From an uncultured Acidobacteriota bacterium (GTDB taxonomy: Bacteria > Acidobacteriota > UBA6911 > CAINFC01), in NCBI GenBank assembly GCA_903847975.1, contig CAINFC010000275.1:1-64000 (forward strand): a stretch of 64,000 bases of DNA, read 5' to 3'. The notes under the pieces are model-generated. The model had not been told where the DNA came from, ran no database searches, and worked only from the letters and a program-made list of their open reading frames with translations. A program made the position numbers and the translations under genes. Positions 1-64,000 of this stretch are shown piece after piece (position 1 is the first letter of the stretch; the number at the start of each line of letters is the position of its first letter).

Positions 1-1
1 C

Positions 2-1120
2 CAGGGGCCCGTGGCCCAGGCCCTGGTGGACGAAACCAGCCGGGCCGGCGGGCGGATGACCCTGGCCGACCTGAAAAATTTCCGGGCCACCTTTGACACC
101 CCGGTCCATGGCACCTACCGGGGGTATCAGGTGCTTTCCGCCCCTCCGCCGCATTCCGGAGCCATGGTGATCGAAGCCCTGAACATCCTGGAAAACGCCG
201 ATCTCAAGCCGATGGGCTTTTACTCGGAATCGGCGGAATCGTTCCATCTTCTGGCGGAGGCCATACGACGGGTCTACGCCGACCGCACCTCCTATCTGGC
301 CGATCCGAAATTCGAGTATGTCCCGGTTCAGGGGCTGCTTTCCAAGCTCTACGCCAAAAAACGCTTCCAGGAGATCGATCCCAAGGCCGTAACTCCGCCC
401 GACTACCGCCGAACCCCTTCCGGCGATCCGGCCCCGTTCGATGCCGTGCCGGGGAAAGGCCGACAGGGAGCCGGGGAGACCAGGGGGAAAGCGGCTTTTT
501 CCAGCGCCTTCCCTTCGCTGGCGGACGCCATGGCGAATTTTTCTCTTGGCGATCCGGAGCCCCTGGCCGGCAGCACCACGCACATTTCGATCCTGGACCG
601 GCAGGGGAATATGGTTTCTCTGACGCAGACCCTGGGGACTTTTTTCGGATCGGGAGTGACTGCCGCCGGCGTGCTGCTGAACAACGCCATGTCCAATTTC
701 GCGACCGGGAATAAAGTGAACTGCATCCAGCCCGGCAAGCAGCCGAGAAGCTCCATCGCCCCCTCGATCCTGCTCAAGGACAACCGGCCGTTCCTGGTGA
801 TCGGGTCTCCCGGTGCCGCCCGGATCGTCAACACGGTGGTGACCCTGATCGTCAACGTGGTGGACTACGGCATGGACGCCGAGGAAGCCAACCGGGCTCC
901 GCGGTTTTTGTGCCAGAAGTCCGATCCGGTTCTCTCCCTGGAGGCGCGCTTCCGGCCGGAGGTTCAGGAGGCCATGAAGAAAAAGGGGCACAGGCTGCAG
1001 CTGTACGGCGATTTCGACCTGTTCTTCGGAGGGGCGCAAATCATCCTGGCCAGGCCGGGCGACGGCGTTTTTCAGGGATCCGCCGATCCGCGGCGCGGAG
1101 GAGTGGCCCTGGGTTTTTAG
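2..1120 (+). CDS. ggt: Gamma-glutamyltransferase, C-terminal part (5' end outside window)
   Basis: Transfers or hydrolyses the gamma-glutamyl group of glutathione and related compounds, normally in the periplasm. The reading frame is open from the window edge, so the N-terminus and any signal peptide are missing. The autoprocessing nucleophile is the first Thr of the STTHISIL motif (codon 575-577). It is followed by DRQGNMVSLTQT, by LLNNAMSNF, by the RSSIAPS segment and by the GSPGAARI oxyanion loop, all typical of the small subunit. The C-terminus reads SADPRRGGVALGF, as in the family. The linker just before the nucleophile (about codons 125-185) is rich in Gly, Pro and Ala. The identification is firm; the substrate in this organism is not shown. 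Confidence 0.93.
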   Translation, partial: QGPVAQALVDETSRAGGRMTLADLKNFRATFDTPVHGTYRGYQVLSAPPPHSGAMVIEALNILENADLKPMGFYSESAESFHLLAEAIRRVYADRTSYLADPKFEYVPVQGLLSKLYAKKRFQEIDPKAVTPPDYRRTPSGDPAPFDAVPGKGRQGAGETRGKAAFSSAFPSLADAMANFSLGDPEPLAGSTTHISILDRQGNMVSLTQTLGTFFGSGVTAAGVLLNNAMSNFATGNKVNCIQPGKQPRSSIAPSILLKDNRPFLVIGSPGAARIVNTVVTLIVNVVDYGMDAEEANRAPRFLCQKSDPVLSLEARFRPEVQEAMKKKGHRLQLYGDFDLFFGGAQIILARPGDGVFQGSADPRRGGVALGF

Positions 1121-1300
1121 CCGCCCGCCCCCCTCCGGGATAGACTCGTCGGAATCATGCCGGAAAAACCGCCAGCCCCGGATGTTGGCCCGGCAGAAAG
1201 TCCTACATCTTCGAATTTCGGTTGGGGAAAGCCCTTACAGTGCTGGGTTTCGAACAAAGCCGTCTACCCGGGGTAGCGCCTGTGCGGCGCAACCCCGCCT

Positions 1301-2718
1301 GTGCGGCGCAACCCTGTGCGGCGATTTCGACCTTCGGTTTTCGAGGCGGAAGAGAAGCGCCTCCTGCGGATCCGCTTCGCCAACATCGCGTTCGCCACGG
1401 CGTTCCCGCTGATAGATGGTGCCTCCGGCCTTTCGGAGACGGTGAACTTCACCTCCGCGGGCGTGTTCTACCCGGGTTTGGGCAACTTCCTTTCGAGCCG
1501 GAGCTTGCTGGAGGCGCTCGAGCGGCGCAGCATCCTCGACGAGTTCTTCGAGGAGTTCCTCCCGGCTCGCCCCGAGGAGGACTACCTCTTCGCCGGCATC
1601 TCCGTGCCGTTCGCCTCTCAGTGCGAGCCCGCGCTGCGGATCGCCCGGGCGATCAAGCGGGTCCGTCTCGGCCTGCACGTCTGCCCCGGCGGCAACTTCG
1701 TCGGTTTCCACCTGCAGCATGCCGGGAATCCTGACCTCTTCCGCCACGTCGACGGCATGGTGGCCGGGGACGGTGAGGGACCTCTGGAGGCCATGCTTCT
1801 CGCCTCCGGGGCCGGCGGAATCGCCCCCGAGAGAATCCCCGGGATGACCTGGCTCGAGGGCGAAACGATCCGGAGCAATCCCCTCCCTCCGCCGACTCCC
1901 CTTGTCGGGATCCCCGTCCCGGCCGACGTGTTTCCCCACGGCGCCTACCTCGCGGGCCCCGACGATCCGTTCCATCGGCTCTCCCTCTCCCGGGGATGCT
2001 CCTGGGGCCGGTGCGACTTCTGCAACACGGGAGGGACGGGCTCTTCCCGCGGCAGAGGCTTCCAGGCGCCGAGGCCTTCCGCCGCGTGAAGGAGCTGGTC
2101 GGGCGAGGGGAGACGACGACATGCTTCAGCGACGACGAGGCGGACAGCACCCTCCTGGCGGACCTGGCGCGACGCTGCCTGGAGGACGGGGTCCGGTTTT
2201 GCTGGACGGCACAGGCGCGGATCCACCCGGCGATGACCCTGGAATGGGGGGCGCTGCTCCGTCATGCCGGCTGCCTGCGGCTCTACCTCGGGCTGGAGTC
2301 GTTCAGCGACCGCCTCCTGCGCCTGATGAGAAAGGCCCTGAATCGAAGGCTGATCGCGCGAAGTCTCGGAGAGCTGGCCTGGGCCGGACTCCCGGTGACG
2401 GCTTACCGGATCGTCGGATTCCCCACCGAGACGGAGGCGGAGGCCCCCGAGACCTTCGACCGGGTTCTCGGCCTCGTCCGCACAAGCGGGATCTCCAGCG
2501 TTCACTACGACCTCTTCGCCGTTCCTCCGGGTGCGCCGGTCGGCATCGGTCCGGCCCGCTACGGAATCGCCTCGCTGGCCCGGTCGGCCGCGTCCGACCG
2601 GGCGCCGATGGTCACCGGGTTCGAGGCCCCCGGTCTTTCGCGGCAGAGGGCCGCGGAGCTTCAATTGGAATTCGAGAGCCGCCTGGATCAGGAACGCGCC
2701 CGGGCCCGGGCCCTGTGA
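1301..2718 (+). pseudogene. Radical SAM protein, frameshifted (B12-type radical SAM-like)
   Basis: Two overlapping frames together encode one protein. The first (to about 2040) ends in a radical SAM cluster segment, RGCSWGRCDFCNT, with a Cx4CxxC spacing. The second (from about 2041 to 2718) carries FSDDEAD, WTAQARIHP, a GLES motif and GFPTETEAEAP, the usual downstream strands of radical SAM barrels of the cobalamin-linked type. The join is a one-base loss in the G-rich stretch around 2031-2041. The first frame otherwise runs into a stop at 2087-2089. No clear N-terminal domain or ribosome binding site precedes 1301, so the gene may also be truncated at its 5' end. GC at third positions looks higher than in the neighbours. 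It may be a decayed acquired gene, or the shift may be a sequencing error in a homopolymer-like run. Confidence 0.7.
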
Positions 2719-2931
2719 TGGTATCGGACCGGCCGGGCGCATCCGGAGGCATTTTTCAGGCTGGTTGGCCGACAATCCTTCCAGACCGAACATGCCGCCG
2801 CCGGTGGATCGCCGGATGTTTTTTTCAAACCACTGAGGTAAGATTCTTTTACTTGGATCCCCGAATAGCGGTAGTGATTTCACCCGTCTTTCGGAACAAA
2901 TAGAAAGAATGGATGCCGGCAGGAGAAAAAG

Positions 2932-4962
2932 ATGAAAAACAAGACGGTTTTCCTAAGGGCGGGAATGATCCTGCTTACGGTTCTGTTCCCCGGCAACGTT
3001 TTTTTACGTTCGGAGGCGGATGCGGTAAAAAAGGATAACCCCTGTCGCATCGTGTTTGGATGGAGCGAGGCAGAATCCAGGACGCCGTTGCTCGACTGGA
3101 TGAAAAAAGGGGGGTACGCCTGGGGTATCGAGCTGCTGCACAATGTCCCCGAGGAGGCCATCCGAAAGCTGCATCAGCAAGGCTGGAATATTATTCTCTA
3201 TCAGCTGTCCCATCCCGAGACGGTAACCCGTTACTACCATCAGAAAAAACGGGCCGTCCCGGATGTGGATGCGGTTGCAAAAAAGTTTCTGCGAGCCACC
3301 GACGGCAAGGCGATCTGGCAGCTGCTGCTGGAAGATGAATCCTGCGGCGTGGGGTTTGCCCAGGAGCTGATGCGCAGCAAGCCGAAATCCCACGGGCAAG
3401 CGTACGCCATGCTGGACGGCTATCTGCGCAAGGCAATTGATCGGACCTTGGTTTATGGCGATCGGGAGCGTTGGGGTGTGGCCGGCTATGCCGCTACCGC
3501 GCACCTTTATGCCAAACAACCGGAAATCGACCTGCTGTCCATTGAACGGGCCAATGACGACGTGGATGATCTGCAAACCGGCATCGCCTTTTACCGGGGG
3601 GCCGCCCGGCAGTACCACAAAATATGGGGTGTGGATTTATCCTTGTGGTGGGGCGGCATTTACGGCTGCGTTCAGGATCTTCCGTATCTGTATCATAAGC
3701 GCCACCTGTTTGTGTCCTGGTATGCCGGCGCCGGGCATTTTCGCATCGAGGGGAGTGAGCTGTTTTTTGACAAGACCACCCTGCGGCCCAACCGCATTAC
3801 GCAATGCCTGGATGAATTCGGAGCGTTCATCCAGACCCATGAGCGGGGCGAAATTCTGGCTCCGGTAGCCGTTGTGCTGCCGGAAGATCACGGCTGGATG
3901 ACCCCGCCCTACTGGAGCACCCAAGCCACCGTCTGGAATTACGCCCGGATTCCCTACCGTCAGGGACAAAAAGCGCTGGACGGATTCTTTACCGCTGCCT
4001 TTCCCGGCAGCACATTCTATATGGACCCTTTTTCCCTGGGGAAATTCGCCACGGAAACGCCGCCGGCCTCGCCGTTTGCCCTTTCCTCCATCTCACCGGA
4101 ATTTGCGCCGAACCCGGCCGACGTCTTTTCCGCGGAATACCCGGTTCCCTTCGGCCGATATGAAAACCGGAAAAGGGCGGGGATGGATCTGGCAGCCGGA
4201 CAGGTCGAAACTTCTCCTTATCGTCCCATGGGCGACTCCCGCTGGGGTGACATCTTCGATGTCTTTACCACCCGGGTAAGCGAAAAAGTGCTTTCCCGAT
4301 ATAAGGTGGTCGTGCTGCTGGATCAGGTGGAGATGGACTCGGCCTTGATCGCCAAATTGCAGTATGCGATGGCCGGCGGATCTACGGTCTTATGCGCGGC
4401 CGGGGTGCTCCAACCCGAACACGCGGAATGGATCGGCGCCGGGATGGATCGGGAGTTGCGCGTCGGACAGGCCTGGGCTTTTTCCGGGGAAAAGATGAAC
4501 CATGAACCGTTTCGCTATATCCGCGCTCGATTGACGGACGGAAAGGCCCGGGCCGTCACTTTGGGCGACTGGCCGATTCTGATCGAAAAGTCGCATGGCA
4601 AGGGCAAGCTGATCTCCTGCATGATCCCCTGGTTTGAAGGAATTCACGCGGGTTTGAGCGGAGCTGTCTGGCAGTTGCTGGATCGGGTCATGGCCCAGGT
4701 CCAGCCTGCCGTCGTGAATGGACCGCCCATTGCCTACCTGACCACCAAAAGCGCCGAAGCGGTCAACGTGGTGTTGTCCAACAACAGCGACCGGTTATGG
4801 CAGGGAGCCGTCGCGCTTCATGCGGCGGAATCCGACATGGTCCATTGTCAGGAGTTGCTTACCCGGGAAAAAATATCATTCACCCGTAATCCTCAGGGTG
4901 CGGTGGTTGCGGATATGAAGGTTCCGCCTTATGAGGTTCGGGTCCTTTCCTGGAGCCGATAG
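2932..4962 (+). CDS. Secreted glycoside hydrolase-like protein, function unknown
   Basis: The protein has 676 residues with a signal peptide of about 25 residues (basic start, then a hydrophobic LTVLFPGNVFL stretch). The start is supported by an AGGAG about 8 bases upstream. The body reads like a TIM-barrel glycosidase fold: strand-like segments such as GGYAWGIELLHNVP, a LLLEDESCG segment, SIERANDDVDD, and LWWGGIYG with several acidic and Trp residues. The last third (about 440-600) looks like a GATase-like trimerisation domain as in GH42-type beta-galactosidases (KVVVLLDQVEMDSALIAKL), followed by a small beta domain. I cannot name a family or substrate. It stands alone between the radical SAM remnant and the two-component genes. 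Confidence 0.5.
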   Translation: MKNKTVFLRAGMILLTVLFPGNVFLRSEADAVKKDNPCRIVFGWSEAESRTPLLDWMKKGGYAWGIELLHNVPEEAIRKLHQQGWNIILYQLSHPETVTRYYHQKKRAVPDVDAVAKKFLRATDGKAIWQLLLEDESCGVGFAQELMRSKPKSHGQAYAMLDGYLRKAIDRTLVYGDRERWGVAGYAATAHLYAKQPEIDLLSIERANDDVDDLQTGIAFYRGAARQYHKIWGVDLSLWWGGIYGCVQDLPYLYHKRHLFVSWYAGAGHFRIEGSELFFDKTTLRPNRITQCLDEFGAFIQTHERGEILAPVAVVLPEDHGWMTPPYWSTQATVWNYARIPYRQGQKALDGFFTAAFPGSTFYMDPFSLGKFATETPPASPFALSSISPEFAPNPADVFSAEYPVPFGRYENRKRAGMDLAAGQVETSPYRPMGDSRWGDIFDVFTTRVSEKVLSRYKVVVLLDQVEMDSALIAKLQYAMAGGSTVLCAAGVLQPEHAEWIGAGMDRELRVGQAWAFSGEKMNHEPFRYIRARLTDGKARAVTLGDWPILIEKSHGKGKLISCMIPWFEGIHAGLSGAVWQLLDRVMAQVQPAVVNGPPIAYLTTKSAEAVNVVLSNNSDRLWQGAVALHAAESDMVHCQELLTREKISFTRNPQGAVVADMKVPPYEVRVLSWSR

Positions 4963-5171
4963 CCCGGCGCGGGGCACAACGTTACGGTATCTGCTGTTTC
5001 GCCCCGTGCGGTGCACACGCAAATCCCGTCGGAACGGAAGATCCGGACCCGTCAACCAACAAACGAAAGCCGCTTTGAGTACCGCTTTTCCGGCTGGCTG
5101 TTCTTCTTGATTTCGATCCGACTCCGCTCTATAATTGCGGGATCCCAGAAGGTGGAAATCAGCACTAAATT

Positions 5172-5603
5172 GTGCCTTTTTTCCATAATGCTGGTATTTT
5201 AGGGGGTCGTATCTCAGATTTACCGCACATTTATATCATCGACGACAACAAATCATTCGGCCGGTCGCTTAAGAGGCTTCTGCTTGCCGAGGGATATTCC
5301 GCCGATCTCTTCCATTCCGCCAGGTCCTTTTTTGACACCGTTCCTGCTCATGCCGACGGGTGTGCCATTGTAGATATCTGGATGCCGGAGTGCGATGGTT
5401 TTGCCACAGTCGATAAAATGCGGGAACTGCGTTACCGCATGCGTTTCATTATGATCACCGGACACGCCCAAAAAAATACCAGGGAAATTGCCTTGCAGAA
5501 GGGCGCATTGGGTCTGCTGCAGAAACCGTTCGGCGAAGAGTCTTTGATTTCTTTGCTGGAACTGCTGGGCAAAGTAACTAAGGGAGAAGCGGCAGAAAAA
5601 TGA
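5172..5603 (+). CDS. Receiver-only response regulator (FixJ-type receiver)
   Basis: This is a single receiver domain of about 120 residues with no output domain. The acidic pair (IIDDN), the phosphoacceptor Asp in IVDIWMPE, the switch Thr in MITGH and the Lys in QKPFG are all present. It overlaps the following histidine kinase by four bases (ATGA), so the two are translated together and are probably cognate. The true start is uncertain. The first ATG is 5172, but the conserved domain starts near PHIYIIDDN and a GGGGG lies at 5203-5207, so a non-ATG start near 5210 is possible. With no DNA-binding part it must act by protein contact or as a phosphate relay. Confidence 0.85.
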   Translation: MPFFHNAGILGGRISDLPHIYIIDDNKSFGRSLKRLLLAEGYSADLFHSARSFFDTVPAHADGCAIVDIWMPECDGFATVDKMRELRYRMRFIMITGHAQKNTREIALQKGALGLLQKPFGEESLISLLELLGKVTKGEAAEK

Positions 5604-8464
5604 GGGGAGGCAATCACCCGGAGGGCATGGGCATGTCCGACCCGCAGCCAGCCGCTGCCGTGCCGGCCGGGAAACTCGATTTTGTTAAGCTTCTGGCGGA
5701 TCTGCTGGCGCGGTTTACCCGTGTGCCTTCCGACCGGGTGGATTCAGAGGTGGAGGATGCCCAGCGCTGCGTCTGCGAGTGCCTGGGGCTGGATGCCTCT
5801 TCCATTTGGCAATGGGCGGCCGAAAACTCCCGTTCGCTGCGGATGACCCATACCCATGTGCCTCCGGGATTCCCTCCGCTTCCCGAGAAGATGGATGCGG
5901 AGGAGTTTTTCCCCTGGTGCCACAGCCAGATCCTGGCCGGCAAAACAGTTGTCCTTTCCTCCCTGGACCAGTCTCCGGCGGAAGCAGCCCGCGACCGGGA
6001 GGTTTTTCGCCAGCTCGGCGTTAAAACCAATTTGACTTTCCCTTTATCAACGGGGGGCGGGCCGTCTTTTGGCGCCATGTCTTTCAATGATACGCGGCAG
6101 GAGCGAATCTGGACGGATGAACTGGTGAATCTGCTTGAGGTGGTGGCCCGGATATTTGCGGGTGTGCTTGCCCGGAAACATGCCGACCTGAGGCTGCGGG
6201 AAAGCGAAGCGAAACTGGAACTGGCGGCCGATTCGGCGGGAGCCGGTCTCTGGAGTCTGGATCTCAAAGCAAGCACGTATTGGCTCACGCCGCGATGCCG
6301 GGAGCTGTTCGGCATTTCCCCCGGGGAAACGGTGACTTTTGAGCGGTTCCTGAGCCTGGTCCATCCCGCGGACCGGGAGTCGGTCCAGGAGACCGTGGAT
6401 GCCCTGGTGCAGTCGAAAAGCCGAGGCTTCGCTCAATACCGTATCCTTAAGCCTGGCGGAAGCCTGAGGTGGATCTCATCGCGCGGGTCGGTCCGCTGCA
6501 ATATGCTGGGGGAGCCCGACTCCCTGATGGGCGTTTCCCTGGATATTACCGAGCAAAAGCAGGCCGAGGCGGCGCTCCACGCGAGCGAATCCCGGCTGGC
6601 ATCGGCCGTCAATATTGCCGCACTGGGTTTCTACCAGTTGGAAGAAGGCTTCCGTGTCGGCTTCATGGACGACCGCTTTCGGGCCTTGCTGGGCATTCCG
6701 CCGAGCGAAGAACCGCGCACGAGGGGATACTGGCTGGAGCATTTGCACCCGGACGATCTCCCGCCGGTGCTGGAGATGTCCCGGGAAGTTCTGGAAGGAG
6801 GGCGGAACAGTTTTGTAGCCGAATACCGCTACCGGCATCCCCGGGAGGGGCTCCGGTGGATCCGCCACTTGTCCCGCGTGCAGGAGCGTAACGCTGCGGG
6901 GCAGGCGATGCTGGTTGACGGCGTGCTTCAGGATATCACTGACCGCAAATTGGCAGAGGAAGCCCTGCGGGTGAGGGAGGAAGAAAGCCGCGCCACTTTT
7001 GAGCAGGCGGCGGTAGGTATGGCTCACGTCGGAATCGACGGCCGATGGCTGCATGTCAACGACAAACTCTGCGCCATCGTCGGCTATTCGCGCGATGAGT
7101 TGCTGCAGATGACCTTCCAGGACATTACCCACCCCGAAGATCTGCAGAAGGACCTCAACTTCGTGTGCCAAATCCTGTCCGGCGAGATCAAAACCTACTC
7201 GATGGAGAAACGCTATATCCGCAAGGACCGCACCGTGGTCTGGATCAACCTGACCGTTTCTGTCGTGCGGCAAGCCACCGGCGCTCCCGGGTACTTCATT
7301 TCCGTGGTGGAGGACATTACCGATCGCAAGCGTGCCGAGGAAGCGCTCCGGCAAAGCGAGGAGCGGTTCCGGCAGGTGGCCGAGACGGTGAGCGATTTCT
7401 TTTGGGAAATCGATGCGGAGGGTTTCTATACCTATACCAGCCCCTCCGTGGAGAGGATCCTTGGCTATAGTCCCGATGAGCTGGTCGGGAAAGTGCGTTA
7501 TTACGACCTGTTCGCTCCGGAGGAGTTCGAAACGTTAAAGACTGCAGCCTATGAGGTTTTCAAGGCGCAGCGAAATTTTCAGGCATTTTCCAGCGGCAAC
7601 CTCAGCAAGAGCGGAAATGTTGTTGATCTGGAGGTCAGCGGTATTCCAATCCTGGACGAAGCCGGGCACCTGCTGGGGTATCGCGGCGCGGCCACCAATG
7701 TCACCGATCGGCGCCGAGCGGAAATGGAAACGCAGCGCCTCCGCCAGGAATTGGCCCACTTCTCGCGCATCGCCACCATCGGCGAACTGACCGCCTCAAT
7801 TGCCCACGAGCTCAATCAGCCGCTTGGGGCAATCCTCAACAACGCCCAGGCGGCCCTACACCTCCTGCAGCGCGGGGCGCCGGACTTGGAGGAGCTGCAG
7901 GAGATATTCCAGGACATTGTCGCCGACAACAGGCGTGCGGCGGACGTGATTCGCAGCACGCGGTCCATGCTCAAGAACGGAGCCGGTGAACTTCATCCGC
8001 TCTCCCTGAACGATCTGCTCACGGACATGATGCCGATCGTTCGGAATGAAGCGCTCATCAAGAAAATTTCCATTGTCCTCGATCTCGGCTCCTCTCTTTC
8101 CCTGGTGGAAGGAAACCGCACCCACCTGCAGCAGGTGATCCTCAACCTGGTCGTCAACGCCTTCGAGGCGATGGAGGCTGTGGCGGAACCGCGGGAATTG
8201 ATTCTGCTGACGCGCCAGGAGGAAGGAGAAGTGGTGCTGGATGTGTCGGATTCGGGCCCCGGCATTCCTGCCGACAGACTCGGTTCGATCTTTGAACCGT
8301 TCTTTACCACCAAAAAGTCCGGCCTGGGTATGGGGCTGCCCTTGAGCCATACGCTGGTGACGGCCCATAAAGGCAGGCTTTGGGCGGAGAACAATCCTAA
8401 AAGGGGCATCACGTTCCATATGGCCCTGCCGGCCCTTTCGGATCAGGGGGCTTCGGCTTCCTGA
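5600..8464 (+). CDS. GAF/multi-PAS sensor histidine kinase
   Basis: A soluble sensor kinase of up to 954 residues. The order is an N-terminal GAF-like domain (about 25-190), four PAS/PAC repeats (about 205-325, 335-455, 465-580 and 585-710), a HisKA dimerisation domain and an HATPase domain. Each PAC end carries a DITEQK- or DITDRK-type signature. The H-box is ASIAHELNQPLG with the phosphorylated His at about residue 736. The ATP site shows NLVVNAFEAM (N box), DSGPGIP (G1), FEPFFTTK (F box) and GLGMGLPLS (G2). No membrane segment is seen, so the signal is probably cytoplasmic. The start could be 5600 (overlap with the receiver gene) or the in-frame ATGs at 5627 or 5633 behind GAGGG. Confidence 0.92.
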   Translation: MRGGNHPEGMGMSDPQPAAAVPAGKLDFVKLLADLLARFTRVPSDRVDSEVEDAQRCVCECLGLDASSIWQWAAENSRSLRMTHTHVPPGFPPLPEKMDAEEFFPWCHSQILAGKTVVLSSLDQSPAEAARDREVFRQLGVKTNLTFPLSTGGGPSFGAMSFNDTRQERIWTDELVNLLEVVARIFAGVLARKHADLRLRESEAKLELAADSAGAGLWSLDLKASTYWLTPRCRELFGISPGETVTFERFLSLVHPADRESVQETVDALVQSKSRGFAQYRILKPGGSLRWISSRGSVRCNMLGEPDSLMGVSLDITEQKQAEAALHASESRLASAVNIAALGFYQLEEGFRVGFMDDRFRALLGIPPSEEPRTRGYWLEHLHPDDLPPVLEMSREVLEGGRNSFVAEYRYRHPREGLRWIRHLSRVQERNAAGQAMLVDGVLQDITDRKLAEEALRVREEESRATFEQAAVGMAHVGIDGRWLHVNDKLCAIVGYSRDELLQMTFQDITHPEDLQKDLNFVCQILSGEIKTYSMEKRYIRKDRTVVWINLTVSVVRQATGAPGYFISVVEDITDRKRAEEALRQSEERFRQVAETVSDFFWEIDAEGFYTYTSPSVERILGYSPDELVGKVRYYDLFAPEEFETLKTAAYEVFKAQRNFQAFSSGNLSKSGNVVDLEVSGIPILDEAGHLLGYRGAATNVTDRRRAEMETQRLRQELAHFSRIATIGELTASIAHELNQPLGAILNNAQAALHLLQRGAPDLEELQEIFQDIVADNRRAADVIRSTRSMLKNGAGELHPLSLNDLLTDMMPIVRNEALIKKISIVLDLGSSLSLVEGNRTHLQQVILNLVVNAFEAMEAVAEPRELILLTRQEEGEVVLDVSDSGPGIPADRLGSIFEPFFTTKKSGLGMGLPLSHTLVTAHKGRLWAENNPKRGITFHMALPALSDQGASAS

Positions 8465-8765
8465 CGGGACAAAGTACGTCCCTGCACAGCGATATCCCTC
8501 TTCCGCCCCCCGCGGTACATCCTCCAGGCCCCGCAGGCCGGCCGATCACAATCCATTTCGTTGCGGGCAAGGCAGTCTGGATGGTTTTGCAAACAGTCGC
8601 CAGTTCTCGCGGAAGCCCTTATTGGGCTTCGTAACACAGCCCGGGGTTGGCGCGCTTCGCGTTTACCCCGGGCAGGGACGGCGGAGCCGGACAAAAAACC
8701 GATTTGTGCGAGATTGTCCGCCTGGACGAATGTGCCGATGAAAAACGGCGATCGGGGGGAGTCGG
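8465..8765. other. Gene-free stretch with two strong hairpins
   Basis: No credible gene is seen between the kinase stop and the convergent DUF2950 stop. It holds two palindromes: GAAGCCC with GGGCTTC around a five-base loop (8612-8630), and CCCGGGGT with ACCCCGGG around a GC-rich centre (8640-8672). They lie between convergent genes and could end transcripts from both sides, but neither is followed by a T-run. Confidence 0.5.
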
Positions 8766-9776
8766 TCAGCTCCCGGACGGCAATGCGGAGTCCGGCCATT
8801 CATCGTCCGTGCGCTGCCACGTCTTGTCGGGATTGTAGCGGTCGATCTTTTTGGCGATGTTCAGCGTGTCGGGCCCCAGATCTTTCTGATAGACTATGCC
8901 GTCATGGCTGACCAGGAAGGTTTGCACACCCGTCACCCGGTATTCGGCCGGGACGGCGATCAGCGCAAATCCTCCGATCATCATACCCTTGATGATGTAA
9001 TCCAGTTCCCCCAGAGGTGCCGCAGGACCCTGGCCCTTGAGAAGCTTGAAATAATAGCCATGGTATGCGGAACCCGGGGCCAGGGAATAGCCTTCCTCGA
9101 TCGCTTTGGCTACTCCCTCGCTTACGGGGCCCCCGGGTGTGCCGTCCGGATTTTTCCAGAACAAACCATCCTGTTTCCCCGGGGAGCTCAGGAGCTTCTG
9201 TGCGTACTGATGGATTCCGGAATTGTCCCGGGGCTTGGAAGCGTATTCGTGCTGCGCCTCGACGAATCCGCGACAGACCTGGATGGCGTCCAGTTCGTTG
9301 GCCCCGATCCGCCGGTTGAGGATTTCGGTACGGCCGGCTTTGGAGTCGAAATGCCATTTCCCTCCTTTTTTTACGATGGGAATCGGCAAAGGCCAATCTT
9401 CATCGCCGACCGAGAGGATGGCGCGGTTTTTGTCTTCCGGGTCCAGGGCCACGACATTTTTGACCTGCGCCCGTGCATGGAAGGTCGCTGCATTGTTGCG
9501 GTCCAGGACGGGGTCTCCCGAGCTCACCAGATCGTGGCCGTCCGGCCCCAGGATTTCCTTGAGCGCGGCCAGGTCGAAGGTCCCGGTCGCCTGGATCAGG
9601 GCTTTTGCGGCTTCCCCGGGAGTGGAAAAACTCTTTTGCATGGGGCTTGAGGCAGGTGCCTCGGATTTCCCCTGCGATGCTGCCGTAGCGAAGGCCGTCA
9701 TCGTAAAAAGAAGAGCGGCTGCGCAGAAAGGGAAGAGGATCCCTTTAACGATTCCTGTCGGTGATTTTGATTTCAT
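8766..9776 (-). CDS. DUF2950 family exported protein
   Basis: The protein has 336 residues with a signal peptide (basic start, then AAALLFTMTAFATAAS). The mature part begins FSTPGEAAKALIQATGTFDLAALKEILGP, and the C-terminal part has YHGYYFKLLKGQGP, GGFALIAVP and YQKDLGP, which are characteristic of the DUF2950 family. The start follows AAGGAGAGAGATC. It lies 25 bases downstream of the DUF3300 gene on the same strand. DUF2950 and DUF3300 genes often occur together, so this is a two-gene operon driven from the promoter upstream of the DUF3300 gene. The molecular function is unknown; a periplasmic or envelope role is inferred from export. Confidence 0.85.
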   Translation of the reverse strand: MKSKSPTGIVKGILFPFCAAALLFTMTAFATAASQGKSEAPASSPMQKSFSTPGEAAKALIQATGTFDLAALKEILGPDGHDLVSSGDPVLDRNNAATFHARAQVKNVVALDPEDKNRAILSVGDEDWPLPIPIVKKGGKWHFDSKAGRTEILNRRIGANELDAIQVCRGFVEAQHEYASKPRDNSGIHQYAQKLLSSPGKQDGLFWKNPDGTPGGPVSEGVAKAIEEGYSLAPGSAYHGYYFKLLKGQGPAAPLGELDYIIKGMMIGGFALIAVPAEYRVTGVQTFLVSHDGIVYQKDLGPDTLNIAKKIDRYNPDKTWQRTDDEWPDSALPSGS

Positions 9777-9801
9777 GATCTCTCTCCTTGTCGTGGTCCC
9801 G

Positions 9802-11136
9802 TTACCTTCTCCGTCCGCCGCCCGATCTGCCGCCGCCGCGTGATCCTCCCATGCTGGAAGCTCCTCTGCTGCTGCTGGCCCGGGCCGCGCTCCCGCTCGC
9901 GCCCCCGCCGAAGGCGCTGTTGCTCCTGGCGCCGGACGAACTCGAGACGCCTCGATTCCCGATGCTGTCCCCGCCGCCGCCCCGGCTCGAGCTCATGGCG
10001 CTTGGGCCCGCTGCGCTGCGGCCGGCTCCTCGATCCATCGTGCCTGCGCTGGCCCCGCTCCGGTTCGCGCCCATGTTGCCGGCGGAGGCACCGCGGTTCA
10101 TCGTGCCGGCCTGGGCCCCCGCTCCCTGCCGGGCGGCCGTCTGCTGGCGCGCGCTGGCCTGTCGCGCCGATGCGGAAGCGCCGCGCGTCGTGCCCCCGTA
10201 CTTGCTTGCCGTGGCGCTGTTCGAATAGGGAGCCCCCCCGCGGTGTTGCGAATTGTGCTGCCAGGTATTCCGGTTGCCGCTGTTGATGTTATTGACTCGA
10301 TTGCCGCCGCTGATGTTCGTGTTCCGGTTGAAGTTGTTGTTCACGTTGATGTCTACATCGCCGTGACCCCATCCGCAACCCCAGCCCCAGCCTCCGCCCC
10401 AGGCGGCCCCCATGGCCACACCGACACCGAAGGAGATGGCCATGCCGGCTGCGACGGCTCCAACCGGGGGCGGCGGCGGGTAGACAATGGGCGGATAAGG
10501 ATAAACCGGCGGTCCGTAGACCACCGTCGGATTGTAGCTGGGAACATAGACCACCTGCGGGTTGGATTGTTCCACTACGATGACCTGCTTGCTCTCCACT
10601 ACCTTGACCTCCACCTTCTGCTGTTCGGTGGTTTGCAGATTTCCCTTGTCCTGGGCCTTCTTGCGCATCCGCTGCACGGCATCCATCACGTCGCCCTGCT
10701 GCGCAAGAAAAGCGTTGCCCAGATCCGTCGTCCACTTGATGTCGTCTGCGAGCCGCTTGACGACATCGGGGAGCGCCGCCATGGCCTGGATGGCCGGATC
10801 CCAGTCCTGTTTCTTGACGGCATCCACCAGTGCCTGATCCTTCAGACCCTTGTTCTTGTCCAACCACTGCTGAAGCTGGATGATCTCCAGTGGATAAGTT
10901 GCGGCGGCCAGCACCTGCGCGAGCATGGGATCGGGGTAGAGCGCGATGGGCGCCACCAGGGCGTCCAACTGGTCGTTGGGAATCCGGGGGGCATCCCCGG
11001 AAGCCGCCTCCTGCGGTTCGAACCATCCCAGGGAAGCGTAGGAATCGCCCGGAACAAGCAGGGCGATGCAGCACAGCGCCATAAGGCACCGAAACCTTTG
11101 CGTGTGAAATCTTTGCCGAATGCTTATGAGTTCCAT
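9802..11136 (-). CDS. DUF3300 family exported protein with low-complexity tail
   Basis: The protein has 444 residues. A signal peptide precedes a DUF3300 domain (about 35-230) with DQLDALVAPIALYPDPML, ATYPLEIIQLQQW and KKQDWDPAIQAM. A Pro/Tyr-rich linker (VYPYPPIVYPPPPP) and a Gly/Trp-rich patch follow, then about 170 residues of Asn-, Ser-, Gly-, Ala- and Arg-rich low complexity ending RSGGGRRR. The tail is positively charged and probably disordered. GGAGC precedes the ATG. Upstream, a sigma-54 type promoter (11223-11237) and the two-arm element at 11336-11367 face this gene. Function unknown; it heads an operon with the DUF2950 gene. Confidence 0.88.
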   Translation of the reverse strand: MELISIRQRFHTQRFRCLMALCCIALLVPGDSYASLGWFEPQEAASGDAPRIPNDQLDALVAPIALYPDPMLAQVLAAATYPLEIIQLQQWLDKNKGLKDQALVDAVKKQDWDPAIQAMAALPDVVKRLADDIKWTTDLGNAFLAQQGDVMDAVQRMRKKAQDKGNLQTTEQQKVEVKVVESKQVIVVEQSNPQVVYVPSYNPTVVYGPPVYPYPPIVYPPPPPVGAVAAGMAISFGVGVAMGAAWGGGWGWGCGWGHGDVDINVNNNFNRNTNISGGNRVNNINSGNRNTWQHNSQHRGGAPYSNSATASKYGGTTRGASASARQASARQQTAARQGAGAQAGTMNRGASAGNMGANRSGASAGTMDRGAGRSAAGPSAMSSSRGGGGDSIGNRGVSSSSGARSNSAFGGGASGSAARASSSRGASSMGGSRGGGRSGGGRRR

Positions 11137-11177
11137 AGTTTGCTCCTGTCCTGCTTAATTGCCAACAAGTCTTCTGA

Positions 11178-11200
11178 AGGGGTGCCTGCCAGGCGCCCCT
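11178..11200. repeat. Short GC-rich palindrome, copy 1
   Basis: AGGGGTGCCTG and CAGGCGCCCCT form an 11-base stem with one G-T pair and a single-base centre. Similar palindromes occur at 17538-17558 and 17806-17822. This copy lies in the predicted DUF3300 leader, between the promoter and the start codon. Confidence 0.55.
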
Positions 11201-11222
11201 ATAGGGAACGGTATCAAGAGCA

Positions 11223-11237
11223 GCATTTATCGTGCCA
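11223..11237 (-). promoter_or_regulatory. Sigma-54 type promoter for the DUF3300/DUF2950 operon
   Basis: On the minus strand it reads TGGCACGATAAATGC, with GG and GC separated by ten bases. This is very close to the -24/-12 consensus (TGGCACG then TTGCW). Predicted transcription begins near 11211, leaving a leader of about 75 bases. It is about 100 bases from the two-arm element. Confidence 0.75.
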
Positions 11238-11335
11238 GGAGCATCGGGCCGCAAAGCCGGTCGCTAAGCCTTTTGGAATTAAAGGAATTAACGTGCCGGA
11301 CTATAGAATTTTTTGGTATGGCAGTGGAATTGCGG

Positions 11336-11367
11336 AGCGGCCCGTCGTTTCCGGAACGAAATATCGC
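11336..11367. promoter_or_regulatory. Two-arm palindromic activator site shared by divergent promoters
   Basis: Arm A is ACGAAATATCGC (11356-11367) and arm B is AGCGGCCCGTCGTT (11336-11349), six bases apart, in minus orientation. The same pair recurs at four other places in the window. The -24 boxes of the two flanking promoters lie about 99 and 101 bases from its two ends, the kind of distance used by enhancer-binding activators. Confidence 0.65.
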
Positions 11368-11467
11368 CCGTTAAAAGGCGATGGAACCTGGCAGGAGGGT
11401 CTGCCGGTCTCCCGAAAAATACTCTGTTGTTGAGACTTAAGCGATCGGCAACACGTTTGCACCCTTC

Positions 11468-11482
11468 TGGCATTCATCGTGC
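11468..11482 (+). promoter_or_regulatory. Sigma-54 type promoter for porin/glutaminase
   Basis: It reads TGGCATTCATCGTGC, with GG-N10-GC spacing, 101 bases from the two-arm element. Predicted transcription starts near 11494, giving a leader of about 187 bases before the porin ATG. Confidence 0.65.
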
Positions 11483-11680
11483 TAGTTCCTCCGTGATCCG
11501 AATATTGGAAAGGCAAATTGTACGTGTCACGAAAACGGGTTGGTGCAGGGCAGAACGGCGTCCTTCCATATCTGTTATGTGAAAATGGAATTTCCTTGAG
11601 CCGCAAGAACGACAAGAACAACAAGAACAAACGGTGACATCTTGTCCTTTCGGCATACGTTCCGGCACCCAGGGAGGGCC

Positions 11681-12952
11681 ATGAAAGGAATTCAGATGAG
11701 AGAAGCCTTCCGGAGAAGACGAATGACCGGCTTGCAGTTGCTGGTCGCGGGGTGGTGGCTCCTGGTGGCCGGTCCCTTGTCCCGGGCCCAGGAGGCGCCT
11801 GGAACCGCCGCATCGAACCCCGCACCGAAGGATCCGTCCCGGATGGAAATTTACGGGGCAGCCATGCTGGATACAGGGTATAACGCCGGCCAGAACGACC
11901 CGAACTGGTTCGATGTGGTGCGGCCCACCAAGCTTGCTGCCTACGAAAATCAGTATGGAAAAGACGGCAGTTTTTTCGCCGGCGTGCGGCAGAGCCGCCT
12001 GGGGGTCAAGGGTTACGTACCCACCTCGCTGGGGGAGATCAAGACGGTTTTCGAATTCGAGCTGTTCGGGACCGGTGCGGACGCCGGGCAGACGACCTTT
12101 CGCCTCCGTCACGCCTACGGAGAGCTGGGGCAATTCGGAGCCGGGCAGACCTGGAGCCCGTTCATGGACCCGGACGTGTTCCCCAATTCGCTCGAATACT
12201 GGGGTCCGAACGGCATGGTCTTCTTCCGCAACGTACAGCTCCGCTGGATGCCGTTGCGGGGGAATACCAGCGTGACCGTCGCCGCCGAGCGGCCGGGGGC
12301 CAGCGGCGACCAGGGCGCCTACTCCGACCGCGTGGAGCTCCAGAACATCAAGGCGCGCTTCCCGATGCCGGATCTTTCCGGGAACCTCCGCCAGAGCGGC
12401 CAGTGGGGGCATTTCCAGGTCGCCGGAATCGTGCGCCGCATCCAGTGGGACGACATGCTGGCCGATAAGTACGACCTTTCGGGAAAGGAGACCGGGTGGG
12501 GGGTGAACCTCAGCACCAACTTAAAGGTCGGTAAGGATACCATCCGCGCCTCCGTGGTGTATGGCCATGGGATTCAGAACTACATGAACGATGCACCCGT
12601 GGACATCGGGATCGAAAACAACTTTTCCGATCCGGTTCGGCCGATTCTGGGCAAAGCTCTGCCGGTTTTAGGAGTGGTTGCCTTTTATGACCGGACCTGG
12701 AGCGACAAATGGACGAGCACCATCGGCTACTCGCTGGTTGACATCGGCAACTCAGACGGCCAGGCGTCCAATGCATTCCGGCGCGGGCAATACGGCCTGG
12801 TGAATCTGCTCTACTACCCGGTATCCAACTTCTTCCTGGGGCCGGAGGTCCAGTGGGGAAGGCGCGCCAATTACAAGGACGGCTGGAATACGGACGACAT
12901 CCGAATCCAGTTCTCGGCAAAGTTCAGCTTTAAAAAATCGATGGGAGGATAG
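11681..12952 (+). CDS. DcaP-like outer-membrane porin
   Basis: The protein has 423 residues. The ATG at 11681 follows GGGAGGGCC; a later in-frame ATG at 11696 is possible. A signal peptide ends near LSRAQE. The mature part begins with a strand (MEIYGAAMLDTGYNAG) and continues with alternating amphipathic strands, including FFAGVRQSRLGVKG, IKTVFEFELFGTG and LRHAYGELGQFGAGQTWSPF, the pattern of DcaP-type trimeric porins. It ends in IRIQFSAKFSFKKSMGG, so the last strand is followed by a few extra residues. It is three bases from the glutaminase gene and shares its sigma-54 type promoter. The family transports small organic acids or peptides; the cargo here is unknown. Confidence 0.82.
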   Translation: MKGIQMREAFRRRRMTGLQLLVAGWWLLVAGPLSRAQEAPGTAASNPAPKDPSRMEIYGAAMLDTGYNAGQNDPNWFDVVRPTKLAAYENQYGKDGSFFAGVRQSRLGVKGYVPTSLGEIKTVFEFELFGTGADAGQTTFRLRHAYGELGQFGAGQTWSPFMDPDVFPNSLEYWGPNGMVFFRNVQLRWMPLRGNTSVTVAAERPGASGDQGAYSDRVELQNIKARFPMPDLSGNLRQSGQWGHFQVAGIVRRIQWDDMLADKYDLSGKETGWGVNLSTNLKVGKDTIRASVVYGHGIQNYMNDAPVDIGIENNFSDPVRPILGKALPVLGVVAFYDRTWSDKWTSTIGYSLVDIGNSDGQASNAFRRGQYGLVNLLYYPVSNFFLGPEVQWGRRANYKDGWNTDDIRIQFSAKFSFKKSMGG

Positions 12953-12954
12953 TC

Positions 12955-14001
12955 ATGGCTCCACGCACGATCTGTTTCATCGGCACGGGAATCCTCGCGC
13001 TGCTCCTGACCCCCGGCGCTGCCGCCGCGTCCCAAGCTTCCCCGGCCCAGGCGGGCATCGGCGAGGCGCAAATCAATGCGGCGCTGCAGGCGGCCTACGC
13101 GAAATACAAGGATCTGAAAGAAGGGAAAAATGCCGACTATATCCCGGCTTTGGCCAAAGTCGATCCGGGAATCTACGGGATCGCCCTGGTGACCGGAAAC
13201 GGGAAGGTCTACACAGCCGGGGACATACGGTCGGAAGTATCCATTCAGTCGATTTCCAAAGTGTTCACCATGGCCAAGGTCATCGAAGAGCAGGGGCTGG
13301 AGGCTATCGAGAAGAGGATCGGCGTGGATCCGACCGGGATGCGGTTCAACTCCATCGTGGCGGTGGAATGGGCCCAGAAGCTGATGGGCGGGCCGGAAAT
13401 CAACCCGCTGGTCAACCCCGGGGCGATCACCGCCACCAGCATGCTGCAGGGCGCCGACCGTGATTCCATCTGGAAAAGCCTGCTGGGCTTTTATTCCGAC
13501 TGTGCAGGACGTCCGCTCGCGGTGAACCAGGAAGTTTTCAAATCGGAGAGCGCCACCAATCAGCGCAACCAGGCCATCGGGTACCTGATGTATGCCTACG
13601 AGTTCATCAAATCGGAGCCGATGCGCGCTACCGATATTTACACGGAACAGTGCTCGGTAAATGTCAACGCCAAAGATCTGGCGGTTATGGCGGGCACGCT
13701 GGCCCATGGCGGCAGGAACCCGGTGACCGGCAGGCAGGTCATCAAGCCCGAAAACATCCCGGGGATTCTGGCTGTCATGGCCATCGCCGGGCTGTATGAC
13801 GATTCGGGCAAGTGGCTCTATCGCACCGGCCTGCCCGCCAAAAGCGGCGTGGGCGGCGGCCTGATTGCCGTATCCCCCGGCAAGTTCGGCATTGCAGTTA
13901 TTTCCCCGCCCCTCGACGCCGCCGGCAACAGCGTGCGGGCCCAGAAGGCGATTGCCGACATCTCCCAGGCTCTCGGCGGCAATCCCTACCATACCCGCTA
14001 G
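12955..14001 (+). CDS. glsA: Glutaminase A, exported form
   Basis: Hydrolyses L-glutamine to glutamate and ammonia with a serine beta-lactamase-like fold. The S-x-x-K motif is S99-I-S-K102 (SVQSISKVF-like). NPLVNPGAI, the Tyr in MYAYEF, the segment YTEQCSVNVNAKDLAVM and the KSGVGGGLIAV loop match the family. Unlike the usual cytosolic enzyme of about 310 residues, this one has 348 with a clear signal peptide (GTGILALLLTPGAAAASQ), so it should act in the periplasm. It is directly behind the porin gene, which suggests uptake of amide compounds through the porin followed by deamidation. Confidence 0.92.
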   Translation: MAPRTICFIGTGILALLLTPGAAAASQASPAQAGIGEAQINAALQAAYAKYKDLKEGKNADYIPALAKVDPGIYGIALVTGNGKVYTAGDIRSEVSIQSISKVFTMAKVIEEQGLEAIEKRIGVDPTGMRFNSIVAVEWAQKLMGGPEINPLVNPGAITATSMLQGADRDSIWKSLLGFYSDCAGRPLAVNQEVFKSESATNQRNQAIGYLMYAYEFIKSEPMRATDIYTEQCSVNVNAKDLAVMAGTLAHGGRNPVTGRQVIKPENIPGILAVMAIAGLYDDSGKWLYRTGLPAKSGVGGGLIAVSPGKFGIAVISPPLDAAGNSVRAQKAIADISQALGGNPYHTR

Positions 14002-14055
14002 GATATCGCAAAACAAATCAATATCATAAGAACAGATACTAAAAGGAAATACATT

Positions 14056-16563
14056 ATGAGTAAGGAAACGGCACAAGTCCTATCGGCCCAGGAGCAGGCC
14101 ATTGAGAGTGGAAAGAAGATTGTTCATGGGACAGTCACTGACCGGGTTTTGAGAATGTACGAAGCCATCCGCGGGTATGGACCGCCGCGGGTCGCACTGG
14201 AGCGTGCGATTCTGTTCACCGAATCGTTCCAAGAGACCGAGAACCAGCCCCTGGTTCTCCGCTGGGCCAAGGCGCTGAAGCACATTGCGGAAAAGATCCA
14301 GGTGGTTATCCTGGACGATGAACTGATCGTGGGGAGACCCAATACCTGGATGGGACGCTACACCCTTGTTTACCCCGAGCTGGATGGCAGCATTCTGAAG
14401 GAGGGCTCGGATGCGTTCATCAGGAATGCCGGAGCCCCGGATGCGATCGCGGTATCCGCGGAAGACAAAAAGATCATTGATGAATTTCTGTTTCCTTACT
14501 GGGACGGCCGCGATTTTACCCCCAATTTCGTGAAGGCCCTGCCCCCGGAATCCCGGCACATCTCTTTCGGTTCCGATCCCAAGAATATCGGTGTCAGTCA
14601 GACGTTTGTGGTTATCAGTACTTCCTCGATGCGGCATTCCCAGAACTGGGTCCCCGATTTCGCCAAGATCATCAACCGCGGCTGTAAAGGGATCCGGGAA
14701 GAAGCGCAGGCGAGATGGGACGCCCTGGAGCATCCGCGGGATCTGGTTCATAAAAAGCCGTTCTATGAGGCGGTGATTCTCACCTGCGATGCGATGTCGA
14801 TCTGGGCCCGGAGATACTCCCAGCTGGCCAGTGAGATGGCGGCCAAAGAGAAAAATCCGCAGCGCAAGAAAGAGCTGGAGGGGATTGCGGCCGTGTGCGC
14901 CTGGGTCCCGGAAAACCCGGCCCGGACCTTCCGGGAAGCGATTCAGGCCCAGTGGTTCACTCAGCTCTTTTCACGCCTGGAGGAGATGGTCGGCGGCCAG
15001 GTCTGCCAGGGACGTATGGACCAGTATTTTTATCCGACCTACAGGAAAGATATCGAAGAAGGCCGTATCACGCCGGAAGCGGCGCAGGAGCTCTTCCAGT
15101 GCCTGTGGCTCAATATGATGCAAAGCATCGAATCCCAGATGTCCCCGGCCGCAGCCAAGGGGCGGCAGGGATTTTCGCATCACGAAACGGTCACGATCGG
15201 AGGCCAGACCTCGGATGAGAGGGATGCCACCAACGAGCTTTCCTATGTTCTGCTTGAATCGACGCGGCCCTTGCCGATCAGCTACCCGGAACTGGGGGCC
15301 AGAATCCATGCCAATACACCGGAAAAGTTCCTGCACGCCGTGATCGAGACCATCAAGGACGGCAAAGGCTCACCCAAACTGGTCAATGACGAATTCATTA
15401 TCCCGTGGTTTTTGAGCAACGGCGTCCCGATGAAAGAAGCCCTGGATTATTCCATTTCCGGGTGCACCGAATCCCGCTTGCCGAATCGCGAGACCGGAAA
15501 GACCGGCAACTCGGCGGTCAATTACGGGGCCATCACCGAAATGACTCTCCGTGACGGCAAGATGAAGATCTGGAAGGACGAGCAATTCGGCCTGAACACG
15601 GGCGACCCCCGGTCGTTCAAAAGTTATGACGAACTGTGGCGGGCTTTCCGGCTTCAGCTGGAGAATGTGGTCAAGCACTGCATGATCCAAAAGTATACGG
15701 CGCTGGCATTGAAGCCGAAGTATATCGCCGCACCCATGTGTTCCATGGTCCATGATCTTTGCATGGAACACGGCCGGGATATCCACACGCACGGCGAGTA
15801 TTTTCCTGGCGCGCTGGATGCCTGCTGTATCGATGGGGTCGGAGGGTTCGCCACCGCCATCGATTCGCTGGCCGCGGTCAAGCACCTTATTTTCGACACC
15901 AAGAAACTGTCCTGGAGCCAGCTTATGAACGCGTTGGAGGCCAATTGGCAGGGGCATGAAGCCATCCGGCAGATGTGCCTGAACGCGCCTAAATACGGCA
16001 ACGGCATTGAATGGGTGGACCGGATCGGCTATGACATCCAGCGCGTGGTCATGGAGTATTGCCACAACCATCCCAAGCCGTACGGGCAGACCTTTAACAT
16101 GCGCATCATTCCGGTTACCTTCCATGTTCCCTGCGGTATGGTGACTATGGCCACGCCGAGCGGCCGGCCGGCCGGGGAATACCTCTCGGACGGCATCGCG
16201 CCTTCGCATGGGATGGAGGTAAAAGGTCCGACGGTGAGCCTTCAATCCATAGCCCGGGCCACCTGCCATCTTTACAAGACGCACCGGGAGGATCTTATCA
16301 ACATGAAAATGGCGCCGGCCAACGTGGCCGGAGAAGAGGGGACCCGCCGTCTCATGCAACTCACCCGAGTCTGGTGCGGTCAGAAGCATTCGCATATTCA
16401 GTTCAATATCCTCAACAAACAGTCCTTGCTGGATGCGCAGAAAAATCCGGAAAAGTACCGGGATCTGGTGGTGCGCATTGCCGGATATTGCGCCTATTTT
16501 GTGGACCTGACGCCCGCACAGCAGGCGGAGATCATTGCCCGGACGGAAGAATCGCTCTGTTGA
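14056..16563 (+). CDS. Glycyl radical enzyme, PFL-like superfamily, substrate unassigned
   Basis: The protein has 835 residues, in the size range of dehydratase, decarboxylase and C-S or C-N lyase members. The active thiyl Cys is C470 in SISGCTESR, with the catalytic-type Glu at 472 (CxE), which rules out pyruvate formate-lyase (CC). The radical Gly is G810 in VVRIAGYCAYFVDL. The C-terminal part also has PSGRPAGEYLSDGIAP and INMKMAP, typical of the superfamily. After C470 comes RLPNRETGKTGNSAVNYGAI, which I cannot place in a known subgroup; arylacetate decarboxylase-like enzymes are one possibility. The activase is encoded at 19030. AAAGG precedes the ATG. Confidence 0.9.
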   Translation: MSKETAQVLSAQEQAIESGKKIVHGTVTDRVLRMYEAIRGYGPPRVALERAILFTESFQETENQPLVLRWAKALKHIAEKIQVVILDDELIVGRPNTWMGRYTLVYPELDGSILKEGSDAFIRNAGAPDAIAVSAEDKKIIDEFLFPYWDGRDFTPNFVKALPPESRHISFGSDPKNIGVSQTFVVISTSSMRHSQNWVPDFAKIINRGCKGIREEAQARWDALEHPRDLVHKKPFYEAVILTCDAMSIWARRYSQLASEMAAKEKNPQRKKELEGIAAVCAWVPENPARTFREAIQAQWFTQLFSRLEEMVGGQVCQGRMDQYFYPTYRKDIEEGRITPEAAQELFQCLWLNMMQSIESQMSPAAAKGRQGFSHHETVTIGGQTSDERDATNELSYVLLESTRPLPISYPELGARIHANTPEKFLHAVIETIKDGKGSPKLVNDEFIIPWFLSNGVPMKEALDYSISGCTESRLPNRETGKTGNSAVNYGAITEMTLRDGKMKIWKDEQFGLNTGDPRSFKSYDELWRAFRLQLENVVKHCMIQKYTALALKPKYIAAPMCSMVHDLCMEHGRDIHTHGEYFPGALDACCIDGVGGFATAIDSLAAVKHLIFDTKKLSWSQLMNALEANWQGHEAIRQMCLNAPKYGNGIEWVDRIGYDIQRVVMEYCHNHPKPYGQTFNMRIIPVTFHVPCGMVTMATPSGRPAGEYLSDGIAPSHGMEVKGPTVSLQSIARATCHLYKTHREDLINMKMAPANVAGEEGTRRLMQLTRVWCGQKHSHIQFNILNKQSLLDAQKNPEKYRDLVVRIAGYCAYFVDLTPAQQAEIIARTEESLC

Positions 16564-16652
16564 TAGTAAAAGGAAATAAGTCCAAAAGTCCCTGCAATCG
16601 CGCCAGGCGCGCAGCGCAAGGCTTTTTTAACCATATCGAAAAGGAGAAAATT

Positions 16653-17474
16653 GTGGAACTGAAAGGTAAAACGGCCATTGTGACCGGATCGGCTCGAGGA
16701 ATCGGCGAGGGGATCGCGCTGGTTCTCGCTCGGGAGGGCGCCACCGTAGTGGTGAATTCAAGAAAGGCGAAGGACTGCGAGCAAATGGTTCAGAAAATTG
16801 TCTCTCTTGGCGGAAAGGCCATCGCCGTTGCGGGCGACGTTAGCAAGAAAGCGGATGTAACCGCAATGGTCGCTGAGACCATCCGGCAGCTCGGGGCAGT
16901 CGACATTCTGGTGAACAATGCCGGAATTGAAGGCACTCCCTGCCTGGCCGCCGATCTGTCGGAAGAGCAGTGGGATCGGACCTTGGGTGTGAACCTGAAA
17001 GGTGTCTTCTTCTGCTGTCAGGCGGTCATTCCCCAGATGATAAAACAGGGCCAGGGGCGCATTGTGAATATCGCTTCGACCGCGGCGATTCGCATGACCT
17101 TTTTCGGAAGTCTCGATTACACGGTGTCCAAACATGGTGTGGCGGGGCTGAGCCAGCATCTGGCCTGGGAGCTGGCCGATTCGCACATCACGGTCAACAC
17201 GGTCTGTCCCGGAGGCGTGCACACGCCGCTGATGGAATCCGGCACCACGCCGGAATACAGGGAGATGACCATCAAGAGACTGGTTCCTCTGGGACGTTTC
17301 ACCACCATGGAGGAAATCGGCGAGGCGGTGAGCTTCCTGGCCAGCGATCGAGCGGCCACCATTACCGGACAGATGCTGGCCGTCGATGGCGGGCTGCTTA
17401 CCGGGTTTGGAGAGGACCTGCGACCAACGGTGCGCCAGCGCATGGCGGCGATGAAAGCCGGCGGTAAGCACTGA
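16653..17474 (+). CDS. SDR family oxidoreductase
   Basis: A classical short-chain dehydrogenase of 273 residues. The GTG start at 16653 lies behind AAGGAG and gives the usual MELKGKTAIVTG opening; earlier in-frame starts would add a tail unlike the family. The cofactor motif is TGSARGIG, the NNAG motif is VNNAGIEG, the catalytic Ser is in NIASTAAI and the YxxxK motif is YTVSKHG. The family reduces or oxidises a ketone/alcohol with NAD(P)H. It is 89 bases behind the glycyl radical enzyme and probably acts on its product or substrate. The last 25 residues (GFGEDLRPTVRQRMAAMKAGGKH) extend beyond the usual end. Confidence 0.9.
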   Translation: MELKGKTAIVTGSARGIGEGIALVLAREGATVVVNSRKAKDCEQMVQKIVSLGGKAIAVAGDVSKKADVTAMVAETIRQLGAVDILVNNAGIEGTPCLAADLSEEQWDRTLGVNLKGVFFCCQAVIPQMIKQGQGRIVNIASTAAIRMTFFGSLDYTVSKHGVAGLSQHLAWELADSHITVNTVCPGGVHTPLMESGTTPEYREMTIKRLVPLGRFTTMEEIGEAVSFLASDRAATITGQMLAVDGGLLTGFGEDLRPTVRQRMAAMKAGGKH

Positions 17475-17537
17475 TACAACATCAGGCATCACCCTTCCAA
17501 GATACTTGCCAAACAAAAATCACCGAAACAAGCTGTA

Positions 17538-17558
17538 GGGGCGCCCGGCGGGCGCCCT
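17538..17558. repeat. Short GC-rich palindrome, copy 2
   Basis: GGGGCGCCCG and GGGCGCCCTT pair across a very short centre. It resembles the copies at 11178-11200 and 17806-17822. Confidence 0.5.
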
Positions 17559-17649
17559 TGTATCGGCCATGCCCAGGCAAGGAATCGATAGGGAGGAAGC
17601 CGCAAAAAAGTCAGAAAAACGACGAGAAAAGAACTGTAAAAAGAAATCG

Positions 17650-17729
17650 GTTTAGAGTACAGCCTTCAGGCTGCGCGCTGCGAGCAGGTATTCGCTTGTG
17701 CCACGCAGGCTAAAGCCTGTACTCTAAAC
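17650..17729. repeat. Inverted repeat, REP-like
   Basis: The outer arms GTTTAGAGTAC (17650-17660) and GTACTCTAAAC (17719-17729) match perfectly over 11 bases. Inside each arm is a small palindrome, AGCCT-TC-AGGCT on the left and AGGCT-AA-AGCCT on the right. There is no open reading frame within. The shape is that of a REP/BIME-type element moved in trans, not an insertion sequence. Confidence 0.6.
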
Positions 17730-17805
17730 AAATTCAGATTTTTTGTGCCTCCATCTGCTTTGAGGCGATTCTGAAAAAAGAGAGTTGTTTGCTTGAAGGT
17801 TAAAA

Positions 17806-17822
17806 GGCGCCTGATGGGCGCC
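17806..17822. repeat. Short GC-rich palindrome, copy 3
   Basis: GGCGCC repeated around a five-base centre, immediately upstream of the ribosome binding site of the phosphofructokinase-like gene. Confidence 0.4.
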
Positions 17823-17845
17823 CCGACATCCGGAGGGATTCATTT

Positions 17846-19003
17846 ATGACGGAACAAATAAGGCGCATCGCCGTCAATTTCGGCGGGGGGTATGTCCTGG
17901 GGCTCAACGCGGTGATCACCGGAGTGGTCCTTTCGGCCGGCGAATTGGGGTGGGAAGTTGTCGGGATTCGCGATGGCTATGAAGGACTGCTCTTCCCGGA
18001 ACGCTATCCCGAGGGCGGGGTGGTGCCTCTCACGCCGGCCGCAGTTAAGGACTTGGCCACGGCCGGCGGCTGCATCCTGGGTACCGCGGGCCGCAGCGAT
18101 CCCTTTCATGTCCGCACCGTCACCCCGGACAACATGGTGGAGGAGCTGGACCGGTCCGACGAGCTGCTGGAGCTGATCCGGAAAGAGAAGATCGATGCGG
18201 TCATTTCGGTCGTCGAAGCCCGCGCGCTGAGCATCCTCTGGAAGCTCAGCCGGAAAGGGCTGCAAACAGTCTGCATTCCGAAATCGGTCGAAAACGATGT
18301 GGCCGGCACAATGCTTTCCTTCGGATTCAACAGCGCCTTGAGCTTCGTGGCGGAGATGCTCGAACGCTGCCGGCAGGCGGCCCAGTCCGCCCGGCGCATT
18401 GCGGTGGTCGAAGTATTGGGTGAGCACTCCGGGTGGCTGGCCCTGCAATCCGGAATGGCGGTATGCGCCGATGCCGTGCTCATCCCGGAAATTCCCTACG
18501 ATCTGCGCAAGGTGGCGGCAAAGCTCCGGGAGAAGGGTTCGTCGGAGCGATCCTCCGGCCTGGTGGTGGTGGCCGAAGGGGCCAAACCGTTGGCGGGAGC
18601 GGACGCCCGTCCGCGGCCTGTGGATCCGAAAATGAAGGCGGCCCTTTCACCCCAGGCCACCGGAGGCGAAAATTTCCATGTCATCGAGCGATCCGGCCGG
18701 GCCGCTGAAGAGGTCGCCCTGGAGCTGCAGCGGTTGACGGACCGGGAGACCTCCTCCCTTGTCCTGGGACAGTTGGCCAAAGGCGGATCGCCGACCGTCG
18801 TCGACCGCCAGCTGGGATTGGGTTACGGCGCAGGAGCGGTTCGTGCCCTGCATGAAAATCAAAGCGGCGTCATGGTGGTTTTCCAGCCGCCCGATCTGAA
18901 ATTCGTGCCCATGGTGGAAGCCATCAACAAAATCAGGACTTTGCCGGCGGATAATGAGTTCTTTCGGATCGCCCGATCGCTGGGTATTTCTTTGGGAGAC
19001 TGA
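17846..19003 (+). CDS. Phosphofructokinase-like protein with degenerate active site
   Basis: The protein has 385 residues with the PFK fold but altered catalytic motifs. The first loop reads GGGYVLGLNAVI where GGDxPGxNA is expected. The nucleotide-binding GGDGS loop is replaced by ISVVEARALS (about 118-127). The catalytic PKTIDND segment is PKSVENDV (about 145-152), so the base Asp is Glu. VLGEHSGWLAL stands for the usual MGRxxGxLA, and the later QATGGENFHV region lacks the normal fructose-6-phosphate signature. ATP- or PPi-dependent phosphorylation of fructose 6-phosphate is therefore doubtful. It may phosphorylate another substrate or be regulatory. Its place between a glycyl radical enzyme and its activase is unusual. 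Confidence 0.75.
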   Translation: MTEQIRRIAVNFGGGYVLGLNAVITGVVLSAGELGWEVVGIRDGYEGLLFPERYPEGGVVPLTPAAVKDLATAGGCILGTAGRSDPFHVRTVTPDNMVEELDRSDELLELIRKEKIDAVISVVEARALSILWKLSRKGLQTVCIPKSVENDVAGTMLSFGFNSALSFVAEMLERCRQAAQSARRIAVVEVLGEHSGWLALQSGMAVCADAVLIPEIPYDLRKVAAKLREKGSSERSSGLVVVAEGAKPLAGADARPRPVDPKMKAALSPQATGGENFHVIERSGRAAEEVALELQRLTDRETSSLVLGQLAKGGSPTVVDRQLGLGYGAGAVRALHENQSGVMVVFQPPDLKFVPMVEAINKIRTLPADNEFFRIARSLGISLGD

Positions 19004-19029
19004 GGATCAGGAGGCCAGGGGAAAAATCG

Positions 19030-19995
19030 ATGAATCCAAACATGAAGAAAAAAGGAATCACCGGGCTGGTCCTGAACATCCAGCATTTCTGTACCCACGA
19101 CGGTCCGGGCATCCGGACCAATGTTTTCCTGAAAGGGTGCTCGCTGCGCTGCAAGTGGTGCTCCAACCCGGAGAGCATTCACCTGAAGCCCGAGCTGGCT
19201 TATAACGCCGGCAAGTGCATCGGCGAAAAGCAGTGCGGATTCTGCCTGAAGGAGGTCTGCCCGGAACTGGCTATCTATACGGTCGGTTCCGGCGATCGCG
19301 CCGACGACAGGATCAGGATCAATTGGGATCTTTGCAACAATTGCGGCAAGTGCATTCCCGTGTGCCCTTCGGAGGCTCTTTACATGTTCGGGCGGGTAAT
19401 GACCGTGGACGAAGTGCTCGATGAGGTCGAGCAGGACAGCACCTTCTATCGCGAATCCGGCGGAGGGATGACGCTGAGCGGCGGAGAATGCCAGCTGCAG
19501 CCCGATTTCACAGCGGCGCTTCTTACCGGGGCCCATGAGCGCGGAATCAACACCGCGATCGAGACGGCCAGCAATGTCCCCTGGGATTTCATGGCCAAAG
19601 TGCTGCCGCACGTCGATACCGTGCTGCACGACATTAAGCTGACCGATCCGGCACGCCATAAAAAGTGGACCGGGGCCGACAACACCCGCATCCGGGCTAA
19701 TCTCAAAAGGGCCTATGAGACCTTTCCCGAAACCAAGTTTATTGCCCGGACCCCGCTGATCCCGGGTGTCAATGACGACGAGGAACATATCCGGGCAACC
19801 CTGGAGTTTATCCGGCCCCACAGGAATGTAATCGACTATGAATTGCTGCCCTATCACCGTTTCGGAGAGGGCAAGTACGAGTTCCTGGGAGCCGTTTACG
19901 AGATGCAGGACTTCACTTCGCCGAGTCCGGAAACCGTCCGGCGTTTTCGGGCCATCATCGACGAAGCCTTCGGCCGATCCAATCCGGAGAAGTAA
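19030..19995 (+). CDS. Glycyl radical enzyme activase (radical SAM)
   Basis: Abstracts H from the glycyl residue of the partner enzyme using S-adenosylmethionine. The N-terminal part has HDGPGIRTNVFLKGC and the radical SAM motif CSLRCKWC. An inserted ferredoxin-like domain (about 55-115) has two 4Fe-4S clusters: Cys residues in KCIGEKQCGFCLKEVCP and in LCNNCGKCIPVCP. GGGMTLSGGECQLQ is the SAM-binding GGE region. This two-cluster form goes with dehydratase/decarboxylase/lyase glycyl radical enzymes rather than with pyruvate formate-lyase. It lies 26 bases behind the PFK-like gene. Its likely partner is the 835-residue enzyme encoded at 14056. Confidence 0.95.
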   Translation: MNPNMKKKGITGLVLNIQHFCTHDGPGIRTNVFLKGCSLRCKWCSNPESIHLKPELAYNAGKCIGEKQCGFCLKEVCPELAIYTVGSGDRADDRIRINWDLCNNCGKCIPVCPSEALYMFGRVMTVDEVLDEVEQDSTFYRESGGGMTLSGGECQLQPDFTAALLTGAHERGINTAIETASNVPWDFMAKVLPHVDTVLHDIKLTDPARHKKWTGADNTRIRANLKRAYETFPETKFIARTPLIPGVNDDEEHIRATLEFIRPHRNVIDYELLPYHRFGEGKYEFLGAVYEMQDFTSPSPETVRRFRAIIDEAFGRSNPEK

Positions 19996-20001
19996 CGAAA
20001 A

Positions 20002-21600
20002 ATGGACGTAATCAGAGCTTTTCTCGAACAGCAGCCGCTACTGGTGCTTTTCCTGGTAATCGCCTTCGGGTATGCGCTGGGCGGAGTGAATATCCGGGGA
20101 TTTGCCCTGGGTGCGGGGGCGGTGCTCTTCATGGGCCTGGGTGTAGGAATGCTGGTTCCCAAGGCGGTGGTGCCGCCGCTGCTTGGCTCGCTGGGCCTGC
20201 TGTGGTTCGTTTACGGCGTGGGTATCATGTATGGGAAGCAGTTTTTCCGCGGCTTGACCAGTTCGTTCGGACTTCGGGCCAATGGACTCGTTTTGCTCTC
20301 GCACCTGGCCGGCATCGGCATCTGTTATGCGGCTTCGGCCTGGTTCTCCGTGGCGCCCGCGGCAGCGGTCGGATTGTTTTGCGGCGCCTTGACCAGCACA
20401 CCCGCCCTGCAAGCGGCGATCAGCGCCGCCGGTAACAATGATCCGGCGCTCGGCTTCAGTGTTGCCTATCCTTTCGGTTTTATCACTCCTTTCGTCTTAA
20501 TGTATTTTGCCGACCGACTGCTGCGGCAGAAAGCCCCGTCAACGGTGGGGCCCGGTCTGGACCTGAAAGAAGTATTGGTACGCAATCCCGGGGTCGTCGG
20601 ACGACCTTTGGCCGAAATCAGCGGCGAACTTCCGGACGGCGTTCGGATTGTCGTGGTCCGACAGGGGGATCAGAACCGTGTCCCGGTGCCGGACATGATC
20701 CTCGCGCCCAATGACGTGGTGGCGCTGGCCGGCGAATCAAAGGAAGCGCTCGAGAAAGCCCGGATGCTCATCGGGGAACTCGCCGCCGGCCGAATCACCG
20801 GAGATCGCGGCGACATGGACTATTTCCGCCTCTTTGTCTCCAAACCTGCGGCCGTCGGCGTTTCGCTGGCCGAGCTAAAAATTCCCGGAGTGCCGGAATT
20901 TTCCATCCTGCATGTCAGGCGGGGGGACGCCGATTTACTTCCCCGTCCCGGGCTGGTGCTCGAGTTCGGCGATCGCGTGGGGCTCATGGTCCGACGGGAG
21001 AGTCGCGATGCGGCCCGCAAACATTTCGGCGATTCGATTAAAGGAACCACGGAGTTCAGTTATGTGGCCCTTGGGGTTGGGATGGCCATGGGCATTCTCC
21101 TGGGCATCCTCCCGATCCCGGTTCCGGGGCTGGGCACGTTCACTCTAGGCCTGGCGGGCGGACCGCTGGTCGTCGGGCTCATTCTCGGACGGCTGGGCAG
21201 AACCGGAGGCTGGGTATGGACCATGCCCGTTTCTGCGAATCTGATCATGAGAAATCTGGGCCTCACCATATTCCTGGCTCAGGTCGGCCTGTCCTCGGGC
21301 CCCAAGTTCCTCGAAACGGTTCAGCAAACAGGCGCGGCTTACCTCCTCTGGGGCGCCGCTATTGTTCTTGTAGCCGTGCCGCTTCATTTGCTGGTCGGGC
21401 ATTTCGTTTTCCGCTTCCCGTTGGACGATCTCCTCGGCACGACCTGCGGCGTGGCCGCCAATCCCGCTCATTCTGTTTTTGCATCGAAACTGGCGACGAC
21501 CGACCGAACCGATATTGCTTATGCGATTACCTTCCCTACCGGAACGATCATGAAGATATTGCTTCTGCAATTGATGCTGGCCCTCATGGCATCCAGATAA
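20002..21600 (+). CDS. AspT/YidE-type transporter with two RCK-C domains
   Basis: A membrane protein of 532 residues. About five transmembrane helices lie at each end (about 12-190 and 345-530) around two central cytosolic TrkA-C/RCK-C domains (about 200-260 and 280-340; VVVRQGDQNRVPVPDMILAP and ILHVRRGDADLLPRPG). This is the architecture of the aspartate:alanine exchanger family. NPAHSVFASKLATT and GALTSTPALQAAIS are family-like repeats in the two membrane halves. It lies six bases behind the activase gene, so it probably carries the substrate in or the product out for the glycyl radical pathway. The substrate is not evident from sequence. Confidence 0.88.
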   Translation: MDVIRAFLEQQPLLVLFLVIAFGYALGGVNIRGFALGAGAVLFMGLGVGMLVPKAVVPPLLGSLGLLWFVYGVGIMYGKQFFRGLTSSFGLRANGLVLLSHLAGIGICYAASAWFSVAPAAAVGLFCGALTSTPALQAAISAAGNNDPALGFSVAYPFGFITPFVLMYFADRLLRQKAPSTVGPGLDLKEVLVRNPGVVGRPLAEISGELPDGVRIVVVRQGDQNRVPVPDMILAPNDVVALAGESKEALEKARMLIGELAAGRITGDRGDMDYFRLFVSKPAAVGVSLAELKIPGVPEFSILHVRRGDADLLPRPGLVLEFGDRVGLMVRRESRDAARKHFGDSIKGTTEFSYVALGVGMAMGILLGILPIPVPGLGTFTLGLAGGPLVVGLILGRLGRTGGWVWTMPVSANLIMRNLGLTIFLAQVGLSSGPKFLETVQQTGAAYLLWGAAIVLVAVPLHLLVGHFVFRFPLDDLLGTTCGVAANPAHSVFASKLATTDRTDIAYAITFPTGTIMKILLLQLMLALMASR

Positions 21601-21613
21601 TAAGGAAAAAAAC

Positions 21614-22420
21614 ATGGGAATACCATCAGAAATGGAACCAACTTCCAAGAACAGTAAGCCGATTGCGGACCCGCCGGAGTCGGCGATGAGTCGCGGGCCG
21701 TGGAGCCCGGCTCTGGAGATACTGCGCGAGTGGGACCCGAAGTGGGCCGAAACCTGCGTGCGGATGACGACCAACCCCTGGAACAGCGGGGTGCTGCCGC
21801 GCAAGCTTGTCGAGCTGATCGGTGTCGCCCTGAATGCCGCCTGCACCAACCTGAACCCGGAAGGCACCCGCCGCCACATCCGGGCTGCACTGGAGGCCGG
21901 CGCCAGCCGGGACGAACTTCTGATGGTGCTCAAAATGTCGTCGCTGCTGTCGATCCACTCCTGCAGCCTGGGGGCTCCCCTTCTCCTGGAAGCGGCGAAG
22001 GCAGCGGGAGTTGAGCCTGCTCCCCGAGCCGCCAAGGCCGTAACTCCGGCCTGCGACAAGATGCGGGAGATCGGCCAATGGAACGTGGCCTGGGATCCTT
22101 TTTACGAGCTCGACCCGGCCTGGACGGATGAATTCTTCGCCACAGGTATCGGCATTTACGCCAGCGGTGTGATGTCGCCCAAAGAGATCGAGCTCCTGGC
22201 CATCGCTTTCGATGCTTCCTACACGCACATGTACCCGCCGGGAACGCGCCGTCACATACTGGCGGCGCTCAAGGTGGGCGCCACCATGGAGGAAATCATG
22301 GAAGTGCTGAAGCTCTGCGTCGTCCAGGGAGCGCAGGCCTGCAACCTGGGATTGCCGATTCTTGCCGAGGAAATGGAAAGGCTCGATTCCCGTAAGAATG
22401 CGGATTGCGGCGGAGATTGA
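21614..22420 (+). CDS. Carboxymuconolactone decarboxylase-family protein, two tandem domains
   Basis: The protein has 268 residues with two AhpD-like domains in tandem (about 35-125 and 165-260). Each has the family motif: KLVELIGVALNAACTNLNPEGTRRHI in the first and EIELLAIAFDASYTHMYPPGTRRHI in the second. The peroxidatic CxxC of AhpD proper is absent, so a peroxidase role is unlikely. Proteins of this form are found beside many catabolic enzymes, but their role is rarely known. It is 13 bases behind the transporter gene and ends the glycyl radical cluster, 18 bases before the next gene. Confidence 0.83.
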   Translation: MGIPSEMEPTSKNSKPIADPPESAMSRGPWSPALEILREWDPKWAETCVRMTTNPWNSGVLPRKLVELIGVALNAACTNLNPEGTRRHIRAALEAGASRDELLMVLKMSSLLSIHSCSLGAPLLLEAAKAAGVEPAPRAAKAVTPACDKMREIGQWNVAWDPFYELDPAWTDEFFATGIGIYASGVMSPKEIELLAIAFDASYTHMYPPGTRRHILAALKVGATMEEIMEVLKLCVVQGAQACNLGLPILAEEMERLDSRKNADCGGD

Positions 22421-22438
22421 CCGGCAGGGAGGGGGCGG

Positions 22439-22996
22439 ATGAGCGTCGCAGACAGGAAGAAGACAGGGTGGAAACAGAAGATGGTTGCCGAAACCGTCGA
22501 GTATTACATCAATTTTACCTACCTGGCCGCTGTTTTGATCGCCTTCATCTGGTATCGCCGCTTGATTCTGGCCGAGTACCAGATTCAATACCAGGAGTAC
22601 TGGGTACCTTTGATCGAGGCGGCGGTCCTGGCCAAGGTCATGATGCTGGGAGACATTTTGCGACTGGGCCGGGGGCTGGAGCACAAGCCGTTGATTCTAT
22701 CCACCCTCTATCGGACGCTGGTCTTTATCGTGTGGATGGGGCTGTTCAGCCTTGTGGAGAAAACCATCCGCGGTCTGGTGCAGGGCAAAGGACTGGGAAG
22801 CGGCCTCGAGACGATCGCGAGCAAAGGATGGCATGAGCTGCTCGCCAACTGCATTGTACTTTTTGTTGCCTTCATCCCCTTTTTCGCATTCCGGGAACTG
22901 GGTCGGGTGCTGGGCGAGGGCAGGATACGTACCCTGTTTTTTCGCCGCCGGGAGGCGTCAATCGTAGAAACGTCAGAACGGATTAAGGAGATATGA
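22439..22996 (+). CDS. Hypothetical inner-membrane protein
   Basis: The protein has 185 residues and about four transmembrane segments: NFTYLAAVLIAFIWY, WVPLIEAAVLAKVMML, LYRTLVFIVWMGLFSLV and LLANCIVLFVAFIPFFAF. The N-terminus and the Arg-rich C-terminus (RTLFFRRREAS) are probably cytosolic. I do not recognise a family. It is the first gene of the long carbohydrate block, one base before the glycosidase gene, so it is probably co-transcribed with it. Confidence 0.6.
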   Translation: MSVADRKKTGWKQKMVAETVEYYINFTYLAAVLIAFIWYRRLILAEYQIQYQEYWVPLIEAAVLAKVMMLGDILRLGRGLEHKPLILSTLYRTLVFIVWMGLFSLVEKTIRGLVQGKGLGSGLETIASKGWHELLANCIVLFVAFIPFFAFRELGRVLGEGRIRTLFFRRREASIVETSERIKEI

Positions 22997-22997
22997 G

Positions 22998-25733
22998 ATG
23001 GACAGGAAAGAAGCGAACGCGGAGCAAAAGCGCCTGGAGGAGGCCAGAACGGGCACGCCGTGGCGAAAGTGGGGTCCTTACCTGAGCGAGCGGCAGTGGG
23101 GAACGGTCCGCGAGGACTACAGCCAGGACGGCGATGCCTGGAATTATTTCCCCCATGATCACGCCCGCTCCCGCGCCTACCGGTCCGGGGAAGACGGGCT
23201 GGCCGGCATCTCCGACGATAAGCAGCGGCTCTGTTTTGCCCTGGCGTTGTGGAACGGCCAGGACCCGATCCTCAAAGAACGCCTTTTCGGATTGACCGGA
23301 CAGGAGGGCAACCATGGAGAGGACGTCAAGGAGTACTACTACTACCTCGACAACACACCCACGCACTCTTACATGAAGTATCTCTACAAATACCCGCAAA
23401 GGGCCTATCCCTATGCGGATCTGGTGGAAACCAACCGGCAGCGCTCGAAGCGGGAGCTGGAGTACGAGCTGATCGATACCGGCGTTTATGAAGGCGACCG
23501 CTATTTCGATGTCTTCGTAGAGTACGCCAAAGCGGCTCCGGAAGACATCCTTATCCGGATTACGGTGGCGAACCGGGGGCCGGAAACAGCCACTTTGCAC
23601 GTTCTGCCCACTCTCTGGTACCGCAACGTGTGGTCCTGGTCCCCGGAGGCGCCGAAGCCCGTGTTGTGTCGGACGGAAGGAGGGGAAGGCACGCGCACCG
23701 TCGCCGGCTCCCACGCCGACCTCGGCGAAAGCCGGCTGTTTGTGGAAGGAGAGGTCCCCCTGCTTTTCACGGAGAACGAGACCAACCACAGTCGGCTCTA
23801 CGGCACCGCAAATGCATCCTCCTGGGCCAAGGACGGCATCAACGACTGCATGGTCCACGGAAGGCAGGATGCGGTGAACGCAGACGGCTATGGCACCAAG
23901 GTGGCGGCGCACCACGAACTCCAGGTGGCCCCAGGAGGAACGGTGGTGCTGCGCCTGCGCCTGACCGCCGGCATTCCCGAAGCCGCGACGGATGCTTTTG
24001 CGGGGTTCGACCGGATTTTCGATGAACGGCGGGACGAAGCGGATCAGTTCTATGGCGCTATTACACCCCCCGCCGCGACCGAAGACGAAACCCGGGTCAT
24101 GCGACAGGCCCTGGCCGGCATGCTCTGGTCCAAGCAGTTTTTCCTGTTTGAGGTCGACAAGTGGATCCGGGAGCACGGAGGGGATCCCTTCTCCACCTCA
24201 TCCGGCCCCACGCGGAACCGGGAGTGGGGGCACATGGTGAATGAAGATGTCATCTCGATGCCCGACAAGTGGGAGTACCCCTGGTACGCCGCGTGGGACC
24301 TGGCCTTTCACACCCTGACGCTTTCCGCGGTGGACCTGGATTTCGCCAAGCAGCAGCTCGATCTGATGCTCCGGCAGAGGTACCTGCACCCCAACGGCCA
24401 GATCCCGGCCTACGAGTGGAATTTCAGCGACGTCAACCCGCCGGTGCACGCCTGGGCTACGCTTTCCCTTTACCGTACGGAACAGGCGCTGCGGGGTGAA
24501 GGAGATCTGGCCTTTCTCAAACGCTCCTTCGGCAGGCTCCTGGCCAATTTCACCTGGTGGGTGAACCGCAAGGACCGCTTCGGAAAGAATGTCTTCGAGG
24601 GGGGATTCCTGGGGCTGGATAACATCGGGGTCTTCGATCGATCCGCACCGCTGCCGACCGGGGGGCATCTCGAGCAGGCTGACGGCACATCCTGGATGGC
24701 CTTTTTCAGCCAGAACATGCTGGAGCTGGCCACAGAAATTGCCGTTCACGACCCGAGTTACGAGGACCTCGCGGCCAAGTTCATGGACCATGTCCTTTGG
24801 ATCGCCCATGCCGTCAGCAACGTCGGCCCCGACGGCATGTGGGACGAAGAGGACGGCTTCTTCTACGACGTCCTGCGGCTTCCCGATGGGACCGCCAGGC
24901 GCCTCAAAGTGCGCTCGATGGTTGGCCTCCTGCCAATTTGCGCTACAAGCATTACCGAGCCGTGGCAGCGGGAGCGGGTGCCGGGAGTGCTGAAACTGTT
25001 CGAAGAGCGCTGCCGTCGAATGCCGGAGCTCCGCAACCAACTGTACCTGGGCCGGGGCTGCGGCGACCGCGGCCTGATGGCCCTGGTCGGTCCGAACCGC
25101 CTGCGACGCATCCTGGCCTGCATGCTGGACGAGAATGAATTCCTGGGAGCTCACGGGATCCGGGCGCTCTCACGGTATCACCTGGATCATCCCTATATTT
25201 TTCAAACCGGGGGCCGGGAGTATCGCGTGAACTACCTGCCTGCCGATTCCGACTCCGGGATGTTTGGCGGAAACTCCAATTGGCGCGGTCCGGTCTGGAT
25301 GCCGGTCAACATGTTGATTATCCGTGCCCTGCTCAGCTTCTACACCTTCTACGGCGACTCCTTTAAGGTGGAATGCCCGACCGGTTCGGGACGGGAAATG
25401 AACCTCTTCGAAGTGGCCCAGGAGATTGCCAATCGTCTCATCCGCATCTTTCTCCGGGACGCGAACGGACGCCGGCCGGTATTCGGAGGTATGGAAAAAT
25501 TCCAGACGGATCCCCACTGGCGGGACCACATCCTTTTCCATGAGTACTTCCATGGGGACAACGGGGCCGGGATCGGCGCCAGCCACCAGACCGGCTGGAC
25601 GGGCCTGGTGGCCACTCTCATTGAGCTCTTCCGAAGCATCGATGCAGGGAAACTTCTCGATATGGGCAAGAAGGCAGCCTTTATCCGGGATGGTTCCGCA
25701 TCCGGAATGCCAAAACAGACAGTCACTAATTGA
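22998..25733 (+). CDS. GH63-type glucosidase-like protein (MGH1-like)
   Basis: The protein has 911 residues without a signal peptide. An N-terminal beta-sandwich domain (about 20-330) has RQWGTVREDYSQDGDAWNYFPHDHARSRAY and PTHSYMKYLYKYPQ. It is followed by an (alpha/alpha)6 barrel (about 360-890) with YAAWDLAFHTL, IPAYEWNFSDVNPPVHAW and FGGNSNWRGPVWMPVN, the pattern of MGH1-like GH63 hydrolases. Members cleave alpha-glucosides or glucosyl/mannosyl-glycerate; the sugar here is not known. The likely general acid and base are Asp or Glu in AAWDLAFHT and in the late FHGDNGAGIGASHQTGWTG segment. The cytosolic location and the glucose dehydrogenase gene 12 bases downstream suggest that it releases glucose from an internal or imported compound. 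Confidence 0.82.
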   Translation: MDRKEANAEQKRLEEARTGTPWRKWGPYLSERQWGTVREDYSQDGDAWNYFPHDHARSRAYRSGEDGLAGISDDKQRLCFALALWNGQDPILKERLFGLTGQEGNHGEDVKEYYYYLDNTPTHSYMKYLYKYPQRAYPYADLVETNRQRSKRELEYELIDTGVYEGDRYFDVFVEYAKAAPEDILIRITVANRGPETATLHVLPTLWYRNVWSWSPEAPKPVLCRTEGGEGTRTVAGSHADLGESRLFVEGEVPLLFTENETNHSRLYGTANASSWAKDGINDCMVHGRQDAVNADGYGTKVAAHHELQVAPGGTVVLRLRLTAGIPEAATDAFAGFDRIFDERRDEADQFYGAITPPAATEDETRVMRQALAGMLWSKQFFLFEVDKWIREHGGDPFSTSSGPTRNREWGHMVNEDVISMPDKWEYPWYAAWDLAFHTLTLSAVDLDFAKQQLDLMLRQRYLHPNGQIPAYEWNFSDVNPPVHAWATLSLYRTEQALRGEGDLAFLKRSFGRLLANFTWWVNRKDRFGKNVFEGGFLGLDNIGVFDRSAPLPTGGHLEQADGTSWMAFFSQNMLELATEIAVHDPSYEDLAAKFMDHVLWIAHAVSNVGPDGMWDEEDGFFYDVLRLPDGTARRLKVRSMVGLLPICATSITEPWQRERVPGVLKLFEERCRRMPELRNQLYLGRGCGDRGLMALVGPNRLRRILACMLDENEFLGAHGIRALSRYHLDHPYIFQTGGREYRVNYLPADSDSGMFGGNSNWRGPVWMPVNMLIIRALLSFYTFYGDSFKVECPTGSGREMNLFEVAQEIANRLIRIFLRDANGRRPVFGGMEKFQTDPHWRDHILFHEYFHGDNGAGIGASHQTGWTGLVATLIELFRSIDAGKLLDMGKKAAFIRDGSASGMPKQTVTN

Positions 25734-25745
25734 AGGAGGTCCAAT

Positions 25746-26795
25746 ATGAAGGCAGTCACTGTTGAGCCGCTGAAACCAGGGTCGGTATGTCTGGAAGACA
25801 TTCCGGAACCCGATATCCGGAACGGATCCGTGCTCGTGGAAGCCATCGCCGTCGGCATATGCGGAACCGATGTGGAAATCGCCGAAGGCAAGTATGGCTG
25901 GGCCCCTCCAGGCAAGACGCGGCTGGTGTTGGGCCACGAATCTCTTGGCCGGGTAATCGATCCGGGGCCGACCAGCGGATTAAAGAAGGGAGACCTGGTA
26001 GTGGGCATCGTTCGCCGGCCGGATCCGGTCCCCTGCCCGAATTGCGCGGTGGGCGAGTGGGATATGTGCCGCAACGGGCAGTATACCGAACGCGGCATCA
26101 AGCAGATCGACGGTTATATGTCCGAACGCTGGCGGATTGAGCCCGAATACGCGATCAAGGTGGACCCCAGCCTGGGGATCCTGGGCGTGCTGCTCGAGCC
26201 CGCTACGGTGGTCACCAAGGCATGGGAGCACATTCTGGCGGTGGGCCAGCGCGCCTTCTGGGAGCCGAAAACGGTGCTGGTGACCGGGGCCGGGCCGATC
26301 GGCCTGCTGGCCGCTCTGGGAGCCGCGCAGCGCGGGGCCGAGGTGCACGTGCTGGCCAGAACGACCTCGGGGCCCAAACCCGAACTGGTCCGCGCTCTCG
26401 GCGCGACCTATCATTCCTGCAGCGTTTCGGAAATCGGATTTGAGCCGGACATCATCATGGAGTGTACCGGCGTCGGGCAGGTCATCTCCGAGTCGATGGC
26501 GGTCATTGGAGCCAGCGGGGTGGTCTGTCTTACGGGCGTCGGGCACGGTGGTGCAATCCCCAAGATCCCTACAGCGAATCTGGCTTCTTCCGCGGTGCTG
26601 AAAAACAATGTGGTGGTCGGCAGCGTCAATGCCAACAAGCGGCACTGGTATAAAGCCGCCCAGGCGCTCGCGCGCGCCGATCGCTCCTGGCTGGCACGCC
26701 TGATCACCAAGCGCGAACGTCCCGAAAACTTTGCCCGGGCGCTGGCTCGCAATTCGGAAGACATCAAGGTCATCCTTCAGTTCGCCGAGGTGTAA
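25746..26795 (+). CDS. Glucose 1-dehydrogenase-like zinc MDR enzyme
   Basis: Oxidises an aldose, most likely glucose, to the lactone with NAD(P)+. It has 349 residues. Catalytic zinc ligands are the Cys of GICGTDVEI and the His/Glu of LGHESLGRV. Structural zinc ligands are in CPNCAVGEWDMC. The cofactor loop is GAGPIGLLAALGA. The C-terminal part (NKRHWYKAAQALARADRSWL, ending IKVILQF) is the domain of archaeal-type glucose dehydrogenases. GAAGGAGG precedes the ATG. It gives a non-phosphorylating route for glucose alongside the glucokinase/G6P dehydrogenase route encoded downstream. Confidence 0.87.
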   Translation: MKAVTVEPLKPGSVCLEDIPEPDIRNGSVLVEAIAVGICGTDVEIAEGKYGWAPPGKTRLVLGHESLGRVIDPGPTSGLKKGDLVVGIVRRPDPVPCPNCAVGEWDMCRNGQYTERGIKQIDGYMSERWRIEPEYAIKVDPSLGILGVLLEPATVVTKAWEHILAVGQRAFWEPKTVLVTGAGPIGLLAALGAAQRGAEVHVLARTTSGPKPELVRALGATYHSCSVSEIGFEPDIIMECTGVGQVISESMAVIGASGVVCLTGVGHGGAIPKIPTANLASSAVLKNNVVVGSVNANKRHWYKAAQALARADRSWLARLITKRERPENFARALARNSEDIKVILQFAEV

Positions 26796-26820
26796 TTCTA
26801 TTTTCGGTCTTTCTGATTTT

Positions 26821-26887
26821 CTTCCTTTCCTTCCTAGACTTCCTGTGAAGAACTTTACACAGGAAGATCGGAAGAACTGGAAGGAAG
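26821..26887. repeat. CTTCCTGTG inverted repeat, copy A
   Basis: The core arms are CTTCCTGTG (26839-26847) and CACAGGAAG (26858-26866), flanked by further CTTCC and GGAAG runs that can also pair. It lies in the gap inside the carbohydrate block. Related copies are at 47791-47872, 52100-52171 and 58461-58545. Confidence 0.7.
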
Positions 26888-26931
26888 ATTAAGTTGAATG
26901 CTTCCATCATGGAGCCATAAGGAGAATTCGC

Positions 26932-27789
26932 ATGGTTGATTCCTTGAAGAAGGGTTCGCAGTCGATTGCCGCGCTGCTCACGGATGTCGACGGCACACTG
27001 GTTACCAAAGCCAAGGTTTTTACGCCGCGCGCTATTGAGGCCGTTCGCAAGCTGCAAGATGCCGGTATTGCATTCTTCGTTACCAGCGGGCGTCCTCCGC
27101 GAGGCATGCGCATGCTGGTGGAGACGCTCGGGTTGAAGGATCCCATGGCGGCTTTCAACGGCGGCATGATCGTGCTTTCCGATCTCACCGTAGTGGATGA
27201 GCGTCGACTGCCGGCAGACCTTGTGCCGGCGATCATCGATACCATCCGGGCTTACGGTCTCGATGTCTGGATCTATGGCGCCACCGATTGGTACGTCCGC
27301 GATCCGCAGGCCCCGCGGGTGGCGCGCGAAGCATCCACCATTCAGTTTCCGCCCACGGTGGTTCCGGACTTCGGCGGTTTGGATGATAGGGTGGTGAAGA
27401 TCGTCGGGGTCAGCGACGACCTGGAATCCGTCGCCCGGTGCGAGGCGGAGGCCCAAAGACTTTACGGCGGAAAAGTATCGGCGGCCCGCTCTCAGCCGTA
27501 CTACCTCGACGTGACCCATCCCACGGCCAACAAGGGCTTCGTGATCGAGCGGTTGTCCCGATACCTGAACATTCCTCTGGAGTGCATCGCCGCCATCGGC
27601 GACCAGCCGAACGACGTGCTGATGTTCCAGCGTTGCGGTCTCAGCATCGCCATGGGCAATGCCAGCGAGGAAGTGCGGCGTCAGGCCACCTACGTGACCA
27701 CCTCCTGTGAAGAAGAAGGCTTTGCCAATGCGGTCGAAAACTTTATCCTCCCAGTCGCGAAAGGGAAAGGAGAATCCCATGGAAGATAG
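26932..27789 (+). CDS. Cof-type HAD hydrolase, sugar-phosphate phosphatase-like
   Basis: The protein has 285 residues. Motif I is DVDGTL (nucleophile Asp), motif II is in FVTSGRPPRGM, motif III is the Lys of ANKGFVIERL and motif IV is IGDQPNDVLMF. The C2-type cap between motifs II and III places it in the Cof/YbiV group, which dephosphorylates sugar phosphates, mainly in the cytosol. It follows AAGGAG and overlaps the transketolase gene by 11 bases, so translation of the two is probably coupled. The substrate is not evident; within this block it could act on a hexose or pentose phosphate. Confidence 0.88.
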   Translation: MVDSLKKGSQSIAALLTDVDGTLVTKAKVFTPRAIEAVRKLQDAGIAFFVTSGRPPRGMRMLVETLGLKDPMAAFNGGMIVLSDLTVVDERRLPADLVPAIIDTIRAYGLDVWIYGATDWYVRDPQAPRVAREASTIQFPPTVVPDFGGLDDRVVKIVGVSDDLESVARCEAEAQRLYGGKVSAARSQPYYLDVTHPTANKGFVIERLSRYLNIPLECIAAIGDQPNDVLMFQRCGLSIAMGNASEEVRRQATYVTTSCEEEGFANAVENFILPVAKGKGESHGR

Positions 27790-29833
27790 GAACATCCGTC
27801 AATTGTCGATCCACACCATCCGGACCCTTTGCATCGACGCCATTGAAAAGGCCAACTCCGGCCATCCCGGCACGCCGATGGCGATGGCTCCGGTAGTCTA
27901 TTGCCTGTGGCAGCGCTTTCTGCGCTACGATCCCGAGGATCCCATCTGGCCCAATCGCGACCGCTTCGTACTTTCTTCCGGGCACGCCTCGACGCTGCTT
28001 TATTCGATCCTTCATCTCACCGGGGTGAAGGCGGTGGACCCGGATTACGAAGTAGTCGGCAACCCCGCCGTTTCCCTCGACGACATTAAAAACTTCCGCC
28101 AGTTCGGCAGCCGGTGCGCCGGTCATCCGGAATATCGCTGGACCTCCGGCGTGGAATGCACGACCGGGCCCCTCGGCCAGGGCGTGGCCATGAGCGTGGG
28201 GATGGCCATCGCTTCCCGGTGGCTTGCCGCGCGATACAACCGGCCCGGCTTTGAAATGTTCACCCACGATGTGTACGCCCTGTGCGGCGACGGCTGCATG
28301 ATGGAAGGCATCTCCAGCGAAGCCGCCTCCCTGGCCGGGCACCTCGAGCTGAGCAATCTCTGCTGGATTTACGACAGCAACCGCATCACCATCGAGGGCC
28401 CGACAAACGTCGCCTTCCGTGACGATGTCGCCTCGCGCTTTCTGTCGTACGGCTGGAACGTGGAGCGCGTGGGCGACGCCAATGATCTCGAACGGCTGGA
28501 GCGAGCCTTCGACACCTTCCGGAAAACCGCGGACCGCCCCACATTGATCATTGTGGACAGTCACATCGGCTACGGCTCACCTCACAAGGTCGGCACCCCG
28601 GGGGTCCACGGCGAACCGCTCGGTGCCGAAGAAGTAAAGCTGACCAAACGCAGCTACGGTTGGCCGGAGGACGCCCAATTCCTGGTGCCCGAGGGCGTCC
28701 GGGAACACTTCCAGGAGGGAATCGGCAAACGGGGCCGCGAGCTGCGAACCGCCTGGGAGTCGAAAATGGAAGAGTACCGGCGCATTTTTCCGCAGCTGGC
28801 CGATGAGATCGAAAGAATGCAGCGGCGGGATCTTCCCGACGGCTGGGATAAGGACCTGCCGGTATTTCCGCCGGATCCGAAAGGCATGGGCGGACGTGAA
28901 TCTTCCGGCAAGGTTTTGAACGCGGTGGCCAAGAACGTCCCCTGGCTTCTCGGCGGCTCCGCCGACCTGACCCCATCCACCAAGACTCGGCTCAGTTTCG
29001 AGGGGGCCGGCGACTTTCAGGCGGGCAGCTACGGGGGGCGGAACCTTCATTTCGGGGTCCGGGAACACGCCATGGGAGCCATTCTCAACGGCCTTTCGGT
29101 GTCGAAGCTACGGCCCTTCGGGTCCGGGTTCCTCATCTTCAGCGACTACGCACGCTGCGCCATTCGATTGAGCGCGCTGATGGAGATCCCGGCGATCCAT
29201 ATCTTCACCCACGACTCCATCGGAGTGGGCGAGGACGGACCGACGCACCAGCCCATTGAGCACCTGATCTCGCTGCGGGCCATCCCGAACCTGGCCGTGA
29301 TCCGCCCGGCCGACGCGAATGAAGTCGTCGAAGCCTGGAGATTCATTCTGCAGATGCGCCACCACCCGGCGGCGCTGATCCTTTCGCGGCAAGCCTTGCC
29401 CACTCTCGATCGCTCCCGATACGCTTCCGCTTCGGGACTTTTCCAGGGAGCTTACGTCCTGGCCGATGCGGCGGAGGGTAAGCCGGAAGTGCTGCTCCTG
29501 GCCACGGGAAGCGAGGTGTCCCTCTGCGTGGCGGCCTACGAGGATCTCAAGGCCGAAGGCATCCGGGCCCGGGTGGTCAGCATGCCGTCCTGGGAGATCT
29601 TCGAACGCCAGAGCCAGGCTTACAAGGACAGCGTGCTCCCGCCGTCGGTAAAGGCCCGGGTGGCCCTGGAGCAGGCGTCCGCGTGGGGATGGGCTCATTA
29701 TGTGGGCATGGACGGGGCCATCCTCGCCATGAGAACGTTCGGAGCCTCTGCGCCCCTGAAGGTGCTGCAGAAGGAGTTCGGCTTCACCAAGGAAAATGTG
29801 ATTGCCGCCGCCAAAGAACAGCTGGCAAGTTAA
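27779..29833 (+). CDS. tkt: Transketolase
   Basis: A thiamine-diphosphate enzyme moving two-carbon units between pentose, hexose and tetrose phosphates. It has 684 residues from the ATG at 27779 behind AAAGGAG; earlier in-frame starts lie inside the HAD gene. The N-terminal part has IEKANSGHPGTPM and SSGHAS. The diphosphate motif is ALCGDGCMMEGISSEA through YDSNRITIEG. The pyrimidine domain has FGVREHAMGAILNGL, the Glu in this segment being catalytic, then FTHDSIGVGEDGPTHQPIEH. The C-terminal domain ends normally. A full-length housekeeping-type enzyme embedded in the pentose phosphate cluster. Confidence 0.97.
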   Translation: MEDRNIRQLSIHTIRTLCIDAIEKANSGHPGTPMAMAPVVYCLWQRFLRYDPEDPIWPNRDRFVLSSGHASTLLYSILHLTGVKAVDPDYEVVGNPAVSLDDIKNFRQFGSRCAGHPEYRWTSGVECTTGPLGQGVAMSVGMAIASRWLAARYNRPGFEMFTHDVYALCGDGCMMEGISSEAASLAGHLELSNLCWIYDSNRITIEGPTNVAFRDDVASRFLSYGWNVERVGDANDLERLERAFDTFRKTADRPTLIIVDSHIGYGSPHKVGTPGVHGEPLGAEEVKLTKRSYGWPEDAQFLVPEGVREHFQEGIGKRGRELRTAWESKMEEYRRIFPQLADEIERMQRRDLPDGWDKDLPVFPPDPKGMGGRESSGKVLNAVAKNVPWLLGGSADLTPSTKTRLSFEGAGDFQAGSYGGRNLHFGVREHAMGAILNGLSVSKLRPFGSGFLIFSDYARCAIRLSALMEIPAIHIFTHDSIGVGEDGPTHQPIEHLISLRAIPNLAVIRPADANEVVEAWRFILQMRHHPAALILSRQALPTLDRSRYASASGLFQGAYVLADAAEGKPEVLLLATGSEVSLCVAAYEDLKAEGIRARVVSMPSWEIFERQSQAYKDSVLPPSVKARVALEQASAWGWAHYVGMDGAILAMRTFGASAPLKVLQKEFGFTKENVIAAAKEQLAS

Positions 29834-29872
29834 CAGAATGCATGATGGCGACCGAGAGGGAGAAATAAGCTT

Positions 29873-31333
29873 ATGGCAAAGTCAATCGTCAGGAAATCGC
29901 CGGTCATCATGGAAAAGGAAGCACACGAGATCGGCATCGAGGCCTACGTCTACTTCTATCCCCTGATTTCGATGGATATGACCCGCCGCATCGTGACCAA
30001 TGTTCCTGCCGGGGTGAGGGATGGATTTGGACCCATGAATGCCTTCCATCATTTCCGGGCGTTCCCGACGTCGGATTTCCGTGAGGTAGTGCGCCCCAAT
30101 TTCGATACCCTTTACTCATTGGCATGGCTCGATTTGAGCAAAGGTCCGCTGGTGGTAAGCGTGCCGGATACGGGCGGACGCTACTATCTTCTGCCGATGC
30201 TGGATCTGTGGAGCGACGTGTTTGCCGTACCGGGCAAGCGTACCAGCGGGACCAAGGCGAGCCAATGGGCGGTTGTCCTCAGGGGATGGAACGGCAAATT
30301 GCCCGAAGGGATGGCACCGATCGAGGCGCCTACGACTTATGTATGGATCATCGGGCGCACCCAAACCAACGGACCGGCCGACTATTCGGCCGTGAACAAG
30401 GTTCAAGAGGGCTTTATCGTAACTCCGCTTTCGCAATGGGGGAAGAAAACGGTGCCCCAGAAGTTTGTCGCCGATCCCTCTGTCGACATGAAGACCCCGA
30501 CTCTGCTGCAGGTCGACACCATGCCGGCTTCGAAATACTTTGGCTATGGTGCGGAGCTGATGAAAAAGAACCCTCCACACATTGCGGACTGGTCGCAATT
30601 GGAGCGGCTGAAGCGGATCGGCATCGAGGTAGGCCGGAGTTTTGACTTCGAGAAAGCGCCTGCCGAAGTCCAGGCTGGTCTCAAGCGTGCGGTGGCGGGC
30701 GGACTCAAGCTCATGAAGGATAAATTGCCGACAATGGCGCGTCTCGTGAATGGCTGGCAGATGAACACCGACACCATAGGTGTCTATGGAAACTACTACC
30801 TCAAGCGCGCTATAATCGCTCAAATAGGGCTTGGGGCCAACCAGCCGGAGGATGCGGTCTATCCGCTTTGCATCCAGGACGCCAACGGGCTGCCGCTCGA
30901 TGGAAGCGGCCAATATGTGCTGCATTTCCCGAAAGATAAGCTGCCTCCGGTGGATGCTTTCTGGTCTCTGACCATGTACGACGAACAGGGATTCCAGGTG
31001 GCCAATCCGCTGAATCGTTTCGCCATCGGCGATCGCGATGCGCTGCATTTCAACCAGGACGGCTCTCTCGACATCTATATCCAGCACCGGACACCGGGTG
31101 CGAAAAAGGAATCGAACTGGCTGCCCGCACCTCCATCCGGCGAATTGTCGCTGACCCTGCGGCTCTATGCGCCGAAGGCTACAGCGCTGGATGGCCGTTG
31201 GGTGCCGCCGGCCGTAAGGAAGACCAGCCGGCAGGTCGGCAGCCGGCCGGCCGGCTTGCACATCGATGGTATGGGGCACATGCTGGACAACAATCTCCAG
31301 ACCATGCGGACAGCATGCAGGGAGAAAAAATAG
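29873..31333 (+). CDS. DUF1254/DUF1214 domain protein
   Basis: The protein has 486 residues. The DUF1254 part (about 15-180) has [15 protein letters not shown] and [16 protein letters not shown]. The DUF1214 part (about 340-455) has [23 protein letters not shown] and [16 protein letters not shown]. No signal peptide is obvious, although many relatives are exported. The last about 40 residues ([18 protein letters not shown] and onward) go beyond the usual C-terminus. The function of the family is unknown. It interrupts the pentose phosphate genes in the same direction, with 39 and 73 bases on either side, so it is probably co-transcribed. Confidence 0.85.
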
Positions 31334-31406
31334 TACGGCGTCTTTCCTGCCGGGCGGCAGGCAGACGCCATTTCAATTCGGAAGGCAACAAGAAAGGAGA
31401 GTTCAC

Positions 31407-32426
31407 ATGCAACTCGGAATGATCGGTCTGGGGAGAATGGGCGGAAATATGGTGCGGCGGTTGATGCGCGCGGGGCACGAGGTTCTCGTATACTCCGCTA
31501 CCGCAAAGACGAGGGAAACGTTCGCCCGGGAGACCGGGGCCTTTGCGGCCTCCTCGATTGCCGAACTGGTCGCCAGCCTTAAACCGCCCCGGATCGTCTG
31601 GCTGATGGTGCCTGCGGCGGTAACCGATAAGACTCTGGACGAAGTCGTCAAGCACGTCCAGAAAGGGGACATCGTCATCGATGGCGGCAATTCCTATTAC
31701 ATCGACGACATCCGGCGATCCAATATGCTTTCCCCGAAAGGGATTCAGTATGTCGACTGCGGGACCAGCGGCGGTGTCTGGGGACTGGATCGCGGCTACT
31801 GCCTGATGATCGGCGGTCCGAAAGAGGCGGTGGCGTACCTCGATCCGATCTTCCGGACGCTGGCTCCCGGCCGGGGCTCCATTCCTCGGACGCCGGGCCG
31901 CGAGCAGATGGGCGGGACAGCGGAGGAAGGCTATCTCCATTGCGGGCCGGCCGGCGGAGGGCACTTCGTCAAGATGGTTCACAACGGGATCGAGTACGGC
32001 CTCATGGCCGCCTACGCGGAAGGGCTCAACATCCTGCATCATGCGAACGTGGGAAAGAAGGATCACGCCGTGGATGCCGAAACCACCCCGCTGCGCAACC
32101 CCGAGCATTACCAGTACGATTTCAACCTGGGCGACATCTCGGAGCTCTGGCGAAGGGGGAGCGTGGTGGCCTCCTGGCTCCTCGACCTGTGCGCCATGGA
32201 ATTTATCGAAAGCCCGGACCTGTCGAAGTTTGCCGGCCGGGTGTCGGATTCCGGGGAGGGGCGCTGGACGATCCTGGCGGCCATCGATGAAGGTGCCCCG
32301 GCCCCGGTGCTGAGCAGCGCCCTCTATCAGAGATTCAGTTCCCGCGGCGAGGACGATTTTGCGCGTAAGGTCCTTTCGGCCATGCGCTTCGGCTTCGGCG
32401 GCCACATCGAAAAACCTGAAAAGTAA
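31407..32426 (+). CDS. gnd: 6-Phosphogluconate dehydrogenase, decarboxylating, short type
   Basis: Oxidises and decarboxylates 6-phosphogluconate to ribulose 5-phosphate. It has 339 residues from the ATG at 31407 behind AAAGGAG, the length of the GndA/YqeC short form (about 300-340) rather than the long form of 470. The cofactor motif is [13 protein letters not shown], the substrate motif is [13 protein letters not shown], then [15 protein letters not shown] and the catalytic-region [15 protein letters not shown]. The C-terminal part is complete. The next gene, for G6P dehydrogenase, starts 10 bases later. Confidence 0.95.
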
Positions 32427-32436
32427 GGAGAATACA

Positions 32437-33804
32437 ATGAATCCGCAACATTCGGATGCTTTTGTCTTCTTTGGTGCCACGGGCGACCTGGCCTATAAGA
32501 AGATCTTTCCGTCCCTGCAGGCGATGGTAAAGCGGGGCCGACTTACCATGCCGGTGATCGGTGTGGCCCGATCCGCAAAAAATCTCGAAGAGCTGCGGGC
32601 CCGGGCCCGCAGCAGCCTGGAAAAGCACGGGGGATTTGATGCTGCGGCTTTCGATAAACTGAGCGGCCTGCTGCGCTACGTGAAGGGAGACAACAGCGAT
32701 CCGGCCACCTACCAGGCGCTGCGCAAAGAACTCGGCAGTGCCCGGCGGCCGGCCTTTTACCTGGCGATCCCGCCCACCAGCTTCGAGGCGGTGGTCGAGC
32801 AGCTCGGAAAGTCGGGCTGCGCGCAAGGCGCCCGGGTCATCATCGAGAAACCATTCGGACGGGACCTGGCCTCGGCCCAGGACCTCAACCGGATCCTGCT
32901 CGGAGCCTTTGAGGAGCAGGCCATCTATCGAATCGATCATTACCTCGGGAAGCGCCCGGTGGAAAGGATGGTGTTCTTTCGATTCACCAATCCCTTCGCG
33001 GAGGCCTTCTGGGATCGCAACCACGTGGAAAGCGTGCAGATCACCATGGCGGAAGACTTCGGGGTACAGGGCCGGGGCGCCTTCTATGACGAAACCGGAA
33101 CGATCCGCGACGTGATCCAGAATCACCTGTTCCAGGTGCTCTGCAACCTGGCCATGGAGCCTCCGGTCCGGACGGACAGCGAATCCATTCGGGATGAAAA
33201 GGTCAAAGTCCTGAAGGCGATCCCGCCGCTGGGTGAAAAAAGTGTTGTTCGCGGGCAGTTCCTGGGCTACCGAAACGAGAAAGGGGTGGCGCCGGAGTCG
33301 ACAGTGGAAACATTTGCCGCCCTTCGGCTGGAAGTCAATTCCTGGCGCTGGGAGGGAGTCCCCTTCTACATAAGGGCCGGAAAGTGCCTGCCGGTGACCA
33401 GCACGGAGATCGTATTGCGGCTCCGTCGTCCTCCCACCGTATTTCCTGGGCTTCAGCTGAAGCAGAATTACTTCCGGTTCCGGGTGAGTCCCGAAGTCAT
33501 GGTCGCCATCGGGGCGAATGTGATGGCGCCCGGGGCCACGATAGGAGAGTCCCATGAAATGTTGGGTGTGCGCCAATCCGGTGCCGATGAGATGGATGCC
33601 TACGAGCGGGTTCTGGGAGATGCCATGGCCGGGGACGCCACGTTGTACGCCCGCCAGGACTACGTGGAGGAAGCCTGGCGCATCGTTGACCCGGTGCTGA
33701 AAGCGGACACCCCGATTTACCCGTACGTACCGCAGACCTGGGGTCCCGGGGAGGTCGTGCGGGTTACACCGCCGGGTGGCTGGCACCACCCTGTGAATCT
33801 TTGA
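32437..33804 (+). CDS. zwf: Glucose-6-phosphate 1-dehydrogenase
   Basis: First enzyme of the oxidative pentose phosphate branch: glucose 6-phosphate to 6-phosphogluconolactone with reduction of NAD(P)+. It has 455 residues; the ATG at 32437 follows TAAGGAG. The cofactor motif is FGATGDLAYKKIFPSL. The active-site signature is RIDHYLGKRPVERM, with the His as base and the Lys binding phosphate. The C-terminal domain has FYIRAGKCLPVTSTEI and ends with the VRVTPPGGWHHP tail. Full length. OpcA, the partner found in cyanobacteria and actinobacteria, is not seen. Confidence 0.96.
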   Translation: MNPQHSDAFVFFGATGDLAYKKIFPSLQAMVKRGRLTMPVIGVARSAKNLEELRARARSSLEKHGGFDAAAFDKLSGLLRYVKGDNSDPATYQALRKELGSARRPAFYLAIPPTSFEAVVEQLGKSGCAQGARVIIEKPFGRDLASAQDLNRILLGAFEEQAIYRIDHYLGKRPVERMVFFRFTNPFAEAFWDRNHVESVQITMAEDFGVQGRGAFYDETGTIRDVIQNHLFQVLCNLAMEPPVRTDSESIRDEKVKVLKAIPPLGEKSVVRGQFLGYRNEKGVAPESTVETFAALRLEVNSWRWEGVPFYIRAGKCLPVTSTEIVLRLRRPPTVFPGLQLKQNYFRFRVSPEVMVAIGANVMAPGATIGESHEMLGVRQSGADEMDAYERVLGDAMAGDATLYARQDYVEEAWRIVDPVLKADTPIYPYVPQTWGPGEVVRVTPPGGWHHPVNL

Positions 33805-33842
33805 TGCCGAAATCATTTGCGCCGATAGAAAGGAAAACGACC

Positions 33843-34922
33843 ATGTCTAAGATTACTGCCTTGCTGTACCGCATGGGGCAGAGCCTTTGGCTCGACAATA
33901 TTACCCGTGACCTCCTGGACAGCGGAACGCTGAAAAAATACATCGAAGAGCTGTCCGTCACCGGGCTGACCTCCAACCCGACGATTTTCAATAATGCCAT
34001 TAAGAATTCCACCTCCTACGATACCGCCGTCGCCCAAAAGGTCAAAGAGGGAAAATCGGGCGAAGAGCTTTTCTTTGAGCTGGCCATCGAGGACCTGGCT
34101 CGAGCCGCCGACCTGTTCAAGCCCATTCACGAGCGGACCAACGGAGTGGACGGCTGGGTTTCTCTGGAAGTTTCTCCCAAGCTGGCCTATGATGCGCAGA
34201 GCACACTGGCGGCCGCCAAACAGTTGCATGCCCAGGCGGGCCGTCCGAACCTCTTCATCAAGATTCCGGGGACCCCGGAGGGGCTGCCGGCCATTGAAGA
34301 GGCGATCTTCTCCGGGGTGCCGGTGAATGTTACTCTCCTGTTTTCGCCCGATCATTACCGCGCCGCCGCCGCCGCCTACCTGCGCGGCATTCAACGGCGC
34401 ATCGAAGCCGGGCTTAACCCGGCTGTCGAGTCGGTGGCCTCGGTTTTTGTCAGCCGCTGGGACGGCGCGGTTGCGGGGAAGACCCATGAGGAATTCCGGA
34501 ATCGCCTGGGCATTGCCATGGCGGAGCGGACCTACAAAATCTATCGCGATATGCTCCACTCCGACCGGTGGATGAGGCTTGCCAATCACGGAGCCCACCC
34601 GCAGCGCCTCCTGTGGGCCAGTACCGGCACCAAAGATCCGCATGCTCCGGACTACCTTTATGTGAAAGCCCTGGCTTCCCCGAACACGATCAATACCATG
34701 CCGGAGGCCACGCTCTTGAAGTTCGGCGAACACGGCGAGCTGGGCCGGATTCTCTCCTCGGGCGGCGGCGATTCGGAGGAAGTTGTCTATAATATGTCTC
34801 GTCAGGGCGTTGACATGGAGGCCTTGGCGGCCAAGCTGCAAAAAGAAGGTGCCGAATCGTTCGTCAAATCATGGGAGGAGATGATGTCGGTGGTCGCTCA
34901 GAAGGCCCAGGCGCTCAGGTAA
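33843..34922 (+). CDS. tal: Transaldolase
   Basis: Transfers a dihydroxyacetone unit between sugar phosphates through a Schiff base. It has 359 residues; the ATG at 33843 follows [22 protein letters not shown] and [15 protein letters not shown] are the N-terminal signature of the tal type found next to, or fused with, phosphoglucose isomerase. The Schiff-base Lys is in [13 protein letters not shown], and the phosphate-binding VNVTLLFS and [11 protein letters not shown] segments are present. It is 20 bases before the isomerase gene. Confidence 0.95.
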
Positions 34923-34942
34923 AGGAGGAGGAGGAGATCATC

Positions 34943-36640
<1,698 letters not shown>

Positions 36641-36650
36641 CCGGGCGCCC

Positions 36651-37403
36651 ATGGAGAAAGAAAGCATGAAGAACCTGCACGTTTTCCCGGACCACCTGGG
36701 CTTTGTGGACGGTTCGGCGGACTTTATCGCCCGGCGGGCCTCGGAGGCCATTGCCGAGCGAGGTCGATGTACCATAGCCCTGTCCGGCGGAGGAACGCCG
36801 AAACCGGTTTACGCGCGGCTGGCGGCCGGGGATTACGGGGATCGTTTGGCCTGGGAGAAGGTGCACATCTTTTTCGGGGATGAGCGCTCGGTGCCTCCGG
36901 ACGATTCGCGCAGCAACTATCGCATGGTGCGGGAAGCCTGGCTGGACCGCTCGCCCATTCCGGCCGGAAACATACACCGCATTCGCGGCGAGGACGATCC
37001 CGGGCTGGAAGCCCTGCGCTATGAGCGGGAAGTCGCCGGTTTCTTCCGCAGCGCGGCGTTTCCGGCCTTCGACCTCATCCTGCTGGGCATGGGCGACAAC
37101 GGGCACACCGCCTCGCTGTTTCCGGGGACCGCCGCCCTGCGCGAAACAGCGCGCGGGGTGGTGGCGCAATACGTGGAAACCATGGCCGCCTGGCGGGTGA
37201 CCTTTACCGCACCGCTCATCAACGCGGCGCGGCACGTGGCCTTCATGGCCGAGGGCGCCGGCAAGGCGCAGATGCTGTGGAACGTGCTGACCGGTCCCTT
37301 TCAGCCCGACGTGTGGCCCTCGCAATTGATCCAGCCGGGGAGCGGCGAGCTCCATTGGCTGGTGGATGCGGCGGCCGCAGCCGGTTTGCAGAAAACGGCC
37401 TGA
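36651..37403 (+). CDS. pgl: 6-Phosphogluconolactonase
   Basis: Hydrolyses 6-phosphogluconolactone to 6-phosphogluconate. It has 250 residues in the NagB/RpiA-like fold. CTIALSGGGTPKPVYARL is the phosphate-binding start, VHIFFGDERSVPPDDSRSNYRM follows, and DLILLGMGDNGHTASLFPG carries the catalytic His/Asp region. Start at 36651, or at the in-frame ATG 36666, which has a better ribosome binding site (GAGAAAGAAAG). It lies 10 bases after the isomerase gene and 10 before the ribose-5-phosphate isomerase gene. Confidence 0.95.
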   Translation: MEKESMKNLHVFPDHLGFVDGSADFIARRASEAIAERGRCTIALSGGGTPKPVYARLAAGDYGDRLAWEKVHIFFGDERSVPPDDSRSNYRMVREAWLDRSPIPAGNIHRIRGEDDPGLEALRYEREVAGFFRSAAFPAFDLILLGMGDNGHTASLFPGTAALRETARGVVAQYVETMAAWRVTFTAPLINAARHVAFMAEGAGKAQMLWNVLTGPFQPDVWPSQLIQPGSGELHWLVDAAAAAGLQKTA

Positions 37404-37413
37404 TGGAGTCCCT

Positions 37414-38130
37414 ATGAATCGCATCTCAAAATTGCCCGATCCGCAAGCCCGGTTCAAGGAAGAGGCCGTGAAGCGGGCCTTACAATTCGTGCAGTCGGGA
37501 ATGAAGGTCGGGCTGGGCACCGGCAGCACGGCCATCTTTGCGACCCGTCAGATCGCCGGATTGTTGAAAACCGGGGAGCTGCGGGATATCGTGGCCTTCG
37601 CCACATCGAAAGCCACCGCCAGGGAAGCCGTCCTGCTGGGCATCCCCCTGCTGCCTGACGACCTGCCCGGGGACCTCGACCTGACCATCGACGGCGCCGA
37701 CGAAGTCGACCCGGAAATGAACCTGATCAAAGGCGGCGGGGGCGCGCTGCTGCGCGAAAAAATCGTGGCGCAGGCCAGCAAGCGCGAGATCATCGTGGTG
37801 GATGAAACCAAACCGTCGCCCCGTCTGGGGACCCATTGGCCGGTTCCCATCGAAGTGATTCCCTTCGGCTGGCGTTCGCAAGCGCGTTATCTCGAATCGC
37901 TGGGCGCGCATTGCCTGATTCGTATGAATCGGAACGAAACCACCTTCGTCACCGATTCAGGCAACATGATTCTGGATTGCCGCTTCGGCCCCATCCCGGA
38001 TGCCCGGCAGCTGGCGGACGCCCTGACCCGCCGTGCGGGCATTGTCGAGCACGGCCTGTTTATTGGAATGGCCACCGATCTGATTGTCGCCGGAGCGAGC
38101 GGTGTTCAACACCGCGCGCGCCAGGCTTGA
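37414..38130 (+). CDS. rpiA: Ribose-5-phosphate isomerase A
   Basis: Interconverts ribulose 5-phosphate and ribose 5-phosphate. It has 238 residues; the ATG at 37414 follows TGGAGTCC. The motifs GLGTGSTA, TIDGADEVDPEM and IKGGGGALLREKIVA (with the catalytic Asp/Glu/Lys) and VDETK are present. The C-terminus is complete, ending GASGVQHRARQA. It follows the lactonase gene closely and is part of the same transcript. Confidence 0.95.
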   Translation: MNRISKLPDPQARFKEEAVKRALQFVQSGMKVGLGTGSTAIFATRQIAGLLKTGELRDIVAFATSKATAREAVLLGIPLLPDDLPGDLDLTIDGADEVDPEMNLIKGGGGALLREKIVAQASKREIIVVDETKPSPRLGTHWPVPIEVIPFGWRSQARYLESLGAHCLIRMNRNETTFVTDSGNMILDCRFGPIPDARQLADALTRRAGIVEHGLFIGMATDLIVAGASGVQHRARQA

Positions 38131-38217
38131 GACCATGTTCTGATTCCCCATTGCCCCTCGATCCCGGAGCGGCATTAACGATAAACGGAGTTACGTCTTT
38201 TCAAGAAAGGAGCTGCC

Positions 38218-38931
38218 ATGAACGTACTGGCGATTGATATCGGAGGAACCAACGTTAAGATCCTGGCCACCGGGCAGAAAGAATCCCGGAGGTTCCCCTC
38301 CGGACCGGAGATGACCCCGGAAAAGATGGTCGCCGGAGTCAAGAAACTCGCCGAGGGCTGGAAATATGACGTAATTTCGATCGGCTATCCCGGACGGATT
38401 CTCAAAGGCCGCATTACCGTCGAACCGCACAACCTGGCTTCAGGCTGGATCGGGTTTGATTTTGAGAAAGCCTTCGGGTGCCCGGTCAGGCTCATCAACG
38501 ATGCGGCCATGCAAGCCCTGGGCAGTTACAAGGGAGGGACGATGCTCTTCCTGGGCTTCGGGACGGGCCTCGGCTCCGCCCTGGTGGTGAACGGCACCGT
38601 GGTCCCCATGGAACTCGGACATCTCTCCTACAGAAAGGCAACCTACGAAGACTATGTCGGAGCCCGCGGATTGAAACGCCTGGGCAAAAAGAAATGGAGG
38701 AAACACGTCGAGTTCGGCATTGAGCGCATGATTTACGTCCTCAACTGCGACGATGTCGTCCTGGGGGGGGGAAACGTAAAGAAATTGAATGAGCTGCCTG
38801 CGGGTTGCCGGGCCGGCGACAACGCCAATGCATTCCTGGGCGGATTTCGGCTCTGGGAAAATGCCGTCGTGCCGCAACCGTCTTCTCACCCGAAGAGCCA
38901 GACTTCACTCCGGAAAGATAAAAAAAGCTAG
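38218..38931 (+). CDS. ROK-family glucokinase, polyphosphate-glucokinase type
   Basis: Phosphorylates glucose to glucose 6-phosphate using ATP or polyphosphate. It has 237 residues, the size of the short polyphosphate glucokinase group rather than the 300-residue ROK enzymes. The phosphate motif is LAIDIGGTNVKIL, the catalytic Asp is in LINDAAMQALGS, then LGFGTGLGSALVVNG and PMELGHLSY. The zinc-binding CxCGxxGC motif of ATP-ROK enzymes is absent, as in polyphosphate members. The C-terminal about 40 residues are Ser- and Lys-rich. GAAAGGAG precedes the ATG. It feeds the G6P dehydrogenase gene product encoded in the same block. The phosphate donor cannot be read from sequence alone. Confidence 0.85.
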   Translation: MNVLAIDIGGTNVKILATGQKESRRFPSGPEMTPEKMVAGVKKLAEGWKYDVISIGYPGRILKGRITVEPHNLASGWIGFDFEKAFGCPVRLINDAAMQALGSYKGGTMLFLGFGTGLGSALVVNGTVVPMELGHLSYRKATYEDYVGARGLKRLGKKKWRKHVEFGIERMIYVLNCDDVVLGGGNVKKLNELPAGCRAGDNANAFLGGFRLWENAVVPQPSSHPKSQTSLRKDKKS

Positions 38932-38950
38932 CCAAAGGAAAGAAGAGGGA

Positions 38951-39892
38951 ATGGAAAAGTCTGTAGATCTGGTCACTGGAGGCACCGGTTTTATCGGTTC
39001 TCGCCTGGTGCGTCTGCTTGTACGCCAGGGAAAAAAAGTCGTTGCCAGCAACCTCTCCGGATCGGCCCGGAATCTGGAGGATTTGAAAGATCAGGTGAAC
39101 ATCGCACGGGCCGATATCAGCTCCTTTACGGACGTTTTAAGGCTGGTGGAGACGCACCGGCCAAAGGCTATTTACCATATCGGCGCCATGCTGGCTCCGT
39201 CTTGCGATGAAAATCCGCAGGCGGGCATCCAGGCCAACGCCATAGGCACCTATTACATTCTGGAAGCAGCCCGATTGTTTGGGGTTCGCCAGGTCATTTT
39301 TGCCAGTTCCATGAGCGTGCTCAGCGGCAGCGTATCGTCCGACCCGGTTCTGAACGATTTTAGCGTCACGCGCCCGGATTTCATCTATGGGGCCGCCAAA
39401 CTTTTCTCCGAAAACCTGGGCCTTTTTTATAAACGGAAATACGGGCTGGATTACCGGGGGGTCCGTCTGCCGAATGTCATCGGACCGGGGGCGCTGACCC
39501 ACGGATACCTCGAATATTTCAACAAAACGATCGAAGAGAGTTCCAAGGGGCGCCCCTATACCTGCTATGTCGGACCGCAAACCAAGATCCCGGTCCTGCA
39601 TATTCAAGACGCGGTTCGCGCCCTGGCCGAGCTGGCTGCCGCGCCGGTCCTGGACATCAAAACAATAAATTACATCGTCCTGGGACCCACACCCATTCCG
39701 AACCATGCGGATTTGGCGAATCATGTGAAGGCCAAAATTCCAGGCGCCAAGATTGATTACCAAATTAATGATCCGGTTCAGAAATTGATTGACAGCGTTT
39801 GTGCAAAATCATACGACGACTCCTTTGCGCAGAAAGAATGGGGCTGGAAGCATGAATACGGGTTAGCGGAAATCGTCGACAGTTTCCTATGA
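38951..39892 (+). CDS. NAD-dependent epimerase/dehydratase (extended SDR)
   Basis: The protein has 313 residues; the ATG at 38951 follows AAAGGAAAGAAGAGG. The cofactor motif is TGGTGFIGSRLVRLL. The catalytic Ser/Tyr/Lys are in FASSMSVLSGS and FIYGAAKLFSE (YxxxK), as in nucleotide-sugar epimerases and L-threonine-dehydrogenase-like SDRs. IKTINYIVLG and the late helix are typical. The substrate is not evident. It ends the pentose phosphate block; because the cluster lacks ribulose-phosphate 3-epimerase one might assign it that role, but its fold is different, so I do not. Confidence 0.85.
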   Translation: MEKSVDLVTGGTGFIGSRLVRLLVRQGKKVVASNLSGSARNLEDLKDQVNIARADISSFTDVLRLVETHRPKAIYHIGAMLAPSCDENPQAGIQANAIGTYYILEAARLFGVRQVIFASSMSVLSGSVSSDPVLNDFSVTRPDFIYGAAKLFSENLGLFYKRKYGLDYRGVRLPNVIGPGALTHGYLEYFNKTIEESSKGRPYTCYVGPQTKIPVLHIQDAVRALAELAAAPVLDIKTINYIVLGPTPIPNHADLANHVKAKIPGAKIDYQINDPVQKLIDSVCAKSYDDSFAQKEWGWKHEYGLAEIVDSFL

Positions 39893-40018
39893 CGACCCGG
39901 TGAAAAGTCCTGGGAGCGCCGCACCCCAGTGCGGCAAAGACTGTGCTCTATACGGAATATTTTTGTGAGCTTGCTCCCGGCCGATTTTTTTTGACGACCC
40001 GGCAAAAAATCCCGGGAA
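39891..40018. repeat. Direct repeat and hairpins between epimerase and porin genes
   Basis: GACGACCCGGTGAAAAGTCC at 39891 is repeated with changes at 39993 (GACGACCCGGCAAAAAATCC). Between them lie a CCGCAC/GTGCGG hairpin near 39919-39934, then GGGAGC pairing with GCTCCC (around 39912 and 39972) followed by CCGATTTTTTTT. The last part has the shape of an intrinsic terminator for the carbohydrate block. Confidence 0.5.
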
Positions 40019-40094
40019 TTCCTTGGGGATTCTGGAGACGATGGATGCGGGTTAACTATTCCGCTCGGAAGCGGGTAATCCATAAGGAGGCACC

Positions 40095-41540
40095 ATGAAG
40101 ATGCGCAAGGATTCCGTTTTTTTCCTTTTTTGCCTGCTTTTCCTGGCGGCAGTGCCTGTCCTGCGGGCCTCGGAGGATCCGGAAGTGATCGAGCTTCGCC
40201 GGCGTGTGGCGGAACTCGAAAAGCAGAACCAGCAGATCCTGCAAATGTTGCAGGAATTGAAAGCGCGCCTGCCGGAAAAGCAGGCGGCAGCTGCCTCGCC
40301 GGTTCCCCGCCCGTCCGAACCGGCACGCCCGGGTGAATCCCAGGCTCCGGCCAAACCGCCTGCCCCTTCCGCCTTGGCCGTGGTCGCAACTCCTCCCGCC
40401 GCCAAGGCTGCGGACGATACGGTTCGCTGGGCGGAACTGACCTCCTCGCCGAGCCACCTCAAATTCTACGGTTTCCTGCGGGTGGATAACGTCGTGGACG
40501 ACTCCCGGATGAACAACCCACAAAGTGTCATGTGGGTGCTGCCCGAAGACCGTGCTGCCGGCTCGGCAGACCTCGCCAACTTTACCCTTTATCCTCGGCT
40601 CACCCGGTTTGGCATCAACTTTTCCGGTCCGATGGTCGCCGCGCTGGGAAACGCCAAATTAAGCGGGCAGCTGGAAATCGACTTCCAGAATGGCGGCTCC
40701 GAATCCCGACCCACCCCCCGGATCCGGCACGGCTGGCTCAAATTGACTAAAGGGAATTTCGCATTTCTGGGTGGGCAGACCTGGGATATCTTCGGCCCAC
40801 TTTTTCCGACTCCCAATACCGATACCCTGATGTGGAACGTGGGAAATGTCGGCGACCGCCGGCCTCAGCTGCAGGCCACTTACAGCCCTCAGGCGGGCAA
40901 AGGCCAGTTCCTGCTGGCCGGATCGGTTGGCCTCTCCAGCGCCGTGGACGCCATGGACCTGGACGCCAACGGCTATCGGGATGGCGAGGAATCGGCGCGG
41001 CCCAATGTGGAGGCCCGCTTCGGATACGCTCACCCCATTCGCTCCGGCGGGCCCAAGGTCAGCGTTGGTTTTTCCGGGTTCCGGGGTTGGCAGAGCACAA
41101 CCAGACTGATTGCCGGCCGCCGGCAGTTCTACTCGCAGGGACTGGCGGCTGATTTTGAAATTCCTTTCCATGACAGGATTGCGCTCCGGGGGGAAGGCTG
41201 GTGGGGGCGCAACATGAGCGACTTTCGCGGCGGTATCGGGCAGAATATCAACACGGCAACCGGCGTGGCAATCCGCAGCCGCGGAGGCTGGGCGGAGTTC
41301 CATTTCAAGGCCCACAGGCTTTGGACCCTCGCACCGGGTTACACCCTGGATGACCCGGTCGATCAGGATGTCGCTTCCGGCGGGCGTATCCGCAACGGCA
41401 GCTTGTATTTTGCCAACCGCCTCAGCCTGGGGGGCGGATTTCTGATTGGCGCCGATTACCTGCACTGGATAACGAGTTATAAGAACCTGCCTCAGGGAAC
41501 GGACAATCGTGTCAACATCTTCTTCCAATACTCCTTTTAA
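40095..41540 (+). CDS. DcaP-like porin with N-terminal coiled coil
   Basis: The protein has 481 residues; AAGGAGG precedes the ATG. The signal peptide ends near VPVLRASEDP. A coiled coil follows (VIELRRRVAELEKQNQQILQ, about 30-60), then an Ala/Pro-rich linker and a beta-barrel from about 115 to the terminal FFQYSF with a final aromatic residue, as required for barrel insertion. SHLKFYGFLRVDNVVDDSRM, TRFGINFSGP and AFLGGQTWDIFGPLFP mark the DcaP-like family, which forms trimers with an N-terminal stalk. Its own promoter is not clear. No two-arm element is found upstream. The cargo is unknown. Confidence 0.85.
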   Translation: MKMRKDSVFFLFCLLFLAAVPVLRASEDPEVIELRRRVAELEKQNQQILQMLQELKARLPEKQAAAASPVPRPSEPARPGESQAPAKPPAPSALAVVATPPAAKAADDTVRWAELTSSPSHLKFYGFLRVDNVVDDSRMNNPQSVMWVLPEDRAAGSADLANFTLYPRLTRFGINFSGPMVAALGNAKLSGQLEIDFQNGGSESRPTPRIRHGWLKLTKGNFAFLGGQTWDIFGPLFPTPNTDTLMWNVGNVGDRRPQLQATYSPQAGKGQFLLAGSVGLSSAVDAMDLDANGYRDGEESARPNVEARFGYAHPIRSGGPKVSVGFSGFRGWQSTTRLIAGRRQFYSQGLAADFEIPFHDRIALRGEGWWGRNMSDFRGGIGQNINTATGVAIRSRGGWAEFHFKAHRLWTLAPGYTLDDPVDQDVASGGRIRNGSLYFANRLSLGGGFLIGADYLHWITSYKNLPQGTDNRVNIFFQYSF

Positions 41541-41576
41541 CCGGAGTTGCGGATTATCGCCGCCGGCCCTTTTGAG

Positions 41577-41608
41577 ACGATATTTCGCTCTGTGAGCGGC
41601 CCATCGCC
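41577..41608 (+). promoter_or_regulatory. Two-arm palindromic activator site upstream of the sortase gene
   Basis: Arm A is ACGATATTTCGC (41577-41588) and arm B is AGCGGCCCATCGCC (41595-41608), six bases apart. It ends 100 bases before the -24 box of the promoter at 41708. Confidence 0.65.
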
Positions 41609-41707
41609 GTGCCGGTAGGACCCTCTTCCGGTCCGGCGGGCGCTCCTTCCTTTTTAACGCCTTAGGCCTGAATGATTTAGGCGATTCCTGCCTGACCTCC
41701 GACCTTT

Positions 41708-41722
41708 TGGCATGAATTGTGC
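41708..41722 (+). promoter_or_regulatory. Sigma-54 type promoter for sortase/LPKTG genes
   Basis: It reads TGGCATGAATTGTGC with GG-N10-GC spacing. Predicted transcription starts near 41734, about 100 bases before the sortase ATG. Confidence 0.7.
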
Positions 41723-41837
41723 TTTTTCTCGACAGGTGCATTTGCATCTCGCCGAAAGCAGGCGAAAAAAACGATGGTTGAGAATGGGATAAAAACAGCA
41801 TCCGCCCCCAGCGGTCGGCTGCTGCCGGTCCGGTACG

Positions 41838-42578
41838 GTGTTTGACAATATGCATCAGGAGAGTGACTCGTCGGCACAAAGCGAAAAGAGTACGACCGCC
41901 GGATCCTCCTTCCGCCAAACCGGCTCGAGAATACCAAAGCGAACGCTGCGATATCTTGAGACGGTTCTGCTGGCGGCCGGATTGACACTCCTGGCTATTT
42001 TTATCGTGTTTCGTCTGGACGGCATCATCGGCAGCCGGGTGGCTTTATGGATGTTTGAGGCTCGAAAAAGCCTCGGCCCGGAGAGCGGCGGGAACCGCAG
42101 CCCGAGTGCGGATAAAGGCGTGGATTTCAGCCTGTGGTCGGATGAGCGCATCGAGGCTTATCGCCAGAGCCTGGCCGCCCGGTTTACGGCCCCCGTGGCA
42201 CTGCTGGCCATTCCCAAGCTGGCTCTCAAGGTTCCGGTGTTCGAAGGGACCGAAGAGCCGGTTCTGAACCGGGGCGTGGGATGGATTCAGCAAACCGCCC
42301 GGCCGGGAGAAGCGGGGAACGTAGGCATTGCGGGTCACCGGGACGGGTTCTTCCGCTGTCTGAAGGATATTCAGATCGGCGACCGTATTGAGCTGGTGAC
42401 GCCGAACGGGAAGAAGACCTACCGTGTGGACGACATGGACATTGTTTTTCCGGAAAATGTCGGTGTGCTGGCTCCCAGGCGAAATCCGGCGCTGACGCTG
42501 GTCACCTGCTATCCGTTTTACTACATCGGGAGCGCTCCGCAGCGATTCATTGTACATGCATCCACCACAGAATTTTAA
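41838..42578 (+). CDS. Sortase, class D-like, in a diderm
   Basis: A transpeptidase of 246 residues cutting LPXTG-type sorting signals. A single N-terminal membrane helix (about 38-60, VLLAAGLTLLAIFIVFRL) anchors it. The catalytic residues are H167 (IAGHRDGFF), C224 (LVTCYPFYYIG) and R236 (QRFIVHA). VPVFEGTEEPVLNRGVGWI and the short TCYPF motif fit the class D group and the related sortases of Gram-negative bacteria. The gene 68 bases downstream encodes a protein with an LPKTG sorting signal, which is very likely its substrate. What the substrate is joined to cannot be read from the sequence. Transcription is probably from the sigma-54 type promoter at 41708. Confidence 0.92.
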   Translation: MFDNMHQESDSSAQSEKSTTAGSSFRQTGSRIPKRTLRYLETVLLAAGLTLLAIFIVFRLDGIIGSRVALWMFEARKSLGPESGGNRSPSADKGVDFSLWSDERIEAYRQSLAARFTAPVALLAIPKLALKVPVFEGTEEPVLNRGVGWIQQTARPGEAGNVGIAGHRDGFFRCLKDIQIGDRIELVTPNGKKTYRVDDMDIVFPENVGVLAPRRNPALTLVTCYPFYYIGSAPQRFIVHASTTEF

Positions 42579-42646
42579 TCGGATTCCCGGAAAATGATTC
42601 CGGACGTGAAGGAAGTCGAACCAACCAACCAACAGGAGGGCACAAA

Positions 42647-43456
42647 ATGCGTTTCATGACCACTTGGAAATTTCAGCCGGCCGCGGGAGCGGTTCTATGG
42701 CTGGCGTGCACCGCGATGATGTTGGCTCAAGTCCAGCAAACCACTACGGAGCAGAAAGGGCAGGCGTCCCGGCAGGTTACGGTAGAACGGGGGGAAGTTG
42801 TTTATATCTCCGGCAACGAGGTCATCTTCAAGATGGAAAGCGGCGAAGTACGGCATGTTACGGTTCCGGATAATGCCAAAGCCATCGTGGACGGCAAGGA
42901 GATCACCCTCAAGGACCTGCAGGTGGGAATGAAGCTGGAAAAAACAATTACTACCACCAGCCGGCCGAAGACGGTGGAAACCGTCCGGGCCGGTACGGGA
43001 ACCGTAGTCAATGTCCAGGCTCCCAATTATGTGACCGTGCGGTTCGAGGATGACTCGGTTTCTCGCTACAAGATTCCGAAAGACCAGAAATTCATGATCG
43101 ACGGACAGGCCAAGACCGCATTCGAACTGAAGCCGGGGATGAAAATCACCGCGACTCGTGTCGTAACCGTGCCGGTGGTGGAAGTTTCGCAGCAGAGCCA
43201 GGTGACCGGCAGCGCCCCGCCGCCGCCGCCGCCCCCGCCCACCCCGCCCATGGACGGCGCCCTTCTGATCCTGGAAAAAGTAGCCAAACCTGAACCGGTA
43301 GCGGCGGCCGTATCCAGGGAAGCGGCTCCCGCCCCGGCCCCGTCGCCGGCCCCGGAGAAGCTGCCGAAAACCGGCAGCGCGATGCCTTGGATCGGATTGT
43401 TGGGCCTGTTGTGCACGGGCCTCTCCTTCGGGCTGAGGCGTCTTCGCCGATATTAA
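42647..43456 (+). CDS. Exported protein with LPKTG sorting signal
   Basis: The protein has 269 residues. AGGAGGG precedes the ATG. A signal peptide ends near MMLAQVQQ. The mature part has two similar beta-rich segments (EVVYISGNEVIFKMESGEVR and TGTVVNVQAPNYVTVRFEDD) that look like tandem small-barrel repeats, then a Pro-rich stretch (eight consecutive Pro near 195-205) and a Pro/Ala-rich spacer. The end is a textbook cell-wall sorting signal: L239-P-K-T-G243, a hydrophobic helix (WIGLLGLLCTGLSFGL) and a basic tail RRLRRY. It directly follows a sortase gene. The Pro-rich spacer suggests that the repeat region is held away from its anchor. Function unknown. Confidence 0.88.
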   Translation: MRFMTTWKFQPAAGAVLWLACTAMMLAQVQQTTTEQKGQASRQVTVERGEVVYISGNEVIFKMESGEVRHVTVPDNAKAIVDGKEITLKDLQVGMKLEKTITTTSRPKTVETVRAGTGTVVNVQAPNYVTVRFEDDSVSRYKIPKDQKFMIDGQAKTAFELKPGMKITATRVVTVPVVEVSQQSQVTGSAPPPPPPPPTPPMDGALLILEKVAKPEPVAAAVSREAAPAPAPSPAPEKLPKTGSAMPWIGLLGLLCTGLSFGLRRLRRY

Positions 43457-43477
43457 TTCGGACGCGGACCAAAGATC

Positions 43478-43507
43478 GCCCGGCTGTGGCCAGAAGCACA
43501 GCCGGGC
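43478..43507. terminator. Strong hairpin after the LPKTG gene
   Basis: GCCCGGCTGTG and CACAGCCGGGC form a perfect 11-base stem with an eight-base loop, 22 bases after the stop. There is no T-run after it, so it may be an RNA-stabilising or partial-attenuation structure rather than an intrinsic terminator. Confidence 0.5.
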
Positions 43508-43554
43508 CCGGCAGGAATCGGACGGGAATCAAAGCCGAGGAAAGGGAAAAGTAT

Positions 43555-44067
43555 ATGAGTCGAAAAAAAATTGGAATTCTGCTGATGTCTGTTCTGGTGC
43601 TATCGTTTTTAGGGTCCGCACTGGCGCAAGTAGCATATACGAAAGCCTATGTCGGAGATCGCATTCGCAAAGTGGAGGACGGGGTGGACGAGTTCCGCAA
43701 ATGGGCGGAAAATCGCGGGGATGAAGCCAGAGGACGCGCGGAAGCCGCCCAAAGCAGCGGGGTCACGCCTCGCCGCTCGGTGAGTCAGGCGCGCAAGGAC
43801 CAGGCCAAGAACACCAAAGACGATCTCAATGACGCCCTTTCGGACCTGAACCGTTCCACCAATCGGCTGCGGCGCAAGTTTAACGCTACGGAAACCTGGA
43901 TGGAAACCAAAGTCCAGGTAGAGGCCGTGGTCGAGGATGCCCGCCGAATCAACCAGGTGATGGTCCGCGGCAACTATGGGACCCAGGCGGAACGATATTG
44001 GGGCGTTTTGCGTACCGGGGTCAACGAACTGGCCCGGGTCTATGGTGTGGCCCCCCTTGGCCTGTGA
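43555..44067 (+). CDS. Small exported helical protein, unknown
   Basis: The protein has 170 residues; GAGGAAAGGG precedes the ATG at 43555. A signal peptide (LLMSVLVLSFLGSALAQ) is followed by a highly charged, helix-forming body with RKVEDGVDEFRKWAENRGDEARGRAE and DDLNDALSDLNRSTNRLRRKF, which reads as a coiled-coil or periplasmic helical bundle. No family recognised. It lies between the LPKTG gene and a membrane protein gene in the same direction and probably belongs to the sortase transcript. Confidence 0.65.
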   Translation: MSRKKIGILLMSVLVLSFLGSALAQVAYTKAYVGDRIRKVEDGVDEFRKWAENRGDEARGRAEAAQSSGVTPRRSVSQARKDQAKNTKDDLNDALSDLNRSTNRLRRKFNATETWMETKVQVEAVVEDARRINQVMVRGNYGTQAERYWGVLRTGVNELARVYGVAPLGL

Positions 44068-44115
44068 GTCTGACGATACCCGACGGGCGGACGGACGAAT
44101 GAATGGGGAAGGAGT

Positions 44116-44781
44116 ATGGGAAACGAACCGGAAAATGAAATCAGACAGGAACCGCGCTGGCCCGCCGTGCTGGCGATCCTGGCCGTGCTCCTCCTGCTTC
44201 AGATACTTCCCGGGCGCATCCGCCTGTTCCCCGCTTTGGTGTCCTACCTTCTTGCGCTGGTGGTGCTGGTCCCGATCGCCGGCGCCGCGCTCACCCGCGG
44301 TAAAAAGCAATGGCTGCAGATCGAGCGCACCGTCACCCTGCTCTTCGCCATTTTTTCGATGTTCGGCACTCTGGCCAACCTGTGGAACATGATCAGCATG
44401 ATGCTCCGGTATTCGGATCGCGTCAGCGGATTGCAGCTTCTCACCTCGAGTATTGCGGTCTGGGTCACCAATGTGCTCCTGTTTTCCCTGGCTTACTGGC
44501 AGCTGGATCGCGCCGGCCCGGGAGCCAGGGCCAATAGCGAGAAGATCCGGCCCGATTGGCTCTTTCCTCAAACCGGAGTTCCCGAGGAGGCGCCGCCCGA
44601 CTGGCAGCCCGCTTTCATGGACTACCTTTTTCTCGCCTACTCGACGGCAACTGCCTTCAGCCCGACCGATGCCTTGCCTCTGACTACCCGTGCCAAGGTT
44701 CTGATGATGCTGGAAAGCATGATCTCACTGGCCACGATTCTCGTTGTTGCGGCACGGGCCATTAATATTCTCGGCAGTTAA
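44116..44781 (+). CDS. DUF1345-like membrane protein
   Basis: The protein has 221 residues; AAGGAGT precedes the ATG. About six membrane segments are seen, including LAILAVLLLLQILPG, YLLALVVLVPIAGAAL, VTLLFAIFSMFGTLANL and the last two helices around DYLFLAYSTATAFSPTDALPLTTRAKVLMMLESMISLATILVV. That last region resembles the pore-like end of DUF1345 proteins and two-helix ion channels, with a re-entrant-like segment between helices. Function unknown. It is the last gene before a fresh regulatory region, so it probably ends the sortase transcript. Confidence 0.65.
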   Translation: MGNEPENEIRQEPRWPAVLAILAVLLLLQILPGRIRLFPALVSYLLALVVLVPIAGAALTRGKKQWLQIERTVTLLFAIFSMFGTLANLWNMISMMLRYSDRVSGLQLLTSSIAVWVTNVLLFSLAYWQLDRAGPGARANSEKIRPDWLFPQTGVPEEAPPDWQPAFMDYLFLAYSTATAFSPTDALPLTTRAKVLMMLESMISLATILVVAARAINILGS

Positions 44782-44851
44782 GAATCCGGTGTGCGCGCCA
44801 CCTTGCCGGGGCATCCGCAAAATCGCCTGCCGCAGGGGCAGGAGAGAAGGA

Positions 44852-44883
44852 GCGATATTTCGCACCCTGGGCGGCCTGTCGCC
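44852..44883 (+). promoter_or_regulatory. Two-arm palindromic activator site upstream of 45119
   Basis: Arm A is GCGATATTTCGC (44852-44863), arm B is GGCGGCCTGTCGCC (44870-44883), separated by six bases. The end of arm B is 101 bases from the -24 box. Confidence 0.7.
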
Positions 44884-44983
44884 TCAAAAGCCGCGGATGG
44901 GTATCGTCGCATCTTCCCTTTCCTCCCTTTCAATGCCTTCTTCCTCATAGGGTTAGAAAAGCCCCGGGCAGAAGCAGGCTTTC

Positions 44984-44998
44984 TGGCATGAAAAATGC
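44984..44998 (+). promoter_or_regulatory. Sigma-54 type promoter for 45119/DUF481 genes
   Basis: It reads TGGCATGAAAAATGC with GG-N10-GC spacing. Predicted transcription starts near 45010. Confidence 0.65.
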
Positions 44999-45118
44999 CG
45001 TAATGGAAAGACGAAGGATGTCCGTGGGTCTGGTCAAAGACGAGCTGGAGCCCGATGGCTGGACGAGAGGATAGCCGAAGAACAATCTAAATCTTATTCA
45101 CTTGGCAAAAGGAAAATT

Positions 45119-45610
45119 ATGGGAATGAGCAGAAGGATGATGGTTATGGCAGCCGCGGGCTGTTTTCTGTTTTCGACAGTCCGGGCGCAGGATCAGAAAT
45201 CCCCGGAACAGCAGATGAAGGAATATCTGGAAATCCTACGCAAGGACGTTCGCACACAGAAGCAGAGCGTTGTCGACCAGGCCATGGGACTGGAGGCGGG
45301 CGACAAAGCAAAATTCTGGGCGGTGTACGAAAAGTACCAGGAGGAGGTAAAACTGCTTTGGGACCAGAGATTCGCCAATATTAAAAAGTATTCCGACAAT
45401 TATCCCAAAATGAACGATGCGGTGGCCGACGAAATCGCCATGAAGGCCATGGATATTGACGCGCAGCGTTCCAAGATCCGCAACACCTATTACGGGAAGA
45501 TCAAGGCCGTGCTGGGAGCACGTGTCGCTGCACGCTTCTGGCAGACGGAAGCCATGCTGGACCACATGGTCGACCTGCAGATGGGTACCGAGATTCCCCT
45601 GATTCCGTAA
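45119..45610 (+). CDS. Small exported protein, unknown
   Basis: The protein has 163 residues with a signal peptide ending near STVRAQDQK. The mature part is helical and charged: QQMKEYLEILRKDVRTQKQSV, FWAVYEKYQEEVKLLWDQRF and KIRNTYYGKIKAVLGARVAARFWQTE. The overall shape is reminiscent of Spy/CpxP-like helical periplasmic proteins, but the family motif is absent, so this is only a resemblance. AAAGG precedes the ATG. It is the first gene after the sigma-54 type promoter at 44984 and is 35 bases before the DUF481 gene. Confidence 0.65.
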   Translation: MGMSRRMMVMAAAGCFLFSTVRAQDQKSPEQQMKEYLEILRKDVRTQKQSVVDQAMGLEAGDKAKFWAVYEKYQEEVKLLWDQRFANIKKYSDNYPKMNDAVADEIAMKAMDIDAQRSKIRNTYYGKIKAVLGARVAARFWQTEAMLDHMVDLQMGTEIPLIP

Positions 45611-45645
45611 GCCCGCTGCGGAATCCCGACGGGACAAACGATACA

Positions 45646-46749
45646 ATGAGCTTTTCATTGGCGCTTATGGGTGTAAGCTCGCGGTGGAGGGGGACCCATG
45701 GTGACCGGAAGGGATGGCCTTTCGGTCGCTGGTTCCTCCTTCTGCTCCCGGTAATCTCCCTGACTCCCATCCTGCCGGCCAGGGAGAAGACCGACGTGGT
45801 GGTACTGAAGAATGGAGACCGCATCCGCTGCGAGATCAAGAGCCTGGCCCGGGGCATGCTGACCGTGAAGACCGATTCGATGAGCACGGTGGATATCAAG
45901 TGGCAGGACGTGGTGAGCATCGACAGCACATTTCTGTTCACCCTTCAGGACAGCCAAGGGCAAACCTATGTCGGCAGCTTGCAGGCCATCGACGGGTCTC
46001 CGCAGGTCAAGGTGACCGGATCGAAGCCCGCCGACGGCCTGATGCATTCCAACGTCGTCTCCATCCAGGCGATTGAGGGGCACTGGAGCAAGCGTCTTTC
46101 GGGCTCGGCGGATTTGGGATATGACTATACCAAAGCCAGCGACCGCACCCAGTTCAATTTTTCAGGGGATCTTGCCTATCGCACCGAAGTCTACTCGGGG
46201 CAGCTGACCTACACTTCCACCCTGGGGACGTCCAATGGGGAAAAAGACGCCGACCGCAAAATCACCACCATTACCGGGACACATCAGATCAAAGGGAAGT
46301 GGCTTGTTTATTCGCAGATGAGCCACGAAAAGAATTTTCAATTGCAGTTGGACCGCCGGTTTTCCTTTCTCGGCGGGCCCGGCTACCGGATTGCGCAAAG
46401 CAACCGGTCCCTGGTTACCGTGATCGGGGCCACCGCCTTCACCCGTGAAAGCTACTACGGCCAGGATCTGGTAATAAATGCGGAGGGATTTATCGGGCTG
46501 GACACGCAGTTTTTCAAGCTCTACTCGCCGAAGTTCGACATTGTCAACCAGCTTGTCTTTTTACCCAATTTCACCACCTGGGGGCGGCTGCGGGCGGAAT
46601 TCAACAGCAAGCTCCGAATCGAGCTGCTGAAGGATTTTTTTGTGTCTTTTACCTTCTTTGACAGCTTCGACAGCAGGCCTCCGTCGGCCACCGCTGCGAA
46701 AAACGACTACGGCTTTACCACCGGCCTCAGCTGGTCCTTCCGGAGATAA
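45646..46749 (+). CDS. DUF481-type outer-membrane protein
   Basis: The protein has 367 residues. A hydrophobic segment near residues 28-44 (GRWFLLLLPVISLTPIL) is the signal peptide; the extra Arg- and Gly-rich start suggests that translation may begin further in, for example at the ATG at 45667. The N-terminal part (about 48-140) is a small beta domain typical of this family (VVVLKNGDRIRCEIKSLARGML). The rest is a beta-barrel of the DUF481 (YdiY) family with strands such as LSGSADLGYDYTKA, WLVYSQMSHEKNFQLQLDRR and YGFTTGLSWSFRR at the C-terminus. It probably shares the transcript of the small exported protein. Function unknown. Confidence 0.85.
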   Translation: MSFSLALMGVSSRWRGTHGDRKGWPFGRWFLLLLPVISLTPILPAREKTDVVVLKNGDRIRCEIKSLARGMLTVKTDSMSTVDIKWQDVVSIDSTFLFTLQDSQGQTYVGSLQAIDGSPQVKVTGSKPADGLMHSNVVSIQAIEGHWSKRLSGSADLGYDYTKASDRTQFNFSGDLAYRTEVYSGQLTYTSTLGTSNGEKDADRKITTITGTHQIKGKWLVYSQMSHEKNFQLQLDRRFSFLGGPGYRIAQSNRSLVTVIGATAFTRESYYGQDLVINAEGFIGLDTQFFKLYSPKFDIVNQLVFLPNFTTWGRLRAEFNSKLRIELLKDFFVSFTFFDSFDSRPPSATAAKNDYGFTTGLSWSFRR

Positions 46750-46777
46750 ATAAGACTCCGGCGCCTGCCTCCGCTAT

Positions 46778-47731
46778 TCAGTTCGGTCGCCCCAGCCAGG
46801 AGTACTGCCACGCCACGCTCAGGTTGTGAAAGTTGCCGCCGAACCTGGCGTAGGCACCTTTGCTGTAACTGACCTTGACGGACTGGTGACGGCTCAGGGG
46901 AATCGAGCCGGTCGCTCCCAGGCGCGAACTTTTTTGCAGCGTAATCGGATTTTCGACTCCATTCAGGCTGGTTCTGCCGCCATACCAGAAATTCCCGTCC
47001 ATCGATATCCAGAGTCGTGGTTTCAAGTCGTAGCTCAGATGCCCCTCGAACGCCCCGATGGGCTCCTGCGTCTGCGCCTGGACATAAGGTACATATTGAT
47101 TGCGGGAAAAGAACTCCGGATTACGGGTATAGAATACAATCCCGGCATGACCGTCCAAGACCCAATGGCCCATCCTTCGAGAATAGCCGAACTCCGGCTT
47201 GAAGGACCAGCGATTGGCGCCCAGGTTAATCAGCCTCTGGGGATCGTACTGCCCGGTGGGTGCCACCACTCTCAGACTGACGCCGAGCAAGGTCTTTTGC
47301 TGGTATTTTCGGAATTCGCTGACGGCCATCGCCGGTCCGCCCTTCAGGTTTACGGCCAGGCGGAACACCGAATCGAACATCCCTGAGCGCCGGGCGGTTG
47401 TTTCCGCTCCCATGACTTTGCCTTCGAAGTCGGCTACCCCGTAAGGCAGGGAGGCGGTTATATTCGCCGATCGGCCAAAGAAGCGAAAGGAGTGATAAAA
47501 ACTTAGGATAGGCACGTTGGCGATTGCGGTCGCGTCGGTTATGGGCACCGCCCCGTTGAACATCAGATTGCCGGAAAAGAATGAGTCGGTCACTACGATC
47601 GCATTGGAATGGAGGGGAGTAATCGTGTAAGCGCGTGGGGTCAGATCCTGGCCTGCACAGGGTACGCTGCAGACCAGAAAAAAGCTCCCGAGCCAGCCGA
47701 TTGGTTTCATCATTCCCCGGATAATTTTCAT
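46778..47731 (-). CDS. Outer-membrane protein, MetA-pathway-of-phenol-degradation type
   Basis: The protein has 317 residues from the ATG at 47731, which has a perfect GGAGG six bases upstream; a start five codons earlier is less likely. The signal peptide ends near CSVPCAGQD. The mature part begins DLTPRAYTITPLHSNAIV and then shows alternating strands such as ANITASLPYGVADFEG, LLGVSLRVVAPTGQYDP and HWVLDGHAGIVFYT, the pattern of the PF13557-type family. It ends in a strand with WQYSWLGRPN. The family name comes from a phenol operon and does not prove a role. It is convergent with the DUF481 gene and is driven from the promoter at 47970. Confidence 0.8.
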   Translation of the reverse strand: MKIIRGMMKPIGWLGSFFLVCSVPCAGQDLTPRAYTITPLHSNAIVVTDSFFSGNLMFNGAVPITDATAIANVPILSFYHSFRFFGRSANITASLPYGVADFEGKVMGAETTARRSGMFDSVFRLAVNLKGGPAMAVSEFRKYQQKTLLGVSLRVVAPTGQYDPQRLINLGANRWSFKPEFGYSRRMGHWVLDGHAGIVFYTRNPEFFSRNQYVPYVQAQTQEPIGAFEGHLSYDLKPRLWISMDGNFWYGGRTSLNGVENPITLQKSSRLGATGSIPLSRHQSVKVSYSKGAYARFGGNFHNLSVAWQYSWLGRPN

Positions 47732-47790
47732 ATTCCTCCCATTCAAGATGGCCCGGCAATAAGTCCCTGTTGCCTTCCGAAATACACGGA

Positions 47791-47872
47791 TAGCTTCTTT
47801 CTTCCTTCCTGATCTTCCCGTCTTCCTGTGAAAAGACAGGACTCACAGGAAGAAAGGAAGAGCAGGAAAAAA
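47791..47872. repeat. CTTCCTGTG inverted repeat, copy B
   Basis: The arms CTTCCTGTGA (47822-47831) and TCACAGGAAG (47843-47852) are flanked by CTTCC and GGAAG runs. Next to it (about 47773-47795) the complement of GCTATCCGT-then-TATTTC is also found beside copy D in the opposite orientation, so the repeat unit is longer than the hairpin. It lies within the predicted leader of the minus-strand outer-membrane protein gene. Confidence 0.7.
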
Positions 47873-47969
47873 GGCGAAAGGGCCTGTCGCCAGGAGACGG
47901 TAATTTTTTACGAATTTGTCATTCAAGACACAACCTTCGCGGACAGGTTAACCACGACCTGAAGATTTA

Positions 47970-47984
47970 GCACTTTTCAAGCCA
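47970..47984 (-). promoter_or_regulatory. Sigma-54 type promoter for the minus-strand outer-membrane protein
   Basis: On the minus strand it reads TGGCTTGAAAAGTGC, with GG-N10-GC spacing, 102 bases from the two-arm element. Predicted transcription starts near 47958, leaving a leader of about 225 bases that includes repeat copy B. Confidence 0.65.
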
Positions 47985-48085
47985 TCCGGATGAAGCGGGG
48001 CCTCCGGTCGCTTATTCCAAGGAATACAAGGATATTGCGGCCGGCACGGGGATTAGCGGTTTCTCGGGAAACCCGCCCCGGATGC

Positions 48086-48117
48086 GGCGACAGGCCGCTC
48101 CAGGTGCGAAATATCGC
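48086..48117. promoter_or_regulatory. Two-arm palindromic activator site, divergent
   Basis: Arm A is GCGAAATATCGC (48106-48117) and arm B GGCGACAGGCCGCT (48086-48099), six bases apart, in minus orientation. It lies 102 bases from the promoter at 47970 and 77 bases from the one at 48194. Confidence 0.65.
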
Positions 48118-48193
48118 TCCTTGGATGGCCCGGTGGAGCTGTGAATAACACTGCCGTAATAAGGCGAGCTTCCCAATTGCCCATGCTGCCTTG

Positions 48194-48208
48194 TGGTCTT
48201 AAATGTGC
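48194..48208 (+). promoter_or_regulatory. Sigma-54 type promoter for DUF2252
   Basis: It reads TGGTCTTAAATGTGC, with GG-N10-GC spacing. Predicted transcription starts near 48220, about 44 bases before the ATG. The spacing to the two-arm element is shorter (77 bases) than at the other promoters. Confidence 0.55.
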
Positions 48209-48263
48209 TTTGCCGGAAGTGGCAAAACAGTCTGCACGGCGAAAGAAGACCAAGGAGGAAATA

Positions 48264-49700
48264 ATGAAGGCGAAAGATGCGAAGCCAATGGAAATACAGG
48301 ACCGCACCCATTCCTGGAGGAAAATTACACAGACCGAGTTTAATCGGGTGGAACGCGCGCAGCGCTACCAGATCGGCAAAGCCTTACGTGATGCCTGCTC
48401 CAGAGATTCTCAGGCGGTCTGGAAGGTGCCCCGGAACCGACCGGACCCGGTGCAGCTGGTATTAGCGGCAGAAAAAGGAAGGATGCCGGAATTGCTCCCG
48501 CTCCGGCACGGGCGAATGGCCCGGTCGCCTTTCACCTTTTACCGGGGCGCGGCTCTTACCATGGCTTCCGACCTGGCCAGCATGCCGGTATCGGGTGTCC
48601 GCGTCCAGTGTTGCGGGGACGCCCACCTGTGCAATTTCGGCGGATTTGCCACTCCGGAGAGGCGGGTTATCTTCGCCATCAACGACCTGGACGAAACCCT
48701 TTCCGCGCCTTGGGAGTGGGATGTCAAACGCCTGGCGGCCAGCTTCCTGGTGGCATGCCGGGACAACGGACTCAGCGATTCCACCGCCAGGGACAGTGTC
48801 TCGACCGCCGTTCGTACTTATCGCGAGTCCATGGCGGAATTCAGCCAGATGAAGACCCTGGAACTGTGGTATTACGCTCTGGGGGCCGATGAGCTGGTAG
48901 CGGCTATCCTGGATCCCACCATGCGCCGCCGGGCCCTGAAGCGCCTTCAAAAGGAAAAGGCACACAGCATTGCCGAGGACCTCTTCCCAAAATTGGTAGA
49001 ACAGCAAGGGGAAATGCCTGTAATCAAGGACCAGCTGCCGACGATTTTCCATGCCGAAGGTTATCCGCCGGGTGTAGTCCAAAAGCTGCTTCTCGATATG
49101 TTTGCCGGCTATCGAAGTACCTTGCCCTCTGCGTATCAGTCTTTGTTGGATCGATACGAGATCCGGGACTGCGCCGTCAAGGTGGTCGGAATTGGCAGCG
49201 TGGGGACCTCCTGCTGGGTGCTCCTCCTGATGGCCGGCCAGAACGACCCCCTCTTTCTTCAGGTCAAAGAAGCGCGCGCTTCGGTCCTGGAACCGTACGC
49301 CGGGGCCAGCCCCTTTGCCAACCACGGTCAGCGTGTGGTGAACGGGTACCGGTTGATGCAGCCTGCGGGCGACATGTTCCTCGGATGGATGCAGGGGCCC
49401 AGGCGCCACTACTTCATCCGCCAGCTGAAGGATATCAAAATCAGCATCCGCGTGGAGACATTCGGCGCTCCGGAGATGGACATCTACGCTACCTGGTGCG
49501 GCCGGGCGCTGGCGCTCTCCCATGCGCGCTCCGGGTTGTCGGCGGTGCTCAGCGGCTACATGGGCAAGAGCGACCTCTTCGAAAAGGCAATGGTGGGCTT
49601 CTCGGCTGCGTATGCCGATCAGAATGAAAAAGACCATGCGGCTCTGGTGCGTGCCATCCGGCAAAAGAAGATCCAAGCGGTTGTGGAAGTGCAGAAATGA
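48264..49700 (+). CDS. DUF2252 family protein
   Basis: The protein has 478 residues. AAGGAGG precedes the ATG at 48264, which beats the earlier in-frame start at 48141. No signal peptide is seen, so it is probably cytosolic. CCGDAHLCNFGGFATPERR and VIFAINDLDETLSAPWEWDVKRLAASF are the family hallmark and look like a kinase-type fold with an invariant Asp pair. HARSGLSAVLSGYMGKSD near the end is also typical. Biochemical function is unknown; a phosphotransferase-like fold is inferred from the motif order. Its promoter places it under the same control as the envelope genes. Confidence 0.9.
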   Translation: MKAKDAKPMEIQDRTHSWRKITQTEFNRVERAQRYQIGKALRDACSRDSQAVWKVPRNRPDPVQLVLAAEKGRMPELLPLRHGRMARSPFTFYRGAALTMASDLASMPVSGVRVQCCGDAHLCNFGGFATPERRVIFAINDLDETLSAPWEWDVKRLAASFLVACRDNGLSDSTARDSVSTAVRTYRESMAEFSQMKTLELWYYALGADELVAAILDPTMRRRALKRLQKEKAHSIAEDLFPKLVEQQGEMPVIKDQLPTIFHAEGYPPGVVQKLLLDMFAGYRSTLPSAYQSLLDRYEIRDCAVKVVGIGSVGTSCWVLLLMAGQNDPLFLQVKEARASVLEPYAGASPFANHGQRVVNGYRLMQPAGDMFLGWMQGPRRHYFIRQLKDIKISIRVETFGAPEMDIYATWCGRALALSHARSGLSAVLSGYMGKSDLFEKAMVGFSAAYADQNEKDHAALVRAIRQKKIQAVVEVQK

Positions 49701-49777
49701 GCGGAGCCTTTGGACAGGGAAACGGCAGTGGATTCCGCTCTGTGGCCTTCTCTTCCTGTTTTCCGGCTCCATCTGGA

Positions 49778-49809
49778 GCGATATTTCGCGCCATGGGCGA
49801 CCCGTCGCC
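49778..49809 (+). promoter_or_regulatory. Two-arm palindromic activator site upstream of the BON operon
   Basis: Arm A is GCGATATTTCGC (49778-49789), arm B is GGCGACCCGTCGCC (49796-49809), six bases apart; arm B is a perfect palindrome. It ends 102 bases before the -24 box. Confidence 0.7.
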
Positions 49810-49910
49810 GCAGAAACCGCTGTGCCATGGAAACAGGGTTTTGCCCCAGTCCCCCTTCAAGGGCTTCTTCTCCTATAAGTTAAAGGTATTACGGCCAGGC
49901 TGCCATTCTC

Positions 49911-49925
49911 TGGCATAAAACATGC
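49911..49925 (+). promoter_or_regulatory. Sigma-54 type promoter for the monooxygenase-like/BON/DUF3313 genes
   Basis: It reads TGGCATAAAACATGC with GG-N10-GC spacing. Predicted transcription starts near 49937, only a few bases before the ATG at 49940, so the first gene would have almost no leader. Confidence 0.6.
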
Positions 49926-49939
49926 CAATCATCTTTACC

Positions 49940-50329
49940 ATGATCCACCTAGCTTTAATGATATATGCCGATCCGAAGGGAATTCAGCCCATGATTCAGG
50001 CACTGAACTCCCTGATGCTGCCGATCCAGCTGGACCGAGGGTGTCTGGGCTGTCATCTCTATACGGATTCGGCGGAGTCCAATTCCTTTTTCTATGTCGA
50101 GAAGTGGGCTACCGAAAAAGATCTGGAGCGGGAGATCCGGTCGGACCGTTTCACCCGCCTGCTGTCCATCATGGAAAGCTCCCCCAAACCGCCGGTGCTG
50201 GAGTTCTGGTTCAACTGGCAGACCCGCGGATTGGAATACATTGCCAAAGTTCGCAACAGCTCATCCGAGCGCCAGCCTCCCGATTCCTCTCAATGGATTT
50301 CCCGATGGAATCGGTCTGGCGATCGCTGA
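49940..50329 (+). CDS. Antibiotic biosynthesis monooxygenase (ABM)-like protein
   Basis: The protein has 129 residues from the ATG at 49940; an in-frame ATG at 49922 lies upstream of the predicted transcription start and is therefore unlikely. The ABM-type dimeric alpha-beta barrel has a first strand IHLALMIYADP, then RGCLGCHLYTDSAESNSFFYVEKWATEKDLEREI. GCLGCHLY has a Cys pair (CxxC) not typical of the family. No ribosome binding site is visible. About 25 residues at the C-terminus are polar and probably unstructured. The enzymes oxidise quinones or cleave haem, but a function cannot be assigned here. It heads the group leading into the BON gene. Confidence 0.75.
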   Translation: MIHLALMIYADPKGIQPMIQALNSLMLPIQLDRGCLGCHLYTDSAESNSFFYVEKWATEKDLEREIRSDRFTRLLSIMESSPKPPVLEFWFNWQTRGLEYIAKVRNSSSERQPPDSSQWISRWNRSGDR

Positions 50330-50372
50330 AGCGTATGCCTATCAAGCACGTCGAATCAATATAGGAGGATTA

Positions 50373-51233
50373 ATGAAAAACACATGTATGATCCTGATCA
50401 GTCTGCTGCTTCTGGGCAGCAGCGTTTGCCTTGGTGCGGACGTCCTGACCTTTCATTCCTATGTGGACTCGGACCTTTGCGCGCGGCTCATGCTCGGTCC
50501 CATTACGTCGGCGCGGATCGAGTGCAGCCTGAAGACCCATAAGGAAGGCTCGAATCCAGTGTTGGTCCGCCTCCAGGACAATACGGTTTTTGCAGTCAAC
50601 AAGGAAAAGATGGTGAAAGACTATGTCGGCAAGCTGGCCGAGGCCACCGGAGAGGCCAAGGTGAATTCCGGAACCATCAAGCTGCAGTCTATCAAACCCG
50701 AGGAAGCAAGCAGTATCCCGCAGGGCGATCCGGCCCGCAAACTGCTCGATGTGAGAACGTTCCAGGTCAAAGATGGGCCGAAAATCTTCGAAAAGATCCG
50801 GCACGAACTGGCCATGATGCCTTACATCAGTACGTTCGACTTCATCTCCTTCACCATGGTGGGAAGCGAGGTCATCCTGACCGGCTGGACCGTCCGCGAG
50901 ACGAATCGCAGCGAAGCCTATAACCGCGTCAAGTCGATCGAAAGCGTTGACAAGATCATCAATAACATCGAGGTCCTGCCGCTGGGCTCCATGGATAATC
51001 AAATCCGGGCAGGTGCGCGGGCCAGGCTGCAGCGGCTGTTGTCAAGATATTTCTGGGGCAGCGGTTCGGATATCAAGATTATTGTGAAGAACGGCAATAT
51101 CATCCTGCTGGGGAACGTATCCAGCCAATCCGATGCCGACATCGCCAACATACAATGCGGTTCGGTGCCGATGGCCTTTCATGTGTTCAACCTGCTGCGC
51201 GTGGAGCCGTCTGCCGAAAAGGCCAGGAACTGA
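50373..51233 (+). CDS. Exported BON-domain protein
   Basis: The protein has 286 residues; AGGAGG precedes the ATG at 50373. The signal peptide is LISLLLLGSSVCLGAD. After an N-terminal segment (about 25-120) come two BON-like domains, about 135-205 (FEKIRHELAMMPYISTFDFI, GSEVILTGWTVRETN, IESVDKIINNIEVL) and about 210-280 (LQRLLSRYFWGSGSDIKIIV, NGNIILLGNVSSQSD). The family binds lipid or peptidoglycan and is found in periplasmic osmotic-stress proteins. It lies 43 bases behind the monooxygenase-like gene. Confidence 0.82.
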   Translation: MKNTCMILISLLLLGSSVCLGADVLTFHSYVDSDLCARLMLGPITSARIECSLKTHKEGSNPVLVRLQDNTVFAVNKEKMVKDYVGKLAEATGEAKVNSGTIKLQSIKPEEASSIPQGDPARKLLDVRTFQVKDGPKIFEKIRHELAMMPYISTFDFISFTMVGSEVILTGWTVRETNRSEAYNRVKSIESVDKIINNIEVLPLGSMDNQIRAGARARLQRLLSRYFWGSGSDIKIIVKNGNIILLGNVSSQSDADIANIQCGSVPMAFHVFNLLRVEPSAEKARN

Positions 51234-51271
51234 ATTGCGGTGCGGTGGCTTTTACCATAATGGAGGAAGAG

Positions 51272-52078
51272 ATGATCAGACATAAAGACGTTTTATTGAA
51301 AAATATGACCGGCTGGCTGGCCGTGGTATGTGTATTTCTGGCTATGGGCTGCTCGCCGGTTACCCAGCCCGCCCAATCCCCATCCCCCGCGGCGCCACAA
51401 TCCGCCCTGAAGAAGATCCCGACCGGTCAGGAGTTTTCCGGATTTCTGAAAGATTACTCGGCGCTGAAGCCCAACCCCAGGGTGGAGAGCGCCCTGACCT
51501 TTGTCCGGGAGGATGCCCAGAAAAACCTGCGCAGCTATTTTGCGATCATGGTCGATCCCATTGAAGTTTACGTGGCCACGGACGCCGATGAGGGGAAGAT
51601 TTCGGAAACCTCCCGCAAGGCCGTAACGAATTACTTCGAGCACGCCCTGAAGAAGGCGGTATCCGACGCTTTCCCGGTAGTGGAAGCGGCCGGTCCGCTG
51701 ACGCTGCGCCTGCGGGCCGCGCTGGTTGGCGTGGATGTCGGCGGAGAGGTGCCCGCCTCCGATCTGCCTGCCGATATCGGGCCGCTGGATCGCCTTTTGA
51801 ACATCGGAAAGCTACGTGTGGAGATGGAGCTGGTAGACTCCGAGACGGGCGAGCGGATCGCGGCGATGGTGGACAAGTCGGAGCTTGGCGCCGGGGCCCA
51901 TGTAGGGGCGCAGTACTTCTCGCGGTCCGAGCGATTCGCCGCGGCCCGGGAAGCATTCGACGAGTGGGCGGCGAGAGTGCGCGAATTCCTTGACTCGTCC
52001 CATGAGCTGGCGGGATCCGATGCCGAGCGGGCGGACAAGGCGTATAAGCCCTATAGTGCCTCCCCGGCCGGGAAGTAG
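51272..52078 (+). CDS. DUF3313 family lipoprotein
   Basis: The protein has 268 residues; GGAGGAAGAG precedes the ATG. The lipobox is FLAMGC with the acylated Cys, so it is a membrane-anchored lipoprotein. The mature part has the DUF3313 opening EFSGFLKDYSALKPNPRVES and later LRVEMELVDSETGERIAAMVDKSE. Many relatives are found next to BON and envelope-stress genes, as here: the BON gene ends 38 bases upstream. Function unknown. Confidence 0.83.
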   Translation: MIRHKDVLLKNMTGWLAVVCVFLAMGCSPVTQPAQSPSPAAPQSALKKIPTGQEFSGFLKDYSALKPNPRVESALTFVREDAQKNLRSYFAIMVDPIEVYVATDADEGKISETSRKAVTNYFEHALKKAVSDAFPVVEAAGPLTLRLRAALVGVDVGGEVPASDLPADIGPLDRLLNIGKLRVEMELVDSETGERIAAMVDKSELGAGAHVGAQYFSRSERFAAAREAFDEWAARVREFLDSSHELAGSDAERADKAYKPYSASPAGK

Positions 52079-52099
52079 AGCATTTCCCGAAAGGCTCTT

Positions 52100-52171
52100 T
52101 CTCTTTTCTTCCCGGTCTTCCTTTCTTCCTGTGGGATTTTTATCACAGGAAGACGAGAAAATCCGGAAGCA
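52100..52171. repeat. CTTCCTGTG inverted repeat, copy C
   Basis: CTTCCTGTG (52125-52133) pairs with CACAGGAAG (52144-52152) around a 10-base loop, with further CTTCC and GGAAG-like runs outside. It lies between the lipoprotein gene and the SUMF1-like gene. Confidence 0.65.
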
Positions 52172-52191
52172 AGTCTGTAGGGTTATTGAAT

Positions 52192-52920
52192 ATGTCTGTA
52201 CCTCGAAACTGTTTTATCCTGTGGGTTCTCCTGCAGGTCGGCTGCGTTTGCCTGGCGCAGCCGGAGGGGAAGCCGGTTTTCGTTTCCATTCCGGCCGGCG
52301 AGTTTTGGATGGGCGCCGAGAATGGTTATCCGGACGAAAAGCCCGTGCACCGCGTGACCCTGAGCCTCGGCTTCGACATCATGAAGTATGAAGTCACCCA
52401 GGGCCAGTGGGAAGCGGTGATGGGCAGCAACCCTGCGCATTTTAAGGATTGCGGTTCCCGGTGCCCGGTAGAGACGGTTTCTTATCTCGACGTGCAGGCA
52501 TTTCTCTCCAAGCTCAACGCGCAAAAAGACGGATGGCAATACCGCCTTCCGACCGAGGCGGAATGGGAATATGCCGCCCGTGCCGGAACCAAGGGCGATT
52601 ACGCCGGGGATCTGGATGCCATGGCTTGGTATAAAGCGAATTCCGGGGAAAAAACGCATCCGGTGGGCCAGAAGCAGCCTAATGCCTGGGGGTTGTACGA
52701 CATGCACGGAAACGTCTGGGAATGGGTGCAGGATTGGTACGGCGATTATTCGCCGGAAGCGGTCACCGATCCCACCGGGCCGGCTTCGGGTTCCACGCGG
52801 GTCGTTCGAGGCGGCGGCTGGTTTGGCCTCGATTGGAGGTGCCGGTCAGCCAAGCGCGACTGGCTGGACATAAACCGCCGCTACAACCTCCATGGTTTCC
52901 GACTGGTCCGGTTCAAATAA
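52192..52920 (+). CDS. Exported SUMF1/formylglycine-generating-like protein lacking the Cys pair
   Basis: The protein has 242 residues; the ATG at 52192 is preferred to the TTG at 52186. A signal peptide (NCFILWVLLQVGCVCLAQ) leads to a domain with the family motifs IPAGEFWMGAENG, MKYEVTQGQWEAVMGSNPAHF, YRLPTEAEWEYAARAGT, MHGNVWEWVQDWYG and VRGGGWFGLDWRCRSAKR. True formylglycine-generating enzymes have two reactive Cys in the segment after GGS; here that position is GLDWRC and only one Cys (of WRCRS) is near, so a sulfatase-activating activity is doubtful. A DCGSRC pair is found elsewhere. It may be a structural relative with another task. Confidence 0.85.
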   Translation: MSVPRNCFILWVLLQVGCVCLAQPEGKPVFVSIPAGEFWMGAENGYPDEKPVHRVTLSLGFDIMKYEVTQGQWEAVMGSNPAHFKDCGSRCPVETVSYLDVQAFLSKLNAQKDGWQYRLPTEAEWEYAARAGTKGDYAGDLDAMAWYKANSGEKTHPVGQKQPNAWGLYDMHGNVWEWVQDWYGDYSPEAVTDPTGPASGSTRVVRGGGWFGLDWRCRSAKRDWLDINRRYNLHGFRLVRFK

Positions 52921-52952
52921 GGTGCATGCTGCAGGACAACTGAGGTAGAAGG

Positions 52953-53291
52953 ATGGAGATCATTCACAACGGGGTGGAATTAGCTGCCGTGGGCCTGGAG
53001 GCTCTGGCCGTGGTGATTATGATCTTTTTCATCCTGTTCGGAACCGCACGCTGGCTGTGGCACTCCATGAGCAAGTTCGAGGCGGCCTACGAGAATTACC
53101 GGTTGGTTTTGGGCAAAACCCTGCTGATCGGTCTCGAGCTCCTGGTGGCCGCCGATATCATCCGCACGGTAGCCCTGGACATGACCCTTTTGAACATCGG
53201 GCTGCTGGCTTGCCTGGTGGCCGTACGGACATTCCTGGGATGGACGCTGACCGTGGAGGTCGAGGGCCGCTGGCCATGGCAAAGATCCTGA
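52953..53291 (+). CDS. DUF1622 family membrane protein
   Basis: The protein has 112 residues with about three membrane segments: VGLEALAVVIMIFFILFG, LLIGLELLVAADIIRTV and LNIGLLACLVAVRTFLGWTL. The motif LGKTLLIGLELLVAADIIRTV with the LE and AD residues is typical of DUF1622. Function unknown. GAGGTAGAAGG precedes the ATG. It lies 67 bases before the DUF2254 gene, in the same direction. Confidence 0.85.
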   Translation: MEIIHNGVELAAVGLEALAVVIMIFFILFGTARWLWHSMSKFEAAYENYRLVLGKTLLIGLELLVAADIIRTVALDMTLLNIGLLACLVAVRTFLGWTLTVEVEGRWPWQRS

Positions 53292-53357
53292 AATGCAACC
53301 TTCTTTTGCGGGTGATGGCGCCATGAATTACAGCAGGAGATCGACGGGCTGCGGGGC

Positions 53358-54740
53358 ATGTCCGCCGGGGAGATCTCAGTGAGCTGGAGGACTCGTTTTC
53401 GGTGCAGGATGTTCCTGCGCTCTTCCCTCTGCGTCCCGGCGATCGTCAGCATGGCAGCCGCGCTCCTCGCCGCACCCCTGATTCGCCTGGCCGATGATCG
53501 TATGCAATGGACGCTGATGGGCTTCGGGCTCGAGGGATCAAGACTGGTCGTCGGGGCCCTCGCTTCATCCCTGCTGACATTCATCGTCTTCGCCTTCAGC
53601 ATAATCCTGCTTCTGGTCCAGGTGGCGGGCGGCCAGCTCACGCCGCGCATCATTGCCCGGATATTCGAAACGCGTCTCACCAGGCAGACGGTGAGCGCCT
53701 TTGTGTTTTCCTATGTCTATTCCCTGGCGGCCTTGGGCCGCATCGAAGAGCGCGTCCCTCAATTGCCCGTGCTGATCGCCGTTCTCTCCAGCCTGCTCAG
53801 CGTCGCCCTGTTTCTTTCCCTGATCCAGACGGCCGGACGGAATGTCCGGCCGATTATGATTCTGACCCGTGTGGGCGACGATACCCGGAATGTGATTCAG
53901 GCCCTCTACCCGGAGCCATTTTCCCCGCACCGGAAGGGTCAATCCCCTTCCGATTTTCCTGTCGCCCCGGCGCATCGAACCGTTGTCTATGGCGGACCTT
54001 CCGGGACGGTGCTGGCCTTTCATGCCGTCCAGTTGGCGGATTATGCCCGGCGGGCCGACGGCAGGATTGTGCTTCTTCCCCAGGTGGGCGACTTTCTGGC
54101 CACGGGAGAAGAGCTGTTTCAGCTCTACGGGGATTTCACCGGCATTGCGTCGGACGAGGATCTGATCTGCTGTGTCGCCCTGGGGACGGAGCGGATCCTG
54201 GATCACGACCCGGCGTTCGGCTTCCGCATCCTGGTGGACATTGCCAGCAAAGCCCTCTCGCCGGCCATTAATGATCCCACTACGGCCGCCCTGGTCATCG
54301 ATCAGCTCCATCCTCTCCTGCACCTGCTCGCCGGCCGCGAGCTTGACAGTGGAGTGATACGTGATTCCTCCGGCCGGGTGAGGCTGGCCTACCGGGTCCC
54401 CGGCTGGGAGGACTATGTCGCTCTGGCGGTAACCGAAATCCGGACGTACGGCGCCGGAAACCCGCAGGTGACCAGGCGGCTTCAGGCTTTGTTTGAAAAA
54501 CTGCTGCCGATCGTTCCCGAGGCGCGCGCCGCGGCACTTCGCCAGGAGCAGGCGCTCCTGCAGCGCACCATAAACCGATCCTTCGCGGAGGAGGAAGACC
54601 GAACCATTGCCGGAACCGCCGATTGGCAGGGTTTCGGCAGTCGGCCCTTCCCTTCCACCCGGGAGAAAGGATCTCCGACCCTCCCGTCAACGTCCAACCA
54701 TTCGTCCATGACGGAACCAAAAGAAAGAGAATTGATATGA
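53358..54740 (+). CDS. DUF2254 family membrane protein
   Basis: The protein has 460 residues. Membrane segments lie at about 25-45, 65-90, 110-130 and 140-160 (FLRSSLCVPAIVSMAAALLA, LTFIVFAFSIILLLVQVAGG). QLTPRIIARIFETRLTRQTVSAFVFSYVY is the family signature. The rest is cytosolic, with the conserved DPAFGFRILVDIASKALSPAINDPTTA segment and a Glu/Pro-rich tail. Function unknown. It overlaps the next gene by four bases (ATGA), so the two are co-translated. A weak ribosome binding site leaves the start slightly uncertain (53358 or a little later). Confidence 0.85.
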   Translation: MSAGEISVSWRTRFRCRMFLRSSLCVPAIVSMAAALLAAPLIRLADDRMQWTLMGFGLEGSRLVVGALASSLLTFIVFAFSIILLLVQVAGGQLTPRIIARIFETRLTRQTVSAFVFSYVYSLAALGRIEERVPQLPVLIAVLSSLLSVALFLSLIQTAGRNVRPIMILTRVGDDTRNVIQALYPEPFSPHRKGQSPSDFPVAPAHRTVVYGGPSGTVLAFHAVQLADYARRADGRIVLLPQVGDFLATGEELFQLYGDFTGIASDEDLICCVALGTERILDHDPAFGFRILVDIASKALSPAINDPTTAALVIDQLHPLLHLLAGRELDSGVIRDSSGRVRLAYRVPGWEDYVALAVTEIRTYGAGNPQVTRRLQALFEKLLPIVPEARAAALRQEQALLQRTINRSFAEEEDRTIAGTADWQGFGSRPFPSTREKGSPTLPSTSNHSSMTEPKERELI

Positions 54741-55981
54741 GAACGGAATGCAGCGCGTTGGGAAAGTTCGATACCATTCTCCTGACCAGAACGCTCGGCC
54801 GGCTGATCTTATGGACGGTACTGACGATCGGGGGCTGCGCCCTGTGGAGCGCCCGCTCTTTCGGCCAGACGGAAGGGCAGGCCGCGGGAAAGACGGAGAC
54901 CAAACCGGAGCCCGGAAAGGCCGGATCCTCTGTCCAGCCTTCCGGACCCGCGACAACGGCCGAGCCGCAGGGAAAGTCCGCTAAAACAAGTTCCTATGTG
55001 GTGGCCCCTCTGCCGACTTCAAGCCCTGCCGTAGGGACAGGGCTGGTTCCGGTCCTGGGCTATATTTTTCGGTTAAACAAAAAAGACAAGATATCTCCGC
55101 CTTCGGCGATTGGAGCCGTCGGGTTCTTTACCAACAACGGCAGCCGCGGTTTGGCGTTCGGGGCCCAGCTCTTCTTCAAGGAGGACCGCTATCGGTTAAT
55201 GACTGCCTGGGCCCGCGGGAATGTGAACTACGACATATACGGTTCGGGCAGGACGGAGGCCATCGGATTGCCCCTCAAACAGAAGGGCCAGATCTTCTTT
55301 GCTGAGTTCCAGCGTCGGCTGGGCTGGAAGTTTTTCCTGGGGCCCCGATTCACACAGGGGAATTCCGTTCTCAGCCTCCGACAAGGAGAGGACAGTGATG
55401 TGACCATTCCCCCGGATATCGGATTGAAGACCAACCTGACCGCCGTAGGCCTGCGCCTGAGCCGGGATACCAGCCCCAACCGTTTCTACCCGACGCGCGG
55501 CAGCTACATTAATTTCACTTCGGATTTCTTCTCGGAAGGGCTGGGCAGCAAGTATTCCTTCCAACGGTACAGGGCGACCTATACCAAGTATTGGGAGTTA
55601 AATAAGGATCAGGTCCTGGCATACAACGGACACTTCTGCGCCACGGGCGGGCAGCCCCCGTTCTATGCGAACTGCATCTATGGAACCAACAACCAGCTGA
55701 GAGGCTACACGGCGGGCAAGTATTTCACCCGCTACCTGGTGGCCACGCAGCTTGAGTTTCGACAGGTTCTTCCCAAGGGATTCGGAGCGGTGGCTTTCGG
55801 GGGTCTTGGCGAGGCGATTCCAGGTGGAACGCAATTGTACGGCAGCCGGAAGTTCCTTCCGGCCGGCGGTGCCGGCTTACGCTACCAGCTGAGCCGCAAA
55901 TATCATGTCAATCTTCGGGCGGATTATGCCGTCGGCAGGGATGATCACGCCTTTATCCTGGGCATTGGAGAGGCTTTCTGA
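54737..55981 (+). CDS. Omp85/BamA-like surface-antigen outer-membrane protein
   Basis: The protein has 414 residues. The ATG at 54737 overlaps the DUF2254 stop. The N-terminal hydrophobic stretch (residues 20-40) is a signal peptide, followed by a Pro/Lys/Ser-rich linker and, from about 100, a 16-strand-type barrel of the surface-antigen family with AVGFFTNNGSRGLAFGAQL, NRFYPTRGSYINFTSDF, LRGYTAGKYFTRYLVATQL and the closing FILGIGEAF. The family's conserved lid-lock-type RGY motif is present in LRGYTAG. No POTRA domain is seen, so it is not BamA itself but a smaller relative. Confidence 0.85.
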   Translation: MRTECSALGKFDTILLTRTLGRLILWTVLTIGGCALWSARSFGQTEGQAAGKTETKPEPGKAGSSVQPSGPATTAEPQGKSAKTSSYVVAPLPTSSPAVGTGLVPVLGYIFRLNKKDKISPPSAIGAVGFFTNNGSRGLAFGAQLFFKEDRYRLMTAWARGNVNYDIYGSGRTEAIGLPLKQKGQIFFAEFQRRLGWKFFLGPRFTQGNSVLSLRQGEDSDVTIPPDIGLKTNLTAVGLRLSRDTSPNRFYPTRGSYINFTSDFFSEGLGSKYSFQRYRATYTKYWELNKDQVLAYNGHFCATGGQPPFYANCIYGTNNQLRGYTAGKYFTRYLVATQLEFRQVLPKGFGAVAFGGLGEAIPGGTQLYGSRKFLPAGGAGLRYQLSRKYHVNLRADYAVGRDDHAFILGIGEAF

Positions 55982-56067
55982 TTCACTCTCCATCCCCGAG
56001 TCAGATCAAAACAACCAGACGGGCGGGTTCCCGGGAATTCGGAATATCTGCCAGAAAGGAACATGTT

Positions 56068-58443
56068 ATGACCACGCAAGACAGTAAACTGCGCACGCAT
56101 CTGCCCATGCGGAACACTTCGCGACAAGGCCTGATCACCTACGATGCCAAGGATCCGGATACGAAGTTTCCGCCGATCGAGCTGCTGCGCCCGCCCAAGG
56201 GGGCTCCCAACGTCCTGATCATCCTGATCGACGATGCCGGTTTCGGCTCGTCGAGCGCTTTCGGCGGACCCTGCCACACGCCAACCGCAGAGAAGCTGGC
56301 GGCAGAAGGCTTGAAGTACAACCGCTTTCACACCACGGCGCTCTGCTCGCCGACCCGCCAGGCGCTGCTGACCGGACGGAACCATCACTCCTGCGGCATG
56401 GGCGGCATCACCGAAATCGCCACCGGGGCACCGGGATACAGCTCGGTGCTGCCCAACTCCATGTCGCCCCTGGCCAAAACCCTGAAGCTGAATGGGTATT
56501 CCACCGCTCAGTTCGGCAAGTGCCATGAGGTGCCGGTTTGGGAAACCAGCCCGGTCGGTCCGTTCGACGCCTGGCCAACGGGCGGCGGAGGTTTCGAGTA
56601 CTTTTACGGCTTTATCGGCGGCGAGGCCAATCAGTGGTACCCGACTCTCTATGAGGGCACCACCCCGGTCGAGCCGGAGAAGACGCCCGAAGAGGGCTAC
56701 CACCTTATGGAGGACATGACCAACAAAGCCATGGCCTGGATCGGTCAGCAGAAGGCCCTGGCGGCCGACAAACCCTTTTTCGTCTACTTCGCGCCCGGTG
56801 CGACCCATGCTCCCCACCACGTTCCCAGGGAGTGGGCCGACCGGTACAAGGGTAAATTCGATGGAGGGTGGGATAAGCTCCGCGAGGAAACCCTGGCCCG
56901 GCAGATAAAGCTGGGGGTGGTTCCCCCGGACTGCCGGCTTACACCGCGCCATGGGGAGATCCCGTCGTGGGAGCAAATGCCCGAGGCGCTCAAGCCGGTC
57001 CTGCGCCGGCAGATGGAAGTCTATGCCGGCTTCCTGGAATACACCGATTATCACATCGGCCGGCTGATCAACACTCTGGAAAAGCTGAACATTCTCGAGG
57101 ACACGTTGGTTTATTACATCATCGGCGACAACGGCGCTTCCGCCGAGGGAACCATCAACGGCACCTATAACGAGATGCTGAACTTCAACGGGCTCGGCGC
57201 GATCGAGACCCCGGAGTTTCTGACGGAACGCCTGGATAAGCTGGGCGGGACGGAATCCTATAACCACTACGCCGTGGGCTGGGCTCACGCCATGAATGCT
57301 CCCTACCAGTGGACCAAACAGGTGGCTTCCCACTGGGGTGGAACGCGCAACGGCACCATCGTTCACTGGCCGAAGGGAATTCAGGCCAAGGGCGAGATCC
57401 GCTCGCAGTTCTGCCATGTGATCGATGTGGCTCCGACAATTCTCGAAGCAGCCGGGCTGCCTGAGCCGGTCTCGGTGAACGGCGTGCCGCAGGATCCGAT
57501 CGAGGGAGTCAGCATGCTCTATTCCTTTAACGAGGCCCGGGCCCCGGAGAGGCATGAGACGCAGTACTTCGAGATGTTTGGCAACCGCGGCATCTACCAC
57601 AAGGGCTGGGCGGCGGTAACCAAGCACGGCACGCCCTGGATTCTCGTGGGGCGCAAGACCGTGCCCCTGGATGACGACGTCTGGGAACTCTATGACACGG
57701 CCAGCGACTGGAGTCAGACGAATGATCTTTCCAGGAAAATGCCGGAGAAGCTCAAGGAACTGCAGCGTCTCTGGCTGATCGAGGCGACCCGCTACAAGGT
57801 GCTGCCCATCGACGATCGGGTGGCGGAGAAGATGAATCCCGACCTGGCCGGCCGGCCGGTGTTCGTCAAGGGGAAAACCCAGATTCTGTTCGGCGGCATG
57901 GGCCGTCTGTCGGAAAACTGCGTGCTCAACCTGAAGAACAAGTCGCACTCCGTTACCGCCGAGATCGTGGTTCCGGAGAAGGGGGCCGAGGGGGTCATTA
58001 TTGCCCAGGGGGCCAATATCGGCGGCTGGAGTCTGTATGCCAAGGACGGCAAGCTCAAATACTGCTATAACCTGGGCGGTGTGAAGCAGTTCTTCGTCGA
58101 GGGGAACGTCCCGATCCCCGAGGGCGAGCATCAGGTCCGAATGGAGTTTGCCTATGCCGGAGGCGGTCTGGGAAAGGGCGGCAAGGCGACCCTGTTTGTG
58201 GATGGCCGGAAGGTCGGTGAGGGTGAAATTCCCATGACTCAGGCCATGGTTTTCTCCGCTGACGACGGCTGCGATGTCGGCGAGGACACCGGTGCGCCGG
58301 TATCTCCGGATTATTCCTCCCACGGCAATGCTTTCAATGGTGTGGTAAAGGGCGTGCATCTTGCCATTGCCGACGCCGCGGAAAGCGAGGTTCACCGGAT
58401 CGATCCGGAGGATGCCATCCGCATCGCCATGGCCCGGCAGTAG
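56068..58443 (+). CDS. Arylsulfatase, type I
   Basis: The protein has 791 residues with no signal peptide. The alkaline-phosphatase-like domain has metal ligands in LIILIDDAGFGSS and the modified residue C93 in CSPTR (CxPxR), to be changed to formylglycine. TGRNHHSCGMGG follows, then HAPHHVPREWADRYKGKF and YIIGDNGAS. The C-terminal part (about 580-790) is a beta-sandwich typical of the long arylsulfatases. It needs a maturase: the SUMF1-like protein encoded at 52192 lacks the Cys pair, so the maturase must lie elsewhere. The family hydrolyses sulfate esters of phenols or sugars; the substrate here is unknown. GAAAGGAAC precedes the ATG. Confidence 0.92.
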   Translation: MTTQDSKLRTHLPMRNTSRQGLITYDAKDPDTKFPPIELLRPPKGAPNVLIILIDDAGFGSSSAFGGPCHTPTAEKLAAEGLKYNRFHTTALCSPTRQALLTGRNHHSCGMGGITEIATGAPGYSSVLPNSMSPLAKTLKLNGYSTAQFGKCHEVPVWETSPVGPFDAWPTGGGGFEYFYGFIGGEANQWYPTLYEGTTPVEPEKTPEEGYHLMEDMTNKAMAWIGQQKALAADKPFFVYFAPGATHAPHHVPREWADRYKGKFDGGWDKLREETLARQIKLGVVPPDCRLTPRHGEIPSWEQMPEALKPVLRRQMEVYAGFLEYTDYHIGRLINTLEKLNILEDTLVYYIIGDNGASAEGTINGTYNEMLNFNGLGAIETPEFLTERLDKLGGTESYNHYAVGWAHAMNAPYQWTKQVASHWGGTRNGTIVHWPKGIQAKGEIRSQFCHVIDVAPTILEAAGLPEPVSVNGVPQDPIEGVSMLYSFNEARAPERHETQYFEMFGNRGIYHKGWAAVTKHGTPWILVGRKTVPLDDDVWELYDTASDWSQTNDLSRKMPEKLKELQRLWLIEATRYKVLPIDDRVAEKMNPDLAGRPVFVKGKTQILFGGMGRLSENCVLNLKNKSHSVTAEIVVPEKGAEGVIIAQGANIGGWSLYAKDGKLKYCYNLGGVKQFFVEGNVPIPEGEHQVRMEFAYAGGGLGKGGKATLFVDGRKVGEGEIPMTQAMVFSADDGCDVGEDTGAPVSPDYSSHGNAFNGVVKGVHLAIADAAESEVHRIDPEDAIRIAMARQ

Positions 58444-58460
58444 CCGACAAGCCCCTCCGC

Positions 58461-58545
58461 TTTTCTTCCTGCTCTTCCTTTCTTCCTGTGAAGCCAATCA
58501 TTTCACAGGAAGACGGGAAGATCAGGAAGGAAGGAAGAAAGAAGC
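58461..58545. repeat. CTTCCTGTG inverted repeat, copy D
   Basis: CTTCCTGTGA (58482-58491) pairs with TCACAGGAAG (58503-58512). Outside are more CTTCC runs on the left and GGAAG runs on the right. The right flank, GCTATCCGT then TATTTC (about 58544-58559), also flanks copy B in opposite orientation. It lies just after the arylsulfatase stop. Confidence 0.7.
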
Positions 58546-58643
58546 TATCCGTATATTTCAAAAGGGATGGCTTAGCAAAAAATCCGGAAACCCATTGGGG
58601 TTCACAATTTCTTGCACGTCCAACACGGGGGTCGGAAGGTCCA

Positions 58644-59501
58644 ATGAAAAGATGCATATACCTTTTCCGCAGCGAGGTAAAGAAAACCGATTACGCTGCG
58701 CCGCCATTGCCGGTCGTGCTGACAATCCTGCTCCTGATTGGGCCGGTATGCCTGGCCCAACCGGCGGGCTCTGCGGCGGCAACAGGCGAAACGGATCTGG
58801 CCAGGCAGACCCAGAACCCGGTCGCCTCCCTGATCAGCGTGCCGCTGCAGGGCAATTGGGATTTCGGCCTGGGAAGCAGGGAAGCGGTCGGCACCACGCT
58901 CAATATCCAGCCGGTGCTGCCTTTCACGCTTACCCGGAACACAAACCTCATCCTTCGCATCATCCTGCCGGTCACTTCCCAGCCGGCGTCGGACGGTTCA
59001 CGGATTAACGGCCTGGGGGATATCCTGATGACGGCTTTCTTTTCGCCGCAAAAGACCGGCAAGGTCATCTGGGGAATCGGCCCGGCCTTTTTATTGCCGG
59101 TCGCCACTCACCAGGCAATCGGCTCCGAAAAATTCGGCCTTGGCCCTTCCGCGGTCGCGCTGGTCCAGCCGGGCAAATTTACGGTCGGCATCCTTTTCAA
59201 CCACGTCTGGTCGGCGGCAGGCGCCGAGGTGCGCACGGATGTCAACACGTCGTACGGGCAGCCGTTTCTGAGCTACAACCTGGGGAAGGGGCTGGCTCTC
59301 GGAGTTTCTTCGGAAATCACTACGAACTGGAAGGCGGAGCAGAAGACCACCGCACCCCTGCTGTTTGCGGTCAGTAAAGTAGCGCTTCTCGGCCGCCAGC
59401 CGGTGAATTTTACCTGGGCCGCCGGTCCGACCCTGACCAGCCCGGAAGGCGGACCGGAATGGAGATTTCGTTTCCAGACGAATTTCCTTTTTCCCCGCTA
59501 A
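58644..59501 (+). CDS. Exported outer-membrane protein, PF13557-like
   Basis: The protein has 285 residues. The ATG at 58644 follows GAAGGTCCA, a modest ribosome binding site. The signal peptide is VVLTILLLIGPVCLAQ. The mature part opens ARQTQNPVASLISVPLQGNWDF and continues with strands such as LILRIILPVTSQP, IWGIGPAFLLPVATH and FLSYNLGKGLALGVSSEIT. It ends in FRFQTNFLFPR with an aromatic-rich last strand. It is related in plan to the minus-strand protein at 46778. Function unknown; it is convergent with the symporter gene. Confidence 0.75.
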   Translation: MKRCIYLFRSEVKKTDYAAPPLPVVLTILLLIGPVCLAQPAGSAAATGETDLARQTQNPVASLISVPLQGNWDFGLGSREAVGTTLNIQPVLPFTLTRNTNLILRIILPVTSQPASDGSRINGLGDILMTAFFSPQKTGKVIWGIGPAFLLPVATHQAIGSEKFGLGPSAVALVQPGKFTVGILFNHVWSAAGAEVRTDVNTSYGQPFLSYNLGKGLALGVSSEITTNWKAEQKTTAPLLFAVSKVALLGRQPVNFTWAAGPTLTSPEGGPEWRFRFQTNFLFPR

Positions 59502-59525
59502 TGCCGGGAAGGTAGCGCTTTCCGG

Positions 59526-61634
59526 TCATCCGCGGGGGGGCTGCCCCAGAATCCAGTAGTTGTAAAGGGCTTGAATGGTCCCATCCTTCTGTTTGAGGTC
59601 GATCCAGGTTCCCAGGAAGCGGGCGAATTCAAGGTCGTGGCGTGCAACCGGATAGGCCAGTGCGAATTGGATGCGCACCGGCTGAGGGACCGCCACGGAA
59701 AATGCAGGATGCAGCAGTGTAAGAAAACATCCTCGCTCCGCGGTCCAGACCAGGGCGTCCACTCCCGGAAGTTGTCCGCTCAGAAATCCCACATCCTTCA
59801 CCGTGACGATCTGCAGCTTGGGAAATTCCCGTCGTACCAATTCCGTAACTCCGGGCAGATTGGGCACGGCAACCTGCAAACCTTTGCCGGCACGTATCAT
59901 TTCCGCACTTGAAAATTCCGTGCGACGGTTGTCCGGAACGATGAAAGCCAGGGTTTCGTAAAGGTAGGGTGGGGAGAGCACCATCCGGCTGGCCCGCTGG
60001 GCGGTCACCACCATCCCGCCCATGATCAAGTCACATCGTCCGGCATCGAGGATTTCCGGCTGATTATCGCGGGGTATCGGGGCGAATTCCAGGGCGACCC
60101 CCAGCTCCGACGATAAGGCGTGGGCCATCTCCATATCGAATCCGACGAGTTCGCCGCTCAAATTGACAAAACTGTACGGGGCGGCATATTCGGGAGGATA
60201 GCACACCCGCAAACGTCCCCGCGTCCGCACCGCCTCGAGCAGTGAGGATCCCTGGGGAGGCAGGGGGAGCGGCTCTTCGGGAAGGCCAGGCAGGACAGCG
60301 GCTGCCTGTTTCGGGGGCCAGAGAAACCGCATGCCCAGGGCGACCTGGTCTTTATCGTACCCGGTGGTACCAAGGCTCCGCAGGGTTACGGTAAGACCGA
60401 CCAGGGTTAGAGCGGCCAATCCTGCCGTCATCAGCGCGTAACGCAGAACACGAGAGGGGGAGTAGCGGAGGTTGCCGGTCAATACGTAGGATCCCGCCAG
60501 GGCCAGAACGATCATGTACATGGCAGAGGTCAGGGTCCCGAAACGGGAATTGACCACCCCGGTGGCCAGGAAAAGATTGAAGGTGTCGGCCGGGATGTGC
60601 AGGAGGTCGAGCAGGAACGGGATGGCCACGTTGATGCTGCCCATCAGCGTGGCGATCCCGGTGAAAGCCAGCCGCGGGTAGTCCGCCGGGTTCAGCACCG
60701 TCTCCGAATACCAGGCGGCAAAAAGAATAAAGCTGAGGGACAGCAGCTTGGCGGCATGGGGAAAGTTGTAGAAGGCCGGGACAATGATATCCGGGGGGGA
60801 TCCGGCCTCCTCTTCGGGCAAGCCATGCTCGCGCAGGAGATCCTTCGACCGGTCGATGAGCACGGGAAGAACGATAAACAGGTCCGCGGTAATAAACGCA
60901 GTGATCAAGGCATCCCGCGTACGGTTGATCACCTGCCAGGCAGGGATGCCAGTCAGGCAGGCGACCAGGCCGGGCAGAACCCAGAGCGTCAAAAAGAGAG
61001 CCATGGCGGAGTAGGCAATTAGATAGACTTTTACCCGCGCCAGCTGTTCCATATTAGCCGTGCCGACGGTGTAAGCGGCAATGGCCAGCAGCCCGTAAGG
61101 GGTCAATCGGGCCACCATGCGGTTGACCCTGGCCAGAGTTCGTTCCATCACCAGCAGGACCTCGATCAGCCGTTCCTTGCGATCGATGCCGATCAGGGCG
61201 ATTCCCAGCAGGCTGCTGAAAAGCACAACGGCCGGGACGATATTGTTGGCTAGAGAGTGAAACGGGTTGGAGGGGATATACAGGCTGACAAAATCGAAGG
61301 GAGGCCGGCTTTCGATGAGAGTCGTGCTGAAAAACGAGGCGCTCTGGATCAGAGGGAAGGCAAGAGGCATGAGGAAAACGGCGGCCAGGGCCAGTATCCA
61401 CAGCAGCATGCTCAGCGCACCTACCCGAAGAAAAAGATTCCGTGCTTTGGTTCCATCCAGGCTGCCGATGTCGGCCACCAGAGAAACGGCAATGTAGGGC
61501 AATACGGTCATCTGCAGCAGACGTATGAAACCGTCCACGGCATAGCGAAAGAACCTGGCATCCTCTCCAAGCAGGATTCCTGCGGCAATGCCGATGGCCA
61601 AACCGATGAGAATCTGTCGGGTGAACGAGGTCAT
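59526..61634 (-). CDS. Dicarboxylate/amino acid:cation symporter fused to a solute-binding domain
   Basis: The protein has 702 residues from the ATG at 61634; a longer frame extends upstream but has no family-like start. The N-terminal about 420 residues are a DAACS-type symporter (SFTRQILIGLAIGIAAGILL, LQMTVLPYIAVSLVADIG, NPFHSLANNIVPAVVLFSSLLGIAL). A final membrane helix leads to a family-3 solute-binding domain (about 465-700): RGRLRVCYPPEYAAPYSFVN, LVGFDMEMAHALSSELG and DLIMGGMVVTAQRAS. The binding domain is on the C-terminal side, so it would sit in the periplasm. A carrier joined to its own binding protein suggests high-affinity uptake of an acidic amino acid or organic acid. Confidence 0.9.
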   Translation of the reverse strand: MTSFTRQILIGLAIGIAAGILLGEDARFFRYAVDGFIRLLQMTVLPYIAVSLVADIGSLDGTKARNLFLRVGALSMLLWILALAAVFLMPLAFPLIQSASFFSTTLIESRPPFDFVSLYIPSNPFHSLANNIVPAVVLFSSLLGIALIGIDRKERLIEVLLVMERTLARVNRMVARLTPYGLLAIAAYTVGTANMEQLARVKVYLIAYSAMALFLTLWVLPGLVACLTGIPAWQVINRTRDALITAFITADLFIVLPVLIDRSKDLLREHGLPEEEAGSPPDIIVPAFYNFPHAAKLLSLSFILFAAWYSETVLNPADYPRLAFTGIATLMGSINVAIPFLLDLLHIPADTFNLFLATGVVNSRFGTLTSAMYMIVLALAGSYVLTGNLRYSPSRVLRYALMTAGLAALTLVGLTVTLRSLGTTGYDKDQVALGMRFLWPPKQAAAVLPGLPEEPLPLPPQGSSLLEAVRTRGRLRVCYPPEYAAPYSFVNLSGELVGFDMEMAHALSSELGVALEFAPIPRDNQPEILDAGRCDLIMGGMVVTAQRASRMVLSPPYLYETLAFIVPDNRRTEFSSAEMIRAGKGLQVAVPNLPGVTELVRREFPKLQIVTVKDVGFLSGQLPGVDALVWTAERGCFLTLLHPAFSVAVPQPVRIQFALAYPVARHDLEFARFLGTWIDLKQKDGTIQALYNYWILGQPPRG

Positions 61635-61645
61635 CTTACCATCTA

Positions 61646-62461
61646 TTAAAAGCGGAGACAGGCAGAAAGGCCGCGCAAATCCTGGCCGTAGACGGGATGG
61701 AACATCAGCCGGGTAATTTTCCCTCCGGCCAGCTCGCGTCTGGTTCCCAGAATTGCCGATTTGCCGGCCAGGTAACCAAGGGTAGCCCCGGCGACTATGT
61801 CGCTGGGCCAGTGACGTCCCTTTTCGATTCTCGAAACTCCGACCAGACCGGCAAAAGCATAGAGCGGGAGGCCCCACTTTTTTCCGTAGTATTCCGATAC
61901 AACCGCCGCCATGGCAAAGTTGTCCGAAGTGTGCCCGGAAGGGAAGGAGTTGCTGGATGACCCGTCCGGCCGCATCCGGTGGGTAGCATATTTGAGGCCC
62001 TGGGTCAGGATCACGTTAGTGGCATAGGCCTGGGCCAGCGTGTAACCGAAAGACCGAAAGTGTCCTTTCCCGGTCAACCTGCTGATCAGCAGAGCTCCAC
62101 CGGCCAGCGATGCGGGGACGAACATTCCGGCCACTTTTCCTGTATCGCCCAGTTCATGGGCGTGGTCACGTATGCTTTGGCTGATTTCCTGGTCGGTCGG
62201 AGCGATCACCAGGGCGCCGGTCACCCCGATCAAAAAGGGGAAGAGGTTTCCCGGGGAAAAGAGGTTTGCGGTGAGATTCCTGCCCAGGACCGCAGGAAAC
62301 CTTTTCATCCGCAGTTCGCCGGCATAGGAGCTTTGTGCCCCCGGTTGGTTGACGGATGGATCCTGCGCCTCGTCTTCGGCGGCCGGCATCGGGATCGCCA
62401 GCATCGCCCATAGCGCACCAAAGCGAATGATCTTCCTGAGTTTCCTGGCATGCGGCCACAC
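61646..62461 (-). CDS. PAP2-type phosphatase, exported
   Basis: The protein has 271 residues. An N-terminal hydrophobic segment is the signal peptide or anchor (FGALWAMLAIPMPAA). The acid-phosphatase motifs are KYATHRMRP, SFPSGHTS and SRIEKGRHWPSDIVAG, with the catalytic His residues in the last two. One or two membrane stretches occur between 75 and 135. The family dephosphorylates lipid phosphates such as undecaprenyl diphosphate or phosphatidate at the periplasmic face; which one is not shown. It lies 11 bases before the symporter gene and overlaps no other gene. Confidence 0.93.
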   Translation of the reverse strand: MWPHARKLRKIIRFGALWAMLAIPMPAAEDEAQDPSVNQPGAQSSYAGELRMKRFPAVLGRNLTANLFSPGNLFPFLIGVTGALVIAPTDQEISQSIRDHAHELGDTGKVAGMFVPASLAGGALLISRLTGKGHFRSFGYTLAQAYATNVILTQGLKYATHRMRPDGSSSNSFPSGHTSDNFAMAAVVSEYYGKKWGLPLYAFAGLVGVSRIEKGRHWPSDIVAGATLGYLAGKSAILGTRRELAGGKITRLMFHPVYGQDLRGLSACLRF

Positions 62462-62476
62462 GGTATTATTGCCTCC

Positions 62477-63829
62477 TTATTGCGGGTTGCCCGGAGTGAG
62501 GGGTGCGGTGAGCTTCCGATACCGGCGGCCGACGCCGATCGCTAAACCCAGCCAGGCAATCACCAGCACCACGTTGGCCATGGCGAAGCCGGGCGCTTCC
62601 AATTGCATAAAAGTCGTGCCGAGGAAAATCAACACCGCAGCCATCACGTCGCCGAAACGTACGAAAAAGGAGTCGATGACCTGTTTGGCGCTGTACTTCT
62701 CCTCCCGCGTGCAGGGAAGAAAAAGTATATTCCGGACGGTGTTGTTCAGGGAGTAGTCGGTGGAATTTTCGGCCACTTTGGCGGCCAGCATGACCCCGAT
62801 CACCGGGTAGAAGGCCAGCACGTTATAGGAAAGCAAAGAAATGCAGGGCAATATGGCCACGCAGACCGTCACGCCCAGGTGTTTCACCAGCCGGGAGACC
62901 AGGAAAAGCTGCAGGAGAAGCCCCAGAATATTGGTGAGGGTGAAATAAAAGGCATAGCTTTGCCCGATGATCTGTTCCACCGAGAGGCCGCCGGCGGTCC
63001 CGGCAGCCACCGAGGCTTCCGCCGCACGGCTGATGGATCTGCCCAGGATGTATTCGCCGGTGGTATTGACCCAGTTCACCAGCAAAAGCATCAGCCCCAT
63101 TTGAAGCAGGTAGGGATTTTGAAACACCATGGCGAACGATCCCGAACGGGACGATCCTCCGGAGGTTGCCGGGGCGGGTGAGGGAACCGGGGTGCTTTCC
63201 TTTGGGGCGGCGGGCTTCCTGGCTGCATTGCGGTCGATCAGGTTGGTGATGAATGCCTGCAGGACCAGGAGCGCACAGCCGACCAGCAGCAATTCCAGGA
63301 TGCCGATGGGAGCGATCAGGCGGGCTGCCAGGCGCGATCCGAACACCGCGCCCACCGAGGCACCGAAGCCGACGATCGGAAACAGGCGCTCCCCTTCATT
63401 CTTCGAATAGATGTCATTGGCGAATCCCCAGAACTGGGCAACAATCATCATGTTGAAGATCCCGATCCAGAGAAAGAAAGCGACATCAATCCGCACCCCG
63501 GCATTCCCGAGCGCATAAAAGACCACCAGGCAAAGGGAAAAAATCGCCGTCACCGTGTTGATCAGACGTCGCCTTGAGGTCCTGGCCACCAGTCGGGCAT
63601 AGAGGGGAATGATGAACATGAGCAGTATGACCTGTCCTGCGGAGAGATAGCTTTTCAGCTCCGCAGACCCCTCCTTCAGGATGAGGGCCTCGCGCACCGG
63701 CTTGAGTACATAGTAAGCGGTCAGGATCAGAAATATGTTCAGGGCCAGCAGCAGGGCGTTGGTGCTTTCCCCGCTGCGCACGTCCGCAAATGCCCGCAGC
63801 AGCTTATCGGCTCTTTTGGTAAATCCCAT
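62477..63829 (-). CDS. ATP/ADP-translocase-like MFS carrier
   Basis: The protein has 450 residues and about 12 transmembrane helices, with LALNIFLILTAYYVLKPVREALIL at the start, LFPIVGFGASVGAVFGSRLAA in the middle and NNTVRNILFLPCTREEKYSAKQVIDSFFVRFGD, a family hallmark, in the last third. A Pro/Ser-rich cytosolic loop (about 205-235) separates the halves. The family includes nucleotide exchangers of obligate intracellular bacteria, but many free-living members have unknown substrates. It lies just upstream of the PAP2 gene in the same direction. Confidence 0.88.
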   Translation of the reverse strand: MGFTKRADKLLRAFADVRSGESTNALLLALNIFLILTAYYVLKPVREALILKEGSAELKSYLSAGQVILLMFIIPLYARLVARTSRRRLINTVTAIFSLCLVVFYALGNAGVRIDVAFFLWIGIFNMMIVAQFWGFANDIYSKNEGERLFPIVGFGASVGAVFGSRLAARLIAPIGILELLLVGCALLVLQAFITNLIDRNAARKPAAPKESTPVPSPAPATSGGSSRSGSFAMVFQNPYLLQMGLMLLLVNWVNTTGEYILGRSISRAAEASVAAGTAGGLSVEQIIGQSYAFYFTLTNILGLLLQLFLVSRLVKHLGVTVCVAILPCISLLSYNVLAFYPVIGVMLAAKVAENSTDYSLNNTVRNILFLPCTREEKYSAKQVIDSFFVRFGDVMAAVLIFLGTTFMQLEAPGFAMANVVLVIAWLGLAIGVGRRYRKLTAPLTPGNPQ

Positions 63830-63860
63830 TCGGAATGTCTCCCATGGAAGAAATCAGGTT

Positions 63861-64000
63861 TCAGGGCTTGCGATCCGGCAAACGTTGCAGTCCGACCAGC
63901 TTCCAGCCTTGCGGAAGTTTTTGGAAAAAAACCTGAACGGGCACTTTCCAGGAAGCCTCAGGAGAGTCGGCGGCAGCCACCTCCACTTTGACGAATGCCC
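63861..64000 (-). CDS. C-terminal fragment of an unknown protein (cut by window edge)
   Basis: An open frame on the minus strand ends at TGA 63861-63863 and runs to the window edge. About 46 residues are seen: AFVKVEVAAADSPEASWKVP, then VQVFFQKLPQGWKLVGLQRL and PDRKP. This reads like a small secreted or membrane-anchored domain, but no family can be assigned. The gap to the carrier gene is 31 bases, so the two are probably in one operon. Confidence 0.6.
   Translation of the reverse strand, partial: AFVKVEVAAADSPEASWKVPVQVFFQKLPQGWKLVGLQRLPDRKP

Follow-up and report, generated by a model that had tools for sequence, protein, structure and literature searches.

A class D-like sortase and two probable LPKTG-tailed substrates in a diderm acidobacterium

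Sortases are regarded as a hallmark of Gram-positive cell walls, which raises the question of what such an enzyme would do in a bacterium with an outer membrane. The question is posed by a locus from an uncultured member of the Acidobacteriota, where a predicted sortase gene is followed by a gene whose product ends in an LPKTG sorting signal. Both genes lie on the forward strand of the window, by which we mean the whole 64,000-nucleotide stretch of contig CAINFC010000275.1 that was analysed. That the host is a diderm, as a sequence-only reading of the window had proposed, is borne out by the genome, which encodes POTRA-containing proteins of the BamA type and LptD. Neither this module nor the products of Acidobacteriota sortases were the subject of any study returned by full-text searches of open-licence papers, and no characterized sortase product from a diderm was found in the open-licence literature searched. 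Sortases of Gram-negative bacteria are already known; this particular module appears to be undescribed.

Anatomy of the sortase and its LPKTG-tailed neighbour

The upstream gene (41838..42578) begins with a GTG codon and encodes a protein of 246 amino acids that matches the sortase profiles PF04203 (E=1e-30, 106.5 bits against a cut-off of 26.6) and TIGR01076 (77.7 bits against a cut-off of 39.35). It is the sole PF04203 match in the whole 8.13-Mb, 99%-complete genome. An AlphaFold model, with pLDDT values mostly of 93-98 across the catalytic barrel, adopts the sortase beta-barrel fold, as judged by comparison with solved sortases using VIA-align (3re9 at Z 22.0, rmsd 1.6, 128 residues aligned). 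One N-terminal membrane helix (approximately residues 38-60, 41949..42017), predicted from hydrophobicity and contained within a model helix spanning residues 34-79, precedes the predicted periplasmic catalytic domain. The catalytic residues named in the sequence-only reading are all in place, namely His167 (codon 42336..42338, context GIAGHRDGFF), Cys224 (42507..42509, TLVTCYPFYY) and Arg236 (42543..42545, SAPQRFIVHA), each of them invariant among 46 aligned sortases.

The second gene (42647..43456) follows after a gap of 68 bp that includes the Shine-Dalgarno sequence AGGAGG (42634..42639), whose context is similar in the paralogue described below. Its 269-amino-acid product carries every element that had been described for it: a signal peptide, repeats, a Pro-rich spacer and an LPKTG-helix-RRLRRY tail. 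The signal peptide comprises residues 1-27 (42647..42727), with a model helix at residues 6-25 and an Ala27 that is invariant in the alignment. The ectodomain (approximately residues 41-190, 42767..43216) is modelled as two OB-like beta modules, a region that includes a long central strand. A Pro/Ala-rich linker (approximately residues 190-245 in the model, 43217..43360), predicted to be disordered with pLDDT mostly 53-68 past residue 200, leads to the LPKTG motif at residues 239-243 (43361..43375), and the protein ends with a hydrophobic helix and the basic C-terminus RRLRRY, a predicted membrane stop (43376..43453) that coincides with model helix 246-268 and is covered by a profile match. 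The complete tail reads LPKTGSAMPWIGLLGLLCTGLSFGLRRLRRY. Among 10 aligned homologues the linker drifts while LPKT stays invariant, and homologues of the protein adjoin sortases. The motif, hydrophobic helix, basic C-terminus and signal peptide expected of an LPXTG protein are all present, and the LPXTG anchor profile TIGR01167 scores 21.4 bits, above its cut-off of 15.9; PF00746 reaches 18.9 bits, just under its cut-off of 20.

The ectodomain belongs to no Pfam or NCBIfam family. A comparison of 48 members of its family, referred to below as the R type, against Pfam gave no convincing match, and the weak ones include CusF and DUF1344, which we take to be small beta-barrel families. Structural comparison of the ectodomain gave EF-P as the best match (Z 6.6, 62 residues aligned, rmsd 2.6), and proteasomal-ATPase OB domains were also among the matches (Z up to 6.6), values that fall in the range of common arrangements. 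A Foldseek search with the whole substrate model was discarded as meaningless, since its sole match at E<0.001 has an rmsd of 19.9. An Rfam search of the window yielded no match.

The sequence-only reading had called sortase and substrate a dedicated pair and had proposed a check for other LPXTG-tailed proteins in the genome. One was found. A tail profile built from 20 tails of the phylum recovers exactly two substrates from the genome (E 2.3e-16 for the window protein and 6e-15 for the other, with the next-best match at 0.1), and a protein search places the second on the same contig at 70491-71288, outside the window, where it encodes a paralogue that is 78-79% identical and ends LPKTGSAMPLFGLLGLLFTGASLGIRLLRRR. 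This copy (C275:70491-71288, which is L101:8492-9289) has no adjoining sortase. Because the genome holds exactly two such tails and one sortase, the system consists of a single sortase and two probable LPKTG substrates; the pairing of the sortase with a probable cognate substrate stands, and its exclusivity is lost to the paralogue. Substitution rates between the two genes are dN 0.15 and dS 1.09 overall (dN/dS ~0.14) and dN 0.065 and dS 0.82 within the ectodomains (dN/dS 0.08), and the string LPKTGSAMP is identical in both. Both copies appear to have been kept under purifying selection.

A genome scan with the generic TIGR01167 profile recovers the window protein, marks four further sites and misses the true second substrate. 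The best of its extra matches, an ORF of 63 amino acids adjoining Tad-pilus-like genes (G000:C208:63480-63578, L024), ends with APETGSDS, a membrane helix and RRKRK; it was rejected as a substrate, as it lacks both an LPXTG motif and any ectodomain.

Distribution, substrate types and sortase class

The pair is conserved across the phylum, as the sequence-only reading had asked to be checked. Among 396 Acidobacteriota genomes, 82 encode a sortase and 54 carry a tail that matches our profile. Every one of the 54 belongs to the 82, and the 314 genomes that lack a sortase have no such tail. The hypergeometric probability of this nesting is 4e-46, a significance that is inflated by the shared ancestry of the genomes, and the nesting is complete (36/36) after the genomes that seeded the profile are dropped. 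The remaining 28 of the 82 sortase genomes have no profile-matching tail, and other tail types, such as class GN-like targets, explain some of these. Most tails (56 of 73) have a sortase no more than 3 kb away, and the remainder are dispersed. One genome (G017) combines four dispersed tails with a sortase that has no adjacent target, and from such dispersed tails it seems that one-to-many use of a sortase also occurs.

A search for relatives of the sortase in named genomes gave 479 loci. At the best 80 of these, 57 of 80 sortase genes adjoin an ORF that lies on the same strand and encodes a tail of the LPx[TS][GA] type, compared with 6 such tails in 1254 other ORFs of the same loci. The hosts are mostly Acidobacteriota, joined by some Myxococcaceae, Lysobacterales and other Gammaproteobacteria and by single bins labelled otherwise. 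Edaphobacter aggregans DSM 19364 and E. modestus DSM 18101 carry the module, and Granulicella paludicola DSM 22464 carries it with a variant tail. Past the pair itself, comparison across relatives revealed no convincing conserved neighbours. The earlier description of such pairs as rare in Gram-negative bacteria was too strong, given their frequency in this phylum, the six sortases counted in Ca. Solibacter (PMC3174227), and the class GN sortase/LPXTG cassettes of Gram-negative, marine proteobacterial origin reported previously (PMC3237569). Judging from these genomes, sortase-plus-target modules are an old and conserved feature of these diderms.

Profiles divide the substrates into two types: R, which has a pair of OB-like repeats and includes the window protein, and P, characterized by the pattern VPG..LPAGTYVFKL. 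In a tree of 129 sortases, many of whose forks are poorly supported owing to the short domain, the R labels cluster, requiring 10 changes versus 42.7 when shuffled (0 of 500 shuffles as low). By this measure, ectodomain type tracks sortase clade. A Sulfotelmatobacter subclade within the R clade carries P-type (LPAGTY) ectodomains at seven loci, which constitutes a swap.

Some R proteins stop right after the ectodomain and have no tail, for example two in one genome (G266) and one in another (G149), each of which also carries a tailed R copy. Tail-less R ectodomain proteins were observed at five loci, including L142:3038-3583, and two share a genome with a tailed copy. Since such proteins exist, the tail is, on comparative grounds, an optional, removable suffix, as is known for LPXTG and PEP-CTERM proteins (PMC3237569). 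Granulicella-type R substrates (three loci) end in LP[ELS]AGTNLPL rather than LPxT[GA], which suggests that their sortases, found in one clade starred in the tree, have changed motif specificity.

By profile, the window sortase is nearest to class D, the class of B. anthracis SrtD/SrtC and C. perfringens SrtD. Its top two NCBIfam matches are SrtD (NF058671) at 136.6 bits and class D (NF033746) at 127.5 bits, both of which are under the respective cut-offs of 140 and 165; both profiles are also matched by every one of the 46 relatives scanned. The nearest solved structure by sequence, 2ln7 (E=9e-21), is also of class D. LPxT[GA] motifs are common to class D and the Acidobacteriota module, and the C. 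perfringens SrtD gene likewise shares an operon with a gene for an LPQTGS-tailed protein (PMC4498605). Unlike class D, however, the module resides in diderms, its substrates bring their own ectodomain, OB-like or other, and most R-type substrates terminate in LPKT[GA]S.

Class GN resembles the module in that the sortase lies beside its only LPXTG target, a vWA/VIT protein (PMC3237569). The window sortase scores only 88.4 bits with the class GN profile TIGR03784, against a cut-off of 158.25, and its 269-amino-acid neighbour has a different ectodomain with no vWA/VIT match. LPXTG targets of >600 amino acids do occur in the phylum, and they adjoin a separate sortase clade (L043-L050 in the tree) that we read as class GN-like. 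The exosortase/PEP-CTERM and rhombosortase/GlyGly-CTERM systems of Gram-negative bacteria use the same tripartite tail of motif, helix and basic end (PMC1569441, PMC3237569), although their enzymes are non-homologous and their motifs different. We therefore describe the sortase as class D-like by profile and distinct from class GN, and file it in no class.

A candidate sigma-54-type promoter

The sequence-only reading had also placed the module under a sigma-54-type regulon. A -24/-12-like site on the forward strand, TGGCATGAATTGTGCT (41708..41723), ends 114 bp before the sortase start and is a candidate promoter. It ranks second among the sites of the window at 13.2 bits (p=0.004 when the upstream 300 bp are shuffled), and the genome encodes RpoN. 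Over the whole window the consensus shows no excess (24 matches versus 28 expected), a test that was diluted; restriction to 4,097 bp of intergenic sequence reversed the outcome, with 11 sites scoring >10 versus 1.1 expected and a maximum of 5 in dinucleotide shuffles, where the matrix weights followed the general consensus and the gaps were picked by the author from ORF calls. Five matches occupy a single gap (11137-11641), flanked by genes for a DUF3300 protein and a DcaP-type porin.

No similar site precedes the paralogue or any of 77 related sortase genes, and a genome-wide search with an 18-mer sigma-54-like pattern returned only the 41708-41723 site itself without mismatch. Quasi-palindromic intergenic sites (TGGCAT...ATGCC-like) at 44984, 47969 and 49912 resemble the site before the sortase, and because of this symmetry they may be targets of another regulator rather than sigma-54 promoters. 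Control by sigma-54 is thus a plausible, weakly supported lead: the candidate site, the intergenic enrichment and RpoN speak for it, whereas the site is not conserved and no activator was identified.

Probable attachment to peptidoglycan and its alternatives

We consider it probable that the locus encodes a functional diderm sorting system in which LPKTG is cleaved, the product is likely anchored to peptidoglycan, and one sortase serves two paralogues. This view draws on protein anatomy, genomic coupling, conservation, the association of sortase clade with ectodomain and purifying selection, from which we infer the cleavage, the peptidoglycan acceptor and the role of the ectodomain. Following established sortase chemistry and this anatomy, the Sec pathway would export the substrate, whose tail helix would keep it lodged in the inner membrane. 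The sortase, itself a membrane-anchored enzyme with C224 as the nucleophile together with H167 and R236, would then cut LPKT^G between T242 and G243 at the periplasmic face, and the acyl-enzyme would transfer the substrate to an amino group. The genome encodes the DAP epimerase DapF, so the amine of meso-diaminopimelate is available, and because B. anthracis SrtD, an enzyme of the class D that this sortase resembles, anchors to peptidoglycan (PMC4498605), diaminopimelate in lipid II or nascent peptidoglycan would be the likeliest acceptor. The two OB-like modules would thereby be fixed to the sacculus through a flexible Pro-rich arm that leaves them free within the periplasm, and the single sortase would serve both LPKTG paralogues.

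We give a distinctly smaller chance to a system in which LPKTG is cleaved and the acceptor is water (making the enzyme a release protease), a lipid, a polysaccharide or another envelope protein, such that the substrate would be soluble or bound elsewhere. Class C sortases demonstrate that non-wall amines can serve as acceptors, the sequence holds no readable acceptor signature, and the tail-less ectodomain proteins of related genomes suggest that a soluble periplasmic form is tolerated. However, both the epimerase and the precedent of SrtD in the class nearest by profile argue for peptidoglycan. Display of the processed substrate outside the outer membrane, or its assembly into a pilin-like polymer, seems improbable. 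In its favour, the sortase substrates of Gram-positive bacteria are found on the cell surface, and the module has a porin-like gene upstream (40095-41540). Against it, the genome has no second sortase, the operon encodes no second, pilin-like protein, and, bar one weak match, other pairs lack such a porin in their neighbourhood.

It is slightly less probable still that the module was recently acquired or is decaying, with an unprocessed tail that acts as a mere inner-membrane anchor. At 0.67, the sortase gene has a GC3 slightly under that of neighbouring genes (0.69-0.80), yet the GC content of the module (58.9%) matches that of the window (59.5%) and homologous pairs are spread over many families of the phylum, so that recent transfer, a concern of the sequence-only reading, is rejected. 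The paralogue dN/dS values, well below 1, likewise speak against decay.

We regard this as a real, old sorting system whose presumed chemistry is ordinary and whose setting is poorly understood. Its compact form, its conservation over many families and its presence in named strains make the acceptor question directly testable, and the substrate ectodomain constitutes a sizeable family with no Pfam or NCBIfam entry. We suggest only tentatively, and with more doubt than confidence, that the module represents a hitherto undescribed class of diderm sortases together with a new family of substrates, in which tandem OB-like modules are covalently mounted on thin periplasmic peptidoglycan. If this proves true, the substrates may perhaps tether the sacculus to the outer membrane or to a polysaccharide, in parallel to Braun-type lipoproteins.
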